Below are positions 1-64,000 of a stretch of DNA of 64,000 nucleotides, piece after piece. The DNA lies in IMG/VR virus record IMGVR_UViG_3300010151_000007, positions 1-64,000 of that record; one strand, written 5' to 3'. The number at the start of each line of letters is the position of its first letter. Position 1 is the first letter of the stretch. Below the pieces are notes generated by a model. That model saw only the letters and a program-made list of their open reading frames with translations. It had not been told where the DNA came from and did no database searches. A program made the position numbers and the translations under genes. This DNA comes from a virus.

Positions 1-90
1 CGCGCTTGCTATACATGGGCTGCTGGTGGACCTATCAGCGAAGACGACAAATCAATTGAATGGCAAAGTAAAAATGAAACTCCTACTTGA
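1..90 (+). CDS. 3' end of an unidentified gene (partial)
   Basis: The frame is open from base 1 to a TGA at 88-90 and gives 29 residues ending in N-E-T-P-T. The same last five residues end the gene at 1080-1631. In both cases the reason is that the stop lies inside the leader DNA of the next gene (ATG at 74), read in another frame. The gene therefore has the same cassette layout as its downstream neighbours. The visible part (starting R-A-C-Y-T-W) is too short to assign. That this is a real gene end is inferred from the shared junction. Confidence 0.55.
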   Translation, partial: RACYTWAAGGPISEDDKSIEWQSKNETPT

Positions 91-454
91 AAATTGGAAT
101 TCGTTTTTAGCCGAAGAGAAAAAAACTATTATTGCTTATCACGGCAGTAATGTTCCGATTTACAAGTTTAGTCGAGATTATGGGGCACAAGGAGTCATGT
201 GGTTCTCTCAAAATAAAGACTTAATTCTCAGGGGAGAAAGCGGTGCTTGCTCAACCAAGTGGCTGATGACGGTAGAACTATCCGTTGATAGGACCGCTGG
301 CTGGGATGAGTACGATAAACTTGCTTTACAACAAATTGAAGATTCTGGATATGATAGCATTCTGCTCGATGATAATTGGGTTGTATTTGATCCAAAAAGA
401 ATCAAAGTTGTCAAGGTAGAAAAAACACCATGCAACATAAGGGGCGAACAATGA
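74..454 (+). CDS. putative head-packaged ADP-ribosyltransferase-like protein
   Basis: This is a 126-residue protein. I start it at ATG 74, not at the upstream in-frame ATG 26, because 74 begins the recurrent leader M-K-L-L-L-E-N-W-N-S-F-L-A-E. The leader ends in L-A-E, matching the (L/I)-x-E rule of T4-type prohead protease. The body has Y-H-G-S near residue 23, W-F-S-Q near 43, and a C-terminal Y-D-S-I-L-L followed by V-V-F-D-P-K-R-I-K. This is the usual layout of small PolyVal-type ADP-ribosyltransferase domains (YHG near the start, 'FdP..I' near the end). The stop overlaps the next ATG as ATGA. Enzyme activity is inference; the leader is seen directly. Confidence 0.65.
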   Translation: MKLLLENWNSFLAEEKKTIIAYHGSNVPIYKFSRDYGAQGVMWFSQNKDLILRGESGACSTKWLMTVELSVDRTAGWDEYDKLALQQIEDSGYDSILLDDNWVVFDPKRIKVVKVEKTPCNIRGEQ

Positions 455-1083
455 AACTAATACTTGAAAATTGGCGGAAATACGTTAACGAAAATAAAGA
501 CTTGTTTACTTACATTAAGTCTGGTAGAAATCGGGATATATTTATGAATTATTCTGATACATATAACATTTATTTGGATTGGATCTCGTGGGATAAGAAG
601 GATCCTGCCGCCAGAGCTTATGTCAACCACTTTGATGAGATGGCCGCAAAGTATAGCGAGACAACAGGTGAATCTCCCTATTGGAAAAATCCCAGCGATA
701 TATGGGATGTCAAGCCGGAATTCTATAGATTTTTTGATCCCTCGGATCTTGTGGCCGCGATAAAACGGCAACAGGGTCGGTCAGATCCCGGTGCGGTGCG
801 TCGTCTCACCAAAAGACTTAAAAAGGATTATGATTCTATAGAAGCCGCAGAAGAAATGGCTAAAAAAACAAACGAACTGGCCAACCAAGCTTATAAGAGC
901 CTTATGAGTTATCGAAAAGAGTTTCTGGACCAAGGCGCCATTACCGGCGCGGAAGAAAATAAGCGAATCGTTGATCATTTGCCTTCTGCCTTTATTTATC
1001 GGCCATTCATGAATCCCCCAGGCTATGAAGGAACAGATCTGGCCGGTAAAGTCGATATCAGGGGAGCGCATTTAGAGCAATGA
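451..1083 (+). CDS. leader-bearing protein of unknown function
   Basis: A 210-residue protein. The start at ATG 451 (GGGGCG just upstream) gives the leader M-K-L-I-L-E-N-W-R-K-Y-V-N-E, with a V-N-E end as a possible processing site. The remainder is charged, mostly helical-looking and rich in Lys, Asp and aromatic residues. It has a possible coiled stretch around residues 120-155 (K-R-L-K-K-D-Y-D-S-I-E-A-A-E-E). No family was recognised. ATGA overlaps tie it to the genes on both sides, so it belongs to the same translationally coupled string. A capsid-interior location is inferred from the leader alone. Confidence 0.75.
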   Translation: MKLILENWRKYVNENKDLFTYIKSGRNRDIFMNYSDTYNIYLDWISWDKKDPAARAYVNHFDEMAAKYSETTGESPYWKNPSDIWDVKPEFYRFFDPSDLVAAIKRQQGRSDPGAVRRLTKRLKKDYDSIEAAEEMAKKTNELANQAYKSLMSYRKEFLDQGAITGAEENKRIVDHLPSAFIYRPFMNPPGYEGTDLAGKVDIRGAHLEQ

Positions 1084-1112
1084 AACTCCTACTTGAAAAC
1101 TGGCGAAAGTAT
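1080..1112 (+). repeat. leader-coding direct repeat, copy A
   Basis: The first 33 bases of the gene at 1080 recur without a mismatch at 1615-1647. The first 20 bases also match the start of the gene at 74. Identity at DNA level, including synonymous positions, points to recent duplication or recombination and not only to protein-level constraint. Confidence 0.85.
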
Positions 1113-1631
1113 ATAACAGAACAAACGGAAGTTTGGGGACATCATATTAGCCCAGAGGAAAAAGTCTTTGTTTCTGATAAACCTTATACAAGTTTTCGTA
1201 ACGTTCGACAGGAGACACCTGCACACTCGATGATTAAGCCTAAAGGTCTTTGGTATTCTTGCGGAGACAGTTGGGCCGAGTTCAGCAAACAGACATGGGA
1301 TCAAGTACGGGGAAATCACCTTTATGGGTTGGAACTAGGTGATAGTGTCCTTCAAATCTCAACAGAAGAAGAACTTGAACAGTTCATTGATAGGTTTTTG
1401 ACGCCGGGACAATTTGGAAAAGTTTTGGATTGGAAGAAAGTTCAAGACGAAGGGTATGCTGGTGTTGAAATCTGCCCTTATAACTGGGAAGCTCGCCAAC
1501 GTGCATTGAACGGGGATCCCAGATTTGAATGGTATTACACTTGGGACGTCGCTTCTGGATGTATATGGGATAGTAAAGGTGTAAAGAGTGTTAAGCTTTT
1601 AACGGAGAGAACAAATGAAACTCCTACTTGA
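1080..1631 (+). CDS. leader-bearing protein, possibly ADP-ribosyltransferase-like
   Basis: A 183-residue protein with leader M-K-L-L-L-E-N-W-R-K-Y-I-T-E, again ending in a (L/I)-x-E motif. The body has K-P-K-G-L-W-Y-S at about residues 54-61 followed by G-D-S-W, and a late W-D-V-A-S-G-C-I-W-D segment. The KPKGLWYS type motif is familiar from phage proteins that start with an Arg-x-x-G-x-(Y/W)-x-S pattern reminiscent of ADP-ribosyltransferases, but I cannot point to a full catalytic triad. It starts in an ATGA overlap with the upstream gene and ends (N-E-T-P-T) inside the next copy of the leader. Confidence 0.7.
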   Translation: MKLLLENWRKYITEQTEVWGHHISPEEKVFVSDKPYTSFRNVRQETPAHSMIKPKGLWYSCGDSWAEFSKQTWDQVRGNHLYGLELGDSVLQISTEEELEQFIDRFLTPGQFGKVLDWKKVQDEGYAGVEICPYNWEARQRALNGDPRFEWYYTWDVASGCIWDSKGVKSVKLLTERTNETPT

Positions 1632-1647
1632 AAACTGGCGAAAGTAT
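1615..1647 (+). repeat. leader-coding direct repeat, copy B
   Basis: This is an exact 33-base copy of 1080-1112, coding for M-K-L-L-L-E-N-W-R-K-Y. Here it sits at the head of a mini-ORF that has no effector body. Confidence 0.85.
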
Positions 1648-1689
1648 TTGAATGAGAGGGTTCTTCTTCCGTGTAGTTACTATTTATGA
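1615..1689 (+). pseudogene. orphan leader mini-ORF (body lost)
   Basis: ATG 1615 opens a 24-residue frame. Fourteen residues are a complete leader (M-K-L-L-L-E-N-W-R-K-Y-L-N-E), then ten unrelated residues, then TGA at 1687-1689. It overlaps the end of the preceding gene by 17 bases and ends just before the next gene (1710). It may be the remains of a cassette whose body was deleted, a landing site for new bodies, or a tiny internal peptide in its own right. The leader is seen directly; the degraded status is inference. Confidence 0.55.
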
Positions 1690-1709
1690 GTGTCGACGGG
1701 GCACATAAA

Positions 1710-2000
1710 ATGAAAAAATTATTGAATGAATGGAAAGAGTTCGCGAGTAAAGAAAAGATTCAGGAATTGCCGGGCGGCGTTTCAACTTTCGATCGCAGCC
1801 GAATTGAAGGTTTTGCAAAGAAGTATCCAGATGCTGTCGCATTCATGCACGCCCATGAAGATGATCTGCTTCGCAAATGGCTTATGGTTATCAAACACCA
1901 AACCACCCCTGACGAAGCGAGGGCTTACGGAGAAGTCACCATTGGCTTCCAAGAAGCACCGAAATTGGATGCAGTCCAAGAGATGGATTTTAAAGAATGA
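1710..2000 (+). CDS. small leader-bearing protein of unknown function
   Basis: A 96-residue protein. ATG 1710 is preferred to ATG 1686 because of the GGGG about ten bases upstream and because it gives a leader-like start M-K-K-L-L-N-E-W-K-E-F-A-S-K-E. This is a diverged form in which the (L/I)-x-E end is not clear. The remainder is charged and probably helical (F-A-K-K-Y-P-D-A-V-A-F-M-H-A-H-E), with no recognisable domain. The stop overlaps the next ATG as ATGA, which keeps it in the coupled series. Confidence 0.65.
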   Translation: MKKLLNEWKEFASKEKIQELPGGVSTFDRSRIEGFAKKYPDAVAFMHAHEDDLLRKWLMVIKHQTTPDEARAYGEVTIGFQEAPKLDAVQEMDFKE

Positions 2001-2725
2001 GAAGACTTCTTCAAGAGTTTCAGCATTTCCTCTCTGAAAATCGTGGGCTGCCCGGTTCTATTTTACGGATCGAAGAAAAGATGAGAGATCTCTATTCTCG
2101 ATATGAAGATGATCATTGGGAAACAATTTTTGTAAGATTCCGCACATTCCTCAAACGTCATTCTGGTTTTGAAAGATTGGGTGGCGGTTCTTTTCGTGAG
2201 ACATTCGCCTTCAAAGACAACAATGAGTTTGTGATCAAGATTGCAAAGTACAACGAATATAAAGGATACCGGGGTGGTGCAGGGTCTGCTCGCACATATA
2301 ATAAAAATGAAGCAAACCAGGAAATGCACACCAAGTATCCATCACTCTTTCCCAAAGTCTTCTATGCCGCCCCGGATGATTCTTGGTATATCACTCAACG
2401 AGTATATGTTGCAAAGGATGACCATACTTTAGCTCAAATGTTCGATGCGTCCTCGTGGTACGATGTTGTCGATTTTGTTTTGGTTATTCGTGTAGTAATC
2501 AGAAACGGTGATTCCTTCGAAGATGTCGAAACAGATAAAAAATATAAAATTCACCAACACGTATGGAGGAGAACAAAGAAATTTCTTCAATACCCTCAAC
2601 TTGTTGAATGGGCCAAAGCATCTGTTGAATTTGACGTTGACGTTGACGATGTTCGTTTCGGCAATGCCGGCTGGGTTATTGAAGATGGTCAGAAACGATT
2701 CATTATCCTTGACTATATGCTCTGA
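1997..2725 (+). CDS. protein-kinase-like protein with capsid-leader-like N-terminus
   Basis: A 242-residue protein. The start M-R-R-L-L-Q-E-F-Q-H-F-L-S-E is a leader variant ending in L-S-E. The body carries a shortened kinase-like fold: a glycine-rich loop L-G-G-G-S-F-R at about residues 61-67, a Lys in F-V-I-K-I-A-K (K81), acidic candidates E106 or E109, then D218-V-R-F-G-N223 as a catalytic-loop-like D-x-x-x-x-N, and L-D-Y at 238-240 in the DFG position. Almost nothing follows L-D-Y, so the C-lobe is minimal. It may phosphorylate or otherwise modify host targets after injection; activity is inference. Confidence 0.65.
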   Translation: MRRLLQEFQHFLSENRGLPGSILRIEEKMRDLYSRYEDDHWETIFVRFRTFLKRHSGFERLGGGSFRETFAFKDNNEFVIKIAKYNEYKGYRGGAGSARTYNKNEANQEMHTKYPSLFPKVFYAAPDDSWYITQRVYVAKDDHTLAQMFDASSWYDVVDFVLVIRVVIRNGDSFEDVETDKKYKIHQHVWRRTKKFLQYPQLVEWAKASVEFDVDVDDVRFGNAGWVIEDGQKRFIILDYML

Positions 2726-2733
2726 ATAAAGAG

Positions 2734-2778
2734 GGTAACAAGAAACGTTTCGTAATCTTAGGCTATATTTTAGACTAG
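2734..2778 (+). pseudogene. remnant of a kinase-like 3' end
   Basis: Just after the kinase-like gene, fifteen codons read G-N-K-K-R-F-V-I-L-G-Y-I-L-D-stop. They align with that gene's own last residues G-Q-K-R-F-I-I-L-D-Y-M-L-stop. The fragment has no start of its own and looks like the tail of a second, largely deleted paralogue. The match is short, so chance is not excluded. Confidence 0.45.
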
Positions 2779-2780
2779 GC

Positions 2781-2808
2781 TTGACATTTTCCCTCTATCG
2801 GTTAAGTC
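2781..2808 (+). promoter_or_regulatory. possible sigma70-type promoter
   Basis: TTGACA at 2781-2786 is followed after 16 bases by TAAGTC, a poor -10 element. The ribosome site AGGAGGAAG of the next gene follows directly, so the transcript would have little leader. The intergenic position supports a promoter; the weak -10 argues against it. Confidence 0.3.
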
Positions 2809-2823
2809 ATAGGAGGAAGAAAA

Positions 2824-3036
2824 ATGAAAACAGAAGAATTTTGGTTGAACGAGACTTATAACTTTCTTGGCACAATGCTTGAGATTGTGGAGCACGCGAA
2901 GTCTTTGACAGATTCATTTGAAGAGCAATTATTGTTCACAGAATCCGAACACCAGGACATGCGCGATCGATACGAAGACATACAACATCAATTGGCGGCA
3001 ATTCAGGAGAAGTTCGAAAAAATAATCAGTGCTTAA
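2824..3036 (+). CDS. small coiled-coil protein of unknown function
   Basis: A 70-residue acidic, helical protein with a strong ribosome site (AGGAGGAAG) and its own possible promoter upstream. From about residue 25 to the end there is a heptad-like pattern (F-E-E-Q-L-L-F, then I-Q-H-Q-L-A-A-I-Q-E-K-F), so a coiled coil is likely. It lacks the leader of its neighbours and is followed by a hairpin terminator, so it forms a single-gene unit. Strong independent expression fits an early small protein, but the role is unknown. Confidence 0.75.
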   Translation: MKTEEFWLNETYNFLGTMLEIVEHAKSLTDSFEEQLLFTESEHQDMRDRYEDIQHQLAAIQEKFEKIISA

Positions 3037-3040
3037 CCCA

Positions 3041-3069
3041 AAAGACTCGAAAGAGTCTTTCTTACTTTT
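3041..3069 (+). terminator. rho-independent terminator
   Basis: A perfect 8-base-pair stem AAAGACTC / GAGTCTTT with a GAAA tetraloop (3041-3060) is followed by a T-rich stretch (CTTACTTTT). It lies directly after the small gene at 2824-3036. Confidence 0.75.
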
Positions 3070-3085
3070 GAGACCTATTTAACCC

Positions 3086-4405
3086 ATGAACAATAAATAC
3101 AAACAATTCCTCAATGAATCAACCTATTCTTTCGATTATGATTCCACACTTATCAAATATCGTTATGAGCGTGACGAGAATGGTGAGATCGAAGATGTGG
3201 TCTATGACCAGCCGCACGATGTCAATATCGGTAAACTTCAAGACCTTGCCTCAAAAGGCCATAGAATCGTCATAGTGACCTCTAGAGTGCTCCCTAAGGC
3301 AGATGGAACCCAGTTTGCCTGGGATGACACCCCTGGTCCGGAGCAGTTTATTAGGGACCACGGTTTACCTGTGGAGGAAGTTTTTTACACAGATGGAAAA
3401 CCAAAGATCGACACTCTTGTTAAGCTTGGCGTCGTGGCCCATTGGGATGATGATGAGAACGAAATCGAACACATCGATCGATGGAACCGAGAGAATCCAG
3501 ATAAAAGGATCAAGTGGTACCAAGTTCCAGTTGAAGAAGGTTTGACCGAGGCGCTTCGCTCCAAGGTTATCAAATTGATTGATGAAAATCAGAACGCAAA
3601 TTTAGAACAAATGATTATGGACCAGTTCTCTTCTCACCCATCAGGTCGTCCTTATGAAAATTCACAACTGACAGAAGAAGTAAATTTGGACAACATCCTT
3701 TCAGGATTTGATGACAGATATCTATTAGGTTTTATCAGGCGCTTGAAAGAGGGTACTTTAGAAAGAGAAGGTCTTCGCGACGTCCTGACTGCAAGATCAA
3801 TTTATTTGTTCACAACACATAGTGTCAAGACTTTAAGAGATCCTGAACTTTTCGATTCTGATAAAGCTCGCGGCATTATTGCGGGGACTTCATACTTTTT
3901 AGGCTTTAGAGGGCCAGGGGTGATATCCGGAAAAAAGGCGACGGCGTTGTTTGCCAAAATACCGACAAAACTTATCTACCAAATTGCAAATAACATCGTC
4001 GTCAAGCTTGCAAGGCTTGAAAATCCGTTGGGGACCACAACTATTTCTCGCGGAATGGTTTTGCCAACCACGGCGGTCGATGAATTGATTCAAAACGGTG
4101 TAGGTACGACTTTCAACATGCGGAGCATTGCTTCGTGGACAGATGATTTCGATACGGCGTTTAGTTTTGCGAGGGGAGCCCATGAGACAAAGATAAAAGA
4201 AGATGACAAAAATAGAGAAGAATATCAAAAAGTATTATTTGTCGCCGAAAACTCAAAGTTTGGAATCGGTATCGAAGATCTTAGTGGATATTCATCGGAA
4301 CAAGAATATATAGTGGGTGGTCGCCAAATGATTATTAAACAAGTCATTATTAAACGACCACTGAAAGGAGCGTCTTGGGCAATCATCAAGGTTGAACTTC
4401 GTTAA
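3086..4405 (+). CDS. HAD-like phosphatase fused to R-S-E ADP-ribosyltransferase
   Basis: A 439-residue protein. Residues 1-11 are a leader variant (M-N-N-K-Y-K-Q-F-L-N-E) ending in L-N-E. Residues 15-150 look like a small HAD hydrolase: F-D-Y-D-S-T-L (D17, D19), I-V-T-S-R near 63-67 and W-D-D-D near 120. The C-terminal half is an ADP-ribosyltransferase of the R-S-E type: R322 in S-R-G-M, S-W-T at 350-352, and E405-Q-E407 before a Y-I-V-G-G strand. A linker with S-S-H-P-S-G-R-P-Y is shared with the paralogue at 4945. Addition and removal of a modification by one injected protein is a possible role; this is inference. Confidence 0.75.
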   Translation: MNNKYKQFLNESTYSFDYDSTLIKYRYERDENGEIEDVVYDQPHDVNIGKLQDLASKGHRIVIVTSRVLPKADGTQFAWDDTPGPEQFIRDHGLPVEEVFYTDGKPKIDTLVKLGVVAHWDDDENEIEHIDRWNRENPDKRIKWYQVPVEEGLTEALRSKVIKLIDENQNANLEQMIMDQFSSHPSGRPYENSQLTEEVNLDNILSGFDDRYLLGFIRRLKEGTLEREGLRDVLTARSIYLFTTHSVKTLRDPELFDSDKARGIIAGTSYFLGFRGPGVISGKKATALFAKIPTKLIYQIANNIVVKLARLENPLGTTTISRGMVLPTTAVDELIQNGVGTTFNMRSIASWTDDFDTAFSFARGAHETKIKEDDKNREEYQKVLFVAENSKFGIGIEDLSGYSSEQEYIVGGRQMIIKQVIIKRPLKGASWAIIKVELR

Positions 4406-4689
4406 GTCAACCTAGTCCAGCCTTGTTCGTGATAATAGGACTTAAACTTATCCAGTGTGACTTTTGAAAATCGTTGTGAATTAATGTGGAATATCTCTAT
4501 TATTTTTTTAGAGTATTCCACTTTTGTCGTTACGAAGTAGGTTTGTGTGATTTCGCAAAACCACAATTCACCCGTGCGAACGCGAAAAGTGTCCCTCCAG
4601 GCGACCGAATGACTTGTGTCCCATTCGTGCGGCGCATAAGTATCGGATATCGCTGGATTCCATTTTCTTTTCACGTATGTTTCATCCAC
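4402..4689 (-). CDS. small - strand protein of unknown function
   Basis: A 95-residue protein, rich in aromatic and charged residues, with no recognised domain. Its start overlaps the end of the other - strand gene (4671-4895) by 19 bases, which suggests coupling. Its stop overlaps the stop of the + strand gene ending at 4405, so the two converge tail to tail. The 540-base gap on the + strand and the good ribosome site of the upstream partner are the main reasons to accept it. The + strand ORFs here (4486-4749, 4614-4823) have no such support. Confidence 0.55.
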   Translation of the reverse strand: MDETYVKRKWNPAISDTYAPHEWDTSHSVAWRDTFRVRTGELWFCEITQTYFVTTKVEYSKKIIEIFHINSQRFSKVTLDKFKSYYHEQGWTRLT

Positions 4690-4895
4690 CCGGTTTCCCG
4701 TGTCTTGTCGTCGACCATCGATGCAATGCTTTGTACATATGTTGTTTGAAAAGCTACGTCATATATTTTTACATATTCGCTCCCAGAACCAAACATATTC
4801 TGTCTGATGTACGGTTCAGATGAAATGATAAAATAGAAACGCATGTCTAATACGCGATGTGACCATAATTGGCCTTTCTTCGGCTCCTCTTTCAT
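4671..4895 (-). CDS. small - strand protein, first gene of a divergent pair
   Basis: A 74-residue protein starting M-K-E-E-P-K-K-G-Q-L-W. The ATG (complement of 4893-4895) is preceded on its strand by AGAGGAAA, a good ribosome site. Alternating hydrophobic strands (F-Y-F-I-I-S-S; V-K-I-Y-D-V-A-F) suggest a small beta-barrel, like other short phage proteins of unknown role. It is the leading gene of the only - strand unit in the window and is divergent from the ADP-ribosyltransferase gene at 4945. Confidence 0.6.
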   Translation of the reverse strand: MKEEPKKGQLWSHRVLDMRFYFIISSEPYIRQNMFGSGSEYVKIYDVAFQTTYVQSIASMVDDKTRETGWMKHT

Positions 4896-4944
4896 GTTTC
4901 CTCTATTTACTTGTATACTGACAATGTAACCGATTTGGAGTCAA
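4896..4944. promoter_or_regulatory. divergent intergenic region
   Basis: These 49 bases separate the - strand pair from the + strand gene at 4945. They contain the - strand ribosome site (AGAGGAAA) and the + strand site (TTGGAG). TATACT at 4914-4919 could be a + strand -10 element, but no matching -35 was found. Promoters for both directions must lie here or in the flanking coding ends. Confidence 0.35.
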
Positions 4945-6477
4945 ATGACAAACGAAAAATACATCAAAGATTTTAGATTGAAACTTCTAAAAGAGAATTT
5001 GAGTGCGAACCTCGAAATGTTGATAAACCAACAATTGACTTCTCACCCCTCTGGTCGAGAATACAACGATGCGATCGATGGCATGATCGCTGAAGAGGTT
5101 AATATTGAAAACATTTTATCTGGTTTTGATATTACCTATCTCAAAGGACTCATTAATCGCTCCAAAACCAGAAGACCTCAAGACTTTGCCCACGACTCCA
5201 CAATTAAAGATTTGATCGCAGCTTATGCTATCTGGATGTTCACTGTCGCTAACGTGGAAACAGTGAGGAACCCAGACAATTTCAGTTCAGATTCTGCCAA
5301 GCCCCTCGCCTACAACAACCCTTCGTTAGTTTACAGCTACAGAGGTGAGATGAAGGAGCTTCCTGATGAGAGTCCTTACAAAAAGTTCGCTAGAATCAGG
5401 CACAAAATTCCTACAAAAATGTGGTATCAAATATCCAACCACATCGTTTCTACTCTTGCCTCAATGCCGCATCCATGGGGGCAACAAGTTGTTTTTCGTG
5501 GAATGAAGCTACCGCTAGAGGCTGTAAAGGCGCTGAAAGCTGGCGAGAATTTCAATATGATGAGAATAGGTTCATGGTCCACCGACGGCGTGATGGCAGA
5601 ATCATATGCCTTGAGGTACGATAGGAACTCGCTTAAAAATTGGAAACCTGTCTTGTTCCATGGTCTGACCAAGATTGGCGCACCAGTGGACATGTTCAGT
5701 GGATTCCGATTAGAGAACGAGGTGGTGGTTGGTGGTGGTCAAATGAAAATCCTCAAAATCGATTCAGACGACGATATCACCGTTGTACAAATCAGAATAG
5801 AACAAGGTACTCAATTACAACAAGAGGTGCTTCCGAAGCGGGCGCGCAAGGCGGTTGCCACAGCCGCACTAGGGGCCGCCCTGGGCGGCGGTATAGGGGC
5901 GGGAGCAGCTTCTAGCCTCGTGGGCGATCGAGGTATCACACCAAGAGTTGAACAACCTGTAGACACCACACAGAGCGTTGAAGACGAAGGGCCAGAAGCC
6001 ACCCGAAAAATGCCAACCGATGGCACATTTGATTGGTCGATGTCCCCCGATCCAACAATGATCTGGATTAGTCCAGATCAAATTCCAGATGATTATATTT
6101 TACCATCATCGGGTAAAACAGCGGGAGAATGGCGACACGAACTAATGAACAAAAAAATGAAGAGAGGCGGAAACACTTGGGATATAGATGACCTTAAAAG
6201 AGTTCTGTTTTCCAATGCGGCGGCATGGGGTTATTCAACTTCTAAAAACGTAATCGCGTTTGACAGACACCCCGATCATGGTTACAGGATGCTGCCCCCA
6301 AAATGGTCACTTGCTTATGAAGTTTACGAAAAAAAGATAGGTATAGAGAGAATGGAGGCAGTTTTGCAAAAAAGTGATCAAGAGCAAGCTCAAATTGCAC
6401 AGAATCTTGACCTAACTGCTGGGGAACTACGAAAAAAGTTACAATTAGCCTTGTCAAATTTGAGGGGCGCAAAATGA
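4945..6477 (+). CDS. R-S-E ADP-ribosyltransferase with C-terminal extension
   Basis: A 510-residue protein, paralogous to the C-terminal half of the protein at 3086. Both share the segment N-L-E ... S-H-P-S-G-R-x-Y and N-I-L-S-G-F-D. Catalytic positions are R185 (F-R-G-M), S210-W-S212 and E257-N-E259 (then V-V-V-G-G-G). Instead of a HAD domain it has a C-terminal extension: an Ala/Gly-rich hydrophobic stretch at about 302-326 that could insert in or cross a membrane, a Pro/Glu-rich linker, and a final helical domain (about 390-510). The N-terminus (M-T-N-E-K-Y-I-K-D-F) is only loosely leader-like. NAD-dependent modification of host proteins is inferred. Confidence 0.75.
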   Translation: MTNEKYIKDFRLKLLKENLSANLEMLINQQLTSHPSGREYNDAIDGMIAEEVNIENILSGFDITYLKGLINRSKTRRPQDFAHDSTIKDLIAAYAIWMFTVANVETVRNPDNFSSDSAKPLAYNNPSLVYSYRGEMKELPDESPYKKFARIRHKIPTKMWYQISNHIVSTLASMPHPWGQQVVFRGMKLPLEAVKALKAGENFNMMRIGSWSTDGVMAESYALRYDRNSLKNWKPVLFHGLTKIGAPVDMFSGFRLENEVVVGGGQMKILKIDSDDDITVVQIRIEQGTQLQQEVLPKRARKAVATAALGAALGGGIGAGAASSLVGDRGITPRVEQPVDTTQSVEDEGPEATRKMPTDGTFDWSMSPDPTMIWISPDQIPDDYILPSSGKTAGEWRHELMNKKMKRGGNTWDIDDLKRVLFSNAAAWGYSTSKNVIAFDRHPDHGYRMLPPKWSLAYEVYEKKIGIERMEAVLQKSDQEQAQIAQNLDLTAGELRKKLQLALSNLRGAK

Positions 6478-6496
6478 AAAAGAAACAAAAGAAGAA

Positions 6497-6751
6497 ATGA
6501 AAGGGAGTCTGATAAGGAGGCGATTGTTTCATTACATAGTCCACCTTGTAAGAACAACCGAAAGCGTAAAATATGAATACGGAGTCGTGATTTCAGACGA
6601 AAAGACGGAAACAATCCAATATGGTTTATCCTTTTATTCTGGAGATGACACCTATGACGTTGAAATGTGCTACATTGAGATATATTGGCTCAAAACAGGT
6701 GAACAAACAAGAGAGTATCTACCATTGGACGTCAAACTTGAGCTTCTATAA
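6497..6751 (+). CDS. small beta-rich protein of unknown function
   Basis: An 84-residue protein with alternating strands (Y-E-Y-G-V-V-I-S; Y-I-E-I-Y-W-L) that look like a small barrel. ATG 6497 is the track start. An AAGGAGG lies inside the ORF at 6514-6520, only three bases before an in-frame TTG (6524), so the true start is uncertain. The Y-G-V-V-I-S-D-E pattern resembles T-Y-G-I-I-T-K-Y in the next gene, so the two may be related or be two parts of one broken gene. Confidence 0.6.
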   Translation: MKGSLIRRRLFHYIVHLVRTTESVKYEYGVVISDEKTETIQYGLSFYSGDDTYDVEMCYIEIYWLKTGEQTREYLPLDVKLELL

Positions 6752-6953
6752 TGAAAAATACGAGAAACTGCTTGGTCGTCTGTTGTTGATAACTTATTCA
6801 CCGGACGTAACCTATGGTATTATAACAAAATACGACCAATATCATGTTTACATCTTCGTGCTGAAGCGTTTTGGAAGAGAGCGGTGCGTGATGCCGATGC
6901 GGACCTTCATTTTTGACAACATGATTGATCATAAACTATATAAATTGCTATAA
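6654..6953 (+). CDS. small protein, start uncertain
   Basis: The convincing part is the last 65 residues (L-L-G-R-L-L-L-I-T-Y-S-P-D-V-T-Y-G-I-I ...), a small beta-rich protein, after 6760. No ATG lies at the junction with the upstream gene. ATG 6654 has GGAG eight bases upstream but would mean a 98-base overlap. The frame also stays open to ATG 6621. A frameshift joining it to the preceding ORF is an alternative. Confidence 0.5.
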   Translation: MTLKCATLRYIGSKQVNKQESIYHWTSNLSFYNEKYEKLLGRLLLITYSPDVTYGIITKYDQYHVYIFVLKRFGRERCVMPMRTFIFDNMIDHKLYKLL

Positions 6954-6971
6954 AAAGAGTCTATTTATACT

Positions 6972-7706
6972 ATGAGCAGAGAAATATTAAATTATAACAC
7001 CAAATTTCTGTCAGATTTGGTTCAAATTCACGATCGCGACTCAAAACACACTCACAGAATGAATAACCTCCTCGGAGGGCTGGACAAAGAACAGATTTAC
7101 AATCTTTTGTCTTTGATTTCCACGACAAATTCATCTAAATTCATGAAGATTGCAGGTTCAGGCACGGTGGGACTTGTTTTTGAAATGGATAACGGAAATA
7201 TGCTCAAATTCTTTAGGAGTAGGTACACTGATGACCTTGAGTGGTATGAAGATATCAAGAGAAAGCGAGACTCCGGTACAGACAGCACTGCGGAACCTTA
7301 CATTTACGATTTTGGGGACATTGGGGAGTTCAAATGGGTTGAAATGGGCAAATTAGTCCCTTTTGAGGACTATTTTGAGCATTCTGGTCGTGATTCTGCT
7401 GCCATCGCCGATATTTTAGTCTATTTCACCTCGATAGTTGAAGATTATTATGAGAACAAAGAAGGAACTCTTGAAAACGAAGAGTATAAAGAAAGATATG
7501 CTCGCAATCTAGAGAGCCTGAAGGAAGAATCAAAACGATATAATGTTACTATGGCAGAAATAAGCGAAATATTTCATATGGCGTTCGAAATGGCAAAGAT
7601 CCACGGGGTTGAGCAAGCTTTCGGAGATTTTCATATGGGTAATATCGGTATAATTCATAGTACCGCCAAGACAGATCAACCAAAATTTGTACTGTTTGAT
7701 AAATAA
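6972..7706 (+). CDS. protein-kinase-like protein
   Basis: A 244-residue protein. Kinase-like signature positions are the glycine loop A-G-S-G-T-V-G at about 61-67, K79 in M-L-K-F-F, G-D-F-H-M-G-N (D219 and N224) as catalytic loop, and L-F-D-K at the very C-terminus (D243) in the DFG position. The C-lobe ends right after this Asp, as in the other kinase-like protein (1997-2725), although the two share little sequence. The N-terminus lacks the clear leader. AAAAAGAG precedes the start by about 15 bases. It sits before the giant gene at 7716 and may be co-expressed with it. Target unknown. Confidence 0.6.
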   Translation: MSREILNYNTKFLSDLVQIHDRDSKHTHRMNNLLGGLDKEQIYNLLSLISTTNSSKFMKIAGSGTVGLVFEMDNGNMLKFFRSRYTDDLEWYEDIKRKRDSGTDSTAEPYIYDFGDIGEFKWVEMGKLVPFEDYFEHSGRDSAAIADILVYFTSIVEDYYENKEGTLENEEYKERYARNLESLKEESKRYNVTMAEISEIFHMAFEMAKIHGVEQAFGDFHMGNIGIIHSTAKTDQPKFVLFDK

Positions 7707-7715
7707 GGATAAAAC

Positions 7716-10700
7716 ATGTTTGAAAACGATGATTATTTGAAGGAATGGGCAGAAACCGCCATCTTTGAGGCCACCGCAGCCAAGAAAAGGGGTGTTCAGT
7801 TACCTCAAGTTTTGGATCAAATCGAGGAATATATCAAGAATAACCCCGAAAATGAAACAAATCCGCGTGTTTTTATCCATTTTACTAACCTTCTGAAGCT
7901 CGGAACCAACCCGAGACAGAGTTATGACACCCCGATTGGTATTTTCTCTTATCCTTTGACAAGTGAAATCTTGGATGATTATCGCAATAAGTCTCTTCCT
8001 TTCATGGGCGATTCGCAATATGTGTTCATTTTCGCCCAGAAGCCTGATAAAAACATAATTCTTGACAACATTTCGGAACAGACGTTCAAAGAATATATAA
8101 TAGATGCGAAAAGATTGATAGTCAACCCTGAAGACCAAGACAAGCCGATTGGTCGTGTTGAACTTTCGAACCCACGACGCGGTTTTCCTTCGTCCGCCGG
8201 GACCGAAGGAACTTATTATGATTTCGGGGACGGCCCACCAAGGAAAACCGTCGAGGAAATCCTTGCACTTTCGGATGAAGAAATTTTCGATATTCTTGAA
8301 ATGCGCAGCGTCTCGCTTCAAAAGTCGTGGGATGCACTCGGGCGTGTTGAAGGTGGTGACCTTGTCAAGATAAAGATAATTGAGGCCATCTACAACGAAG
8401 GGGTAGATCCTTCGAGTGCCATGGTGAATTTAGTGGCGTCACTACTTTCAAACGAAGCTAAGGTGAAATGGAATTATTTGATGGGCATTGATCCAAAAAA
8501 TCTGCCCCCTAGATTATCTACAGAGATAATGCAGCGTTTTGAAAAGGCTATCGACGATATGAAAGAGTTTCACCCACCGGCCACTCTAACTTGGATAGAT
8601 TTTTATTCAGAACGCAAGGAGTATTGGAGTGACTGGGTTTCTGCTTTGATAGAAACCGCTCGAAAAATGAAGCCAACAGTTCTCGCGGCGTTTTCAGCTT
8701 CGCTGCCCACACTATTATTAGAAATACTAAAATTCATACTGGAAAATTCAATCGGGACCACTAAACACTATGAACGAGTGTGGCAAAAAAACTTTAATCC
8801 CCCTTTTTCTAACATCCTCGTCGATCCCCACGACGACGATGAAGATTTCGACGGCGACGATGTTCCATTTCAAGAGCATCTAGAAATAGACGAAGGCATG
8901 CGCGAAGGTGTTGGTATATCAATTGAAAATTACAGGGCGACGATCGCAAAGGGTATGAACGGCGCAAACATTCAAACACCACTGGGTAAGTTTTGGAACA
9001 TTACGCGACTGCTTGGGCACAAAGTCTCGGATATCAAAAGAACCAAATCCCCTTCCAACCGAAATCGTACACACATGCTTGCATGGGGTCAGATGCTAAG
9101 ACTCTTAGGTATTGATGGTGTTGTGGATATGGGGCAATCTCTAATCCACCCGAATGAACCGCATCAGGCCGTGTTCTTTGGCAAGCAAGCAATTCGCATT
9201 TTGGGGTCGTTCGAAAACCCCCATGCAAACAAAAACAAAAAAAAGAAGAAGGATAAAGAACTCATCAGTGTGCGAGTTGGGTATCCTATGGTTACCATGT
9301 ATGATTTCAATCAAGTGTTTCAAGCATCGAAGAGTAATGAAACTTGGGCTAAATTTCTGAAACAGGTCGGGGCGTTTGATGAATATTATAGCAGTGAAAA
9401 AGACTCTTTAGCTAATCAGCAACTTTGGGGGCTCGATGGCAACCACTTGAAACCTCTGAACGAAATGTTAAACTGGATTCAGTCTGAAGGTTCTCAATTG
9501 CCTTATTTCCTCAAAGGTTCCAAAAGGAAAATTATTGAAAGCTACAATTTCGCCGATCATATGGGGGCGAACTTAAGCTCTTGTCTACTTTTCTATATTT
9601 CGTTAGTCAATACAACCTTTCCGGGCGAACCAGAGAGTGTCGAAGATAAAATAAAACATCGTTTAAACGTGGTTAATAATTTCTTACTTAATCCGAGAAC
9701 ATATGCTGCTTTCACAAAATCATTTCTCAACCTATTTGCGGCACACCGTGAATACCAGACTGTAATTGCAGATTTTCAAGAAGCATCGTACAGATATGTT
9801 ACAGACACCCTGGCACGTTTTACAAAAAGCAAACATGGGCAGGCGATTGGAATCAAAGATCCAACCTTTGGGCCGGAGAATATCCAAAGAATAGGCGCTG
9901 CCTTGGAAGTTATGGATAATGATGAAGATTTCCTTTTCCCAGAAGAGGGTGAGGAATATAGGCAAATGGTCGCATACCAAAAAACTGTATTAAGGAAGAA
10001 TATCCCCCCTATGGGCAAACTTTTGTTCGAATTGGGCTCTGGAGATGAGAGTAGGCAAAAGAAAGCCCTTGAAAAAATCTTTCAGATGGCTAATACCCCT
10101 GGTAGCTCAACCGGAAGCACCCTTGCCTTCACTGGTCTTACTAAGTTGATGCAAGTATTATCGGCGGCATCGTTGGAGTCTCGCCGCAATGTTTTTAGCA
10201 GTGAATCAATCGAGTATCTCGGAAGAGAAACGATTATAGATATAATCAAGGGCATTCTTTATCTTTCAAAGAATTCTAAAGAAATCGCAAGAGACGAGCA
10301 GGGTATGTTTGACTTCTTCCAGGGACTCGAAATGAGATTGGGATTCCTTAATTATTCAAACTCTGACGGTTTGACGGTGAACATTTTCAGATTTCAGGAG
10401 ATGATGAGCGAATTATTTAAAGATGATTCAGAATCAGCTTCTTTGGTAGAACAGGAAAAAACCTCTTTCATTAAAATGAGTAAAAAACGGGTTTCAAGCA
10501 TGTCTGATGTGGAAGATGCAATGGACGCACTTCGGAAGAAAATAAAAGCACAAGAAGAGGTGCTCGCCCAGTCGGAAGATTCCGACGAATTGCCGAGTGA
10601 GAACGACAACAACGTCATCCTCGATAATCGATCGCGTCTTAAAATCTACAAAGCGAGTTTAGAATCCTATAACTTGACTCTCAAGCATCCGTTTTTCTTA

Positions 10701-12086
10701 TTTGATAATGACATCAATAAACGAATGAAGAAGTCGGAAGCATTCTTTCTTGTTTCGAACGAGCTTAACAAGATTCGAGAGAACCCTGACTACAATCCAG
10801 TTAGTGGTTTTTTAACCGAAGCTAAAATTGATACTGGCCAAGTCATGTTCCCAAATTTTGTATTAAGGGGAGTAAAGCCACCCGAACCGTCTTTATACAC
10901 TTCTGGAGAGATTGAAGATGGCGAAGTTGATATAAGCCGAGTGCGTAAAGATGCAAGCGATGTGGAACTAAAGAAATTTATCAGAGTTCAGAAGGAAAAA
11001 ATCAGACAACAGAGAATGGGACCACTCTTAAGACATAATCAAAAGATGGTGAGAATCGTAAAAGATTATGGGACAAAAATTCAAGCCTATAATTACAGAA
11101 CAGCCGGGGCAACAACACCAAAAATACCCTTCTTGAATTCTAAACTTGATTTAGTGAGTATAAAACTTTCTTTCAAAGTTCTGTTCAATGGGGCAGCAGA
11201 AGCTTTGGGGCTAGTAATCAATGATTGGGATAGTGATGATGTTGCCAGTTTCAAATTTCAGGTTCTAAGGGGACTTTTCCCCTTTATTCCCGACGACTTT
11301 GATGAAGAGCCCGAACTTCAAAAAAGACTTACAGGGTTTTCCAATCAAGTTTCGGCGGCCCGTTCACAAGTAATTTACAACAACCCGGATTTTTTCCTTA
11401 AGGAAGCAACAAGCTTATATCGTAATTTCTTCCTAAGCGAAAGTTGGGCGAAATCCTTGTATAACCCCCAGGCCGTTGAACCGACACTCCTCCCAGAACT
11501 TAGCAAAAGAATCCATAAGATTGGGGACACTTGGACTAACCCCCAATGGGTGTATGAATCACCTGAAGGTTTTAACTTATATCAAACATATATTTCTCTA
11601 TTCTGGGAAAAGATAGTTCCTAAAGTTGGTATCTTCGATGAAGGGTTTGAAGTGTTCCTTGAAGATTTCGAGTTTCACAATAACAAACAATATTTGGAGC
11701 TTTTAGCTAGCCCAAGCAGGGAAACTCTTGATTTATTGGGTGCTAGCTATAAGTGGGCACGGGGTCAATCACAGGCGGCGAATAGGGTATCAGCTTTGTC
11801 GACTTTGTGGCAAAAAAAGAAATCTTTTAAAGACGATCCTCTTATTAGAAGGGTCATGGAAGATCTTGTAAATCGTATGTTATATGGATGGCCTGGCTTG
11901 GAGAAATTTCGAAGTAAGATCATTAAAGAAGACAAGTTACGGAAAAATATTGGTAATGCTTTGAAACAACTAAGTCCAGAAAAATTAAAAACCTTGCACG
12001 AGTCCTTAGAACAGGTTAAGTTATCTCATGGGGATATAACTGTTCTCTTAAAAGAGGTACTGCTTGAGAAGCGACATTCTGAATGA
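7716..12086 (+). CDS. 1456-residue protein of unknown function
   Basis: A very large, mainly helical and charged protein. Near the N-terminus, F-I-H-F-T-N (53-58) and T-P-I-G-I-F-S-Y-P-L (72-81) form a pattern I associate with large multidomain phage proteins, perhaps a degraded ADP-ribosyltransferase-like fold. Two low-complexity patches, an Asp-rich one (D-P-H-D-D-D-E-D-F-D-G-D-D, about 367-379) and a Lys-rich one (N-K-N-K-K-K-K-K-D-K-E, about 506-516), mark linkers. Nothing else was recognised. It follows a kinase-like gene and its end overlaps the start of a metallopeptidase-like gene. An injected or capsid-internal polyvalent protein is one possibility. Confidence 0.7.
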   Translation: MFENDDYLKEWAETAIFEATAAKKRGVQLPQVLDQIEEYIKNNPENETNPRVFIHFTNLLKLGTNPRQSYDTPIGIFSYPLTSEILDDYRNKSLPFMGDSQYVFIFAQKPDKNIILDNISEQTFKEYIIDAKRLIVNPEDQDKPIGRVELSNPRRGFPSSAGTEGTYYDFGDGPPRKTVEEILALSDEEIFDILEMRSVSLQKSWDALGRVEGGDLVKIKIIEAIYNEGVDPSSAMVNLVASLLSNEAKVKWNYLMGIDPKNLPPRLSTEIMQRFEKAIDDMKEFHPPATLTWIDFYSERKEYWSDWVSALIETARKMKPTVLAAFSASLPTLLLEILKFILENSIGTTKHYERVWQKNFNPPFSNILVDPHDDDEDFDGDDVPFQEHLEIDEGMREGVGISIENYRATIAKGMNGANIQTPLGKFWNITRLLGHKVSDIKRTKSPSNRNRTHMLAWGQMLRLLGIDGVVDMGQSLIHPNEPHQAVFFGKQAIRILGSFENPHANKNKKKKKDKELISVRVGYPMVTMYDFNQVFQASKSNETWAKFLKQVGAFDEYYSSEKDSLANQQLWGLDGNHLKPLNEMLNWIQSEGSQLPYFLKGSKRKIIESYNFADHMGANLSSCLLFYISLVNTTFPGEPESVEDKIKHRLNVVNNFLLNPRTYAAFTKSFLNLFAAHREYQTVIADFQEASYRYVTDTLARFTKSKHGQAIGIKDPTFGPENIQRIGAALEVMDNDEDFLFPEEGEEYRQMVAYQKTVLRKNIPPMGKLLFELGSGDESRQKKALEKIFQMANTPGSSTGSTLAFTGLTKLMQVLSAASLESRRNVFSSESIEYLGRETIIDIIKGILYLSKNSKEIARDEQGMFDFFQGLEMRLGFLNYSNSDGLTVNIFRFQEMMSELFKDDSESASLVEQEKTSFIKMSKKRVSSMSDVEDAMDALRKKIKAQEEVLAQSEDSDELPSENDNNVILDNRSRLKIYKASLESYNLTLKHPFFLFDNDINKRMKKSEAFFLVSNELNKIRENPDYNPVSGFLTEAKIDTGQVMFPNFVLRGVKPPEPSLYTSGEIEDGEVDISRVRKDASDVELKKFIRVQKEKIRQQRMGPLLRHNQKMVRIVKDYGTKIQAYNYRTAGATTPKIPFLNSKLDLVSIKLSFKVLFNGAAEALGLVINDWDSDDVASFKFQVLRGLFPFIPDDFDEEPELQKRLTGFSNQVSAARSQVIYNNPDFFLKEATSLYRNFFLSESWAKSLYNPQAVEPTLLPELSKRIHKIGDTWTNPQWVYESPEGFNLYQTYISLFWEKIVPKVGIFDEGFEVFLEDFEFHNNKQYLELLASPSRETLDLLGASYKWARGQSQAANRVSALSTLWQKKKSFKDDPLIRRVMEDLVNRMLYGWPGLEKFRSKIIKEDKLRKNIGNALKQLSPEKLKTLHESLEQVKLSHGDITVLLKEVLLEKRHSE

Positions 12087-12927
12087 ATTAGCTTTAGAGG
12101 TTTCGAACAACTTTGTTGATTCTTTGAACTCCGGTATCAAGGGTCATGTTGCAACTATTTTGGAGTATGCGGGGAAGTATCCGGGGCAGGAACTTGTGAT
12201 TACAAGGCTTCCACAATTTTTCAGCCATAAATCTTCATTGAACGAAGTTGAGCTAGCATTTGTCGTTTCTTATTCAGAACACAAGAAATTATTCAGTGTG
12301 GGTAATTCAAATTACTATGTGGAAGATTTGTGTGGCAAAATAAACACAGAGCTTATCCTTCATCTGCCCGTCTTCGTTCGTGAAGGGGTCGAGGAGGCGT
12401 CGATGCGCTCACGCTTATCGGCGGTCGTGGGAGAGCTTGCAACAGCCTTACGGCACGAACTAGAACACTCTAGACAGCACGAGAGGGTTTCGAGAACCCA
12501 GCAGATTACACTGGCGGAAGCGCACGCTCATTTGATGTCGGATTATGAGAGGTTTGATCCCGCTTCGGAAGATTTATACAACAGTTATTTGAAGTATTTC
12601 GCAAATGATGCGGAGCTTGGTGCTTATACTTCCCAATTCCGTTTTCAACACACCGTGCTGAATGAAGAGCTTGGGACCATTATAGAAAATTTCATATTTG
12701 AGAAGTCCAGCCTCTTGGTTACTGAATATAATGAAAGAGAAAATTCTGAAGGGGGGATTCGACATTCAATCACGAATTTCATTAAAACACGCCTTTTTGG
12801 GGTTAAACAAAAACGGTTAAAGAATTTTAAGCTAGCTTTAAGGGAGATTATCTACCTTCATTACAGTTCACGCTATTTCGATAGTTACGATTCCGCTGCT
12901 TTGGCCAAGTATCACGATATATTTTGA
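12064..12927 (+). CDS. HExxH zinc metallopeptidase-like protein
   Basis: A 287-residue protein read from TTG 12064 (AAAGAGG seven bases upstream), overlapping the end of the giant gene by 23 bases. H131-E-L-E-H135 is a zinc-binding helix. E184 in N-D-A-E-L-G-A-Y is a good third ligand, a gluzincin-type layout. No signal peptide was seen, so it acts in the cytoplasm or inside the particle. The same E-x-x-A-Y arrangement recurs in the peptidase-like protein at 16310. It may process the large neighbouring protein or a host protein; this is inferred from context only. Confidence 0.7.
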   Translation: MRSDILNELALEVSNNFVDSLNSGIKGHVATILEYAGKYPGQELVITRLPQFFSHKSSLNEVELAFVVSYSEHKKLFSVGNSNYYVEDLCGKINTELILHLPVFVREGVEEASMRSRLSAVVGELATALRHELEHSRQHERVSRTQQITLAEAHAHLMSDYERFDPASEDLYNSYLKYFANDAELGAYTSQFRFQHTVLNEELGTIIENFIFEKSSLLVTEYNERENSEGGIRHSITNFIKTRLFGVKQKRLKNFKLALREIIYLHYSSRYFDSYDSAALAKYHDIF

Positions 12928-13011
12928 GAAGTTTGGACAGTTCTTTCAATTCTTTTTTAAGACCAAGAGATATATGTTCCCTCAATGGTAATTACTGTTG
13001 GGGGTTTTATT

Positions 13012-13374
13012 ATGCGCAAACTGATCTTTTTATTATTCTTCTTGACAGCATGTTTTCCAAAATTTGCTAATCTTGATGTGATTTCCAAAGTCGAACAAAT
13101 TGAATTTGAAAACACTTGGTGGGAACTAGATAACATATTGGCACCAGAAGGAGCTTGTATGAAGTTGTCGACATATGATTATATGTTGTATGTGATGGAT
13201 AGTGAACAGTCTTATCGACTGACGGAGTGGTACGGTACAGGTGGCGTGTATCACCTTCCAGAATACAAAATAGATCTTTTTGTTTACTTTGTTCCAGAAA
13301 CCGGTTATACTATTTTAGCAGAGCAAGGTATTTTGAAAACAACTTCAAGAACTTATGCATGTGAAATCGACTAA
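13012..13374 (+). CDS. small outer-membrane-type lipoprotein
   Basis: A 120-residue protein. I start it at ATG 13012 (GGGGG nine to ten bases upstream) and not at ATG 12985, because this puts M-R-K-L-I-F-L-L-F-F-L-T-A-C at the N-terminus, a lipoprotein signal with lipobox L-T-A-C and Cys at position 14. The mature part is short and beta-rich. Phage lipoproteins of this size often block superinfection (T5 Llp and similar), which would fit; no specific homology was recognised. The signal is seen directly; the role is inference. Confidence 0.75.
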   Translation: MRKLIFLLFFLTACFPKFANLDVISKVEQIEFENTWWELDNILAPEGACMKLSTYDYMLYVMDSEQSYRLTEWYGTGGVYHLPEYKIDLFVYFVPETGYTILAEQGILKTTSRTYACEID

Positions 13375-13379
13375 TTATT

Positions 13380-13541
13380 ATGATGGGGAAATTAATAAAC
13401 AAGATTTTTTTCTATATAAACTCAATCCCCGATCGTCACGGAGAGTATATCTCGATATCTATCCTCTTGGGGTGGAATTTTTTTATCCTCTTTCTGGCTT
13501 GGTGTTGTGAGGAGAACAACTTATGGATTCAAAAATTCTAA
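13380..13541 (+). CDS. possible 53-residue membrane protein
   Basis: ATG 13380 (a second ATG follows) opens a short frame between the lipoprotein and the amidoligase gene, overlapping the latter's start by 19 bases. Residues about 23-42 are hydrophobic (I-S-I-S-I-L-L-G-W-N-F-F-I-L-F-L-A-W-C-C) and preceded by a charged stretch, so one transmembrane helix is likely. The ribosome site is poor. The position fits a gene paired with the lipoprotein; the weak start keeps confidence low. Confidence 0.4.
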   Translation: MMGKLINKIFFYINSIPDRHGEYISISILLGWNFFILFLAWCCEENNLWIQKF

Positions 13542-15739
13542 AAGAATATACGAGAGTCAACGCTCAAGAGATGATGAGCAGTGAATCGGAATTTACGATT
13601 TCTTATGAAATTGAATTAGCTGCAAAAGAGCAGATGCGGCCCGAAAATGTAAAAGATTTGAAAGGCATTGAAAGTAGTCCCGAAGCCACAGCTAAAAAGG
13701 AAGCTTATTTCCTATCTCCGGAAGAGAAGAAATACCTTATTCTCAACTTATTTCGTATAGAACCAACAAAGTTGGCTGATTCAAAATACGTGGCTTCTAT
13801 GTTTTTTATGAGAGTCTTGCGAGACGAAATCTCTACAGAGGATATAAAAGAAACAATTTTAAACGTAGCACAAGATCTGACAGGTCGAGAATACGTTTCA
13901 GAATTCTTCAAAGCGTTCGAAATTGATGATACAAACACTATGGTTGAACTTGTTCAAGATTCTCTGGTTCATATCGGAAAGTTCCTGGATGAAGTCGCAA
14001 TTCAACCAAGAAACATCAAAGATCTATTAGAAAGCTTGAATTCAACGATCGCTAGAGGGGATACCGGCGACGAGGCGCGATGGGTTCTTGGTAAGCTAAA
14101 AAAACACTTGGCCATTGCTATTGCGGAAAGGGTCGGTCAGATAGAAGGCCGAACCGTATTCGCTTCAGGGGACGGTGACAACTACAACTACAAAAATGTT
14201 CAAGATCCGGTATTTATCGCTTACTTACAACATTTCCTACCAAATTTCATGAACAAATGGGAAGATAGACTAAAAATCGAAGTTGAATATAGCTTCCTGC
14301 GCGGTCAAGGCGTTGAATTTTCAATGAAGAAATACCTCAACGGTATTGATGAAGCTTTTGAATTTCTAGATGACTTGTATACAGAACTTGATGCACAGGA
14401 TTTCTTTTTTATGAAAGAAGACTTAACCGGACTGCACATCAATATTGGTACAACCGCAAAAAGACCATACAATCTAATGAAAGGTTTTCTTTATCTCGAC
14501 GAAGAGCAGAAGGGGGGTGGTTCGATGGCGAGGCGAGGACTATCTGACGCCAGAGTGTTCTCCAGGTGGGCTGGTACAGTAAAAGATGTTGCTTACTTGA
14601 AAATCCTTGAAACAATTGAAACCTTAATTGAAGAAGAGCCTGAATTTTGGTACCAAGGGATTATCCACGACCTTAAAAGGAGTCTCAAAAACCCAGAAGC
14701 GGGTTTAAGCAGTATCGAGAAGATTTTAAGTAATTGTATATTTAACGCCGCGCAAAATAAAGGCGCAAAAGATCTTGGTTTCAACGTATTATATACAAGA
14801 GGTCGAGACGGTGACTCCAACATAAGTTATGTTGAATTTAGATATCCAGGGGGTGTGGTTGATAGCAAAACGATGAAAGATTTGACCCTATATTACTGCT
14901 ACCTTGTTCTCCTCATGTCTGATCCGGACTTCAAAAAGAACGATTATCTTTCCAAGCTGGTTGGGTTCCTTAATAAAGTGTCCACACACCAAATGGAAGT
15001 TGTTGGTAAGAGGGCTAAACTTTTCAGGGCTGGAATGGGCTTCTATGTTGGAGGCTCCTTCAATCTTGATATCTTGATGATGAATACTCGCGATTTGGAG
15101 AAACGCAAGGTAGCATCATATGATATTCCGGTACCGATTAAAATACGTCATGTTTATTCATTAGTCGATATCATTTCTGTAAAAGATGAATATGGTGATG
15201 AAGAGTCTAGAAGCATAAGAAGAGCTATCGCCACAAAACCTTCACACATGATGGAGGAAACAGATTATGTCCCTGTTATGGTAAAGATTAAAGATGTCAA
15301 GCCAGAAGAAGATGAATATCTTGTCAGTTTCTTCTATGTTGATCAGAATTTAGAAGTCAAGGAATATGAAAGCTGGTTAGCCTCCTTTGAACTGTTAGAA
15401 TTCGTCTATATCAACCTCAATGATGAGATTTTCGAGGCCGATAGCTTAGTTGACGGCTACAAGCTTTCAAAGGACATAGCGAGAACATATGATGCATATG
15501 CGGAAGAAGTTCGCAAGGGTATCAAGTTCAGTTACGACATAGAGCAGGTCCAGAGCAATTATCGACAAGATCAAGATCTGAAAAACATAAAACAAAACAT
15601 AATTACTCTTGTCAAGGCAAGAGACAAGGGTACAATAAGCCAAGACCAACTACGTGCTGCCTTATTGAACATCAAGCAATCACAACCAGAGGCGGCACAA
15701 AAGTACAAAGCTTTGTTCGGCGCTCTATTAGGAAACTAA
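13523..15739 (+). CDS. putative amidoligase-like (carboxylate-amine ligase) protein
   Basis: A 738-residue protein with a good site (GAGGAGAAC) before ATG 13523. Key features are S-Y-E-I-E-L early (E29, E31), G-L-H-I-N-I-G near residue 310-316, and Y-V-E-F-R-Y-P-G-G near 435-443. This order of E-x-E, H-x-N-x-G and E-F-R-x-P-G is that of the amidoligase family (glutamine-synthetase-like fold, ATP-dependent amide bond formation). The N-terminal 200 residues and the C-terminal tail are extra. Amidoligases often stand beside peptidases, and here HExxH proteins lie on both sides. The substrate (peptide tag, cell wall or capsid protein) is unknown. Confidence 0.6.
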   Translation: MDSKILKEYTRVNAQEMMSSESEFTISYEIELAAKEQMRPENVKDLKGIESSPEATAKKEAYFLSPEEKKYLILNLFRIEPTKLADSKYVASMFFMRVLRDEISTEDIKETILNVAQDLTGREYVSEFFKAFEIDDTNTMVELVQDSLVHIGKFLDEVAIQPRNIKDLLESLNSTIARGDTGDEARWVLGKLKKHLAIAIAERVGQIEGRTVFASGDGDNYNYKNVQDPVFIAYLQHFLPNFMNKWEDRLKIEVEYSFLRGQGVEFSMKKYLNGIDEAFEFLDDLYTELDAQDFFFMKEDLTGLHINIGTTAKRPYNLMKGFLYLDEEQKGGGSMARRGLSDARVFSRWAGTVKDVAYLKILETIETLIEEEPEFWYQGIIHDLKRSLKNPEAGLSSIEKILSNCIFNAAQNKGAKDLGFNVLYTRGRDGDSNISYVEFRYPGGVVDSKTMKDLTLYYCYLVLLMSDPDFKKNDYLSKLVGFLNKVSTHQMEVVGKRAKLFRAGMGFYVGGSFNLDILMMNTRDLEKRKVASYDIPVPIKIRHVYSLVDIISVKDEYGDEESRSIRRAIATKPSHMMEETDYVPVMVKIKDVKPEEDEYLVSFFYVDQNLEVKEYESWLASFELLEFVYINLNDEIFEADSLVDGYKLSKDIARTYDAYAEEVRKGIKFSYDIEQVQSNYRQDQDLKNIKQNIITLVKARDKGTISQDQLRAALLNIKQSQPEAAQKYKALFGALLGN

Positions 15740-15740
15740 A

Positions 15741-16091
15741 ATGAAAGAAATTATACTATTAGCACAGCCAAAGAATCCATACGCTGACTTGAGCAAGATG
15801 ATAACAGAAGTTATCCAAGAAATGAGAAGCGATGCGCCGTATTACGGTGACGAATTGAAGGATGATCAGAAGGTGGTGTATGAACGCTATAACACTTTTA
15901 TGGAGACCTTTCAGCAAACAGCAGAGAAGTTTCTCGAACAAGCCCAAATGGATTTTCAAGCTGGACATATCCAGTCAAACGACATTCAGATGCTCCTGAA
16001 TGATCAGCTAGAGAGATTACAAGATCAGGTTTCGTACATGATAGCGTCTTTGGAAGCCTATAATAAAAAAGAACATGGACATATCGACTAA
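15741..16091 (+). CDS. small helical protein of unknown function
   Basis: A 116-residue protein starting one base after the stop of the amidoligase-like gene. It is Gln- and acid-rich and helical (for example F-L-E-Q-A-Q-M-D-F-Q, then L-N-D-Q-L-E-R-L-Q-D-Q), probably coiled-coil. The tight spacing suggests that it works with the amidoligase-like protein, perhaps as a partner subunit. No family was recognised. Confidence 0.7.
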   Translation: MKEIILLAQPKNPYADLSKMITEVIQEMRSDAPYYGDELKDDQKVVYERYNTFMETFQQTAEKFLEQAQMDFQAGHIQSNDIQMLLNDQLERLQDQVSYMIASLEAYNKKEHGHID

Positions 16092-16320
16092 AACTTTTTA
16101 TGATATGAATTTTTCCAACATTCTTCATGAGGTTGGGAATGCTGTTAAATGGAAACACAACATCGCAGCAAAAATTGAATATGGTGTTATTTGCAAAATA
16201 TACAACACATTTATAGGTGGCCGGATGATAAAGTACGCAAACGTCTTTTCCTTAAGTGAACAGAGAATTAAGAAAATAGCAGTATGGAAATTGGAGATAT
16301 TAACTAAAAATGAAATATAA
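16075..16320 (+). CDS. small basic protein of unknown function
   Basis: An 81-residue protein overlapping its upstream neighbour by 17 bases and the downstream peptidase-like gene by 11. Its Y-G-V-I-C-K-I-Y and V-W-K-L-E-I-L segments suggest a compact beta protein like the other short genes at 6497 and 6654. The overlaps and protein-like composition support it; the ribosome site is not clear. Confidence 0.55.
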   Translation: MDISTKTFYDMNFSNILHEVGNAVKWKHNIAAKIEYGVICKIYNTFIGGRMIKYANVFSLSEQRIKKIAVWKLEILTKNEI

Positions 16321-16888
16321 CTTGACAAACGAGTCTCATATTGATACTAATGAAATCGAACCTATTCTGGATAAGTTCATTCCTTACGCCCAGCAGAAGA
16401 TGGGGTTCAATAGGCCCCCGAACCTTTTTCTGACTTCAGACGAGGCTAATGCGTTAGATCCGTTGGGTAAAACCGCATATTTCAACCCAGAAAATGATCA
16501 AATCGTCATTTATACAGACAATCGCCATATCAAAGATGTGTTGCGTTCTATTGGTCACGAATTAGTGCATTTTACACAACGTTGCAATGGGGAACTGGGT
16601 GATGCATCCGGTGCCGCCGAAGACGGCTATGCACAAAAAGACAGTCATTTAAGAGACATGGAAAAACAAGCTTATCAAACCGGTAATATGGTTTTTAGAG
16701 ATTTCGAAGATAACTACAAAAAACAAAGAGAGGGAGTTATGGAAGAAAGCAAAAAAGGTAAAACTCACGATCCCTATGAGCATGAAGGGTGGTATGAAGA
16801 CAAGAAAAAAGATAGAGCAAAAGAACTTTATGATTTGATGCTCAATAAATTTGGCTTAAAAACCAAGAAGAAAACCCTCAAGGATTAA
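16310..16888 (+). CDS. HExxH zinc metallopeptidase-like protein
   Basis: A 192-residue protein. I-G-H-E-L-V-H-F-T-Q puts the zinc helix at H83-E84-H87, and E118 in D-M-E-K-Q-A-Y is a likely third ligand. The tail (residues 130-192) is very Lys/Glu-rich. The HELVHFxQ type motif is common in small phage metallopeptidases of unknown target. It is the second gluzincin-like protein in this block, 3.4 kb from the first, with the amidoligase-like gene between them. A GGAG lies about 12 bases before the start. Confidence 0.7.
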   Translation: MKYNLTNESHIDTNEIEPILDKFIPYAQQKMGFNRPPNLFLTSDEANALDPLGKTAYFNPENDQIVIYTDNRHIKDVLRSIGHELVHFTQRCNGELGDASGAAEDGYAQKDSHLRDMEKQAYQTGNMVFRDFEDNYKKQREGVMEESKKGKTHDPYEHEGWYEDKKKDRAKELYDLMLNKFGLKTKKKTLKD

Positions 16889-16891
16889 TAG

Positions 16892-18409
16892 ATGGCTTTA
16901 GGTACATACGGTTATATTGTAGCAACAACCAGTTCAACTTTGTCTAGTGCAGAGTTCAATATGTTTGATGAGGATAACTACGGAACATACGCATCCTCTG
17001 GTTCAAACAACAACACACTCTACACCAGTACCAACGGAAGAATGACTGTACAAGAATCTGGTCATTATTTAGTTGCCGGTAATTCATTCATACACGGAAG
17101 CACTACCACCAAACTAGTGCTTCGATTAAAAGTAAACGGGGTAGTTAAATACGACACCGGACGATTTAGTATGGATATCTCAAGAGGGGTGTACAGTAGA
17201 CCATTTCATAAAATTCTTGAGTTAGATTCGGGGAGCTATATAGAGGCGTTTGTTGAAGATGAAGCAAATTCCACCTGTAGAGTTATGTCTGGTAGTTCGC
17301 TGTCTGTAATTAAGCTGTATCACCCGTATGGTACTATGGAATTAAATAAACCTACAGATGCATCTAGCGCGCAGTACAATCCTTTCAACACCGGGTCTGC
17401 GCCCGGTTCGGCTGGAATACTCTCTAGCAGTTTCAGCGGGGCGATGGCACAAGATCCGAGTGCGGGTCGTATACAAACTAATCTGTCTGGTAATTTTATG
17501 TATCTCATAAATGGGCGTGTTGGTGGATCTGGTGGGCCTAGTTTAGATGTAGAATATTACAAAAACGGCACTTCCAGAAAAACATATACAATAGAAAGAA
17601 CAGATGATGCTTTTGTGAATATTGCATTGATGAGCAATTTCGTTTCAGGGAATTCAGCGCACGTCGAAATAGATAATTCAAGTGTTTTTAGTACGAGCAC
17701 AGAAAGTGGTTCTGCTTTTTCATTATTCATGATGCCCACTGCTTCACACTATCTTTCTTTGATCGGGGATACTACGGCTAATTCGCAAACTGGGATTATG
17801 AATCCTTTTGACGAAGATATTTATTCATCTTATTCTTCCAGTGTTATGTTAAGTAATGGAATCACTTATAACCCTGCTAACGGAAGATTCTCTCCTTCTA
17901 GGAGTGGTGTCTATTTTGGATACTCCAACCTCCATATTGCAGTTTCGTCTGACGCAGATGATATCAAAATTAACATAAAGAAGAATGGTGCGACAAACAT
18001 TTATCAGAGTGTTCTTAAAGTAGACGCTAGCGATGATCCCGCTATTAGAAGTACAGTTTGGGTTGCAAGTTTAGATTCGAGCGATTATATGGAGATCACA
18101 CTTTCTTCGTCAGTGGGTCTTGTTTTTGGACCGGGCAGTTCGATGGCGTTCTACGAACTACTGTCTACAGGTTCTGCTGGTTCTGGTGGATCTTCTTCGC
18201 CAGCTAATGAATTTACTCAAAGCGGATCAAATAATTTAATCAATCGAGATTTTACTCTGAATACTTATGGGGCGAACAACCTAACAAATCAATATACTAG
18301 AACAGTAAAACAAGTACCCTTCATACTAGGAACTCCGGGACCTCTTTCTCTTAGAGGTCGTACAACTGGTACTGTTGATATTAGCCTGGGCGATTCTAAA
18401 GAGAATTAA
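16892..18409 (+). CDS. triple C1q-like virion decoration or fibre protein
   Basis: A 505-residue Ser/Gly/Thr-rich beta protein. Three repeats of about 145 residues each carry a central strand pair: N-G-R-M-T-V-Q-E-S-G-H-Y-L-V near 49, A-G-R-I-Q-T-N-L-S-G-N-F near 190, and N-G-R-F-S-P-S-R-S-G-V-Y-F near 331. This 'GrfxvxxsGxYxv' core is typical of C1q/TNF-like jelly rolls, which trimerise. A Gly/Ser linker (about 430) leads to a C-terminal segment with T-P-G-P-L-S-L-R-G-R-T-T-G-T-V-D, possibly the attachment part. A head decoration or tail-fibre-like receptor-binding protein is likely. Confidence 0.65.
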   Translation: MALGTYGYIVATTSSTLSSAEFNMFDEDNYGTYASSGSNNNTLYTSTNGRMTVQESGHYLVAGNSFIHGSTTTKLVLRLKVNGVVKYDTGRFSMDISRGVYSRPFHKILELDSGSYIEAFVEDEANSTCRVMSGSSLSVIKLYHPYGTMELNKPTDASSAQYNPFNTGSAPGSAGILSSSFSGAMAQDPSAGRIQTNLSGNFMYLINGRVGGSGGPSLDVEYYKNGTSRKTYTIERTDDAFVNIALMSNFVSGNSAHVEIDNSSVFSTSTESGSAFSLFMMPTASHYLSLIGDTTANSQTGIMNPFDEDIYSSYSSSVMLSNGITYNPANGRFSPSRSGVYFGYSNLHIAVSSDADDIKINIKKNGATNIYQSVLKVDASDDPAIRSTVWVASLDSSDYMEITLSSSVGLVFGPGSSMAFYELLSTGSAGSGGSSSPANEFTQSGSNNLINRDFTLNTYGANNLTNQYTRTVKQVPFILGTPGPLSLRGRTTGTVDISLGDSKEN

Positions 18410-18441
18410 CTAATTAATACACAAACTTGAGGAGAAGTTTT

Positions 18442-18678
18442 ATGCACGCACGTAGAAGAAGATGGCTCAAACAAAGAGCTAAAGATAAAAAGCTCGCTGC
18501 CGAAGCAGCGGCGGCAGTAGTTGTTGAAAAAACTCCGGTGGCACCCAAGCCAATAGTCGCTGAAGATGCTGTCGTCGAAACTGTCGTCGAAGAGCCAGTT
18601 CCGGTGAAAGCAGTAAAAACTGTTGCTGTAAAGCCAAGACGCCGAGTCCGCAAAAAAAAGACAGAAAAAACTGACTGA
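18442..18678 (+). CDS. small basic histone-tail-like protein
   Basis: A 78-residue protein. ATG 18442 follows GAGGAGA; the in-frame TTG at 18427 lies before the site and is rejected. The sequence has three parts: a basic head (M-H-A-R-R-R-R-W-L-K-Q-R), an Ala/Val/Pro/Glu low-complexity middle, and a basic tail (K-P-R-R-R-V-R-K-K-K). This resembles Ala/Pro/Lys-rich DNA-binding tails and could help condense DNA inside the head. Function is inferred from composition only. Confidence 0.7.
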   Translation: MHARRRRWLKQRAKDKKLAAEAAAAVVVEKTPVAPKPIVAEDAVVETVVEEPVPVKAVKTVAVKPRRRVRKKKTEKTD

Positions 18679-18689
18679 AGGGAAGTATA

Positions 18690-21449
18690 ATGGGTAAAAT
18701 TTTACTTGAAGGTGGAAACATCTTTAAAGATGCCAATAAGACCCCACTAACTCAAAGGATTAATCGGGCAGATGTAGATCCAACTATTCGATGGCTGGAG
18801 GTTCTTCTCGACATATCTTTGATCGATCACAAACTTGGGACAACTGGTAAAAAACCAACTTCAGGAGATCTCGATCTCGCTGTTGATGAAACCCAAGTCT
18901 CGAAAGAGGATTTGATGAATGTTCTCAAGGCTTGGGTCAAACAAAACCACCCCAAAGATCGTATGAGATCTTGGGTTGCAAAATCTGGTATTAGCCTTCA
19001 TTTCAAAACACCAATCAACGGTGATGACAGCCAAGGCTATGTCCAGACAGATTTGATGTTTGGTGATCCTCAATATATGGCTTGGTCTAGCCAAGGTGAA
19101 CCGGGTGAACAATATCGCGGACAACATAGAATGATCCTCCTTAATTCTATCGCTTCGGCAAAAGGTTATAAGTGGTCGGGATTTAATGGTCTAACCAATC
19201 GAAAAACCATGGAGAAAACAACTGATATCCAGCAGATAACAGATATTCTTTTAGGTCCTGATGGGAGTCCTGATGATTTAACAACAATTCCTAGAATCCT
19301 TGCCGCAATATCGGGTGATGAGAATTACGATCAGTTAGTCGCGATGGCGATTGAAACTTTCCCCAAGTTCGGAGTTAAATTCCCAGAAAGAACCTCTTCA
19401 CTATCAGAATCTATTCTTTTAGAGGGTGGTCTTGCCGGACACATGAGTCATCTTCATGAAAATCCAAACCTGACCTTTCATGAGATCAAAGAGATCTTCA
19501 AAAAGGCCGCCAACGGTCAACTTGAGGGCACAGAGAAAACAGATGGCCAAAACATCTTTATTTCATACAACGTAAATGATGGAACAGCAAGGGCTGGTCG
19601 AAATAAAACGAATATAAAAAACGGTGGTATGACTTCTGACGAACTCGCTGCCAAGTTTGCCGGTCGCGGCGAAGTCGAATGGGCTTTCCGCGATGCATTT
19701 GGTGCTTTCGAAAGGGCTGTAGCGAAATTTACACCTGATGAGCAGATAGCAATCTTTGGTGATGACACAAACATCTATTATAACGCAGAGATTCAGGATC
19801 CTCGTAATGCAAATACTATTAACTACGATCGTAAAACTTTGACTATTCACAGAGTGGGTCACGGAGAGTTCAACCGCACCACTGGCGTCAAAACCGAACG
19901 CGACGTGACAAGACAGGCGTTCATGCTTGGCAAAACATTGGAGAGGACGCAAGAACAGATTCAGGACGAAGAATTTCGTATTGAAATCAATGCAATCAGA
20001 AAATTGCAGCAATTATCCGAACAAAAGCCTTTGAACGATGCTTTAGAACAATTAGAAAGTATCATGGATTTGGAAGGAATCAGTGACAATCATTCGGTTG
20101 GAGATTATCTTGTTTCACGCCTTGCTAAAACTGTCGATTATTGGGTGCCGGGTATCCCTGCCGGGACGAAGCAAGTAATCTTAAAAAGATTGTTGGGCGA
20201 AAAGGGTACAAATATTCGACACATTTTAGCTTCTGTTCCAGAAGATATGAAAGATGATATCAGGGAAATGTTGGGTGACTCAAAGTCAATTATTAAAGAC
20301 GCCGTCTCTCCTTTGGAGGGTATCATTCACACATTTTCTGTAGAAATGCTAAGCAACTTGGAGAGTGCTTTCATTCTGGATAATGAAAAAGAAGTCAATC
20401 GCCTTCAAGCGATGATACGTAAGGCGATCAAGTTAATCAAGAAAAGCAAACGCGAAGACGCAATGGAAATCCTACAAACACAACTGACTAAACTCAAGAG
20501 TGTCGAAAAGATTTCCTCCGCTGTTGAAGGGTTCGTTTTTGATTACAATGGAAGCACCTATAAGTTTACTGGGAACTTTACGCCGATTAATAACATTCTT
20601 GGGATGTTCACTTATGGTACCAAAGATTTTACTCCGTTGGATTTCGATTCTGACGACGATACGATAGCCGAGAGCGAGTCGGACGGTTCAAAGGGGTCTC
20701 CAGTGGTTCGACGCCTTGCGATCGTACCAGGAGCCTTCAAGCCGCCTCACAAGGGACATCTAGCGATGGTCATGCATTACGCAGAACTGGTCGACAAGGT
20801 AATCGTGATGGTTTCCCCTCTTTCAAGGCAGACGCCTTCAGGGAAAGACATCGGTTTCGGGGCGTCGGAAGCTATTTGGGGGCTTTACCTAGATGCTTAT
20901 GGGTTACGAGAAAAGGTTCAGGTTGTTCGTTCGCCGGTAAACTCTCCAGTCCGTGCGGCATTTGATTTTGTTGCGAATGAAGACAGTAACCCATTGTTTG
21001 CGCAAGCTGGGGATTTAATAATTCTTGGAACCAGCACGAAGGGCGGTGATCAATCGAGGTTCAACCAGAACCTTCAACAATACGCTGGGGCAGGTGTGAC
21101 TATCGCTAATGCGCTAGAATATGCTTACACTCCTCAAGAAGAACATGCATTAAGCGCATCGGATTTTAGAAAGATTCTGGAAACTGGCGGAAGTGAAGAG
21201 CTTGAAAGATTTATTCCAAAGAAAGTAGATCATCAACAAGTGTATGATATCCTTCAGCGGGCCGCAGGACTAGAAGAGAAGAAAAAACCTTATATGGAGC
21301 CACACATGCACCAAGACCAAGAAATGGTTGACGAAACGTCAACTGTGGCTGCTGTTGGTGGTTTTGCAGGTTCGGTTAAACCAAAATACAATAGAAAAGA
21401 AATAGTCGAATCAGTTTTCAACTACTTATTAGGGAAAGAGGTGTTATAA
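18690..21449 (+). CDS. tripartite nucleotidyltransferase: Pol-beta-like, ligase-like and HxGH domains
   Basis: A 919-residue protein with three nucleotidyl-transfer folds. Residues 1-230: Pol-beta-like, with G-D-L-D-L-A-V (D60, D62) and D121 in Q-T-D-L-M-F. Residues 240-650: covalent ligase-like, with nucleotidyl-Lys motif E-K-T-D-G (K283), R-A-G-R-N-K (301-306), motif III-like N-A-E-I-Q-D (E367), motif IV-like E-G-F-V-F (E613), motif V-like Y-K-F-T-G (K625), and a long helical insert at about 405-605. Residues 672-860: cytidylyltransferase/NMNAT-like, with F-K-P-P-H-K-G-H (H687, H690) and S-A-S-D-F-R-K. The short segment I-L-L-E-G-G occurs before both of the first two domains. RNA or nucleotide-cofactor repair is a reasonable guess. 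Confidence 0.7.
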   Translation: MGKILLEGGNIFKDANKTPLTQRINRADVDPTIRWLEVLLDISLIDHKLGTTGKKPTSGDLDLAVDETQVSKEDLMNVLKAWVKQNHPKDRMRSWVAKSGISLHFKTPINGDDSQGYVQTDLMFGDPQYMAWSSQGEPGEQYRGQHRMILLNSIASAKGYKWSGFNGLTNRKTMEKTTDIQQITDILLGPDGSPDDLTTIPRILAAISGDENYDQLVAMAIETFPKFGVKFPERTSSLSESILLEGGLAGHMSHLHENPNLTFHEIKEIFKKAANGQLEGTEKTDGQNIFISYNVNDGTARAGRNKTNIKNGGMTSDELAAKFAGRGEVEWAFRDAFGAFERAVAKFTPDEQIAIFGDDTNIYYNAEIQDPRNANTINYDRKTLTIHRVGHGEFNRTTGVKTERDVTRQAFMLGKTLERTQEQIQDEEFRIEINAIRKLQQLSEQKPLNDALEQLESIMDLEGISDNHSVGDYLVSRLAKTVDYWVPGIPAGTKQVILKRLLGEKGTNIRHILASVPEDMKDDIREMLGDSKSIIKDAVSPLEGIIHTFSVEMLSNLESAFILDNEKEVNRLQAMIRKAIKLIKKSKREDAMEILQTQLTKLKSVEKISSAVEGFVFDYNGSTYKFTGNFTPINNILGMFTYGTKDFTPLDFDSDDDTIAESESDGSKGSPVVRRLAIVPGAFKPPHKGHLAMVMHYAELVDKVIVMVSPLSRQTPSGKDIGFGASEAIWGLYLDAYGLREKVQVVRSPVNSPVRAAFDFVANEDSNPLFAQAGDLIILGTSTKGGDQSRFNQNLQQYAGAGVTIANALEYAYTPQEEHALSASDFRKILETGGSEELERFIPKKVDHQQVYDILQRAAGLEEKKKPYMEPHMHQDQEMVDETSTVAAVGGFAGSVKPKYNRKEIVESVFNYLLGKEVL

Positions 21450-22271
21450 ATGGCAAAGCATGAAGATTTAGCAGAAGAGCTTATGCTAAGATCCAATATT
21501 CGTAGACTTATGCGCAAACAATATAAGCGTAAGTATTTTGAAACATTAACGGAAAATGTTAATCGTTCAAACGAAGAGGTGTATCTACGCAAAGTTGTTC
21601 GCAAGTTAATTCGCGAAAGAGTGGCGGTTGCTGATAAAGTACCTCACCGTAGTACCGGTATTAATGTGCTTGAAGACTTACTCAAAAAGATCGTGCCAGT
21701 GCTGGAAACCGATTACAAGTCTCTGACGACTGATCGTGAACAAAGAGAATCTTTCCGCAAGCATGTTACTAATGGTATCGACAATTTGTTAGCTCCTACT
21801 GAAATTAATCTTAAAGCAGCAAGAGAGCAAAATCCACTGCCAGACATGGACGCGCCGATGCCTGAAACAGAGTTGGGTGAAGAAGTTGATATAAGTGTTG
21901 GTGATAAATTAGGTGGTGATGACAAATATATCGATATAGGCCGGGACGAGCCCGCACCCGAAGTTGATGACATTGACGACATTGAAAAAAATATCACAAC
22001 AGGCTTAGAAGATCAGGATTTAGACACTACTGGTAAAAACGTAGCCCATTCCTCGTTTAAGAAGATTGAGCAAAATATTCTAGATTCATTCGACTTACTT
22101 AGTAACAGTGAAGATAGAGAAGTGTTTCACGATTACTTAAAGACAAATTTACTATTGTATATGGATAAATTTGAAGATGAATTAACTAATAGCCTCCCAG
22201 ATGTGACGACCGCTCAATACGACCAAGCTACTCGCGGCGGTGAAGAAGGGGATCCGCAGCAACAGTTATAA
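21450..22271 (+). CDS. acidic protein of unknown function, partner of the tripartite protein
   Basis: A 273-residue protein whose ATG follows the previous stop by no base at all, so translation is surely coupled. The N-terminal 60 residues are basic (I-R-R-L-M-R-K-Q-Y-K-R-K), the middle (140-180) is Asp/Glu/Pro-rich and probably disordered, and the C-terminal part is helical and acidic. No family was recognised. The charge layout could suit a nucleic-acid-binding or scaffold-like role; this is speculation. Confidence 0.7.
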   Translation: MAKHEDLAEELMLRSNIRRLMRKQYKRKYFETLTENVNRSNEEVYLRKVVRKLIRERVAVADKVPHRSTGINVLEDLLKKIVPVLETDYKSLTTDREQRESFRKHVTNGIDNLLAPTEINLKAAREQNPLPDMDAPMPETELGEEVDISVGDKLGGDDKYIDIGRDEPAPEVDDIDDIEKNITTGLEDQDLDTTGKNVAHSSFKKIEQNILDSFDLLSNSEDREVFHDYLKTNLLLYMDKFEDELTNSLPDVTTAQYDQATRGGEEGDPQQQL

Positions 22272-22308
22272 AGTATCCGACTGTGTTGAACTTGTCAAGG
22301 GGTTATTT

Positions 22309-22653
22309 TTGAGTTGGAAGAGAAAGAAAGTATATAAAGGTAAAAACGAAAAATATAGTATTCTGGAGAAGTTAAGAAAGAAAAACAAATCCGATACCCA
22401 TTTTGAATTAATGATTTCTAAACTAACACTTGAAGAAGTTATCGCAGTAAAAATGGAATTAGCTGGACAATCTCTGGGCGGTCGTATTTATAACTGGCCT
22501 ATCTGGGATTCCTTGACAGATGTGGTCAGACATGCTATACTTATGTTTACAATGTCAGTAACAAAAAGTAACCGAGAGGCTGCACAGTTTTTAGGGGTAA
22601 CTGAAATTAAGTTAAGAAGAAATAAACTGAAATATCTTGAAGACAAGGATTAA
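22309..22653 (+). CDS. Fis-type helix-turn-helix protein
   Basis: A 114-residue protein. I choose TTG 22309, which has AAGGGG seven bases upstream; the frame is open back to GTG 22240, which would overlap the previous gene. The C-terminus (S-N-R-E-A-A-Q-F-L-G-V-T-E-I-K-L-R-R-N) is a Fis-type helix-turn-helix, and the middle has L-T-L-E-E-V-I-A-V-K-M-E-L-A. Proteins with this layout occur in other large T4-like phages without a known role. It could regulate transcription or organise DNA. Confidence 0.65.
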   Translation: MSWKRKKVYKGKNEKYSILEKLRKKNKSDTHFELMISKLTLEEVIAVKMELAGQSLGGRIYNWPIWDSLTDVVRHAILMFTMSVTKSNREAAQFLGVTEIKLRRNKLKYLEDKD

Positions 22654-22655
22654 TA

Positions 22656-23345
22656 TTGAAAAGAGTAGTCATATCCGATTTACATTTGGGGAATTGTAGT
22701 AGCAATGAAGGGCAACTACTTAATTTCTTATCTGAAATTGAATGTGATCAGTTAATCCTTGCAGGTGATATCATTGATTTTATTAGAATACCTATGTTTT
22801 CAGATTTAACATCTCAAATCTTTAAAATCATTGACAACTTTCAAGGTGAGATAATTTATATTGTCGGTAACCACGATATACCATTAAAAGCTCTTGTTAA
22901 TACAACATTGTTTGGTATTCAATTTAAAGATTTTTATGAATTCATTGATAATAATAAAAAAATAAGAATTGAACATGGCGATCAGTATGAGAAAGGTATT
23001 GTTCATCATCTCACTGTAATGAAAGTGATTTCAATTTTTCAAAATATCATTGAAAGCATTTTCAATATAGATCTTTTAAGTGCATGGGTTAAATTCAGAT
23101 TAAAAAGAAGAAAACTCTTTAACATATGGGATATGATTGTTCCTGAAAAGAAAGAGGATATCGATGTATTGATAGTAGGTCACACCCACACTCCAGAAGT
23201 AATAATCTGGATAGACGAAGTTCAGGCGATAAAAACATACATTAATGTTGGTGATTGGGTTCAGCATACAACATATGTCACAATAGAAAATGGGATAACA
23301 AGGCTTAAATCATATGGAGGAAGTCATGATAGAAATATTGAGTAG
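22656..23345 (+). CDS. LpxH-like metallophosphoesterase
   Basis: A 229-residue calcineurin-type phosphoesterase. Metal ligands are visible: S-D-L-H-L (D8, H10), G-D-I-I-D (D38), G-N-H-D (N72, H73), I-E-H-G-D and V-G-H-T-H-T near 175. The order and length match UDP-2,3-diacylglucosamine hydrolase (lipid A pathway) and related phosphatases. The start is TTG 22656. It overlaps the fatty-acid-hydroxylase-like gene, so both may act on envelope lipid. Base composition is more AT-rich than in the neighbours, which fits recent acquisition. Substrate is inference. Confidence 0.7.
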   Translation: MKRVVISDLHLGNCSSNEGQLLNFLSEIECDQLILAGDIIDFIRIPMFSDLTSQIFKIIDNFQGEIIYIVGNHDIPLKALVNTTLFGIQFKDFYEFIDNNKKIRIEHGDQYEKGIVHHLTVMKVISIFQNIIESIFNIDLLSAWVKFRLKRRKLFNIWDMIVPEKKEDIDVLIVGHTHTPEVIIWIDEVQAIKTYINVGDWVQHTTYVTIENGITRLKSYGGSHDRNIE

Positions 23346-23787
23346 TATTGCGTTATTTAGTGTTGGTTATATACTGGCATCGATCCTATGGTATATGAAT
23401 CATAGATTTATTTTACATGGTAGGGTAGGTGATTTTCCTTTTTTGAAACACTTTAAACATCTTCATACATTACATCATGTACATGCATATGATGGGCAAA
23501 AAAATAAATACATTGTTGTCCCCTGGTGGGCTCACTTAATAATTGTTTCTGTGTCGGCTCCGTTTTTATTCTTTTCATTTTCACTATGGTGTGGGGCGGC
23601 TACATTCCCCTTAGTTTATACGTGGAGACATTATAGTATACATAATTCAGATACGTCATCCGTATATTACAGAATGCACGCAATCCATCACACAGTCAAT
23701 CCATTTGTTAATTATTCAGGGGTTCATCCCGTAGTTGATCGTATTTTTGGTACAGAGTTGAACATTTTTCCCTTGACAAGACCATGA
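23326..23787 (+). CDS. membrane fatty-acid-hydroxylase-like protein
   Basis: A 153-residue protein from ATG 23326 (GGAGG just upstream; ATG 23314 lies before the site). His clusters fit the membrane di-iron hydroxylase family: H26-xxxx-H31, H45-x-H47-xx-H50-H51, H102-xxx-H106 and H118-xx-H121-H122, then V-H-P-V-V-D-R-I-F-G-T, a typical ending. Hydrophobic segments at about 4-24, 66-88 and 90-100 cross the membrane. It is short for the family but seems complete. It likely hydroxylates a lipid acyl chain, or a carotenoid or sterol-like lipid. Coupling with the LpxH-like gene suggests envelope lipid remodelling. Confidence 0.7.
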   Translation: MIEILSSIALFSVGYILASILWYMNHRFILHGRVGDFPFLKHFKHLHTLHHVHAYDGQKNKYIVVPWWAHLIIVSVSAPFLFFSFSLWCGAATFPLVYTWRHYSIHNSDTSSVYYRMHAIHHTVNPFVNYSGVHPVVDRIFGTELNIFPLTRP

Positions 23788-23800
23788 ACCCGGTTATGTT
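23773..23800 (+). promoter_or_regulatory. probable sigma70-type promoter
   Basis: TTGACA at 23773-23778 (perfect -35) and TATGTT at 23795-23800 are separated by 16 bases. They lie over the end of the hydroxylase-like gene and just before the ribosome site AGAGAGGAAC of the gene at 23821. Confidence 0.45.
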
Positions 23801-23820
23801 ATAAGGGAAGAGAGAGGAAC

Positions 23821-24285
23821 ATGTCAAAACCGTTGGTAATGGTCTCTGGCGGACTAGATCCGATTCACAGTGGCCACGTTGCCATGATTCTCGAAGCAGC
23901 AACTTTTGGAGAGGTAGTTGTTGTTTTGAATTCTGATGATTGGCTTGTGAAGAAAAAAGGTTATAAATTCATGTCTTTTGATGAGCGCGCAGCTATTTGC
24001 CAAGGGCTCAAAGGCGTAAAGTTTGTGTCGGCAGTAAAAGATGAAGATGGGACAGTTTGTGAAGCTCTTGAAAGACTCAAACCTGATTTCTTTGCCAACG
24101 GTGGCGACAGAAAAAAAGAGAATACACCAGAGTTAAGGAAATGTAAAGAACTTGGGATCAAGATGTTGTGGAACATCGGTGGCGGGAAGACCCAAAGTTC
24201 ATCCGTCCTTGTAGAGAGGGCTGCCATTTCTGGCGCTGGAGGTTTCGAGAGTTATGTGACTCGCGAAGAAACTGATTTAGATTGA
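23821..24285 (+). CDS. HldE/TagD-like nucleotidyltransferase
   Basis: A 154-residue single-domain cytidylyltransferase-fold protein. D-P-I-H-S-G-H-V (residues 13-20) is the HxGH nucleotide-binding motif, F-A-N-G-G-D-R near 92-98 is typical of the HldE C-terminal adenylyltransferase family, and T-Q-S-S-S-V-L-V fits the (I/S)SSxxI end motif. Likely reaction: transfer of AMP or CMP to a sugar or polyol phosphate for heptose or polyol precursors. It has its own promoter-like site and is followed by a terminator, so it is a single-gene unit between the lipid pair and the RNA methyltransferase. Confidence 0.75.
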   Translation: MSKPLVMVSGGLDPIHSGHVAMILEAATFGEVVVVLNSDDWLVKKKGYKFMSFDERAAICQGLKGVKFVSAVKDEDGTVCEALERLKPDFFANGGDRKKENTPELRKCKELGIKMLWNIGGGKTQSSSVLVERAAISGAGGFESYVTREETDLD

Positions 24286-24303
24286 TTTCCCCCGATCCGC
24301 AGG

Positions 24304-24327
24304 GAGGCATGGGATTACAGATGCCTC
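24304..24327 (+). other. hairpin upstream of terminator
   Basis: GAGGCAT and ATGCCTC form a perfect 7-base-pair stem around a 10-base loop. It lies between the stop of the nucleotidyltransferase gene and the terminator. It lacks a T tract and may protect the mRNA 3' end or bind a protein. Confidence 0.4.
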
Positions 24328-24338
24328 AACCACTCATT

Positions 24339-24366
24339 AAGCGCCTTCTGGCGCTTTTTGTATTTT
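24339..24366 (+). terminator. rho-independent terminator
   Basis: AAGCGCC, loop TTCT, GGCGCTT, then TTTGTATTTT: a GC-rich 7-base-pair stem followed by a T-rich tail. It separates the nucleotidyltransferase unit from the SpoU gene. Confidence 0.85.
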
Positions 24367-24382
24367 AGGGGATACCAAAGCA

Positions 24383-24904
24383 TTGCGTAATTTGACCCGT
24401 AGAGAACGTTACAACGAAAAGAAGAAGGGAAGCAAGATCTTTCCGTTTAGTTTGGTTACGTGTAATTTTATGCACGATGGGAATTTGGCTTACATTATCC
24501 GCGCCGCCGCGTGCTTCGGAGCCGAGAGTGTACATGTAATAGGCAGCATTCCGGCAAGAAAAGAATTGAATCCACTTTCTGGTTCAACTTGTGACTATGT
24601 AAAGATAGTACAACACAAAAGTCCGTCAGATTTCTTAGAACATGCGAGAAATCATGATTGTGAGATTGTATCTGCGGAATTGGACAAAGGTTCGGTTGCA
24701 TTGAGAGACTATCGACCGGACTTCGAAAAACATACAATGATTGTTTTAGGTCATGAAGAGATAGGTGTCCCTGTTGAAATACTTGTGAATAGCACAAAAG
24801 TGTTTATTCCAATGCCCGGCGTAGGTTTCTGCTTGAATACTTCTCAAACGGGAAATATTATGTTGTACGAAATGGTTAATAAATATATGGAGGCAGATTG
24901 TTAA
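24383..24904 (+). CDS. SpoU/TrmH-family RNA 2'-O-methyltransferase
   Basis: A 173-residue SPOUT-fold protein. Motif 1 is N-L-A-Y-I-I-R-A-A-A-C-F-G (conserved N and R), motif 2 is I-V-L-G-H-E-E-I-G-V-P, and motif 3 is I-P-M-P-G-V-G-F-C-L-N-T-S-Q-T-G-N. Together these form the SAM-binding knot and dimer interface of tRNA or rRNA ribose methyltransferases. The start appears to be TTG 24383, with GGGG upstream at a loose distance. There is no N-terminal substrate-binding domain, as in TrmL-like enzymes. It may protect tRNA or rRNA from host attack or tune translation; this is inference. Confidence 0.8.
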   Translation: MRNLTRRERYNEKKKGSKIFPFSLVTCNFMHDGNLAYIIRAAACFGAESVHVIGSIPARKELNPLSGSTCDYVKIVQHKSPSDFLEHARNHDCEIVSAELDKGSVALRDYRPDFEKHTMIVLGHEEIGVPVEILVNSTKVFIPMPGVGFCLNTSQTGNIMLYEMVNKYMEADC

Positions 24905-25173
24905 CAAAAATGAAATACGAAAGTAAAACGAAAATGCTCTCTAAAGGGACAGTTTGTGTTCTTTCTGAAAGAAGGGGTGACAACATGGTTTACCCTTCGG
25001 GCGAGGAAACAACTGTTCTTTTAGACGCTATAATTGATGAATTATCTTGGGCCCATTGCGATGGCTTACAGCCTATCGCAATCGACTCGATGAAATTGGC
25101 GAACCCGCCGTGGTCAAAAACTGGTCGTAAAATCATTGTTTGGATTAATCCAAAAGATGTTTTGAGATTTTGA
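24898..25173 (+). CDS. small protein of unknown function
   Basis: A 91-residue protein. TTG 24898 has GGAGG six bases upstream and overlaps the previous stop; ATG 24910 is an alternative without a site at normal distance. The sequence is mixed alpha/beta with W-A-H-C-D-G and K-I-I-V-W-I-N-P-K-D-V. No family was recognised. Confidence 0.6.
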   Translation: MLTKMKYESKTKMLSKGTVCVLSERRGDNMVYPSGEETTVLLDAIIDELSWAHCDGLQPIAIDSMKLANPPWSKTGRKIIVWINPKDVLRF

Positions 25174-25189
25174 AAAAACATGTTATACT
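25162..25189 (+). promoter_or_regulatory. probable sigma70-type promoter for the PhoH gene
   Basis: TTGAGA (25162-25167) and TATACT (25184-25189) are separated by 16 bases and lie 30 bases before the PIN-PhoH start. Confidence 0.45.
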
Positions 25190-25218
25190 AGTTATTGATG
25201 TGGAGTCGAGGTATTAAA

Positions 25219-26580
25219 ATGGCAGCTAAGAAAACGTATGTGATAGACACGAGTGTTTGTTTGACAGACTATTCCTGTATTGAGAGTTTTGGGAATAATG
25301 ATATAGTTCTCCCACTCAAAGTGCTTGAAGAGATTGACAAACACAAGAAGAGGCAGGATGGTGTGGGTCTTAATGCCCGCTCAATCATTCGGAAGCTTGA
25401 CGAATTGAGGATGAAGGGCAACCTTCAGAAAGGCGTGCGTATCGGTAAAGGCAAAGGGCTTCTAAGAGTCGTAAATAGCGATTTAGAACAATTGCCCGAT
25501 TCTCTTGATAAAAGCATCCCAGATAACAACATCCTTTCTACTGCTTTGTTTGTCAAAAAAGAGAATATAAAAAGAAAGACAATCTTAGTTTCACGAGATA
25601 TCAACATGAGGGTTATCTGTGACTCACTAGGTATGGAATCTGAAGATTTTAGACAGAACCAAGTCATCAAAGAACAGACAGATTTGTTTTCCGGGTTTAA
25701 ACACTTAGTGTGTGATGAGCAGGTTGTTGACGCAATTTATAACAAGGAGACTGTATTCTTAAATGCAGAAGAATACCCTGGCTTGTGTTCGAATCAATTT
25801 CTGATGATGGTTTCTTCAGGGAATGAAAAGAAGACTGCTTTGGTTCGATTTAAAGGGTATGATAAGTCTCTGCGTCACCTAAGGGACCAGAAGAGAGAGA
25901 TTTGGGGAATCACTCCAAGAAACAAAGAACAGATGTTTGCTTTGGATTTGCTAATGGATCCGGATATCAAATTGGTCTCTTTGGTAGGTCGAGCAGGTTC
26001 AGGTAAGACTTTGGTTGCTGTGGCAGCCGCAATGGAACAGACTATTAATGGAAATATGTCTGTTCATGATGTTGCGAAAGGGAAGCATAAGAGCGATTGT
26101 CTGTATAAGAAAATTGTTGTTTCTCGACCAGTTATGCCAGTTGGTAAGGACATTGGCTTCTTGCCAGGAGATATTCGAGAAAAGATGGCTCCTTGGATTG
26201 CACCAATTTATGATAACTTGAAGTTTCTGACAGATGATAATCAAAAGCTATTGGAAACCTATTTGGACAATTCTTTAATTGAAATTGAAGCTGTTACATA
26301 TATTCGCGGACGTTCAATTGCAAATGCTTTTATTATTGTAGATGAAGCCCAGAATTTAACACAACACGAGATCAAAACAATCTTGACGCGAGTGGGCGAA
26401 GGCACTAAAATCATCTTGACTGGCGATATCGAACAAATCGATAACATCTATATCGATAGCACAAGCTCTGGTTTGGTATACGCTATTGAAAGACTGAAAG
26501 ACTATGATTTTGTTGGTCACATAACTCTTACAAAGGGTGAGCGCTCGACGGTTGCAACCGTTGCATCGAAGGTTCTGTGA
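25219..26580 (+). CDS. phoH: PIN-PhoH family RNase/ATPase
   Basis: A 453-residue protein. I start it at ATG 25219 (GAGG seven bases before) and not at the upstream TTG. The N-terminal PIN RNase domain begins T-Y-V-I-D-T-S-V and has L-P-L-K-V-L-E-E-I-D; S-R-D-I-N-M-R near 130 is its late acidic part. The PhoH ATPase follows: V-G-R-A-G-S-G-K-T (Walker A, about 255-263) and I-I-V-D-E-A-Q-N (Walker B, about 370-377), then T-G-D-I-E-Q-I-D. This is the PhoH2 layout, an RNA helicase plus RNase. phoH is a common auxiliary gene in large aquatic phages; its role there (phosphate stress or RNA turnover) is not settled. Confidence 0.9.
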   Translation: MAAKKTYVIDTSVCLTDYSCIESFGNNDIVLPLKVLEEIDKHKKRQDGVGLNARSIIRKLDELRMKGNLQKGVRIGKGKGLLRVVNSDLEQLPDSLDKSIPDNNILSTALFVKKENIKRKTILVSRDINMRVICDSLGMESEDFRQNQVIKEQTDLFSGFKHLVCDEQVVDAIYNKETVFLNAEEYPGLCSNQFLMMVSSGNEKKTALVRFKGYDKSLRHLRDQKREIWGITPRNKEQMFALDLLMDPDIKLVSLVGRAGSGKTLVAVAAAMEQTINGNMSVHDVAKGKHKSDCLYKKIVVSRPVMPVGKDIGFLPGDIREKMAPWIAPIYDNLKFLTDDNQKLLETYLDNSLIEIEAVTYIRGRSIANAFIIVDEAQNLTQHEIKTILTRVGEGTKIILTGDIEQIDNIYIDSTSSGLVYAIERLKDYDFVGHITLTKGERSTVATVASKVL

Positions 26581-27074
26581 TGGTTGGTGATTTATTGCAT
26601 ATATTCAACATTCCCATTTATCAATTATCGGCAGATTCGGATTTGAGCTATTCTCCCGGTAAGTGCGCTGTATTCTTTGAAGAGGTAATGGAGTTCAATA
26701 TAATAAAGAATATTGATGCAATAATTATTAGTTCCAACACCACAGAAATGTTCCACCCAGACTTAGGTATCTTTTCCCAGTATCAGGATGATGCCTTTTA
26801 TTTTTCTGACAAGATATTAGACGACGATCACTTCATCGAACTCTTAATATATCAAACAGCTATTTATCTTAGAGGGAAGTATGAATTACTTCTTGATGAA
26901 CAAACATATATTTTAGAACGTGAACAGAAATTTTCTGATGGTATTAAGACAGAATATTTTGTTCTGGGGTTTGAAGAATATTTTATTGGTGACCGCGCCA
27001 AATTGAAAGAAAACAACCCTATTTTACACTTAAAAATTGAGGAGATATTGAAAATTGAAATTGAAAATTATTGA
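26580..27074 (+). CDS. protein of unknown function
   Basis: A 164-residue acidic protein whose ATG shares one base with the stop of the PhoH gene (TGATG), so it is translationally coupled. Rich in Ile, Asp, Glu and Tyr; F-I-E-L-L-I-Y-Q-T-A-I-Y-L-R-G-K-Y is a clear amphipathic helix. No motif was recognised. It could modulate the PhoH protein given the coupling. Confidence 0.65.
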   Translation: MVGDLLHIFNIPIYQLSADSDLSYSPGKCAVFFEEVMEFNIIKNIDAIIISSNTTEMFHPDLGIFSQYQDDAFYFSDKILDDDHFIELLIYQTAIYLRGKYELLLDEQTYILEREQKFSDGIKTEYFVLGFEEYFIGDRAKLKENNPILHLKIEEILKIEIENY

Positions 27075-27351
27075 AGAAGAGGGTAAAATTATTGTTTTGG
27101 TATCTTTAACTCATCGTACAGTTTATCGTAAGAGGAACGAAGGTCTTAAATGGGAAAAGTACAACACATCGGATATCCTGGCCATACTAAAAGAAAAGGG
27201 CGTCCGCGTCAATCGAGTATTAATCGAAGATAGTGTTGATAATAACGATGTTGATAAGCTCCAAGGTCGCTGGGAGTTCAAAAAACCAGTTGACAAAAAA
27301 GCTAGACCGGTTAAGTTAAGAAGAGAGAAACAGACAACAAGAGAGGGTTAG
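27055..27351 (+). CDS. small basic protein of unknown function
   Basis: A 98-residue protein from TTG 27055, overlapping the previous gene by 20 bases. The first part is beta-rich (K-I-I-V-L-V-S-L), the tail is Lys/Arg-rich (K-K-A-R-P-V-K-L-R-R-E-K). Lying between PhoH and a nuclease, it might bind nucleic acid; this is inferred from charge only. Confidence 0.55.
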   Translation: MKLKIIEEEGKIIVLVSLTHRTVYRKRNEGLKWEKYNTSDILAILKEKGVRVNRVLIEDSVDNNDVDKLQGRWEFKKPVDKKARPVKLRREKQTTREG

Positions 27352-28127
27352 TGGCTCACATATCTTTTTCTGAACTGAAAATATGGAAGCAATGCACACA
27401 TCGTCACAAAAAAGAATATACCGAGAAGATAAGGAGTTTTCACGGTAATATACATACCGCATTCGGAAAAGCAATGCACAGCGTATGTGAGGATAAATTA
27501 TACAACACGTTACCTGAACAAATTGATTATCTCAAAGAGCGCCTTAAAGAAGAGGTGAGAGTTCTCACTGAAGATAAAAAGGTTGTAATCGAAAACGATG
27601 TTGGGGAATTTGAAAGCCAAGGTATCGACATGATACCTGAAATCCTTCCGGCTTTGGAAGACTATTTTGATGAATACGAAATCTTAGAAACCGAAGCACG
27701 TCTTATGGAGCCTTTGGACTTAGAAGGGATAGATCCCGACTTCAAGTTCAAAGGTTTTATCGATCTTATTGTCCATTCAGGTGGTAAGGTCCACATTATT
27801 GATTGGAAAACTTGTGGTTGGGGTTGGGATGCAAGAAAACGTTCTGACCCCATGAACACTTATCAGTTAACCTTTTACAAACATTATTATGCACAAAAGT
27901 ATGATTTGGATCCATCCGACGTTGAGACGCATTTCGCTCTTTTGAAGAGGACAGCAAAGAAAGGGAAGAAGGTAGAATTCTTCCGTGTTACTAGCGGAAA
28001 AAGAAAAACCACAAATGCCCTTGACTTATTAAGAAAAGCTGTTATTAATATATTGAGAGGAAAGTCTATCAAAGATCGACGTTCTTGCAAATATTGCCCT
28101 CTCCACAAAACTGAACATTGTAGGTAA
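27351..28127 (+). CDS. RecB/Cas4-like PD-(D/E)XK nuclease with cysteine cluster
   Basis: A 258-residue protein from GTG 27351. It starts with S-F-S-E-L-K-I-W-K-Q-C (typical RecB-nuclease opening, Cys15), then G-K-A-M-H-S-V, the catalytic core F-I-D-L-I and I-I-D-W-K-T (about 137-155), and a Q-L-T-F-Y helix. The C-terminus has C-K-Y-C-P-L-H-K-T-E-H-C, so one N-terminal and three C-terminal cysteines could hold a 4Fe-4S cluster, as in Cas4 and AddB nucleases. No cas genes or repeats lie nearby. A role in phage DNA recombination, replication or host DNA breakdown is likely. Confidence 0.8.
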   Translation: MAHISFSELKIWKQCTHRHKKEYTEKIRSFHGNIHTAFGKAMHSVCEDKLYNTLPEQIDYLKERLKEEVRVLTEDKKVVIENDVGEFESQGIDMIPEILPALEDYFDEYEILETEARLMEPLDLEGIDPDFKFKGFIDLIVHSGGKVHIIDWKTCGWGWDARKRSDPMNTYQLTFYKHYYAQKYDLDPSDVETHFALLKRTAKKGKKVEFFRVTSGKRKTTNALDLLRKAVINILRGKSIKDRRSCKYCPLHKTEHCR

Positions 28128-28134
28128 GACGTAA

Positions 28135-29388
28135 ATGGAAAAAAAGAAGATATTGGTTTTAGCCGATCATCCCCTGGCACCCTCTGGTGTTGGCACACAG
28201 ACGAGATATATGATCGAAGCTTTGTTAGCCACTGATAGATACAAGTTTATTTGTTTTGGTGGTGCAGTCAAGCATCAGAACAACAATCCACAGAAAGTAG
28301 AAGGGTACGGTGACGATTGGATCATTTACCCTGTTGAGGGGTACGGTACTCAAGAGATGGTCCGTTCAGTTATGTGGACTGAAAGACCTGATGTGTTGTG
28401 GTTTATGACTGATCCCAGATTTTACGATTGGTTATGGGACATGGAAAACGAAATACGTCCAAATATGCCAATGGTTTATTACCATGTATGGGACAACTAC
28501 CCCTTACCCGTTTATAATAAACCTTCTTATGAATCAACGGATGTTATTGCCTGTATTTCTAAATTGACACACGAGATTGTCAAAAAGACTGCGCCAGATG
28601 TGGAGTCTTGTTATCTCCCTCATGCTGTTGACACAGGTATCTTCAGACCTTTAGAGAGGAGCGAAATAGCAGAATTTAAAAAGCAACAATTTGGTGAAGA
28701 TGATGCACGCTTCACTTTCTTCTGGAATAATCGAAACGCTCGTCGTAAGATGAGTGGTTCTCTTCTGTGGTGGTTCAACGAATTCGCTGAAGAGGTCGGC
28801 CCGGAAAACGTGCGATTAATTATGCACACCGATCCAAAAGACCCACATGGTCAGGATTTGGAAGCGATGATTTATTCCCTTGGCGCTGCTGACGGGCGCA
28901 TTATGTTGAGTAAACAGAAGGTACCCCCTGAAGTTCTGGCGATGATGTATAATGCTTGTGACGTGACTTTGAATATTTCAGACGCCGAAGGTTTTGGTTT
29001 GTCGACTTTGGAATCGTTGTCTTGTGCGACACCCATCGTTGTGAACCTTACAGGGGGTCTACAGGAGCAGGTGACGAACGGCGAAGACTGGTTCGGGATT
29101 GGTCTCAACCCGGCTTCTAAGGCTGTCATAGGCTCCCAGATGGTGCCTTACATCTATGAGGATCGAGTGTCCAAAGAGGATTTTATCGCAGCCCTTAAAA
29201 CTCTGTATAATATGCCTCGCGAAGAATTGGAACAGCTTGGGAGACACGGACACGGACATGTATTAAAGAATTACAATTTTGACCAGTTTTGTTCGCGCTG
29301 GGTCGATCTAATTGATAAGGTTGTGGAACAACACGGCTCTTGGGAAGAACGCAAGGGTTATAAATCATGGAGTTTGAGAGAAATATGA
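28135..29388 (+). CDS. GT4-like glycosyltransferase
   Basis: A 417-residue GT-B fold glycosyltransferase. The N-terminal domain has P-L-A-P-S-G-V-G-T-Q-T-R-Y; the C-terminal donor domain has F-W-N-N-R-N-A-R-R-K and the GT4 E-x7-E element in S-D-A-E-G-F-G-L-S-T-L-E-S-L. First gene of the sugar operon; it overlaps the second glycosyltransferase by ATGA. Donor and acceptor are unknown. It may glycosylate virion proteins, phage DNA or host surface glycans. Confidence 0.85.
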   Translation: MEKKKILVLADHPLAPSGVGTQTRYMIEALLATDRYKFICFGGAVKHQNNNPQKVEGYGDDWIIYPVEGYGTQEMVRSVMWTERPDVLWFMTDPRFYDWLWDMENEIRPNMPMVYYHVWDNYPLPVYNKPSYESTDVIACISKLTHEIVKKTAPDVESCYLPHAVDTGIFRPLERSEIAEFKKQQFGEDDARFTFFWNNRNARRKMSGSLLWWFNEFAEEVGPENVRLIMHTDPKDPHGQDLEAMIYSLGAADGRIMLSKQKVPPEVLAMMYNACDVTLNISDAEGFGLSTLESLSCATPIVVNLTGGLQEQVTNGEDWFGIGLNPASKAVIGSQMVPYIYEDRVSKEDFIAALKTLYNMPREELEQLGRHGHGHVLKNYNFDQFCSRWVDLIDKVVEQHGSWEERKGYKSWSLREI

Positions 29389-30593
29389 GCTTAGTAAAAA
29401 GAAAGAAAGTTGTTGTAAAAGGTCCCGCTTTAACTCAATCTGGTTATGGCCATCATACTAGATTTGTTTTGTCCGCTCTCAAAGAACATCAGGACGAATT
29501 TGATGTGTTCTGTGTTCCGACTCAATGGGGTCAGACTGGCTGGATCCATGAGAATGGGGAGTTTCGTAAGTGGTTAGATAATGTCATCCTCAAAACAAAC
29601 CTGTATCTCCAGAATCGAGGTGAGTTTGATGTTTCTTTGCAAGTGACAATCCCTAATGAATGGCAGAAGATGGCCCCGATCAATGTTGGCGTGACTGCTG
29701 GTATTGAAACCACTAAAGTAGCTCCCGTCTGGCTTGAGAAAGGGAATTTGATGGATCATATCATTACCGTTTCAGAGCATTCTAAACAAGTTTACGAAAT
29801 GACGAAATATCAAGCCCAGCACTCCGTAACAAAGCAGCCGGTTGAATTGGAATTATTCACCGATATCGATGTTGTACACTACCCTCATCGTCTTGGAACC
29901 GAGACTATAGACTTGGAATTGGATTTTGATTTCAATTATCTGATGGTAGCTCAATGGGGTCCAAGAAAAAATATGGAACGCGCCCTCCGCTGGTGGTTGG
30001 AAGAAAACTTTGATAACGAAGTTGGGTTGGTCTTAAAAACTTCAGTTCGTAAGAATTGCACGATGGATAGGCACCAACTGGAGTTGCAACTCCAGAATTT
30101 TTTGCACAATTTTGAAGATCGGAAATGTAAGGTTTATCTTCTTCATGGAGATATGTCAAATAGTGAAATGGATGCAATTTATCGCCACCCAAAGATTAAA
30201 GCTATGTTGTCGGCGACACATGGTGAGGGTTTTGGGCTACCTTTGTTTGAGGCGGCTTATAATGGGTTGCCGGTCGTAGCGCCGGGTTGGTCTGGGCACT
30301 GTGATTTTCTTTACAGCAAAAACGAAAAAGGAAAAGTAAAGCCTTTGTTTTTGGAAGTTGATTATGAATTGGGGCAAATTCCAAAAGACGCTCATTGGGA
30401 AGGGGTGCTACAAGCTGACAGCATGTGGTCTTATGCGCAGGAGGGTTCTTTTAAAATGAAGGTTCGCCAAGTTCGAACATCTAATAAGAAATGGCAGAAA
30501 AAAGCCGAAATATTGCAGAAATATTTACTGGAAAGTTTTACACCAGAGATTCAAAATGCGAAAATGATTGAGTCGATAAAGAGTGTTTTGTGA
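29385..30593 (+). CDS. glycosyltransferase (GT4-like), second in operon
   Basis: A 402-residue protein. I use ATG 29385 (ATGA overlap) instead of ATG 29367, which lies inside the previous gene's end. N-terminal G-P-A-L-T-Q-S-G-Y-G-H-H-T-R parallels the opening of the first enzyme. The donor site shows A-Q-W-G-P-R-K-N-M-E and T-H-G-E-G-F-G-L-P-L-F-E-A-A, a GT4-type E-x7-E. The two enzymes look like distant paralogues acting in sequence on one glycan. Its end overlaps a Maf-like gene. Confidence 0.8.
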   Translation: MSLVKRKKVVVKGPALTQSGYGHHTRFVLSALKEHQDEFDVFCVPTQWGQTGWIHENGEFRKWLDNVILKTNLYLQNRGEFDVSLQVTIPNEWQKMAPINVGVTAGIETTKVAPVWLEKGNLMDHIITVSEHSKQVYEMTKYQAQHSVTKQPVELELFTDIDVVHYPHRLGTETIDLELDFDFNYLMVAQWGPRKNMERALRWWLEENFDNEVGLVLKTSVRKNCTMDRHQLELQLQNFLHNFEDRKCKVYLLHGDMSNSEMDAIYRHPKIKAMLSATHGEGFGLPLFEAAYNGLPVVAPGWSGHCDFLYSKNEKGKVKPLFLEVDYELGQIPKDAHWEGVLQADSMWSYAQEGSFKMKVRQVRTSNKKWQKKAEILQKYLLESFTPEIQNAKMIESIKSVL

Positions 30594-31351
30594 TACGGAA
30601 AACGAAGATTCTGAAAAAGAAGATTCAAACTTGCCTTGAATACGAAGATAAAATCCCATTCATAAAGGGTGCGTATCATGGCAAAACGTGTTACATTATA
30701 TCATGTGGCCCTTCATTAAAAGACATAGAACGGGACATTCTTCGTGAAAAACTTAAAGATGAATTCGTGGTTTGCATTAAACAGAGTTATGATCTCTATG
30801 GAGATATCTGTGATTTACACGTTTATAATTGTGCTAATTTTAAAGAATACGACTATTCTGTTAATCCAAGCTCTCTTATTATGGAATCCACATCACACCG
30901 ATATTTCTTGAATCCTAATTGTGACATCAAGACGTTCGTTGTGGGTCCTCGCGGTTTTGATCAAACAGTATCCGCTTTGGGTAATTTTGATGAATGGACT
31001 TTTGGTAAAACAAATATTAAAAGGCCGTATGGTCCGGGAATTATGTATGAGAATGTTTTTTTCATGATGGAGTTTCTGGGGGTCAAAAAGGTGGTAACGA
31101 TTGGTTGGGATTGTAATAGGAACACCGCTTCTGGCGTTCATTTTTATGATAATCGTAAAGTTAACGTTACACTCAATGATGCAGAGGTTAATGCAACGAT
31201 GGCATCTTTGCAAGCGGAAGATAAAGTTGCGGCCAATGCAATTGGTAAATGGAATGATTGGTTGGCCTCTAAAGAAATTGAGTTGAATGTTCTTTCGAAG
31301 CTCAACCCAGGCCCAGAGAGAATGAAGAGAATTACACTGGAGGAACTTTGA
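30590..31351 (+). CDS. Maf/DUF115-like protein (possible nonulosonic acid transferase), copy 1
   Basis: A 253-residue protein from GTG 30590. C-Y-I-I-S-C-G-P-S-L (residues 34-43) is the nucleotide-binding motif of the Maf/DUF115 (MptE-like) fold, and V-T-I-G-W-D-C-N near 170 parallels the second conserved strand ('GvD'). Maf proteins transfer pseudaminic or legionaminic acid to flagellin Ser/Thr in several Gram-negative bacteria. Its position before pseB- and pseC-like genes supports a similar job. Which protein it glycosylates is unknown. Confidence 0.65.
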   Translation: MIRKTKILKKKIQTCLEYEDKIPFIKGAYHGKTCYIISCGPSLKDIERDILREKLKDEFVVCIKQSYDLYGDICDLHVYNCANFKEYDYSVNPSSLIMESTSHRYFLNPNCDIKTFVVGPRGFDQTVSALGNFDEWTFGKTNIKRPYGPGIMYENVFFMMEFLGVKKVVTIGWDCNRNTASGVHFYDNRKVNVTLNDAEVNATMASLQAEDKVAANAIGKWNDWLASKEIELNVLSKLNPGPERMKRITLEEL

Positions 31352-32331
31352 AGAAAACGATTATGATTACCGGGGGAACCGGTTCTCTTGGAAAGGCTCT
31401 TATAAAGAAAATAAAGAAAGAACACCCTGATTGGAAGATCGTGGTATTTAGCCGCGACGAGGGAAAGCAGGCGCTCTCCTTTGGTAACGACCCAAGTATT
31501 GTCCGTATAATTGGCGATATCCGCGATCTAACCAAAGTCGACGTTAGCATGAGGTTACATAAACCAAATTATGTTATCCATGCTGCCGCTCTAAAACGAG
31601 TGGACGATATGGAATTCCATCCAGACGAGTGTGTAAAAACCAATGTCATAGGATCCCAAAACGTCGCCACTGCCGCATTAGCGAATAATGTTGAAAAGTG
31701 CATGCTGGTGTCTACCGATAAGGCATGCCAGCCAGTGAATGTGTACGGTTCTAGCAAGTTTATCGCTGAACGTGTATTTTCAAACTTTGATTATAACTCC
31801 GATTCTACCATCTTTGCTTCTGTACGATATGGAAACGTCATTGCGAGCCGAGGCTCCTTCATTCCAAACTGGATTGAAAAAATCAAGAATGGTGAAGAGA
31901 TCACAATTACAGACCCCGAGTGTACTCGGTTCTTGTTTACACTTGAAAACGCTGTTGACACTGTAATGACTTCAATGTTTTCTGCCATTGGTGGCGAAGT
32001 ATTTGTCCCCGGCTTAGATTCCTATACTATTCCGGATGTTATATGCGCCCTTGAACTAATCACTGGAGTGTGTAATGTGGAAACTCGTATTATTGGATTA
32101 AGACCGGGCGAGAAGCTTCACGAGGACATGATGTCCGAAACCGAAATGGACCGCGTGGTATCCGTTCAGCCAACAGAGAATTATCCTCTTTACGCGATTC
32201 TCCCTCAATTCACCAGAAAAGAAGGATATTCAACGGAGAAGTATGAAGGCGATCGGCTAAATTCAGGATTTTGTCTAGACAGCACACTGGAAAATCTTGT
32301 AGATAAGATTCGTGCTGGCGTTGTGCAATGA
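31348..32331 (+). CDS. pseB: UDP-GlcNAc 4,6-dehydratase, PseB-like
   Basis: A 327-residue extended SDR. It starts at TTG 31348 with GGAGGA upstream. T-G-G-T-G-S-L-G (9-16) binds the cofactor, H-A-A-A-L-K-R-V follows, and the active site is S-T-D-K-A-x-x-P-V-N-V-Y-G-S-S-K (T-D-K and Y-x-x-x-K). This is the FlaA1/PseB family, which makes a 4-keto-6-deoxy sugar from UDP-GlcNAc with C5 inversion, the first step to pseudaminic acid. ATGA overlap with the aminotransferase that would act next. Confidence 0.85.
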   Translation: MKKTIMITGGTGSLGKALIKKIKKEHPDWKIVVFSRDEGKQALSFGNDPSIVRIIGDIRDLTKVDVSMRLHKPNYVIHAAALKRVDDMEFHPDECVKTNVIGSQNVATAALANNVEKCMLVSTDKACQPVNVYGSSKFIAERVFSNFDYNSDSTIFASVRYGNVIASRGSFIPNWIEKIKNGEEITITDPECTRFLFTLENAVDTVMTSMFSAIGGEVFVPGLDSYTIPDVICALELITGVCNVETRIIGLRPGEKLHEDMMSETEMDRVVSVQPTENYPLYAILPQFTRKEGYSTEKYEGDRLNSGFCLDSTLENLVDKIRAGVVQ

Positions 32332-33410
32332 TCAAGTGCTTTGAGCCCACCATTGGGGAAGAAGAATCTCAATTCGTTTTAGGTCAATTGAAATTAAAAG
32401 AAATTGGTTTTGGTGATCAGGTTGCACGTTTTGAGAACCGATTTAGAGGCATGTCTGGATATGTTTACAACACTGGATTTAATTCGGCAAGCTCGGCAGC
32501 ATACGCTTTGTTTTCGTGGCTGAAAGAGTTGTATGGCTCGTGTGAGGTGTATACACCTTCACTGACATTCTGTTCTCCAATTTGGGCAGCCCTTGAAAAC
32601 GGACATGAAATTGTCTTTGTCGACATTGATAAAAATGGCTTATTCTCAATTGATGATTACAAGAAGAAGAAAAAGCAGGACTCTTCAAAGCGTAAAGTTG
32701 TTATGCCAATGATGTATGGCGGCGTGACGACTTTTGATTTTAGCAGATTCGACGGAAACGAGGTCACAATTTCAGATTCAGCACACGCTATTCATGCACC
32801 GAGCGAAGCTGGCAACCCCTCTGCGACACCTGAATTTACGATATTCTCTTTCCACCCAGTTAAGCCCATTTGTATGAGCAACGGTGGTATGTTATCGACC
32901 AGAAATAGGTCTGCTCATAAATATTTCAACCGGTATCGTAATTTTGGTAGAGTTAATACCGGTGTCTCGTATGATATTGTGCAGAATGGGTTTAACTTTT
33001 ACATGAATTCGCTGAACGCTGTCATTGGATTGGCGCAATTGAACAAAGTGTACGAAATGAGGAACCAGAGAGCACAGAATTTCAAATACTTAAAAAAGAG
33101 ACTGGAAGCTTTGAATATCTCGGGCTTTTATATGTTTGAGCACGATCTGCTTTCGTCTTTTTACCTCTGCACGTTTACTAGCGATTTTTTCTCCGGTGAT
33201 GTGATAAGGTTTCTTGAACAGCGAGGAATCCAGGCGACATATCATTATCCACCACTTCATAGAACAACACAGTTTAAAACGGAATGCGTCTTACCGAATA
33301 CAGAGGAGGTCTCTCAACATTTGGTGAATCTCCCGATTCATCAGAACTTGACCGATGAGAACTTAGACAAAATTGTATTAGCAATCGCAGACATGAAGAA
33401 GAAACTATAA
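32328..33410 (+). CDS. pseC: DegT/DnrJ-family aminotransferase, PseC-like
   Basis: A 360-residue PLP enzyme. F-S-F-H-P-V-K-P-I (about residues 179-187) holds the PLP-binding Lys, D-S-A-H-A-I (151-156) the pyridine-N-binding Asp, and G-G-M-L-S-T follows. The C-terminal domain has T-Y-H-Y-P-P-L-H. The family transfers an amino group to 4-keto sugars; directly behind PseB it should act as PseC (4-amino sugar from the keto intermediate). Sugar specificity is inferred from the neighbourhood. Confidence 0.85.
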   Translation: MIKCFEPTIGEEESQFVLGQLKLKEIGFGDQVARFENRFRGMSGYVYNTGFNSASSAAYALFSWLKELYGSCEVYTPSLTFCSPIWAALENGHEIVFVDIDKNGLFSIDDYKKKKKQDSSKRKVVMPMMYGGVTTFDFSRFDGNEVTISDSAHAIHAPSEAGNPSATPEFTIFSFHPVKPICMSNGGMLSTRNRSAHKYFNRYRNFGRVNTGVSYDIVQNGFNFYMNSLNAVIGLAQLNKVYEMRNQRAQNFKYLKKRLEALNISGFYMFEHDLLSSFYLCTFTSDFFSGDVIRFLEQRGIQATYHYPPLHRTTQFKTECVLPNTEEVSQHLVNLPIHQNLTDENLDKIVLAIADMKKKL

Positions 33411-34171
33411 TGGATATTGTTGTTTTAGGTACCGGTCATTCGGTTGCACACAACACCCAGAGTATAAAAGGGACAGATAAAAAGATCCTTGCATTCCATG
33501 AAGCTTTTCCTTATTGTCATTCGATGTACGACATAATTCCAGATTATTGGACATGGTTAGATCCCAATGCGGCAGTTAAGGGCATGAAATACTTACTAGC
33601 TTCAAAGGACGAGAGGTTGAAGAAAATGAAGATCCTCGTCCCTTCATTCGTAACAGATTCTTTTGCACATTTCAGGATGTATATGGGTACCACGCCTTTA
33701 GGGAGGCAACCGGGCGGCTGGGATGAATATCTTAATCTCCTCTATGCAATGGAAAATATTCAATCCATTGAAGCCACAACGATGAAATATAAAAAACTTG
33801 TCGGTCAAAAGCCCGGCTTAATGTTTGGTACATTTGAATTCGACTCTGAATCGGTTGTGGGAACACGATTCAAATGGGGTTTAGAAAACAAGCTTACAAG
33901 TGCTGTGTTACCCGTGTGCGCTTGGTTTTTGAATACCAAGAATATATACATCCTTGGATTTGATTTTATAGGACCAAGGTTCTTTTCGGAGGATGACCGC
34001 CACCCTTGGTCAGACTCCACTCAAAAGAAAATAGAGGCTCAAATACCATTAGAAGCTGTGCGAATTTGGATAAAATTGGTTGAACAGTCTGGGGTAAAGC
34101 TTTTCGTATCTTCTAAACCCGAACAAGTCGAATCCTTCCTACACGATGAATTAGAGTATGGTGAAATATGA
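33410..34171 (+). CDS. Maf/DUF115-like protein, diverged, copy 2
   Basis: A 253-residue protein. I-V-V-L-G-T-G-H-S-V at the N-terminus replaces the usual G-x-G-P-S motif, and I-Y-I-L-G-F-D-F-I (182-190) matches the later 'GxD' strand of the Maf-like fold. It is more diverged than copies 1 and 3, so the assignment is weaker; a glycan-related Rossmann-type protein is the safer label. It shares one base with the upstream stop and overlaps the downstream synthase gene by four. Confidence 0.5.
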   Translation: MDIVVLGTGHSVAHNTQSIKGTDKKILAFHEAFPYCHSMYDIIPDYWTWLDPNAAVKGMKYLLASKDERLKKMKILVPSFVTDSFAHFRMYMGTTPLGRQPGGWDEYLNLLYAMENIQSIEATTMKYKKLVGQKPGLMFGTFEFDSESVVGTRFKWGLENKLTSAVLPVCAWFLNTKNIYILGFDFIGPRFFSEDDRHPWSDSTQKKIEAQIPLEAVRIWIKLVEQSGVKLFVSSKPEQVESFLHDELEYGEI

Positions 34172-35178
34172 AAAAGACCTTTATCATTGCGGAAGCTGGC
34201 GCGAACCACAACAAAGACTTGGCAATTGCTAAGCAATTGGTTAGGGTCGCAAGAGATGCCGGCTGTGATGCAGTAAAATTCCAGACATATTCTTCAGAGA
34301 CCTTGTATTCCAAGAATACACCTGATTTCGCAGGCTACCAGAATATCAACGATTTAATCAAATCAATTGAACTTCCGCGTGAGTGGCAGAAAATCCTCAA
34401 AGACTACTGCGATGGGTGTGGTATTGAATTTATGTCAACACCTTTTGACGAAGCTGCGGTTGATCAGTTGGTTGAACTTGGCGTTAAACGTTTCAAGATT
34501 GCAGGGTTTGAATCAACTGATCCGCGCTTTGTAAAATATGTAGCATCAAAGAACTTGCCTATTGTGTTTTCTTGTGGTATTGGTTCAAATTGCAGGAAAG
34601 CAGAAGAGACTTTCGAGTGGATTCGTTCTGTTGGGAATGATAAAGAAATTTGGATTTTACATTGCAATAATGCATATCCAACTCCAATATCCGATATTAA
34701 TCTAATCAACATTGCAGAGTTGGAGGATCTTTTTGATATGAGAAGGGTCAAGATTGGTCTGTCCGACCACACTATGAATCCATATATTCCTGCCATGGCA
34801 ATTATGAAAGGGGCGCAAGTAATAGAGAAACATTTTACTCTTTCGCGCTCTCTAAAGGGCCCTGATCATCCTTTTGCACTGGAACCAAGAGAATTGTACG
34901 AAATGGTTAAACAGATTAGGGTTGCGGAAAAAGCCATTGGTTGTCATAAAACTTCTCTCTACACTCAAAGTGAGGAAGAGTTCAAACAGGCAAGACGTTC
35001 AGTGGTTGCCAGGAAGGCTATTCCTGCTGGCACCATACTAACGGAAGCGTTGCTTACTACAAAAAGGCCGTTCATAAGTAACGCTATCTCTGCTGAACTT
35101 TATTATAAGATGATTGGTAAAACACTCTTGACAGACCTACAAGAAGACGATATATTAAAGGTAGAAAACATAAGGTAA
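34168..35178 (+). CDS. NeuB/PseI-like nonulosonic acid synthase with SAF domain
   Basis: A 336-residue TIM-barrel enzyme. I-I-A-E-A-G-A-N-H-N (6-15), D-A-V-K-F-Q-T-Y, E-F-M-S-T-P-F-D and H-C-N-N-A-Y-P-T-P are hallmark segments of PEP-dependent sialic, pseudaminic or legionaminic acid synthases. The last 65 residues (S-V-V-A-R-K-A-I-P-A-G-T-I-L-T) form the SAF (antifreeze-like) domain. Reaction: PEP plus a 6-carbon diamino or N-acetyl sugar to a 9-carbon acid. In this cluster a pseudaminic-type substrate is likely. Confidence 0.85.
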   Translation: MKKTFIIAEAGANHNKDLAIAKQLVRVARDAGCDAVKFQTYSSETLYSKNTPDFAGYQNINDLIKSIELPREWQKILKDYCDGCGIEFMSTPFDEAAVDQLVELGVKRFKIAGFESTDPRFVKYVASKNLPIVFSCGIGSNCRKAEETFEWIRSVGNDKEIWILHCNNAYPTPISDINLINIAELEDLFDMRRVKIGLSDHTMNPYIPAMAIMKGAQVIEKHFTLSRSLKGPDHPFALEPRELYEMVKQIRVAEKAIGCHKTSLYTQSEEEFKQARRSVVARKAIPAGTILTEALLTTKRPFISNAISAELYYKMIGKTLLTDLQEDDILKVENIR

Positions 35179-35180
35179 GA

Positions 35181-36512
35181 ATGAAGTTAACACATATTGC
35201 ATCTGCTACGACAATTGTAGAACACAACGGAGTCAAGATTCTCACGGATCCCTGGCTCATTGGTAAAGAGTTCTATGGTTCTTGGACCCACTATCCGCCA
35301 CTGAAGGTCGATTGGGATCTTGTCAACAGTGTAGACTATATTTATATCTCGCATATTCACCCGGATCATATGAGCCAAGCCACCTTAGCCATGATTGATC
35401 CGGATATTCCTGTTTTGATCCACAACTATGAGGCCAAGTTCGTCAAGAATAATCTTGAGCGATGGGGTCATGAAGTAATTGAGCTTAATCATGGGGAAAA
35501 GTTTGCTTGCGGAGGTGGTTTGAATATTCAAATCTTCGCCGCTGATAATTGCAATCCAGCATTATGTTACAAATTTTTTGGTTGTGGGAAAATGGAATCT
35601 AAAATGGGCTCTACAGGTATTGATACAATGGCTGTTTTTGAAAATAGTGAGAATGTTATTTTGAATATCAATGATTGCCCATATGATATAGCCCATGACA
35701 CTTTGGATTTGATTAAATCCGAATATTCAAAAATTGATCTTCTTTTAGTTGGTTACGCTGGCGCTGGTTCGTATCCACAGTGTTGGGATTATTCAGATGA
35801 AGATAAACTTGGTAAATACGGAAAGAAGAAAAAAACATATTTCCTTAATTCGGGAGTTAATATGATAAATCATGTGAACCCGGCTTACTACATGCCTTTT
35901 GCTGGAACATATACTTTAAACGGAAAGCATGCAACACTCGATAAATTCAGGGTGGTTCCTGAACTTCAAGATGCTCTCTCTTATTTTAAACACAACGATT
36001 GTCCCGGTCGTGGGGTGTTACTCAACCCTTGGGAACATTTTGAGTTAACTACTGGTTTGGTTTCCGCAGAATATGAACCGGTGGATTTAGTCGTTAAACA
36101 AAAATATATTGAAGAAACTCTTGTTCATTACAAATATACTTATGAAGATGATGAGCCGGTTGTTTTGTCTCAAATCACCGAACTGATCCCGGCTGCTTAT
36201 GAGGGATTCGAACGTAAAAGAAAGGAAATGAGGTTCTCAACAAAGACCAACGTTTATCTTTATCTTCCCGATGATAAAATGTTAAAGATTTCGATGTGTG
36301 GGAAGGGGTATGAATTGATTTCTCGAATTGATTTTAACGACGAGAAATATGTAACCTATAAAGTTGATGAAAAATTACTTTATCGTATATTGAAAGGTCC
36401 TCGTTTTGCCCATTGGAACAATGCTGAAATTGGTTCTCATATCATGTTTGCAAGAAAACCAGAAATCTATGAGCGTGCGTTGTATTTCTGCATGAATTAT
36501 TTCCACGCATGA
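35181..36512 (+). CDS. metallo-beta-lactamase-fold protein, CMP-Neu5Ac-hydroxylase-like
   Basis: A 443-residue protein. L-T-D-P-W-L-I-G-K-E-F near 20-30, then S-H-I-H-P-D-H-M (57-64), the HxHxDH metal motif, and N-D-C-P-Y-D later are arranged as in the MBL-fold core of CMAH-type CMP-sialic acid hydroxylases and UlaG-like proteins. There is no N-terminal Rieske domain. The last 25 residues (A-E-I-G-S-H-I-M-F-A-R-K-P-E-I-Y-E ...) recur in a fragment at 37991-38125. It lies between a synthase and an acetyltransferase gene and may modify the nonulosonic acid. Without Rieske it may be a hydrolase instead. Confidence 0.6.
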   Translation: MKLTHIASATTIVEHNGVKILTDPWLIGKEFYGSWTHYPPLKVDWDLVNSVDYIYISHIHPDHMSQATLAMIDPDIPVLIHNYEAKFVKNNLERWGHEVIELNHGEKFACGGGLNIQIFAADNCNPALCYKFFGCGKMESKMGSTGIDTMAVFENSENVILNINDCPYDIAHDTLDLIKSEYSKIDLLLVGYAGAGSYPQCWDYSDEDKLGKYGKKKKTYFLNSGVNMINHVNPAYYMPFAGTYTLNGKHATLDKFRVVPELQDALSYFKHNDCPGRGVLLNPWEHFELTTGLVSAEYEPVDLVVKQKYIEETLVHYKYTYEDDEPVVLSQITELIPAAYEGFERKRKEMRFSTKTNVYLYLPDDKMLKISMCGKGYELISRIDFNDEKYVTYKVDEKLLYRILKGPRFAHWNNAEIGSHIMFARKPEIYERALYFCMNYFHA

Positions 36513-36518
36513 GGTAAA

Positions 36519-37046
36519 ATGCTACAAGGTAAAAAGACGAGATTGGTTTCTGTAAAGAGGTGTAATCTTGAACGATTGCGAAACTGGCGAAATGAGCCAG
36601 AGCTACGCAAGTATTTCCGAGAATACCGCGAAATAAGCCCCGAAATGCAGGAAAAGTGGTTCCAGAAGATTCAGAACGACCCCGATCAGGTGAATTTCGA
36701 GATACGGACTGAATTTGGTACTAAGTTAATTGGTCATTGCGGTTTATACTACATTGACTGGCGTGCGCGCCATGCAGAGTTCGGTGTGTATATTGGCAAC
36801 AAGGAATTTCGTTCAGGTGGCTATGGTTCTGATGCATTGCGAACCCTGTTCAAATATGGTTTCAACGATTTGAATTTGAACAAGATTCATTGCGAAGTAT
36901 ATTCGAATAATGCTTCTTACGATGTATATCGCCATCTTGGCTTCAAAGACGAGGGTGTTTTGCGACAACACTATTTCAGCGAAGGACAATATTGGGATTC
37001 AAAAATGATGAGTCTATTGAGGGAAGAACATGAAAGTATGGAATAA
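36519..37046 (+). CDS. pseH: GNAT acetyltransferase, PseH-like
   Basis: A 175-residue protein with the GNAT pattern: L-R-N-W-R-N-E near 19-25, L-I-G-H-C-G-L, the acetyl-CoA site R-S-G-G-Y-G-S-D-A (about 98-106) and N-N-A-S-Y-D-V-Y-R-H-L-G-F. This is the RimJ/PseH subtype. PseH acetylates the 4-amino group in pseudaminic acid synthesis, and this cluster supplies the substrate, so that is the likely job. The GAGGT before the start fits a ribosome site. Confidence 0.75.
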   Translation: MLQGKKTRLVSVKRCNLERLRNWRNEPELRKYFREYREISPEMQEKWFQKIQNDPDQVNFEIRTEFGTKLIGHCGLYYIDWRARHAEFGVYIGNKEFRSGGYGSDALRTLFKYGFNDLNLNKIHCEVYSNNASYDVYRHLGFKDEGVLRQHYFSEGQYWDSKMMSLLREEHESME

Positions 37047-37998
37047 TTGCAGACTCTGTGAAGAAGAAACAATCGGCGGTCATCGAGCTACTGCTTATGA
37101 TATTTATCGTTCACAATTGAAGATGCAGGTTGAGAATGTGTGGTATGATCAGGAAACGAATGAGTGTTTTGGTTTGGATTACAATTATACAAACAGACCA
37201 GATTTAGCCGCTGTTTTAACTCCAAAGAATAGATTTCATCAATCAGAAAGATGGGGTAAAGAGTATGTTTCGACAAGGTATAACACTATCTTTAATTCTA
37301 CAATGGAATGTTCTGATGAAATGATTCTCATTAATCCACAATTGCTTGAGCAATTCGAAGGAAAGACAATTCTCATTGTTGGTGCAGGCCCCTCTGCAAA
37401 AGAGTGTGATTGGGAAAAAGAAGATTATGATACAATTTGGACGTGTAACCATTTTTTTAGATTTGACAGATTGGTGAAACGCGAAGATGTGTCTTTAATC
37501 AGTCTTGGGAGCGAAGTTGACTTGACAGAATCCAATAATGTGTTACATTTATATATGAGAAAGAATGATGACGTTCTTTTTGCATTTGATTGTGGAGCGA
37601 CCCGCCCGTTTATGCATATGTACGATTTTAACGACCAATATCATGGTCGCGGATTGTGCTATCATCCTAGATTCTTTGGTAAAGTTGGAACAATCACGAG
37701 GTTGATTTGTTTGGCGATTGCTGCAAAAGCAAAGAAAATCAAGTTTGTTGGAATGGATGGAGTTTTGAAAGATGGTCCAAACGTTAATATATTCGAACCC
37801 GGCAAACCTTTCACCGGCCCAAATAAATATTCATTGTTTAATCAACAGTATGTTATGTTTTGGGATTACGTGTTGAATACGTTGCAGCCGAATATAGAAT
37901 TTGAGAATCTTGGTGAATATCACGAATCGAATATAACTGCGGGAATTTCAAAGTTAGAATTTGAAACATATAATAAGAGAGTTAGAGAAAATGTTTAG
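37030..37998 (+). CDS. Maf/DUF115-like protein, copy 3
   Basis: A 322-residue protein. I-L-I-V-G-A-G-P-S-A-K-E-C-D (about 113-126) is the clearest Maf/DUF115 nucleotide-sugar motif of the three copies, and K-F-V-G-M-D-G near 240 is the second conserved element. The N-terminal 100 residues are separate and include C-R-L-C-E-E, a CxxC that may bind zinc. Overlap of 17 bases with the acetyltransferase gene. Likely role: transfer of the activated 9-carbon sugar onto protein. Confidence 0.65.
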   Translation: MKVWNNCRLCEEETIGGHRATAYDIYRSQLKMQVENVWYDQETNECFGLDYNYTNRPDLAAVLTPKNRFHQSERWGKEYVSTRYNTIFNSTMECSDEMILINPQLLEQFEGKTILIVGAGPSAKECDWEKEDYDTIWTCNHFFRFDRLVKREDVSLISLGSEVDLTESNNVLHLYMRKNDDVLFAFDCGATRPFMHMYDFNDQYHGRGLCYHPRFFGKVGTITRLICLAIAAKAKKIKFVGMDGVLKDGPNVNIFEPGKPFTGPNKYSLFNQQYVMFWDYVLNTLQPNIEFENLGEYHESNITAGISKLEFETYNKRVRENV

Positions 37999-38125
37999 TC
38001 CTTATGTGGACTCTTTAGAGTTGCCATTCTTTTTGGCAGAAATTGACTCTCACGTAATGTTTGCGAGAAAGCCAGAGATCTATGAACGTGCATTGAATTT
38101 CTGTATAAATTACTTCCACGTATGA
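37991..38125 (+). pseudogene. duplicated C-terminal fragment of the CMAH-like gene
   Basis: ATG 37991 opens a 44-residue frame. Its last 29 residues (A-E-I-D-S-H-V-M-F-A-R-K-P-E-I-Y-E-R-A-L, ending N-Y-F-H-V-stop) match the last residues of the protein at 35181 with few changes. The first 15 residues are unrelated. The start overlaps the upstream stop and the end overlaps the next start (ATGA), so it could still be translated as a mini-protein. A leftover from tandem duplication and deletion is the simplest explanation. Confidence 0.65.
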
Positions 38126-38970
38126 GAAATATAATGACTTATATAATAGCTGAAATTGGAATTAATCATAATGGAGATTTAGAAACGGCGAAACGCCTAA
38201 TTGATGTAGCAGCCGCTTCCGGTTGTGATGCTGTCAAGTTTCAAAAAAGAAATCCCGACGTATGCGTGCCAGAACATCAAAAGGGGATTATGAGAGAAAC
38301 TCCTTGGGGCTGCATGACATATTTAGAATATAAATACAGAGTAGAATTTGGTAAGAAAGAATATGACGAAATTGATCGTTATTGTAGAACAAAAGAAATA
38401 GAATGGTCTGCTTCCCCATGGGATATTGATAGTTTAAATTTTTTGAAAGAATATGATTTACCATGGATAAAGGTACCTTCTGCTATGCTTACAAATGTTG
38501 AACTGTTGACTGCCGCGTTGGAGACAGAGAAAAAGTTGATAATTTCAACAGGTATGAGTACAAAACTAGAAATTCAACATACAGTTGATTACATTGTCAA
38601 ACGAAATCCAAATATAGAATTAGTTTTGCTTCATTGCAATTCAACATACCCCGCCCCATTAAAGGAACTGAATTTAAAATGTATTCAAACCCTTAAAGAA
38701 GATTATCCCTTTGCGGAAATAGGGTATAGCGGTCACGAATTTAGATTAGGCACTACGGTATCATCAATTTATTTAGGGGCAACATATCTAGAAAGACACA
38801 TCACGTTAGATAGAACTATGTGGGGTTCTGACCACCTTTCCTCTGTCGAACCACAAGGTTTGTTTAAATTAGTAAAAGGTGTTAGAGAACTAGAACTAGC
38901 CCTTGGTGACGGACAAATACAAGTGTATGATGGTGAAAAAGCAGCTAGGTTAAAGTTGAGAGGATATTGA
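38122..38970 (+). CDS. second NeuB/PseI-like synthase, no SAF domain
   Basis: A 282-residue protein; ATG 38122 is in ATGA overlap with the fragment before it, and ATG 38134 would also keep the domain. I-I-A-E-I-G-I-N-H-N, D-A-V-K-F-Q-K-R, A-S-P-W-D and H-C-N-S-T-Y-P-A-P match the synthase barrel, and W-G-S-D-H-L-S-S-V-E-P matches the later G-x-D-H motif. The C-terminal SAF domain of copy 1 is absent, so product or oligomer state may differ. It is clearly more AT-rich than its neighbours, which fits separate acquisition. Confidence 0.8.
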   Translation: MRNIMTYIIAEIGINHNGDLETAKRLIDVAAASGCDAVKFQKRNPDVCVPEHQKGIMRETPWGCMTYLEYKYRVEFGKKEYDEIDRYCRTKEIEWSASPWDIDSLNFLKEYDLPWIKVPSAMLTNVELLTAALETEKKLIISTGMSTKLEIQHTVDYIVKRNPNIELVLLHCNSTYPAPLKELNLKCIQTLKEDYPFAEIGYSGHEFRLGTTVSSIYLGATYLERHITLDRTMWGSDHLSSVEPQGLFKLVKGVRELELALGDGQIQVYDGEKAARLKLRGY

Positions 38971-39030
38971 ATGTGTAATGATTGCAAACAAGAGAAACGA
39001 TTGTTTTATAGGTCAGATAAGAATGAATAA
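38971..39030 (+). CDS. possible 19-residue mini-protein with CxxC
   Basis: ATG 38971 directly follows the synthase stop and has GAGAGGA at a proper distance. It gives M-C-N-D-C-K-Q-E-K-R-L-F-Y-R-S-D-K-N-E. Its stop overlaps an in-frame ATG (39023) of the cupin gene, so it may act as a coupling leader for cupin translation. It may also be a chance ORF. Confidence 0.3.
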   Translation: MCNDCKQEKRLFYRSDKNE

Positions 39031-39445
39031 CAATACACCAGAAATAGAGGGTATCATGTTTGGAAGTTTGTTGGCACTGGGAAAAGAGCAAGATAAGCTC
39101 AACATGAAGATTGTCCCCAAAGGTTGGGGATATGAGAAATGGATTGTCAACAAAGAAGAATATTGTGGCAAGTTATTGCACTTTCATAAAGGTAAACAAT
39201 GTTCTTGGCATTTTCATAAAGTGAAAGATGAAGTCTTTTATGTTTTGTCTGGTTGTCTCCGTGTTACTTTCGCTGAACACGATGACATTGAAAATGCTTA
39301 TACGATGGAATTAGGTCCTGGCGAACGCTTTCACGTTCCAGTTGGCTTGAGGCACAGAATGTACGCACTTGAGGAAACTCAAATGTTTGAATTCTCAACG
39401 ACTCATTGGGATGAGGATTCGATAAGAATCGAGAAGGGGGATTGA
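38978..39445 (+). CDS. cupin-fold sugar-modifying protein
   Basis: Up to 155 residues; the start is unsettled between ATG 38978, 39023 and 39056. The core is a single cupin: K-G-W-G-Y-E-K-W opening (as in mannose-6-phosphate isomerase-like cupins), metal ligands in C-S-W-H-F-H-K-V-K-D-E and a V-L-S-G turn, then F-H-V-P-V-G-L-R-H-R-M. Probably binds a divalent metal and acts on a phosphorylated or nucleotide-activated sugar. It lies between the second synthase and the CMP-transferase genes. Confidence 0.75.
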   Translation: MIANKRNDCFIGQIRMNNNTPEIEGIMFGSLLALGKEQDKLNMKIVPKGWGYEKWIVNKEEYCGKLLHFHKGKQCSWHFHKVKDEVFYVLSGCLRVTFAEHDDIENAYTMELGPGERFHVPVGLRHRMYALEETQMFEFSTTHWDEDSIRIEKGD

Positions 39446-40201
39446 ATGAAAAAGATTGAAGACATTTGTGTAATCGTTCAAGGACGACTCTCCTCTGAAC
39501 GTTGCCCAAAAAAGATGATTAGACCATTTGCGGGCTCAAACTTGCTCGACAAGTGTTTGCGACTTCTCATGAAGTGCGAAGTTCTCCCCAAAGAGAATAT
39601 CTTCCTCTCTGTTCACGAACCCGAACTTCAGGAAATTGGAACAGATTTGGGGATCAATGTGTTTCCTCGTTCAGAAAAGTCTGCACTGTGGGATGGTGGC
39701 GAAGGTGCTCACCTTTGTGATATGTATGAATGGTGGGATAAACTTCCATTTAAGTACGTGGTATTAATTAACGCATGTACACCAATGATTAAGCCAGAAA
39801 CAATTGATGGTTTTTTGAATTACTATATGGAATCTGATTCTGATGGTTTGTTTGGTGTTATTGAAAAACAAAACTACTTTTGGAACCAATCTGGAAAGAT
39901 GATTTCAATTTGGCCAGAGTCGGAAACAGTGATGAATACTAAAGCTGTAGAAGCTACATATGAAGCTGCCCATTGCCTTTATGCTGGTCGCATGGACTTG
40001 ATCGGCGAAGGTATCTGGATGGGAGACTTTCAGAAAGAGGGTGATATTGAATTATACCCTATGGCTGAAGAAGAAATCTATGATATTGATTATGAGTGGC
40101 AATTTGGCTTAGTGGAAGCAATCTTCAAACACGTGTACCCTGAATGGTATTTAGAGGCTCCTGGATATATGTACGAGGATTGGAAAGATGATATGGTTTG
40201 A
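39446..40201 (+). CDS. CMP-nonulosonic acid synthetase (NeuA/PseF-like)
   Basis: A 251-residue GT-A-like cytidylyltransferase. Q-G-R-L-S-S-E-R-C-P-K-K (12-23) is the CTP-binding R-x-x-S-x-R-x-P-x-K motif, and I-N-A-C-T-P-M near 108 and D-I-D-Y-E-W-Q-F near 213 are the usual later motifs (metal-binding D-x-D region). The enzyme activates the 9-carbon acid as a CMP sugar, needed before any transferase acts. No gap to the cupin gene upstream; a 14-base overlap with the PhyH-like gene. Confidence 0.8.
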   Translation: MKKIEDICVIVQGRLSSERCPKKMIRPFAGSNLLDKCLRLLMKCEVLPKENIFLSVHEPELQEIGTDLGINVFPRSEKSALWDGGEGAHLCDMYEWWDKLPFKYVVLINACTPMIKPETIDGFLNYYMESDSDGLFGVIEKQNYFWNQSGKMISIWPESETVMNTKAVEATYEAAHCLYAGRMDLIGEGIWMGDFQKEGDIELYPMAEEEIYDIDYEWQFGLVEAIFKHVYPEWYLEAPGYMYEDWKDDMV

Positions 40202-41057
40202 TGATGAACGCTGTTTTCATGGCGGCACCGAAGAAATGTCAAGATATATTAGTGCTCTAGAGGAGAGAAAAACACAATATGGTGATTCTGTAGATTTGAA
40301 ATTGAAGGAAAAGCACTATGATGTTATACAAAATTTGAAACAAAAAGGGTTTCACATAATCCCTAATGTGTTTTCGGAAGAAACACTTGATACAATTCGG
40401 GCTGAAATGTCACAAAAACTGCAACGAGGTGAGGATCTTTGGAAAGGAATAACACTTCCGGAGGAATTTCTTAAATCTGTTGTACCATTTGTATCAATTG
40501 AACAACCTCTTTTCAATTGTCCGTCCGTCAAAGAGATTATATTTCACGATCTACTAGAAGAGATTGCAACTGTATATCTCAATTGTAAGCCTGCTGTTGG
40601 CACATTTAATCTTCGAAAAAGCTTTATAAATACTTTACCAGACCAAGAAACACAACTTTATCATTGTGACAAAAATAGCATTAAGTTAATGAAGTTTTTT
40701 GTTTATTTAAACGACGTTGGCCCCTACGGTGGTCCCTTGACTATTGTCGAAGGTAGTCATCGCTTAAAACCAGAGATTTGGGAATCTAAATATCGTTGGA
40801 CAGATAAGGAGGTAGAAGAAATGTATCCCGGCATGGTTCGTCATATTGAAGCTAAAGCGGGAGATTTGATTATTGGTATTACTACTGGTTTTCACAAAGG
40901 ATTGAAGCCTATCGCAAATGAAAGAAGCATGTTGACAGTTAATTACACGGTGCATCCAGAAAACTGGAAGCCTATCACTTTTAAGATGCGTCAGGCAGAT
41001 TATTTGGATTTACCGGAAAAAAAGAAACCTCTAACTGATTTTTTGAGGAAAGAATGA
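40188..41057 (+). CDS. PhyH-like Fe(II)/2-oxoglutarate dioxygenase
   Basis: A 289-residue protein. G-F-H-I-I-P-N-V-F-S opens the domain; Y-H-C-D (about 159-162) is the H-x-D iron pair; G-P-L-T-I-V-E-G-S-H-R and the distal H in G-F-H-K-G-L-K-P followed by R (2-oxoglutarate) complete it. Members hydroxylate small molecules, sugars or lipids. Inside this operon it may hydroxylate the sugar or its N-acyl group. It overlaps the next gene by ATGA. Confidence 0.75.
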   Translation: MIWFDDERCFHGGTEEMSRYISALEERKTQYGDSVDLKLKEKHYDVIQNLKQKGFHIIPNVFSEETLDTIRAEMSQKLQRGEDLWKGITLPEEFLKSVVPFVSIEQPLFNCPSVKEIIFHDLLEEIATVYLNCKPAVGTFNLRKSFINTLPDQETQLYHCDKNSIKLMKFFVYLNDVGPYGGPLTIVEGSHRLKPEIWESKYRWTDKEVEEMYPGMVRHIEAKAGDLIIGITTGFHKGLKPIANERSMLTVNYTVHPENWKPITFKMRQADYLDLPEKKKPLTDFLRKE

Positions 41058-41392
41058 TATATTTTGTTGACATTGATGAGACAATCTGTTATTATGAAAC
41101 AGAAGAGAAGATTTTTGTCGATGGTATTGAGACTAGAAATTACCTTTTGGCAAAACCTTGTAGAGAAAGAATTGTAAAAATTAATAAACTATACGAAGAA
41201 GGAAATAGTATTGTATATTGGACTGCTAGAGGCTCCATCACTGGTTTGGACTGGACGGCGCTAACAGGAGCACAATTGAAACACTGGGGTGCAAAACATC
41301 ATAAGCTAATATTGGGTAAGCCATATTATGATGTTTTCATCGACGACAAGAACATAAATTCAGATAGATTTTTTGGAGAAAATAATGAATAA
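41054..41392 (+). CDS. HAD-like sugar phosphatase
   Basis: A 112-residue protein. F-V-D-I-D-E-T (4-10) is the D-x-D-x-T catalytic motif, Y-W-T-A-R-G (motif II, T) and D-V-F-I-D-D-K-N (motif III acid pair) follow. Size and motifs match the small HAD phosphatases found in capsule and glycan clusters. It could remove phosphate from a sugar intermediate, for example after the synthase step. It is the last enzyme of the sugar operon. Confidence 0.75.
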   Translation: MIYFVDIDETICYYETEEKIFVDGIETRNYLLAKPCRERIVKINKLYEEGNSIVYWTARGSITGLDWTALTGAQLKHWGAKHHKLILGKPYYDVFIDDKNINSDRFFGENNE

Positions 41393-41600
41393 CAGAGACA
41401 TGTTTTTACACGACCAAGCAATTGGTGCAGTTATGATGGCACTTCAGAAGTGCCTTTCAGAGCAATCGGATATTACAGATATCCTTAGAGCGATGAAGTT
41501 TAGATTATCGGATGAAGGTTTAATGGTATTGAACCCACCTGTTACTAAATTGAGTTTCAATCTGGAACAAGCAGATGAAGTAGAAGATGCCTCGGTATGA
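41385..41600 (+). CDS. small protein of unknown function
   Basis: A 71-residue protein from ATG 41385 (GGAG upstream; the TTG 41373 is not needed). It overlaps the HAD gene by 8 bases and the zinc-ribbon gene by 14. It is helical with an acidic tail. No family was recognised. Confidence 0.65.
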   Translation: MNNRDMFLHDQAIGAVMMALQKCLSEQSDITDILRAMKFRLSDEGLMVLNPPVTKLSFNLEQADEVEDASV

Positions 41601-41832
41601 TTATGAGTGTGGGGAATGCAAAAAGAAGGTAGAATTATTTCATTCGATGCATGAGACGATAAGCACTTGTCCTCTTTGTGGGGTTAGAGGGAAATTTCGC
41701 AAACACATTCCACAATTTTCCAAACTGGATCGAACTGGTCCACCTGTTGGGAGAATTGTGGATTCTCATATCCAGGAAGCAAAGAAAGAAATAGAAGAAC
41801 ACAAAAGAGAAATGAAAAAGGAAATGGAATAA
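41587..41832 (+). CDS. FmdB-type zinc-ribbon protein
   Basis: An 81-residue protein. P-R-Y-D-Y-E-C-G-E-C (Cys8, Cys11) and S-T-C-P-L-C-G (Cys28, Cys31) are the two zinc knuckles of the FmdB/CxxC_CxxC_SSSS family; the tail is a charged helix. The cellular role of these proteins is not well known. One-base overlap (TAATGG) with the next gene. Confidence 0.75.
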   Translation: MPRYDYECGECKKKVELFHSMHETISTCPLCGVRGKFRKHIPQFSKLDRTGPPVGRIVDSHIQEAKKEIEEHKREMKKEME

Positions 41833-42176
41833 TGGTTATCAACGGTTGGTTTGTACTTTTTGGCATTTCTTTAACTATCAACGCCGCTTTAGCATGGGTG
41901 CTCAAAACTACAATGGAAGATATCGCTGATCTAAGAGCGGTTGCATTTGATTTATATGAAGAGTGTTTCGATTTTGCACAACATCTGGAAGTCTTGTATA
42001 ACATGAATTCTTATCATGGTGATGAGGTTTTACACAATCTTGTTAAACACTCAAAAGCTTTGATGAACTCCTTCACCGAATACGGGGAAATAACCGAATA
42101 TTTGGAAGATCCTCTCGCCGACGACGAAGAATACGACGAAGAAAACGATTATGAAGAAGGAGGGGTCGTACAATGA
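41832..42176 (+). CDS. single-pass membrane protein with acidic tail
   Basis: A 114-residue protein. Residues 4-25 (I-N-G-W-F-V-L-F-G-I-S-L-T-I-N-A-A-L-A-W) form one transmembrane helix; a helical middle and an Asp/Glu-rich tail (E-D-P-L-A-D-D-E-E-Y-D-E-E) follow. No family was recognised. It is coupled to the sigma factor gene by ATGA, which may only reflect tight packing. Confidence 0.7.
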   Translation: MVINGWFVLFGISLTINAALAWVLKTTMEDIADLRAVAFDLYEECFDFAQHLEVLYNMNSYHGDEVLHNLVKHSKALMNSFTEYGEITEYLEDPLADDEEYDEENDYEEGGVVQ

Positions 42177-42880
42177 TGGCTAGACGACGAGTAATTCGCA
42201 GACGAAAAAAGGGCAGTAAGAACTATTTTACCAAAGATCATGAACAAGCGATTCTGGACTATTGCAAGACGGACTGCCAAAGAGAAAGAACGGAACTGTA
42301 TGCTAATTGGATTGGACCTGCCTTCGACGAGTTGGTTGACAAGATTGTTTTCACCTATAAGTTCACAACCTTACCGAATATCGATTATTTAAGAGACGAA
42401 TGCAAGATTTGGTTGATCACCATTCTGGACAAGTATGATGTAACCCGAGGCTCGAAAGCTTTCTCTTATTTCAGTGTCATCACGAAGAACTGGTTTATTC
42501 AGAAAGTTAAGAAACAGTCCAGACAAAATAAAACAGAAATTGAGATTTCACAATTACCCAAAGAATTGGAGCTAGAGCATATTTCAACAACCAATCAGTA
42601 TACCAATTTAAGAGAACATGCTGAATTTTTCACATTGTTACTGGGTGAAATAAATTCTTGGGAAGTTGAGAAGATGAAACCCAATGAGAAAAAAGTAGTT
42701 GATGCAATTAAAATCTTGTTCGATAGTCACGATGATATCGAGATTTTCAACAAAAAAGCTATTTACCTATACCTCCGAGAGATTACTGGATTGAACACCA
42801 AGCAGGTGGTGAATTCATTGAACAAAATACGGGCACGATACAAAGTGTTTAAGATCCGATGGGATCGAGGCGATATGTGA
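42173..42880 (+). CDS. gp55-like late transcription sigma factor
   Basis: A 235-residue protein. Basic N-terminus (R-R-R-V-I-R-R-R-K-K), then the gp55-type sequence N-Y-F-T-K-D-H-E-Q-A-I and the region 2-like core G-S-K-A-F-S-Y-F-S-V-I-T-K-N-W-F (about 101-116), which matches the sigma70-related section of T4-like gp55. It should direct RNA polymerase to late promoters with a TATAAATA-like element, usually together with a sliding clamp and a gp33-type coactivator. Its position just before the virion genes fits. I saw no clear intergenic late promoter in this window. Confidence 0.8.
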   Translation: MMARRRVIRRRKKGSKNYFTKDHEQAILDYCKTDCQRERTELYANWIGPAFDELVDKIVFTYKFTTLPNIDYLRDECKIWLITILDKYDVTRGSKAFSYFSVITKNWFIQKVKKQSRQNKTEIEISQLPKELELEHISTTNQYTNLREHAEFFTLLLGEINSWEVEKMKPNEKKVVDAIKILFDSHDDIEIFNKKAIYLYLREITGLNTKQVVNSLNKIRARYKVFKIRWDRGDM

Positions 42881-43189
42881 ATGAAGAAAACCCTTGAAGA
42901 AAATATGAACGAAGCACTGGACAGTATTGAAAAAGATCGCACATATGCCGAAGAACTTTTGAAAGACGTCATTAACGAGATTAGCAAAAGCGGTAATTCT
43001 CACCAATATATTGGTACTGTGGCTGCGAAATATTTGGAAACTATGCAGCGCTCTAATGAACAAAGGGTAAAACTTATCGCACTGCAATACAAGTCTGGTC
43101 CATCCCTTGAAGAAGATATAGAGTTCTCGGAGAAAGAAACTGATTCGATCTATGATCAACTCCAGAAGGAACAGGACGATGCCAAATGA
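42881..43189 (+). CDS. small helical protein, possibly small-terminase-like or late coactivator
   Basis: A 102-residue acidic helical protein starting directly at the sigma gene's stop. The run A-E-E-L-L-K-D-V-I-N-E-I-S-K-S-G-N-S-H followed by A-A-K-Y-L-E-T-M and R-V-K-L-I-A-L-Q-Y-K resembles the helical core of gp16-type small terminases ('...sehprayev...'). A gp33-like role is an alternative because it sits next to gp55. Neither is certain. Confidence 0.55.
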   Translation: MKKTLEENMNEALDSIEKDRTYAEELLKDVINEISKSGNSHQYIGTVAAKYLETMQRSNEQRVKLIALQYKSGPSLEEDIEFSEKETDSIYDQLQKEQDDAK

Positions 43190-44450
43190 TATTGATTACG
43201 ATCTCCTATTAGGAGAAATGAACAATCTCACTGACTATGAGAGCGATCGTCCAACCATATATCCAGAGGATTTGGTCAATGATCCCCTTTCTGTTTACCG
43301 TCATGCTCTAAAGAAGATCGTAAAGCCAAACATATTAGCTGAATCAGGCCCATATAAAGCGATTTGTTTAAATTCGTTTTCTATCGCAGCCGATTCAGCT
43401 AATCGTTTTTCTTTGTTTGCTTTTGGTTTTACGGAAAAGGTAGTATATAAAAGGGTTGCTTGTTATGCTAGGATTCCAGAATTGCATTCAATCCTTCCAA
43501 ATCCATTTTCGATAAAAGATCCAGAAAAGAAGGCTGAAGCAATTCGTATGCACCCGGTTTTCATTAGCGAGCTTGCTGCGGAAGATCTGGGTGAAGGGGA
43601 ATTTCCAAACCCAGGGGCTGTCATCGAAGTTGATTTTGAGGATAGGAAGAACAGGAGGGTCGGCATTTATAAGCGCAAACTTGTAAGCAGCCCTACACCT
43701 GGAGTATCCAGCGGCCCAAAAAGTAGAAAATTCAAACCCGGTGACCAAATAGTCTCTCTTTCTACCGTCACTAATTTGGCGAGCGATAGCACTTCCACTT
43801 CTGTCGGCTCGTGCAACCCAAAACAAAAAACAATAGACTCTACAGTAAAAAGAAAGCCGTTAATTATCAAGGCTTGGGAGATGTTGAGCCCGTTTTTCCC
43901 TTCCAACGCAGTCATGACTTCAGGTTTTAGAAACCCTGGAGACCAAATTGCAACCATAGAAAAGCTCGCAAGAAATAACGGCGTAATTGGTGCAGAATAT
44001 CCAACATGGCGAGAAAAGCGAAAAGAACTAAGGGCCAGAGGGTTTCTAATTGCAGATCCCAACACTCCCCAAACCAGCGGCCATTATGTCGGAAACACAT
44101 TCGATGTGTCTGGGAACGGCATTAGGTCTTTATCCGAGTCGGAAAGAAGGGATTGGTTATTAAGGGTCGCCGAGATTTCTCAACTTCTTTCTGAAGATGA
44201 ATTTTTTCCCGTTAAATTAATAACAATACTTGTCGAATATACAAATAACGCAGTACATATAGAGATCGAAAGTGCCGAAGTAGACCAACTCATACTCATG
44301 GATCGGTTTATGGAATTAAATCCGAATTGTGATTCTTCCAGAGTACAATCCGCGATCGATGACACTGCTTTGGATATTTCTTTAATGGAAAGTGATCTGC
44401 CAGAAGAACCAGAGGTGGTTGAATTACATGACGCCGATGCAAAAATATGA
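43179..44450 (+). CDS. virion-associated protein with M15 D,D-peptidase domain
   Basis: A 423-residue protein from ATG 43179 (overlaps the previous end by 11 bases). The C-terminal half has V-M-T-S-G-F-R-N and S-G-H-Y-V-G-N-T-F-D-V-S-G (SxHxxGxxxD), then V-H-I-E-I-E: the zinc ligands H, D and H of VanY-type M15 peptidases that cut peptidoglycan cross-link peptides. The N-terminal half is structural in appearance. First gene of the baseplate block, so it is more likely a tail-borne lysin (as the gp5 lysozyme in T4) than a free endolysin. Confidence 0.7.
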   Translation: MPNDIDYDLLLGEMNNLTDYESDRPTIYPEDLVNDPLSVYRHALKKIVKPNILAESGPYKAICLNSFSIAADSANRFSLFAFGFTEKVVYKRVACYARIPELHSILPNPFSIKDPEKKAEAIRMHPVFISELAAEDLGEGEFPNPGAVIEVDFEDRKNRRVGIYKRKLVSSPTPGVSSGPKSRKFKPGDQIVSLSTVTNLASDSTSTSVGSCNPKQKTIDSTVKRKPLIIKAWEMLSPFFPSNAVMTSGFRNPGDQIATIEKLARNNGVIGAEYPTWREKRKELRARGFLIADPNTPQTSGHYVGNTFDVSGNGIRSLSESERRDWLLRVAEISQLLSEDEFFPVKLITILVEYTNNAVHIEIESAEVDQLILMDRFMELNPNCDSSRVQSAIDDTALDISLMESDLPEEPEVVELHDADAKI

Positions 44451-44469
44451 TTAAAAAAAGAGAGGGGTA

Positions 44470-45414
44470 ATGGACAAATTTAAAGGAAGAACTGTATTGG
44501 GCGGCCAATCCAAATTAGCCGGTCTGAACAACACACAGGTCAACGAGCCTTTACCTCTTTTTCACAAAGCCGAAGGAGAAAGGGTTGTTAAGGGTCATAA
44601 CAATGCGTATATCGTGTTGGGTCGTGACCGACCTGCTGGTTTAGAATCTGGGTATGGTGGTAAAGGCGAAACTCGCTGCGGTACCATCGATCTTGTAGTT
44701 GGTCGCATGGGATGGGATCCAAAAGAAGGTCGAGTTGTTGATAACAACTTCGGCTCTTTTATCGCTGCCGACAAACCCGGTGACGCTGCAAGGATTTATA
44801 TTTCCCAAAGAACAGATATCGATAACAATTTCGGTTTAGTAGACGGTGGCGTCGGTAACTCTAAAAACCTTTCAGCCATCGGTATAAAAGCAGATTCAGT
44901 TCGGATTGTTGCCCGACGCGGCATAAAGTTGGTCACCGGACGCTCTCCTCAAGGTCGAAATTCGTTGAACGGTAAAGCAGACGCCCAATATGGTATTGAT
45001 TTAATCGCAGGCAATCGTGACGAACTAAAAAGAAATTATAGTGGTGCCCCTAAATCTCAAATACCCTACCTCCAACCAATCCCGAAAGGTTCGAATTTGC
45101 AAGAAGCTATGAAAAATATGAATGATGCAATAAATGAATTGAATTCAATTGTACACGACTTTATTCAATTACAGCTAACTTTCAATGGCTCGGTAATGAC
45201 CAGTTTCCACCAAGGTACCGCTGGGCCGATTCCCGTGATTACAAACCCCGATCCGGCAGTTATAGCCCAGGGTACTCAAATGCAAATGAGGGCTTTTTCC
45301 GACTGCATTAGCGAATTAGCAAAACAGAGGCAAGTGTTAATGTCTTTAGAAATGGACTATTTACGCACCGCTGGTTCGAAATGGATTTGTAGTAGATACA
45401 ATAGGACCAACTAG
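44470..45414 (+). CDS. baseplate or tail structural protein
   Basis: A 314-residue Gly-rich beta protein with good upstream site GAGAGGGG. It has repeats of beta turns (R-V-V-D-N-N-F-G-S-F and D-I-D-N-N-F-G-L-V) and A-R-I-Y-I-S-Q-R-T-D. The C-terminal part is helical (L-Q-E-A-M-K-N-M-N-D-A-I-N-E-L). Proteins with these Y-I-S-Q-(K/R)-T-D-I-D-x-N-F motifs stand in tail clusters of other large phages. A hub or spike role next to the M15 protein is likely. Confidence 0.6.
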   Translation: MDKFKGRTVLGGQSKLAGLNNTQVNEPLPLFHKAEGERVVKGHNNAYIVLGRDRPAGLESGYGGKGETRCGTIDLVVGRMGWDPKEGRVVDNNFGSFIAADKPGDAARIYISQRTDIDNNFGLVDGGVGNSKNLSAIGIKADSVRIVARRGIKLVTGRSPQGRNSLNGKADAQYGIDLIAGNRDELKRNYSGAPKSQIPYLQPIPKGSNLQEAMKNMNDAINELNSIVHDFIQLQLTFNGSVMTSFHQGTAGPIPVITNPDPAVIAQGTQMQMRAFSDCISELAKQRQVLMSLEMDYLRTAGSKWICSRYNRTN

Positions 45415-45415
45415 A

Positions 45416-48400
45416 ATGGCAAAGAAAAAGAATAGTGAAGGGCGCGAGAGTTTAGAAGAATTTGGAAGGCTCAAAGAGCCTGATGATTCCGAGACTGGTG
45501 TTGAAGCTGGTGTTGTAATACCAGATATCCTCAATAGGGTTCCAAATACAAACACCGAATTAACGAATAACGACTTGATTTCAATTCCTGAATTTGATAG
45601 GCCAGTGATTTTTACTTCATTGGGTGATGAAGATTCTGAAGCAATTTCTGGTTTTAAGTTTGACGGGTGCGAAGCATCTGATTTCTTTAGCACTGAACCG
45701 GAGGAGTGTGAACCCTGTTTGAAGAATCCTTTCGCATTTGTTCCAGATTGGACCTCTATGTTGGAAGGTGAAGTTTTCTTTAATGGAAAAGAATGTCAAC
45801 ATTGCGTCGTAATGTATAGTGATGATGTCAATCCACAGGGTGCCGCTCTTAAGAAGGTGAAAGAAGATGGTGTCAAGAAGCTGATCGAAGTGTTCCGCAA
45901 AGCATCAGTCGCAAAAGCTGTCTATTATGTGCCAAGATCTCAAAGAAATAAAGATATAATCCCACCTATATCCATAGGAGAGGAATTTACCTTAGCAGAA
46001 ATTGGTGGTGTATTACCCACTTTTCATATATTTGGTGCTTTACTTGATCTGGCTGCTGCACCGCCCCCTGCCAGAAAAGGGTTTGTAAGGGTAACTGAAA
46101 CCTTTAACATGGTAGAGGAATTAGATGCGGCGGCTACAATTGAAAAGCATACTCCAATCTCAAGCGCGATTGGGACTAAGGTTCTGGTTTGCGTTCCTTC
46201 CGCACAATTGGAAAAAATCCCTCAAGCAATCCTTTCAGAGCCCGACACAGAATTTGAATCTAAACTGACTGTCACTATACTAGGCCCAGACTTTGCTCGG
46301 TTCGTGAATAAGACGAAGAAGACTTTTACAAGATACAACAAGCAAGTTTTGAGATGGGCTGTCTTTGATGGTGGATTACTCTTGAAGAAGGGTTCGACCA
46401 ACAGAGACGACTATGTTGTTTTGGATTTGCTTAAAGAAAAAGACTTCCTTTCTCAATTTCAAAAAGAATTGCTAGATATGCTCAAGACCAAGGGTTTAAC
46501 CACAGGGCCATCAACCACGGTTTTGGAAAAGTTCACAATCAACTTTGAAGAAGAGGGGGACAAGCTAAAGATAAAAGAGGTCATCGCTAATAGTGGCGGC
46601 TGTAGAGACATCGTGTTTTCGAGAACTTCCAATTCTTCTGAATTTAACAAGTTCATGAAAAAACGTTCAAGTTTGAGATCAACAACACTTGGATACATCG
46701 GTGCTCTTCCAGAAATGGATTCAGCCATTTCGGCTAGAAAACCAATGTCTTGGCTTGAATATGTTACTAAATTTACATATCCCGGCTTAGAGGTTAGTCT
46801 TGGGCCAAATGCAATAGTGAAATCAAATGATAGTTGTTTCGCTGATGATCAGATTAATATCTTCTTAAATTCCATGTTAGATGCCCTCATAGATCTCGGC
46901 GGCGATATTTTATCTGAAACTAATAAAACACTATGTCGAACAGTTGATGAGTCCGAGACATACAAAAGAGATTTGAACAAACAGGCAGATGACAATCTAA
47001 GAAGAATATTGATTGCAGAAGTTAAAATGCATGGTAACAGTAAGCCGTTTGTTGATCTGCTAATTAAGATGCTTGAAAAACAAGATCTTGATTTCGAAAG
47101 TCTTTGGAGCGACTTGATTGATAAAATGGGCTACTGTGGCTGGATTCAGATGGCTAAGAATTCGATTGACTGCTTGGCTCAAGGCTTGGGTGCCGACAGT
47201 TTAGAGAAAGCTATGGTTGAAGCTATTTTTAAAGCAATACCGGAAGATCAAATAGAAAAGGTCTTCGTTGGATTACCACCCGATGTTCAAAAAAAGATAA
47301 CAGACAAAATAGGGGCATCATTCAACAATGCTCCTGCTCCGTGGGATGCGGGTTATCGTTCTGGGAATTATAGCGGCCCAGGCTTCAATCCAAAAGAAAG
47401 AGCAAAAGCTGTCAAAGAGACAAAAGCCGAACCCGGTTTTACCCCTACTCCAATCCCAACTCGCGGTGCCGGGCGTAGTCGCACGGAATTACCCAACACC
47501 ACGGCTCGCAAGATTGTTAAAGCAAGGGAAAAAGAAAACCAAGTAGATCCTACACAGGTAAGTGAGAACCAAGCTTTGAGAGGTTCTGGCGGAACATATG
47601 GGAATATGCTGGGAGATATCCAGAAAGAGATATTTGCAGCATATAAAGACGCCATCTTAGAGTTTGCGGGTGTCCAGCAGTTAATGACGATTTTGGAAGA
47701 TCTTCCGGGCGTGGGTATAGTAGCACAAGTATTTCGTTCTAGTCCTTGCACTCTACCCGGTCCTTTGAACTTTGAGCCACCACTCGATAGTTTCTTGAAC
47801 ACTTTAGAGTTTGATTTTTGTAACATCCCTGGTGGCAATTGGGCAGACTTGACTTTGCCTAAAATGAACCCCCCAATGGACAAGGGTGTCCCAATCAAGA
47901 TTGCTGCCAGTAATATAATGAAAGTTATTGGGGAGATCGCGAAGGAAGTGTTGATTGCACTTGCGATGCAATTGTTCAAGAAAATATTGACAGGAATGAT
48001 AAAAGCCATCAGTGGTATTGCATGCGAAGCACTCAAAACTCTAGGCGGCGCTCTCGGAGATTTGGTCAACGGAAACGACAAACTTAAAGACGGGTTGAAA
48101 AAACAACTATGTCCCGACAAAGATCTTTCTGATGAAGAGTTCGCTGCCACACTCAATAAGTTGTTCAATAGTTTGAACCCCGTTGATCCAACTTGTTTGG
48201 AAACAATCACGAACGAAGAGATTGGTACTTTTATCGATGATATTTTGTTAGTGCTGACTCAAGGTCAAATCTTGGACCTATTGGCTGGTGTTGCCAGCCA
48301 AGAGGTTCTGGAGATTGTAACAAGAACTGCCTTAAGTTCAGAATCAGAATGCATTTCAGATATCTTTTCTGATCCTTCCGCTGTTGATTCATATTTTGAT

Positions 48401-51400
48401 GGTCTGGGAGATTTGCTTAATTTGGATGATTTGATTGACGAATTGGGTCAATTCCCTCGCGAACTTCCAAACACGGTCTGCACTCCAGAAATGCTGGAAG
48501 ATATTGACGATTTACGCTGTCAATTGCTGCAACAAAAGGGTATGTCCCTTCAAGATTGTCGTGACGAATTAGACAGACTGAAAGCAGAGGCCGAAAAGAA
48601 CCTTGGAGATTTGGCAGATGTCCTACAAAATGGCCCATTCGCCGACCTGCCCGGTCTTCTTTCCACTGCTGATTGTCCGACAGATGGTTTGTTTCCATAT
48701 AACGATCTGAACGTTATGGATTTGACACCGCACGTCATTGGCCCGGTATTCACATCCATTTCAAACGAACACACCGCAGACCTATTGGGCTCCGATGGCG
48801 TATTAAATAATATCCTTTCAGATACAAACGGGAAAAGACTCCGTGCTCACAACTTCTATGTTAGGCATTTCGGCAACCCAAATTCATCAAACTTAAGTTT
48901 CTTCGAATGGTATTCGGATAATTCGATTGAAGATCACGACGCCACATTCCTTAAGCCAAACCCAATCGATCAGTTTGGTAATAAATTAAAAGGCGCGGAG
49001 GCTAGTGGCAACAGTATTGTCGCGGCAATTTTTGGTTCGCACGGTGGTTTCCCACCGACAGTCGGCTCGTGGTTGATGAAACAATATGAAGAATTGGATA
49101 TTAGTTTCTCGACAAAGCGTTTAACGGAAGATCAACTAGCTCTAGAAGAGATTTTGGAAGATAATCCATTTATTTCCTTTAGCCCAGCTTCGAATGATTT
49201 AGAATTGAACTACATTGATTTCAAAAGCGAATATTCATTTAAACTGGTGTATGACTACAACATAGAAGAAAATGGAGAGTTATTAAAAAACAAGTATCGT
49301 GTAAAGATAATAGAGGATTTGGATCCATCTGATGATGGAAATCTTTCCCGAGTAAATATCCCTAAAGGTACTCCCCCCTCTATTCTCCAATCTCGCGGAG
49401 GTACTATAACTTCTGGTGATTTCACGATTAGTTCTGTTCCCTCTGAAGAAGTTCGAATATTATTGGGTACTTTGAATCTCGAAAACGATAGCAAAATCTC
49501 CTACGAGTCCGAAGCTCTGAAAGAATACATTTCAAGTGTATTAAAGAGTAACATCGACCTATCACAAGACTCCAAAGACAAGTTGGAATCAAATTCACAC
49601 AGAAGTTATGTGACAAACATTTTTGATATTATCAACAAGGGATTCTTACGCAGAATCTCTGATAAAATCATAACCCCAGCAGAGGGTAAAGAGATACCTA
49701 AGGGTTTTGCTTTTGGTTATGATGCCGACAGGCAGCCAGAAGTGGTGTTATTAGATCCGGAGAAATATGGCGGCAACGAGATCTCACCAGCTTTCTACGT
49801 GAAGCCTCCGAAAAGAGACGGGTGGATGGGTATGCTGGACGAACTAGTTCCGGAATGGGACGCCTGTGAACCTCGTAGAACCCCTATGTGCGACTTTGAA
49901 GGTATAAAAGACAATGTTCAGGATTTGTATGGGAAGCTAAAAGAAGACAAACGCCGCGAATTCACGCCTTTGTGTACCGAAGAAGCACCTTACGATAAAA
50001 TGCTCGACCGTATGGCAGCAGCCTCTTTAGACGGAGTGGTTAGGACTGCTTTAAGAATTTACATTGTCGATGTCTTGCTTCGTGTCATTCCGGTAATAAC
50101 GCAGTTTGAACTTAACATACCAGAGAATTTTGACGCCCTTCTAGAAGAATATATCGTTGATTATTCGATAGAACGAATCAAAGAAGAAGATAAGAAAGTT
50201 TTCGGTGGAAGCAATCATTATTATTACAGATTTTTGGAGCAGGTTGTTAACAATATTGCAAGAAAGATAGATTCAAAAATAATCAGCATGGATGATTTGA
50301 CACCAGAAGAAAAAGAAGCGTTTGACTCGATCGCTGACACTGTGGCTCGTTTCTATACCACTTATCAAGGCAAGCTGGAGTCTCTTTCAACTACGGCGAT
50401 TACAACACAAGACTTTGTGCAGAGGGCTTTTTCTCACAAGAATGCTGAATTGGGCGATGGTTCTGCCGCTTTCAACAAGCTTGAAGCAAAAAGAGCCAAA
50501 GAAGAGGTCTTTAATAAGATAATCGGCTCAACTCAAAAAGAAGCTAAAATTCTCATGAGAAGGTATGTTCGCGAAGAGTTTGAACACATGCGTGGCGATT
50601 TTAATGACAGGCTAAAGCCGACAATTTCTAATTTGGACTCTTTGTTTCTCGGAAGCGAGAGTTGGATTCAAGGTGCTGTAAGTTCCGGTGGCCCCAAGAA
50701 TGTGTTTTCAGATCCCACCGAAAACAATCTTTTCGAGACTCGCGAAGGTGAGATCCCTAATTGGCCGTTTGTGCTAGAGAAATATGTGCTCATTGAAGAA
50801 AAAGATGATCCTCAATTGGCGAACCGCGAAGAAAACTTGTTTCACATCGTTAACATGTCTGACTGGGAAGATTACGTCCAGAAACAAAGAGACGATGGCA
50901 TCACTGGTGACATTTCAAAATATTGGAAATCTTGGAAATTTGGTATTAGAGTTGTTTATAAACCAATAAACGCTTTTGACAATGCTTATTGGTCACCACT
51001 AACGACTGGCGCGACTAGAGAACAGAGAATGAAACATAAAGCGTTCCTAATCGGCGAAAATGATGCATATATTCCTTTAGTTAATGCAGAACTAGAGATA
51101 GAAGATCAAGAATTTACTGATTTCGACCCCGAAGCATATGATGTTTTCTGCTTAATTAAGGAACTTCGGAAGAAAACTGAATACAAAATGCTGTTCAAAT
51201 ACTGTTTCCCGATGCAAAGGTTTCTTTCTTTACTTACGCTGTATTCTGCAAAAGGGTTCTATCCTTCAATCGGTAACATTGGTGCGCCCGAAGAAGGTGG
51301 GGATCGTTGGGTTCTTGCGGGCGGTCGCGCTCTCTTTGGATTCAGAGCGTGGGATAGACAGACCTTTGAACGCTCTTCAAAGCAGGCAAGAATTATGTTT

Positions 51401-51589
51401 GAAACCATCTACGAGACAACAAACAAAGATACTACTTATAAAGTGAGAGGCCAAAGGACCGTATCGGCCAACTTCAGGGACACTTTGAGGCCGAAGATTA
51501 ACTTTGATACTGGTTTAAGGTGGTGGCAAAGAAGGAATAGACGCAACAGACCATACGATAAGTTTGGTAACGACTGTGAGGATGAATAA
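45416..51589 (+). CDS. 2057-residue virion structural protein
   Basis: A very large protein starting one base after the previous stop and overlapping the gp25 gene. The N-terminal region has two CxxC pairs (E-C-E-P-C and E-C-Q-H-C, residues about 98-125). A Pro/Gly/Lys-rich linker lies at about 640-735, and a strongly amphipathic region (V-L-I-A-L-A-M-Q-L-F-K-K-I-L-T-G-M-I, then C-E-A-L-K-T-L-G-G) near 845-885. The last 600 residues are mixed alpha/beta. No family was recognised. The position among wedge genes argues for a giant baseplate protein; it does not look like a tape measure. Confidence 0.7.
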   Translation: MAKKKNSEGRESLEEFGRLKEPDDSETGVEAGVVIPDILNRVPNTNTELTNNDLISIPEFDRPVIFTSLGDEDSEAISGFKFDGCEASDFFSTEPEECEPCLKNPFAFVPDWTSMLEGEVFFNGKECQHCVVMYSDDVNPQGAALKKVKEDGVKKLIEVFRKASVAKAVYYVPRSQRNKDIIPPISIGEEFTLAEIGGVLPTFHIFGALLDLAAAPPPARKGFVRVTETFNMVEELDAAATIEKHTPISSAIGTKVLVCVPSAQLEKIPQAILSEPDTEFESKLTVTILGPDFARFVNKTKKTFTRYNKQVLRWAVFDGGLLLKKGSTNRDDYVVLDLLKEKDFLSQFQKELLDMLKTKGLTTGPSTTVLEKFTINFEEEGDKLKIKEVIANSGGCRDIVFSRTSNSSEFNKFMKKRSSLRSTTLGYIGALPEMDSAISARKPMSWLEYVTKFTYPGLEVSLGPNAIVKSNDSCFADDQINIFLNSMLDALIDLGGDILSETNKTLCRTVDESETYKRDLNKQADDNLRRILIAEVKMHGNSKPFVDLLIKMLEKQDLDFESLWSDLIDKMGYCGWIQMAKNSIDCLAQGLGADSLEKAMVEAIFKAIPEDQIEKVFVGLPPDVQKKITDKIGASFNNAPAPWDAGYRSGNYSGPGFNPKERAKAVKETKAEPGFTPTPIPTRGAGRSRTELPNTTARKIVKAREKENQVDPTQVSENQALRGSGGTYGNMLGDIQKEIFAAYKDAILEFAGVQQLMTILEDLPGVGIVAQVFRSSPCTLPGPLNFEPPLDSFLNTLEFDFCNIPGGNWADLTLPKMNPPMDKGVPIKIAASNIMKVIGEIAKEVLIALAMQLFKKILTGMIKAISGIACEALKTLGGALGDLVNGNDKLKDGLKKQLCPDKDLSDEEFAATLNKLFNSLNPVDPTCLETITNEEIGTFIDDILLVLTQGQILDLLAGVASQEVLEIVTRTALSSESECISDIFSDPSAVDSYFDGLGDLLNLDDLIDELGQFPRELPNTVCTPEMLEDIDDLRCQLLQQKGMSLQDCRDELDRLKAEAEKNLGDLADVLQNGPFADLPGLLSTADCPTDGLFPYNDLNVMDLTPHVIGPVFTSISNEHTADLLGSDGVLNNILSDTNGKRLRAHNFYVRHFGNPNSSNLSFFEWYSDNSIEDHDATFLKPNPIDQFGNKLKGAEASGNSIVAAIFGSHGGFPPTVGSWLMKQYEELDISFSTKRLTEDQLALEEILEDNPFISFSPASNDLELNYIDFKSEYSFKLVYDYNIEENGELLKNKYRVKIIEDLDPSDDGNLSRVNIPKGTPPSILQSRGGTITSGDFTISSVPSEEVRILLGTLNLENDSKISYESEALKEYISSVLKSNIDLSQDSKDKLESNSHRSYVTNIFDIINKGFLRRISDKIITPAEGKEIPKGFAFGYDADRQPEVVLLDPEKYGGNEISPAFYVKPPKRDGWMGMLDELVPEWDACEPRRTPMCDFEGIKDNVQDLYGKLKEDKRREFTPLCTEEAPYDKMLDRMAAASLDGVVRTALRIYIVDVLLRVIPVITQFELNIPENFDALLEEYIVDYSIERIKEEDKKVFGGSNHYYYRFLEQVVNNIARKIDSKIISMDDLTPEEKEAFDSIADTVARFYTTYQGKLESLSTTAITTQDFVQRAFSHKNAELGDGSAAFNKLEAKRAKEEVFNKIIGSTQKEAKILMRRYVREEFEHMRGDFNDRLKPTISNLDSLFLGSESWIQGAVSSGGPKNVFSDPTENNLFETREGEIPNWPFVLEKYVLIEEKDDPQLANREENLFHIVNMSDWEDYVQKQRDDGITGDISKYWKSWKFGIRVVYKPINAFDNAYWSPLTTGATREQRMKHKAFLIGENDAYIPLVNAELEIEDQEFTDFDPEAYDVFCLIKELRKKTEYKMLFKYCFPMQRFLSLLTLYSAKGFYPSIGNIGAPEEGGDRWVLAGGRALFGFRAWDRQTFERSSKQARIMFETIYETTNKDTTYKVRGQRTVSANFRDTLRPKINFDTGLRWWQRRNRRNRPYDKFGNDCEDE

Positions 51590-51990
51590 TGGCTCAAGGG
51601 ATAGCAATAAAATTACCACTAGAAGTTGACAGTGTTGACGGACCTTTTTCTCTGCATAAAACAGAATTAGAGGCGATTCAGCAAAACTTGAAAATGTTAT
51701 TACTCACCTCTCCTGGTGAACGGATTATGGTGCCAGACTATGGTGTTGGTATTAGAAACTTCTTGTTTTCTCAAAATACAGAATCGTTGATAAGAGACAT
51801 TCAGGATACCATCGCAAATCAGATATCGAAGTTCATGCCATATATTAAAATTAACGATATCGAAGTCGGAAGTCCTGAACTATCTGCTGGCTCGGTATTT
51901 ATTGACAAGAATATAATCGAAATAAGGATTTCTTATTTTGTTCCAAACCTTAGACTCGGTAATGTTTTGAGACTACCAGTTTCAGGTTGA
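51589..51990 (+). CDS. gp25-like baseplate wedge protein
   Basis: A 133-residue protein with the GPW/gp25 pattern: L-E-A-I-Q-Q-N-L-K-M-L-L-L-T-S-P-G-E-R, then P-D-Y-G-V-G-I-R-N-F-L-F. The family is lysozyme-like in history but structural: it is the sheath-baseplate connector at the inner wedge. Length fits the family. The start lies in a TAATG overlap with the giant gene. Confidence 0.9.
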   Translation: MAQGIAIKLPLEVDSVDGPFSLHKTELEAIQQNLKMLLLTSPGERIMVPDYGVGIRNFLFSQNTESLIRDIQDTIANQISKFMPYIKINDIEVGSPELSAGSVFIDKNIIEIRISYFVPNLRLGNVLRLPVSG

Positions 51991-52019
51991 AACTAATTAT
52001 TTAAGGAAAAGAAACAATA

Positions 52020-53816
52020 ATGCCCAAAAAGAATTTACCAATTAAATATACAAGCCGCGACTTCGACTCTATTCGTCAAGAATTAGAAGAGTTTGCTAAA
52101 AGATATTACCCGGATACAATCAAGGACTTTTCAGAATCATCTGTTAGTTCAATGATGGTTGATGCGGTTTCATATGTTGGTGATGTGCTTTCTTTTTACA
52201 TCGACTATCAGGCTAACGAAGGCTTGATTGATAGTGCAATAGAATATGACAACATTTTAAGACTTGCTAAACAGATGGGTTATAAGTTCAATGGCAGCAC
52301 TTCCGCTACTGGTAAAGCTGCCTTTTTTGCCATTGTACAGGCAAATAGTCTAGGTTTAGGTCCGAAAACAGCAAATTTACCCATCCTAAAGCGAAATAGT
52401 GTCTTTGGAGCCGATAGTGGTGGCACCTTTATTCTCACTCAAGATGTTAGATTTGACAACCCAAACAACGAAGTTGTGGTTGCGAGGGTTGATACGACCA
52501 CTGGTTTGCCAACTTCTTACGCGATCAGAGCCTATGGTGATGTCATTTCGGGTAAATTTGAACAAGAATCCATTATTCTCGGGGCTTTTGAGAGGTTCAG
52601 GAGGCTAGAATTGTCGGCAAATGACATCGTAGAGGTCATAAGCGTCTTCGATTCTGACGGAAATGAATATTCAGAGGTAGAATATCTCTCACAAGACGTT
52701 ATTTATCGAGGCGTAATCAACAAAGACTCTTCTACAAGAGATGAAGTGCCGAAGATTTTCCAAACAGTCGCAGTTCCGAGAAGGTTTGTAACCGAAAGAG
52801 AAGAGAAAAAGACCTTTTTGCAGTTTGGCTATGGAGACGAAAGTCAAACAACTACTGGCGCATTGGTAGATCCTTCAACAGTTGTGATGCAAATGTACAG
52901 TAAAGACTATGTAACCGATACTTCTTTCGACCCATCTAAGCTTTTGAATACTGATAAGTTTGGTGTCGGCCCCGCCAACACAACTTTGACTGTTAGGTAT
53001 CGAAGAAATACAAATACGAATGTGAATGTTGCCGTCGGCTCGTTGAACAAGGTGGTCAGAGCAAATCTAACCTACAATGATCCTTCCGTTGTTTCTGCTG
53101 CAAACAGGGCTGACATTTTATCGTCTATAGAGGTTTCAAACGAAGAAGCCATAGTAGGTTCAGTCAGCTTACCAACAATCGAGGAGATAAGAAGGTCTGC
53201 TTTGGACAACTTTGCATCCCAAAGCCGTGCAGTAACTCTGAAAGATTACCAAGCTATCGCCTACAATATGGACAGTCAGTTTGGTAAAGTGAAAAGAGTG
53301 AATGTAGTTAGGGATAATGATTCGTTGAAGAGAAATCTAAACATGTATGTTCTTTCAGAAAACTTTAATGGTCGACTAATTTCTCCAAACGTTAAATTGA
53401 AAAACAATCTTAAGCGATGGATTTCTCAATATAAGATGATCAATGACACTATTGATATTTTGGACGCCAAGATTGTTAATTTTGGGATAGAGTTTGAGAT
53501 TATTGCACAAGATAGAACGAATCGATTCGATGTTTTAGAAAAAGCCTTGTCCGTAGTGAGGGCAAAATACAACATTGCTTACATGATAGGCGAATCATTT
53601 TTCTTGACAGATGTGTATAGCGTGTTGAATAAAATAGATGGGGTCGCCGATGTGGCAAATGTTAAATTGGTTAACAAGAGGGGTGGCTCTTATTCTGAAT
53701 CTTTCTACAACATCAAACGAAACATGTCTGGTGATGGAAGGTTTTTGAAAGTGCCGGAAAATGTTGCTTTGGAGATTAAATTTCCGTTCTCCGATATCAA
53801 AGGGAGTGTCCGATAA
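52020..53816 (+). CDS. gp6-like (baseplate J) wedge protein
   Basis: A 598-residue protein. The N-terminal Y-T-S-R-D-F-D-S-I-R-Q-E-L and D-V-L-S-F-Y-I-D-Y-Q-A-N-E are typical for T4 gp6/gpJ wedges; the middle has Q-F-G-Y-G-D-E, and I-R-R-S-A-L-D-N-F-A-S-Q-S-R-A-V-T-L-K-D-Y is the conserved J-type hinge. It forms the inner baseplate ring together with gp25 and gp53-type proteins. AAGGAAAAG precedes the start after a 29-base gap. Confidence 0.9.
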   Translation: MPKKNLPIKYTSRDFDSIRQELEEFAKRYYPDTIKDFSESSVSSMMVDAVSYVGDVLSFYIDYQANEGLIDSAIEYDNILRLAKQMGYKFNGSTSATGKAAFFAIVQANSLGLGPKTANLPILKRNSVFGADSGGTFILTQDVRFDNPNNEVVVARVDTTTGLPTSYAIRAYGDVISGKFEQESIILGAFERFRRLELSANDIVEVISVFDSDGNEYSEVEYLSQDVIYRGVINKDSSTRDEVPKIFQTVAVPRRFVTEREEKKTFLQFGYGDESQTTTGALVDPSTVVMQMYSKDYVTDTSFDPSKLLNTDKFGVGPANTTLTVRYRRNTNTNVNVAVGSLNKVVRANLTYNDPSVVSAANRADILSSIEVSNEEAIVGSVSLPTIEEIRRSALDNFASQSRAVTLKDYQAIAYNMDSQFGKVKRVNVVRDNDSLKRNLNMYVLSENFNGRLISPNVKLKNNLKRWISQYKMINDTIDILDAKIVNFGIEFEIIAQDRTNRFDVLEKALSVVRAKYNIAYMIGESFFLTDVYSVLNKIDGVADVANVKLVNKRGGSYSESFYNIKRNMSGDGRFLKVPENVALEIKFPFSDIKGSVR

Positions 53817-55288
53817 TGTCTATTAAGAGATATTTTGCTAATGCCGATAATACAATCACCAATGCATTCATGGATGATTTAAGAACACGAGGCACTGGTG
53901 CAAACATGGGCCAAGCAGATATATTGGAAGTGTTTTCCGTTTATGCGCAGGCTTCCACCTCTTCCGTTGAAAAATCAAGAGCCCTGATTAAGTTTCCGGT
54001 CTCAACTTTTTCTACTGACCGAACCGCTGGCACAATCCCTGCATCTGGTAGCGTTAGTTGGTATTTAAAACTTTACAACGCAGAACATGGAAGAACTCTT
54101 CCAACCAACGTGGCTTACCTCGTTTCGTCTATTTCGAGAGACTGGACCGAAGGTACTGGTCTGGACATGGAAGGATACAGTGATTTAGGAAAATCTAATT
54201 GGGATAGTGCTTCCGCCGCTGTCTCTTGGACCACTGCTGGCGGGGACTTTTCCACTTCGGGGACATATACTTTTTCTGCGAGTGCTGGTGATGAGAACAT
54301 AAATATCGATGTCACTAGCTTGGTAGAAGCGTGGATGGGTGGCGTCCGCGATAATCACGGTTTTATCGTGAAATTGATTGACACTTTTGAAAACGGAACT
54401 CGCTCCTATTACACAAAGAAATTCTTCGGGAGAGGGACCGAATTCTTTTTCAAGCGCCCAGTTTTGGAGGCTCGTTGGGACTCCTCTGAAAAGGATCAGA
54501 GAAACAACTTCTTTTACAGTAGCTCTCTCGCATCTGCCGCAGAAAACCTAAATACAATATATCTTTACAATTATGTAAGGGGTCGCCTTAGGGATATTCC
54601 CGCTATTGGTACCGGTGCTATATACGTGTCTCTTTATTCGGGCTCGACAGGTCCGACGGGCAGTGCTCTCGCACTCACCGCTGACGGCGCTCACGTAGCC
54701 TCTACGACCCCCCGCCGGGCAACAGGGTCTCATGTGTCGACTGGTATCTACAAGGCCACCATGGCCCTCACAGCGGCTTCTACGCCGTTGACAAAATTGT
54801 TTGATGTGTGGCAGAATAAAGCCGGAACAGATGATTACAAAACAGGATCTATAGAACCAAAAACATTGGCTTCGTTAGACAGCTACCCAGACGACGAATA
54901 TGTGTCTGCAATTTCTAACATGAAGAGTTCTTATCGCTATAATGAGATTCCAGTCTTCCGCGTTCACATACGCAAAAAAGATTGGAGCCCCACTATTTAT
55001 ACAGTAGCCAGTAAACAGGTTATAAATTCTGAAACAATAGAAAGTGCTTCATATTCTATACACAGGGTTGTTGATGATTTGGAAGTCGTGCCGTATGGGA
55101 CAGGGAGTGATATGGAAACTAGAATGTCTTTCGACGTAAGTGGAAATTATTTCTCTCTTGACATGGAAATGTTGGAGCCCGGTTATATGTATGGTATGAC
55201 CTTCTCGTACTACAATGATGCTTTGGCTTCCTGGCTAGAACAGCCCGAAACATTCAAATTTAGAATAGACAAAAAACAGAGTAAGTAA
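53816..55288 (+). CDS. DNRLRE-like virion protein
   Basis: A 490-residue protein in one-base overlap with gp6. The first 230 residues (A-D-N-T-I-T-N-A-F, L-I-K-F-P-V-S, W-Y-L-K-L-Y-N-A, I-S-R-D-W-T-E-G, N-I-D-V-T-S-L-V-E-A-W, G-F-I-V-K-L-I) match the beta-sandwich called DNRLRE in surface and phage proteins. The remainder is another beta domain with many Ser/Thr. It probably decorates or extends the baseplate; adhesion is possible. Confidence 0.65.
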   Translation: MSIKRYFANADNTITNAFMDDLRTRGTGANMGQADILEVFSVYAQASTSSVEKSRALIKFPVSTFSTDRTAGTIPASGSVSWYLKLYNAEHGRTLPTNVAYLVSSISRDWTEGTGLDMEGYSDLGKSNWDSASAAVSWTTAGGDFSTSGTYTFSASAGDENINIDVTSLVEAWMGGVRDNHGFIVKLIDTFENGTRSYYTKKFFGRGTEFFFKRPVLEARWDSSEKDQRNNFFYSSSLASAAENLNTIYLYNYVRGRLRDIPAIGTGAIYVSLYSGSTGPTGSALALTADGAHVASTTPRRATGSHVSTGIYKATMALTAASTPLTKLFDVWQNKAGTDDYKTGSIEPKTLASLDSYPDDEYVSAISNMKSSYRYNEIPVFRVHIRKKDWSPTIYTVASKQVINSETIESASYSIHRVVDDLEVVPYGTGSDMETRMSFDVSGNYFSLDMEMLEPGYMYGMTFSYYNDALASWLEQPETFKFRIDKKQSK

Positions 55289-58200
55289 TGGGAATTAAAG
55301 ACTTATTTGATTCTGAAAACACTAAGATCTTAACTTCTACTACGTTAGAAGAAGAACACGAAGCAATAGAATCAATTGAAAATATCAAGCAAAAGCGCCT
55401 CTCAAAAGAAAGATTCATACCACAGGTAGATTTTTCTAAGCCAGAGAACTTTGCTCATTACGGATCTGCCGAAAGGTATTATGAGAATTCCATGAAGAGG
55501 GTTCTTAACCAATATCCATATGACGGTTCAGAGGCAGAAATCCAAGGATTCTTAAATAATTCAACCTATGTTGACTTGTATGTTCTCGATAAGAAATATC
55601 CAAGAACAAATGGTTATATTAAATTCTCTGCTACAGGTTGGGGGACTTTAACTGGTTCAGTCATCAAAGATGGCTGGGGTGCCCCCAGTACAACTGGTTC
55701 TATCGGGCATGAATACATTGATATTCGTGGCGGCCCACATACTGCATCCGGTGGCATGATTGGAAAAGATTTGGCCGACGTATTCGCTAAATCAAACATC
55801 TATGACACAGATATCTATGACACAGAAGGCGTTCTTTCCTTAGAACGTGATGGTTCACGCGAATCTAATCTACAATTCAATATTAGTTCTAGTGGTGGTA
55901 CGTTTGAGTTCTGGTTCAAAAAAGCTCACTGGAATGCAGGATTAACTTCCAAAGAAGTTGTTTTCGACCTTTGGAATCAAGAACCCATTGGCTCCAGTCA
56001 ATATGGTCGTGTTTTGTTGTTCCTATCGGGTGCCAGTAGCACCACTTCAACAATGCGCTACCAAATCAATTCAGGTTCAACTCTTAGTTCCCTCTTGGCC
56101 AGTAGTGGAAGTGTACCTCTCTTGGGTGGGAAAACGGTTGACGATGATTGGCACCACTTTGCTGTAGTATTCAAACAAAATGGAAGCAATCTAGACTTCC
56201 GGGATTATTTAGATGGGACGCCAGAGGGTGTTACTGATGCATCGATAGTGTTTAATGACATGTCTGGCTCGTGGAAATTACGTCTTGGGGCTTTGCAGAC
56301 AGCGCCGGAAGGTATAACACCCGACAAAGGTGAAGCAGACGGAATGTCTGGGTATGGTAAACTTTCTGCCTCATTAGACGAATTTAGATATTGGAAAACT
56401 GTTCGAACTGAAAAAGAGATTAATGAGAACCTTTGGAAACAAGTCCGGGGTGGTACTAACACTGATATTTCGAATACGAATTTGGGCGTATATCTAAAAT
56501 TTAACGAAGGCATTACAAATATAGGTTCAATTGATTCGACTGTTTTGGATTATTCTGGTCGCATTTCAAACGGCGTATGGACAGGCTACCCCGGCTCATC
56601 AGCAAGAAACACAGGTTCAGCTATGGTGGAGGCTTCTGTAGCCGCTTCGGAATACTTAGATCCTATTATTTACGAACAGCACCCTGAATACTCTGCCACT
56701 GTTACGGCTTTGAAAGACTCTGGAAGCGTGCATGACAGTCAAAATTCTTCACGTTTCATTGATTTGCTGCCAGCTTGGGTGATCGATCAGGATCTCGACG
56801 AGGGTTCGGAACACCTTCACAATTTAACACAAATAATGTCATCATATTTTGACACCCTGCATTTGCAAATTGAGTCTCTTTCGAAGATTAAAAATGCTTC
56901 TTACATAACTTCAAGTATCAAACCCCTTCCTTTCGCAGACAGATTACTTGAATCTCAAGGTATGGTGGCACCCGAAATATTTATTGATTCGACCATAACT
57001 GAACACTACATGAATCATGATGGTGAACGTGAATTTGAACTTGATCTAACGGATATCAAAAACCATATTTACAAGAACATTTACAACAACTTAATCCATC
57101 TTTATAAGTCGAAAGGCACCGAAAAGGCGTATCGTAACCTTTTGAGGTGCTATGGGATCGGTGATGAAATTGTAAAATTCAATACCTATGCGAATAATCA
57201 AACATTCAAAATAGAAGATACCCATTATCTTTCGAGTTGTCGAAAGAAATATATCGACTTTAGTTCGCCGAACAAGTATGGCGCTGTTGTGATTAATGCG
57301 ACAGCTAGTTCAATTGGTGGTCACCTCTCTGTCCCGACTCACTATAATGTTGATATGGCGGTTACGGATGAGGTGGAAGTAATCTTCCCGAACAACCCAG
57401 ATACCTTTGAAAACAATAGGGTGTTCAAGACTTTCACAACTGCCTCGATCTTTGGTTACCATATCGTATCTGGTGGGCCAGCAGCCTCTATAATGGAATG
57501 GACCGCTTCTGCAAAAGACAGTAACTATGAACTATACGCGGTTCGCCCCTTGCCCAATTCCAGTGATGCTTATTTCTGGTTGACAGATAGAAACAGAACT
57601 TTCAACTTAACAAGTAGTTTGTATACTGACGTATATTCCGGTGAAAAATGGAACTTCGCAATCAGACAGCACAAAGAGCAGCACCCAATTGGCACACAGA
57701 TTTCTGGTGCCGTTCTAGGTCATATCTGGGAGTTTTTGGGGTTCAATGTAGATGGTGGGATAGTAAAGAACCAATTCAACTTCTCTGCCTCTCTTAGCTC
57801 GGCTCACAAAGGGCTTGCCACTAAGGGTCGGAAATATTATGCAGGAGCCAATAGGACAAACTTTACAGGAACTTTACAAACACAGACAGACGTTAAGATT
57901 TCGTCAGTTCGCAGTTGGCACTCATATCTTTCAAACGATGTTTTGATTGCGCATGCTAAGGATCCAAATAATTTCGGCACTGGAAGGCCGACCAGAAACA
58001 CTCAATTTTTTAATAGTTCTATTACATCTATACTGCCTGAATATGCAACTTTGAGATTTGCTTGGGAGATGAATGAGTTAACCACATCGGATAACAATGG
58101 TGAATTTAGAATAACTGATTTCTCTTCTGGTTCGGGTGATTTTATCGCCAGTTTGGATGCCGGGTATACCAATACGTTTGGACACCACGATGCTCACGGC

Positions 58201-61200
58201 TATCTGTTTCCAGCTTCGAGTACCACTGTTGTTTCAAACGAATATATAAACGCAGCAAAGCAGAAACTTCCAGAAGTTATCGATAGTAGTGATATGGTAA
58301 ATGTCCTAACACAAGACGACGAAATCTTCACAAGAGATCCTGCTGTTTCTCAACATGTTTTTGCGTTTGAGAAGAGTATGTATGGAGTCGTCTCACAGGA
58401 AATTCTAAACATATTTGCTGGCGTCACTCACATGAATGATTTGATTGGCGAGGTGACCAACAAATACCGTTCAGGCTATAAAGACATGAGGTTGTTGAGG
58501 GAGCTTTTCTTTGAGAAGGTTCGTAATACCCCTGATTTAGACAACTTTATGGATTACTATCGTTGGATCGATTCATCGATAATGAAGTTCTTGAAACAAT
58601 TGACGCCGGGCTCCGCTATTCTATCGGACGATATCAGGAACATTGTTGAAAGCCACATCCTAGAAAGAAACAAATATGATCACAAATACCCATTTTTAGA
58701 CTTCCGGGGAAATACACGCTGGGCAGAAACAACTATCGAAGGCTCTGTCAAGGGCCTTGGAGAATTAGAATACAATTGGAAGTATGGTCATGCTCCGGTT
58801 GACAATAACGATGCCGATAATGCATTGTGGTGGAAGACTAGAGCCAGAGCGAATGATACTGTCCTCACCTCTGGTGATACAACAAAAGACGTTCAGCGCC
58901 AAAGGCTGCGCGCTGCAATCAATAATGATAGTTTTGCTTCCCCTGTTCGTTTAAGGGAGGTAACAAACTCGAAGTATCGTTCTGTAGTCAACTCCTTAAG
59001 AGACTTCAGAACTGTTATGAAGCCAGACATTATTCGAACAAAAACTATTAAAGGCGGAATCAACTTCGAAAACAATAAGAAGTTTAGCGTCTTTAAGAAC
59101 TTGATAATGAATTATCCAACAGGTCTAAGTGATTCGGGTTATGAACTTGACATTGTAAAAAAAGCGGATAAGAATATCAATGACATTGAAGATCCTTCTA
59201 AACTGGTTCGTAAGAATTGGGGCATTGAAAGCTACTTCGACAAGGTTACGACCTTTGCGTCCGGTGGCTCCCAATTCTTCTTCGACAACGCGGAAAAGGT
59301 TATCCCCGGCAACCTAATAAGCTCATCTGTTGTTTCTGGTTACAACGCTAGTAACAATAATTCATATAACCGTTCGGCTTTGAATTCAACCGCATTAACG
59401 AATATCCACTTCGATGCTTATGGCACAGAATTGGAGACTCCAATGCAGGGCCCATTCTCTGACGCTCACGTCGGTGGCTTACAACACCGTCATGTTAAAA
59501 TGAACAGAGGTTCGGATACACTATATACCCGCCCAGAAGCCTGGAGGGTGCGTTCTTTTCCGACTGATTCGATGTTGCGATACAAAAATCCTTCCGTTAA
59601 TCCCTTGAATGACGTTGAAAACCCTGCATACCCGATTGCAATCTACTATCGCGATGAAACTGCAAAAAGACCGGTAGTAATCAAGAACGTTAAATACACA
59701 ACCGGCTCCGCTATCCTTGGAAACTATCGCAGAGAAATGGAAATAGTTCCGATCACGGGTCGAAAGAGTCATAACAAGTCGTTCATTCAAAACGAAGGGT
59801 TCTCCGTGACTGGTGTATCTTCCTCTTTTGTAACCGATCTGGTAGATTACACAAAACCGTTAAGAACAACAAACTCCGGAACAACGTATCCTGGCAAGAA
59901 TAATTCACATGCCCAGCATGTTATAGTCCAAAGATTTTCCGCTCCAGGCTCTCCAGAAACAATGGGAGATCATCAGGGCGGCAGCGGCTTAGATGTTGAG
60001 GCTGGCGAATATTCACCATATAATAGCTTAAATTACAGAAATTTATCTGTTCGGCAGCCGCTAAACAGAAGTCTTCTTGTACACCACACAAGGCAGTTTG
60101 GTTTCTATAGCGGTTCTGCGGTTACATCAGCAAATTATGCTGGTACCGGCTCATACCACAAGCAGCATAGGAACAGAGGTTTGAGGATGGAATATTCTCA
60201 AGCAAGATCCCCTGTCGATGCGGCGGTTATCACAGCTTCGGTGTTTGACAATGCGTTCATCTCAAGCCTGATTCCAAGATCTGATTTACATTATGCTTGG
60301 GTAACAGCTTCCTATGAAAGCACAAAGCAAGTAGGGTTCGCTCCACCAACTGGGTTTGTTTCAACTTCTGCTGGCCGCGTGAATGCTATAGCCTTTAGTT
60401 CCGGTAGTGAAATAGGTGCTGGTAAGAACGCTAGTGGTCAATTGAAATATGGTTTCTATGGCCCACCCGCCCCAAACATTACTACTGATTTTGTATTTAA
60501 TGATTATGTTGGCTTGAATACGAACATTAGAGAACCAATCAATACTAGCTCATATGATTTTGTTGGGTTCACCGCTAGTGGTGGCGAGATTGATCCTTCC
60601 ACTGGCAGATATAGATATCTCAACGAGGTTTACATTGATGGTGTCACTGGACAAGCCTCCAACCCTTATACTTTGAATGGCCTGCTTCACCATCGCAACG
60701 GACCTTATCAGCACGCCAATTTTAAGACCATTGCTCACCAAACACACCCGATTGTTAGAAGGCAGAGGAAAGATAATGTGATAACCCACACTATCGAAGG
60801 TGGTGTAGAAAGAATCATTGCAGGTTCAACAACAAAAGATACAAACGGAAAAACAAAGGTATTTATCGAGCCAGCGATAAATAACAAATATAAGCCTATT
60901 AAGATCGATATGGTCGTTGTGACTGGCGAAGATCAAAATAACGACACGAAAACATCTAACATCGTCGCTTCAGTTTCGGTTGTTGGGAAAAACCTGTTCT
61001 TTGAAAACCCAGAACTTAACAACTTGATTGGTTTGCGAGCAGATCAAGAGACGCCATACGACAAAATCAAGAAGATGTATCTAGATGGTGCCCTAAAGGA
61101 TCCCAACAGCCCAATCGTAGATATCAAAAGACTGATCTATACAGAGACGGTTTATCCTGCTGGAAAGAATGCTCATCTAAAGAAGACTCGCGGTCGTACA

Positions 61201-64000
61201 TCGTTTAATAACAACTTCTGGAGATCGACAAGAGAAGATAGGAATGTGACTGGTAGTTATTCAACAATTTCGGGACAATATTCCGCTAGTTTCTGGCCAC
61301 TAGATGCAGCAACTTCATATACCCTCCTTGGTAACAATGCTTTTGCTTATACAAACTCTGCCGGTGCCTGGAGCCTTTACAATCCGGAATCCCAATATAA
61401 CAGGATGGGGGAGTTGATGGGTCAATGGTATTACGATCTTAGGTATTTGGTAAACAACATAGGGACACCTGATTTCTCAAGAATGAAGGCGCTACCGATG
61501 TATTACAGGCCCCATAAGATTTATTTCAAAAATACGCTGGCGGCTCCGTATAATAAAAGGTATGACGAAATGTCAACTACCGGAGCATTTCAAGATCTTG
61601 GTGGTGCCCTTGGTGGTGGTCAAGCAGTTTGGGAAACTGGGCGATTGGCCGGAAAATTTGTTAATGGAGAGTTTGTTTACACCGAAAGGTACCCTTTTCA
61701 CGACACATATGACGACTATTCGCTAGATATTAAGAACAAAGCAAAGGGTTACTCGGTCCTCCCAGAATTCAGAATTAGTGAGCATATCAATATGTTCTAT
61801 AAAGATGGTGGGGAGAGCACGCTGCAAGAGAATTCGAAAGAATATTCAATTTACGGAATCCCAACTGCCAGTTCCAATCCACAGAATTCATCTGAAAACG
61901 ATTTCTTTGAAATCTACTCAAATTCAGATTTCATGAAATACTTTGAATTAGTCAAAAACGACAACAAGGGTTTGTTGCAGCCTGCAACAATTTCCTTAAA
62001 ATGTAAAGGTATAAAGAAATTCCTGCCATATGAAGGTTTTTACCCGGTTCTTCGTACTTTGGATTTAGCAACTCAATTCTCAAAATCTTATGAGCCTTAT
62101 ATCAAATCAAGAGGGGCTGACTCACAATACGACAACGCCAGATTAAGAACGGTCTTTGCTCCAATGTTTGCTCCCGGAATTCTTTACAATACAATCAAGT
62201 CTGGCCTCGCTGTTGATTTCCCTGTCATGACAGGCTCAATTAGAGCTTCGCACACACACAAGGTGGCCGTCGGCGCGGGAGATCTGGAAAGCATCCACAC
62301 GACCATTGGTTCCAACTCAAGATACAAATCAGCACTTCCAGCCTCTTCCAACCATGTGGATGGGTGGGATTATCGTATTCCATTTGAAGCAATCATAAAT
62401 CCTGAAAACTTCATTTCAAATAAATGGATTGCCGACTCTGAAAAGTTTAACTCAAATCAGGACATCACTGCTTCTCTAGGTCTCGGCGGTGATAGTCTTT
62501 ACACAATGATGGCTAACAATTTCTTTGCGGAAACAATCGATTTCTTCTTAGAGGAGCAAACTGTAACGAAGATCGTTTCGAAACCTGAAAGCGAATTTAA
62601 GTCTGTAACCCCTGGCCAGCCATATGGCATGAGGGTCAAGGTTTGGAGGACTATGGATGGTCCGAAGCCTGTAACCGGAAGTTGGGGGCAATTCCCAATT
62701 CCACAGAATAGTGGCTCGGCAATAAAAGAATCCTTCGTGATGTATTCTCGCCCAAGTGCTTTTGGACCCCCTGTGTCTGCTACCGGCTCCAATAACGCCG
62801 GGGCACCCCGAAAATGGTCGAATTGGCCAAGTGGGACATTCGGGTGTGAAAATGGTGTTTACGCCTCTCATACCCCTCCATATTATGATGGCGAATCGTG
62901 GATTGATATTATCTATTATCCATGGAAAACTACCGCCGGTACAGATGCTAAATATAACTCGGACGTTAATAAGCCTTACAAGCCCTCGCTAGATGAAATT
63001 TTGAATTTCATCAACCCTACAGCTAGCATCGATACCACTGCCGGCTTCCCTGGTGGGACATATGTCCGCAAATGGAGATATGATAGGGAAGTAATCGACT
63101 CATCCACTCCTTTCTATAATGATATGGAAGCTTATCATGGCCCCATGGCCGGTGCTTTTGCCAACAGGTGGTCCATGCAAGCTGACGCATCGTTCGTTAT
63201 CGATGAAAGAGAGAAAGATAAGTGGTCGATTAAGTCGCGCTTTGAAACCCCTATGCTTAATTTTGCTTATGTAACCTCTAGTGATGGAACTAAGACCACA
63301 AGGGAACAGGCGGGCGATGGTCGCGGCGCAGAAGCTTCATCCGGTATAGGAATGTGGCATCAGTTCGGGCGCATACCAAAAATTGATGAAGGTGTTTATC
63401 TTCAAATAACTGATATTCCCGAAAACTGGATTACAAACCACCCATCTGCAACGATTCTGTTTGATCCGCAAGGGGATTACACCGGAATTAATATTCCATT
63501 CTTATCTTCCAGCACAGACAGTTTGAGATATAGGGTGCCAATTGGCGTTTCTGGTGATATGTCAAATTCGCCTCTTTCGCTTGTTGATATCTGTGGTTTC
63601 TCCACAACGGCTGAAAAGATTGGTAAGATCGCAGATTCCAAGACAGTGAGTGAGGCAGTTGTAGCAATTCCGTTTATCGAAATTGATGCAACCAGAAAGT
63701 TCTTCAATATCAATTTGGAGAAAAGTGGCGAGTCTGTTCAAGAACAGATAGAGAAAATGAAGAAGTTCGTTATTCCGCCGCGCCTAGACTTTGTTCACAA
63801 TAAAGACCTTGAAGCAATTGCCATGTATATCTTTGAATTCAACCATGTATTCGATAAAGACGACCTTTCTCACATGTGGCAAAATGTATTACCAGAAGCC
63901 GGAATGAAGATGGAAGAAGTAAGTTCTATTATTTCTCATGACTTGAGGAAGGGCGAGATATTAGAAAAAATGCCTGAAGAATTGAAGTGGATGGTGTTTA
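55288..64000 (+). CDS. giant LamG-containing virion protein, open at the window end (partial)
   Basis: ATG 55288 overlaps the previous stop (TAATG). I followed the frame at several points up to base 64000 without a stop, giving at least 2904 residues. Residues about 190-400 are a LamG/concanavalin-like domain (F-E-F-W-F-K-K near 202, D-D-D-W-H-H-F-A-V-V-F near 286, L-D-E-F-R-Y-W near 364). A second related sandwich may lie near 705-860 (G-E-K-W-N-F-A-I-R). In between, Y-N-N-L-I-H-L-Y-K-S-K-G-T-E-K-A-Y-R-N is a motif I know from baseplate-region giants of large phages. A peripheral baseplate or fibre-network protein that contacts glycans is likely. Confidence 0.8.
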   Translation, partial: MGIKDLFDSENTKILTSTTLEEEHEAIESIENIKQKRLSKERFIPQVDFSKPENFAHYGSAERYYENSMKRVLNQYPYDGSEAEIQGFLNNSTYVDLYVLDKKYPRTNGYIKFSATGWGTLTGSVIKDGWGAPSTTGSIGHEYIDIRGGPHTASGGMIGKDLADVFAKSNIYDTDIYDTEGVLSLERDGSRESNLQFNISSSGGTFEFWFKKAHWNAGLTSKEVVFDLWNQEPIGSSQYGRVLLFLSGASSTTSTMRYQINSGSTLSSLLASSGSVPLLGGKTVDDDWHHFAVVFKQNGSNLDFRDYLDGTPEGVTDASIVFNDMSGSWKLRLGALQTAPEGITPDKGEADGMSGYGKLSASLDEFRYWKTVRTEKEINENLWKQVRGGTNTDISNTNLGVYLKFNEGITNIGSIDSTVLDYSGRISNGVWTGYPGSSARNTGSAMVEASVAASEYLDPIIYEQHPEYSATVTALKDSGSVHDSQNSSRFIDLLPAWVIDQDLDEGSEHLHNLTQIMSSYFDTLHLQIESLSKIKNASYITSSIKPLPFADRLLESQGMVAPEIFIDSTITEHYMNHDGEREFELDLTDIKNHIYKNIYNNLIHLYKSKGTEKAYRNLLRCYGIGDEIVKFNTYANNQTFKIEDTHYLSSCRKKYIDFSSPNKYGAVVINATASSIGGHLSVPTHYNVDMAVTDEVEVIFPNNPDTFENNRVFKTFTTASIFGYHIVSGGPAASIMEWTASAKDSNYELYAVRPLPNSSDAYFWLTDRNRTFNLTSSLYTDVYSGEKWNFAIRQHKEQHPIGTQISGAVLGHIWEFLGFNVDGGIVKNQFNFSASLSSAHKGLATKGRKYYAGANRTNFTGTLQTQTDVKISSVRSWHSYLSNDVLIAHAKDPNNFGTGRPTRNTQFFNSSITSILPEYATLRFAWEMNELTTSDNNGEFRITDFSSGSGDFIASLDAGYTNTFGHHDAHGYLFPASSTTVVSNEYINAAKQKLPEVIDSSDMVNVLTQDDEIFTRDPAVSQHVFAFEKSMYGVVSQEILNIFAGVTHMNDLIGEVTNKYRSGYKDMRLLRELFFEKVRNTPDLDNFMDYYRWIDSSIMKFLKQLTPGSAILSDDIRNIVESHILERNKYDHKYPFLDFRGNTRWAETTIEGSVKGLGELEYNWKYGHAPVDNNDADNALWWKTRARANDTVLTSGDTTKDVQRQRLRAAINNDSFASPVRLREVTNSKYRSVVNSLRDFRTVMKPDIIRTKTIKGGINFENNKKFSVFKNLIMNYPTGLSDSGYELDIVKKADKNINDIEDPSKLVRKNWGIESYFDKVTTFASGGSQFFFDNAEKVIPGNLISSSVVSGYNASNNNSYNRSALNSTALTNIHFDAYGTELETPMQGPFSDAHVGGLQHRHVKMNRGSDTLYTRPEAWRVRSFPTDSMLRYKNPSVNPLNDVENPAYPIAIYYRDETAKRPVVIKNVKYTTGSAILGNYRREMEIVPITGRKSHNKSFIQNEGFSVTGVSSSFVTDLVDYTKPLRTTNSGTTYPGKNNSHAQHVIVQRFSAPGSPETMGDHQGGSGLDVEAGEYSPYNSLNYRNLSVRQPLNRSLLVHHTRQFGFYSGSAVTSANYAGTGSYHKQHRNRGLRMEYSQARSPVDAAVITASVFDNAFISSLIPRSDLHYAWVTASYESTKQVGFAPPTGFVSTSAGRVNAIAFSSGSEIGAGKNASGQLKYGFYGPPAPNITTDFVFNDYVGLNTNIREPINTSSYDFVGFTASGGEIDPSTGRYRYLNEVYIDGVTGQASNPYTLNGLLHHRNGPYQHANFKTIAHQTHPIVRRQRKDNVITHTIEGGVERIIAGSTTKDTNGKTKVFIEPAINNKYKPIKIDMVVVTGEDQNNDTKTSNIVASVSVVGKNLFFENPELNNLIGLRADQETPYDKIKKMYLDGALKDPNSPIVDIKRLIYTETVYPAGKNAHLKKTRGRTSFNNNFWRSTREDRNVTGSYSTISGQYSASFWPLDAATSYTLLGNNAFAYTNSAGAWSLYNPESQYNRMGELMGQWYYDLRYLVNNIGTPDFSRMKALPMYYRPHKIYFKNTLAAPYNKRYDEMSTTGAFQDLGGALGGGQAVWETGRLAGKFVNGEFVYTERYPFHDTYDDYSLDIKNKAKGYSVLPEFRISEHINMFYKDGGESTLQENSKEYSIYGIPTASSNPQNSSENDFFEIYSNSDFMKYFELVKNDNKGLLQPATISLKCKGIKKFLPYEGFYPVLRTLDLATQFSKSYEPYIKSRGADSQYDNARLRTVFAPMFAPGILYNTIKSGLAVDFPVMTGSIRASHTHKVAVGAGDLESIHTTIGSNSRYKSALPASSNHVDGWDYRIPFEAIINPENFISNKWIADSEKFNSNQDITASLGLGGDSLYTMMANNFFAETIDFFLEEQTVTKIVSKPESEFKSVTPGQPYGMRVKVWRTMDGPKPVTGSWGQFPIPQNSGSAIKESFVMYSRPSAFGPPVSATGSNNAGAPRKWSNWPSGTFGCENGVYASHTPPYYDGESWIDIIYYPWKTTAGTDAKYNSDVNKPYKPSLDEILNFINPTASIDTTAGFPGGTYVRKWRYDREVIDSSTPFYNDMEAYHGPMAGAFANRWSMQADASFVIDEREKDKWSIKSRFETPMLNFAYVTSSDGTKTTREQAGDGRGAEASSGIGMWHQFGRIPKIDEGVYLQITDIPENWITNHPSATILFDPQGDYTGINIPFLSSSTDSLRYRVPIGVSGDMSNSPLSLVDICGFSTTAEKIGKIADSKTVSEAVVAIPFIEIDATRKFFNINLEKSGESVQEQIEKMKKFVIPPRLDFVHNKDLEAIAMYIFEFNHVFDKDDLSHMWQNVLPEAGMKMEEVSSIISHDLRKGEILEKMPEELKWMVF

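What the first reader, a model, noticed from the sequence alone, without database searches (positions are those of the whole stretch)
18690..21449. One protein with three different nucleotidyl-transfer domains
A Pol-beta-like domain, a KTDG covalent ligase-like domain with a 200-residue helical insert, and an HxGH cytidylyltransferase-like domain lie in a single 919-residue chain. All three appear to keep key residues. Such a tripartite machine could repair RNA (for example tRNA cut by host defence), make or salvage an NAD-like cofactor, or cap nucleic acid ends. The coupling to an acidic unknown protein and a Fis-like protein adds context.
Basis: partly seen in the sequence, partly recalled or inferred. 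Interest (0 to 1): 0.88.

Follow-up and report, generated by a model that had tools for sequence, protein, structure and literature searches.

The report
Phage three-enzyme nucleic-acid repair protein
A marine phage makes one protein that fuses a mini repair-polymerase-like part, a ligase-like part and an AMP-transferring part, and gene neighbourhoods in hundreds of related phages suggest that these parts work together to mend broken RNA or DNA.

Summary
ORF 18690-21449 (919 aa) in a T4-like marine phage record has three nucleotidyl-transfer domains with intact catalytic residues. D1 folds like the palm and thumb of family X DNA polymerases. D2 is a KxDG covalent-nucleotidyltransferase (ligase-like) family absent from Pfam and PHROGs, with a helical insert. 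D3 is an NMNAT/PPAT-type HIGH adenylyltransferase rather than a cytidylyltransferase. The exact D1-D2-D3 chain was seen only here, but the linkage recurs. D1 is followed by or fused to DUF6267, a second KxDG family, in 79 of 80 loci. D2 is fused to D3 in both orders (73 ORFs). In the conserved locus metallopeptidase-[X-D3]-acidic protein-Fis-like, slot X is D2 in 31 loci and DUF6267 in 30. Four relatives are D1-DUF6267-D3. Some D3-D2 proteins also carry a polynucleotide-kinase-like P-loop domain. Best reading: a nucleic-acid end-repair and sealing machine, RNA somewhat favoured over DNA. The role of D3 is unassigned. No activity is shown. The ligase fold match is coherent but not individually significant in the PDB. 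This is a new domain architecture of a known kind (repair polymerase plus ligase), and it predicts a function for DUF6267.

The parts
18690..21449 (+). tripartite D1-D2-D3 protein, 919 aa
18690..19409 (+). D1: minimal family X polymerase-like nucleotidyltransferase (palm + thumb, residues 1-240); catalytic D60/D62/D121
   Evidence: AF2 pLDDT 90.4; Foldseek top 50 all family X polymerases, prob 1.00; conservation; profile match P=0.0044
19410..20669 (+). D2: KxDG ligase-like covalent nucleotidyltransferase (residues 241-660)
19536..19547 (+). KTDG motif I (K283-G286), candidate adenylylated lysine K283
   Evidence: K, D and G in 71 of 71 distinct homologues
19908..20495 (+). mostly helical insert between motif IIIa and motif IV (about residues 407-602)
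   Evidence: DSSP on the AF2 model
20676..21299 (+). D3: HIGH-superfamily adenylyltransferase domain (residues 663-870), HKGH at 687-690, S822..R827
   Evidence: PF01467 above cut-off; profile best PDB hit archaeal NMNAT MJ0541 8e-12
21450..22271 (+). AC: acidic-linker protein, conserved partner; fused to the C terminus of D3 in L010, L011, L020, L088, L089, L099, L104, L334
22240..22653 (+). small conserved protein ('Fis-like'), syntenic with AC
   Evidence: no Pfam/PHROG hit
16310..16888 (+). HExxH (HELVH) metallopeptidase-like protein, syntenic upstream; fused as MPT-D2-D3 in L014
   Evidence: weak MPTase-PolyVal hit E=0.089
25195..26580 (+). PIN-PhoH protein, conserved neighbour in 15 of 18 close relatives
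   Evidence: Pfam PhoH 5.5e-51, PIN_4 1.4e-27; synteny

Best explanation
The protein is a single-chain nucleic-acid end-repair and sealing enzyme. D1, a minimal PolX-like nucleotidyltransferase, adds missing nucleotides to a 3' end or fills a short gap. D2 then self-adenylylates on K283, moves AMP to a 5'-phosphate and seals the break. D3, an ATP-using HIGH adenylyltransferase, most likely transfers AMP to a 5'-phosphate-bearing partner (a nucleic-acid end, or NMN to keep NAD up). In relatives a PNK-like P-loop kinase supplies the 5'-phosphate. Substrate: RNA cut by host defence is favoured (about 55:45) over DNA gaps. Shown: the domains, intact catalytic residues, predicted folds of D1 and D2, and recurrent physical linkage. 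Inferred: every enzymatic step, the substrate, and the role of D3.
For: (1) D1 is next to or fused with a KxDG domain (DUF6267) in 79 of 80 loci; the exception is cut by the contig end. (2) In Atu_ph07 and Phosso the gene overlapping D1 is RNA-ligase-like (EKLDGSF; PF09414 E=0.002 and 0.085, below the family cut-off). In PA5oct a D2-like KxDG gene lies just upstream of D1 with two genes between. (3) Slot X of MPT-[X-D3]-AC-Fis is D2 in 31 loci and DUF6267 in 30, so ligase-type chemistry is kept while the family changes. (4) L088, L089, L099 and L104 are D1-DUF6267-D3-AC. L267 has a diverged Pol-beta-like plus ligase-like plus D3 arrangement by eye. (5) Foldseek: D1 to family X polymerases, prob 1.00. 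For D2 the first 13 PDB hits are all RNA/DNA ligases, and many viral RNA ligases follow the family members in BFVD. (6) A P-loop kinase is fused to D3-D2 in five proteins and nearby in eight loci, with Zeta_toxin/AAA_33 hits and a weak PNK PHROG hit, 1.6e-5. (7) The record has no other recognised ATP ligase. (8) Precedents: PgVPolX, a viral PolX-ligase fusion (PMC5537341), and RlaP with RNA ligases in phages (PMC7824862).
Against: No biochemical data. The D2-to-ligase match is not individually significant in the PDB (E at least 0.14, prob at most 0.54), and sequence profiles give only P about 0.001. D1 has no counterpart in 21 records carrying D2-D3 or D3-D2, so the three-part combination is not obligatory; that search had no positive control. 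The phage record has no tRNA genes. Cyanophage relatives lie beside gp43-uvsX-gp41, which suggests DNA. D3 is not needed in any known ligase mechanism, and half of its homologues have an altered HxGH motif.
Confidence: 0.62

Rival explanations
1. Virion-delivered multi-domain effector (polyvalent-protein type): the domains nucleotidylate host proteins or nucleic acids early in infection rather than repair breaks.
For: The PA5oct D1 homologue is annotated as a structural protein by ESI-MS/MS. D3-D2 genes share loci with terminase in 58 of 66 cases, and portal and prohead protease are also common. An HExxH metallopeptidase is syntenic and once fused. L003 has a ParB_N-like region. Polyvalent proteins combine peptidase and other domains near late genes (PMC5512222).
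Against: Virion packaging does not exclude a repair role. The KxDG-D3 pair sits in the replication module of cyanophages. The pairing of D1 with ligase-like domains specifically is not explained.
Confidence: 0.15
2. A NAD(P)/cofactor salvage or remodelling enzyme: D3 makes NAD from NMN and the kinase in relatives phosphorylates nicotinamide riboside (NadR-like), with D2 acting on small molecules.
For: The best profile hit of D3 is archaeal NMNAT. Kinase plus HIGH recalls NadR, and phages carry NadV/NadM/NadR to counter NADases (PMC9503650).
Against: Explains neither the conserved KxDG domain with motifs I, III, IV and V nor D1. No Nudix or NadR kinase domain was found in the window protein. 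D3 is tied to KxDG domains in most of these loci.
Confidence: 0.12
3. D2/DUF6267 is a degenerate or non-enzymatic nucleotide-binding scaffold with a virion-assembly role.
For: The genes often lie in head modules, and the Foldseek similarity to ligases is weak.
Against: Catalytic lysine, motif III acid, motif IV E-G and motif V lysine are invariant or nearly so in 71 D2 domains and 62 DUF6267 domains.
Confidence: 0.07

Closest known systems
PgVPolX (Phaeocystis globosa virus PolX-NAD+ ligase; PMC5537341)
   Same: Viral single chain joining a family X polymerase-like core to a ligase domain; shown to fill gaps and seal nicks in DNA.
   Different: Different ligase family (NAD+-dependent DNA ligase against a KTDG family with helical insert), no HIGH domain, eukaryotic giant virus.
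RlaP (RNA-ligase-associated Pol-beta NTase) systems of phages (PMC7824862)
   Same: A Pol-beta-superfamily NTase genetically tied to ATP-grasp RNA ligases in large phages; predicted to restore lost nucleotides before ligation.
   Different: D1 members have no RlaP Pfam hit and the model resembles family X palm plus thumb; the ligase partners here are DUF6267 and the unnamed KTDG family.
DUF6267 (PF19782)
   Same: KxDG with motifs III, IV and V, a long segment between IIIa and IV, the same genomic slot, weak profile similarity in register (P=9e-5).
   Different: D2 has no PF19782 hit; DUF6267 has no assigned function in Pfam.
NMNAT/PPAT HIGH adenylyltransferases (PF01467)
   Same: GxFxPxHxGH and S...R motifs, profile E 8e-12 to MJ0541.
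   Different: Fused to KxDG ligase-like domains; no Nudix or NadR kinase in the window protein; half of the homologues carry GxHH.
Bacterial Pnkp1-Rnl-Hen1 and T4 Pnkp/Rnl1 RNA repair (PMC4411300 abstract; general knowledge)
   Same: Kinase plus ligase modules for healing and sealing, as in D3-D2 relatives with a P-loop kinase.
   Different: No Hen1 or phosphatase domain found; different ligase family; the PolX-like and HIGH domains are additional here.

Membership tests
Family X DNA polymerase | Palm catalytic triad, G[ST]..G..(S)GDxD and a third Asp | tested here: met
   D60, D62, D121 in 64 of 65 homologues
Family X DNA polymerase | Palm + thumb fold | tested here: met
   Foldseek prob 1.00, E 2.7e-4, TMq 0.40-0.49, listed top 50 all pol beta/lambda/mu/TdT
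Family X DNA polymerase | Fingers and 8-kDa (HhH) domains | tested here: not met
   Only about 25 residues precede the first helix in the D1 model; hence PolX-like, not filed as a member
Family X DNA polymerase | Pfam PF14791/PF14792 above cut-off | tested here: not met
   One of 28 members hits PF14792 at only E=0.07
RlaP | RlaP Pfam hit (PF10127, accession from memory) | tested here: not met
   No RlaP hit at E<=1 in 28 D1 members
RlaP | Genomic tie to a KxDG ligase | tested here: met
   79 of 80 loci with DUF6267; Atu_ph07, Phosso, PA5oct
ATP-dependent RNA/DNA ligase (covalent nucleotidyltransferase) | Motif I KxDG lysine and motifs III, IV, V | tested here: met
   K283, D285, G286, E367, E613 and K625 invariant in 71 homologues
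ATP-dependent RNA/DNA ligase (covalent nucleotidyltransferase) | Nucleotidyltransferase fold | tested here: inconclusive
   Top 13 PDB hits are all ligases but E>=0.14; viral RNA ligases E from 6e-3
ATP-dependent RNA/DNA ligase (covalent nucleotidyltransferase) | Pfam PF09414 or PF01068 hit | tested here: not met
   No hit in the protein or in the record
ATP-dependent RNA/DNA ligase (covalent nucleotidyltransferase) | Covalent enzyme-AMP and strand joining | not testable with these tools
   needs a bench assay
DUF6267 (PF19782) | PF19782 above cut-off | tested here: not met
   D2 no hit; the partners of D1 in relatives do hit, E 1e-32 to 1.5e-37
HIGH adenylyltransferase (PF01467) | HxGH and S..xxR motifs, PF01467 above cut-off | tested here: met
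   HKGH 687-690, S822, R827; 21.5 bits against cut-off 21; profile E 8e-12
NadM/NadR | Fused Nudix or nicotinamide riboside kinase domain | tested here: not met
   No such domain found in the window protein
Polyvalent protein | Multi-domain protein packaged and injected, near late genes | tested here: inconclusive
   Late-gene context for D3-D2 and MS annotation of a D1 homologue in PA5oct; packaging of this protein not testable

The most novel reading that the evidence does not exclude
A previously unrecognised class of phage repair machine in which a HIGH adenylyltransferase directly activates nucleic-acid 5'-phosphate ends (AppRNA/AppDNA or an NAD-like cap) for a dedicated clade of KxDG ligases (D2, DUF6267 and jumbo-phage relatives), assisted by a mini PolX nucleotidyltransferase and, in some phages, a fused kinase.
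Probability: 0.15. Interest if true: 0.88.

Novelty: new variant of a known kind. Interest (0 to 1): 0.66.

Why it matters
It suggests a function for DUF6267, a family conserved in many marine T4-like phages but without an assigned role, and defines a ligase-like family missing from Pfam and PHROGs. Together they point to a widespread phage module coupling a PolX-like nucleotidyltransferase, a KxDG ligase and an NMNAT-like enzyme. If active, it would be a testable anti-defence or genome-repair pathway in abundant ocean viruses, and a possible source of new joining enzymes.

Tried and rejected
Full-length query in viral contigs found no relative; domain alignments were needed. Sequence-only PDB searches for D1, D2 and DUF6267 gave chance hits. 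RlaP, CCA-adding or other Pol-beta families for D1: no Pfam support. Cytidylyltransferase specificity for D3: the profile favours NMNAT/PPAT. D2 as a cellular gene: only nine MAG contigs, probably phage DNA in bins (inference). D1 encoded in trans in D2-D3 phages: none found in 21 records, without a positive control. The idea that D1 and D2 always travel together was rejected: D1's usual partner is DUF6267 and D2's is D3. A literature search for DUF6267 found nothing.

Full report
What is there. ORF 18690-21449 encodes 919 residues behind a gggaag ribosome-binding site, in a 100,326-base virus record. The record has a T4-type terminase, portal, major head protein, tail sheath and baseplate wedge gene, so it is a T4-like myovirus, probably a fragment. 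It has no tRNA genes.

D1 (residues 1-240). No Pfam family is hit. The AlphaFold2 model is confident (pLDDT 90.4), and all 50 listed Foldseek PDB matches are family X polymerases (beta, lambda, mu, TdT) with probability 1.00 and E from 2.7e-4. D60, D62 and D121 are present in 64 of 65 distinct homologues, the other being a gap. A profile comparison with bacterial PolX palm and thumb aligns in the catalytic register with P=0.0044, against 0.56-0.86 for D1 with ligase profiles. D1 lacks the fingers and 8-kDa domains, so it is called PolX-like and not filed as a PolX member.

D2 (residues 241-660). This family is absent from Pfam and PHROGs. Motif I EK-x-DG (K283), R304-N305, the motif III acid E367, motif IV E613-G614 and motif V K625 are invariant or nearly so in 71 distinct homologues. 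The model (pLDDT 86.8) shows strands carrying motifs I, III, IV and V and a mostly helical insert of about 200 residues between IIIa and IV. In the PDB the first 13 Foldseek hits are all RNA or DNA ligases, though each has E of 0.14 or more. In BFVD the family members are followed by a PA5oct protein (E 3.5e-4) and then by many viral RNA ligases from E 6e-3. Profile comparisons place D2 with DUF6267 (P=9e-5) and with RNA ligases (P=0.0011), with off-target comparisons above 0.03. The fold assignment is therefore coherent but not formally significant by itself.

D3 (residues 663-870). PF01467 is above cut-off. A profile of 45 homologues hits archaeal NMNAT at 8e-12, then PPAT and NaMNAT enzymes, so adenylyl transfer is likelier than cytidylyl transfer. 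The window has HKGH; 31 of 60 homologues have GxHH instead.

Linkage is the main evidence. In 80 loci found with D1, 79 carry DUF6267 (PF19782; three representatives scanned, E 1e-32 to 1.5e-37) directly or closely downstream, or fused; the exception is cut by its contig end. DUF6267 has its own KWDG, motif III D, motif IV E-G and motif V K, conserved in 58-62 of 62. In Atu_ph07 and Phosso the gene overlapping D1 is RNA-ligase-like. In PA5oct a D2-like KxDG gene lies just upstream of D1 with two genes between, and the three jumbo-phage ligase-like proteins together match the D2 profile with P=1.3e-4. D2 is fused to D3 in both orders in 73 ORFs. A scan with the acidic neighbour protein found 320 relatives. 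In 79 new loci the order metallopeptidase-[X-D3]-acidic protein-Fis-like recurs, with X = D2 in 31 and X = DUF6267 in 30. Four proteins are D1-DUF6267-D3-acidic. L267 appears to be a further Pol-beta-like plus ligase-like plus D3 chain with a diverged KMDS motif, read by eye and not tested. The exact D1-D2-D3 chain was seen only in the window, among the best 80 hits kept per scan.

Other context. A P-loop kinase (Zeta_toxin/AAA_33) is fused to D3-D2 in five proteins and nearby in eight loci. D3-D2 genes share loci with the large terminase in 58 of 66 cases. In cyanophages the pair DUF6267 and HIGH 'cytidyltransferase' follows gp43-uvsX-gp41-mazG. PIN-PhoH is a neighbour in 15 of 18 close relatives of the window. 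The record has no other recognised ATP ligase. D1 was not found in 21 D2-D3 or D3-D2 records (no positive control in that search).

Mechanism. Nucleotide addition or gap filling by D1, then sealing by D2, is the simplest account of a PolX-like domain persistently tied to interchangeable KxDG domains. A viral PolX-ligase fusion that does this on DNA is known (PgVPolX, PMC5537341). In phages a Pol-beta NTase (RlaP) is tied to RNA ligases, and PhoH-PIN is discussed with RNA functions (PMC7824862). RNA is slightly favoured because the nearest folds and jumbo-phage partners are RNA ligases and kinases are fused; DNA is supported by the PolX resemblance and the replication-module context. The role of D3 is the open question: it could adenylylate a nucleic-acid 5'-phosphate or make NAD. 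No activity has been shown.

Noticed in passing
L170:3914-4972, L171:3929-5014, L168:4157-4936, L006:6647-7666: Proteins beside the DUF6267/ligase-like genes in pelagiphage, Methylophilales phage, cyanophage and PA5oct look by eye like PD-(D/E)XK-type nucleases; no convincing Pfam hit for the two that were scanned.
   Followed up: partly
D3 domains, e.g. L002:11243-13162: The HxGH motif of D3 is GxHH in about half of the homologues; it may mark a different substrate.
   Followed up: partly
L278:964-2559 and L307:2042-4027: L278 has a D1-D3 fusion (531 aa) without a ligase-like middle domain; L307 has D1 followed by an EKLAGQN variant of motif I.
   Followed up: partly
L267:4534-8004 and L320:4542-8762: Large proteins with a D3 domain whose N-terminal parts look like a diverged Pol-beta NTase and a ligase-like domain (KMDS instead of KxDG in L267); possibly further tripartite versions.
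   Followed up: partly
window 23821-24285: A second, separate HIGH nucleotidyltransferase gene (PF01467 8e-9), perhaps for nucleotide-sugar synthesis since glycosyltransferase genes lie downstream.
   Followed up: no
window 22656-23345: Calcineurin-like phosphoesterase just downstream of the operon; such enzymes are mentioned as possible end-cleaning phosphatases in phage RNA repair (PMC7824862).
   Followed up: no
window 13523-15739: 738-aa protein without significant Pfam hits; a GLHIN-like motif resembles amidoligases, from memory only.
   Followed up: no
window 3086-4405: 439-aa protein with weak PHROG hits to both polynucleotide kinase and phosphoheptose isomerase (about 2e-4).
   Followed up: no
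L185:486-1118: A 210-aa minimal PolX-like protein (thumb hit E 2.2e-4) in the MAG (G003) that also holds a D2 contig.
   Followed up: no
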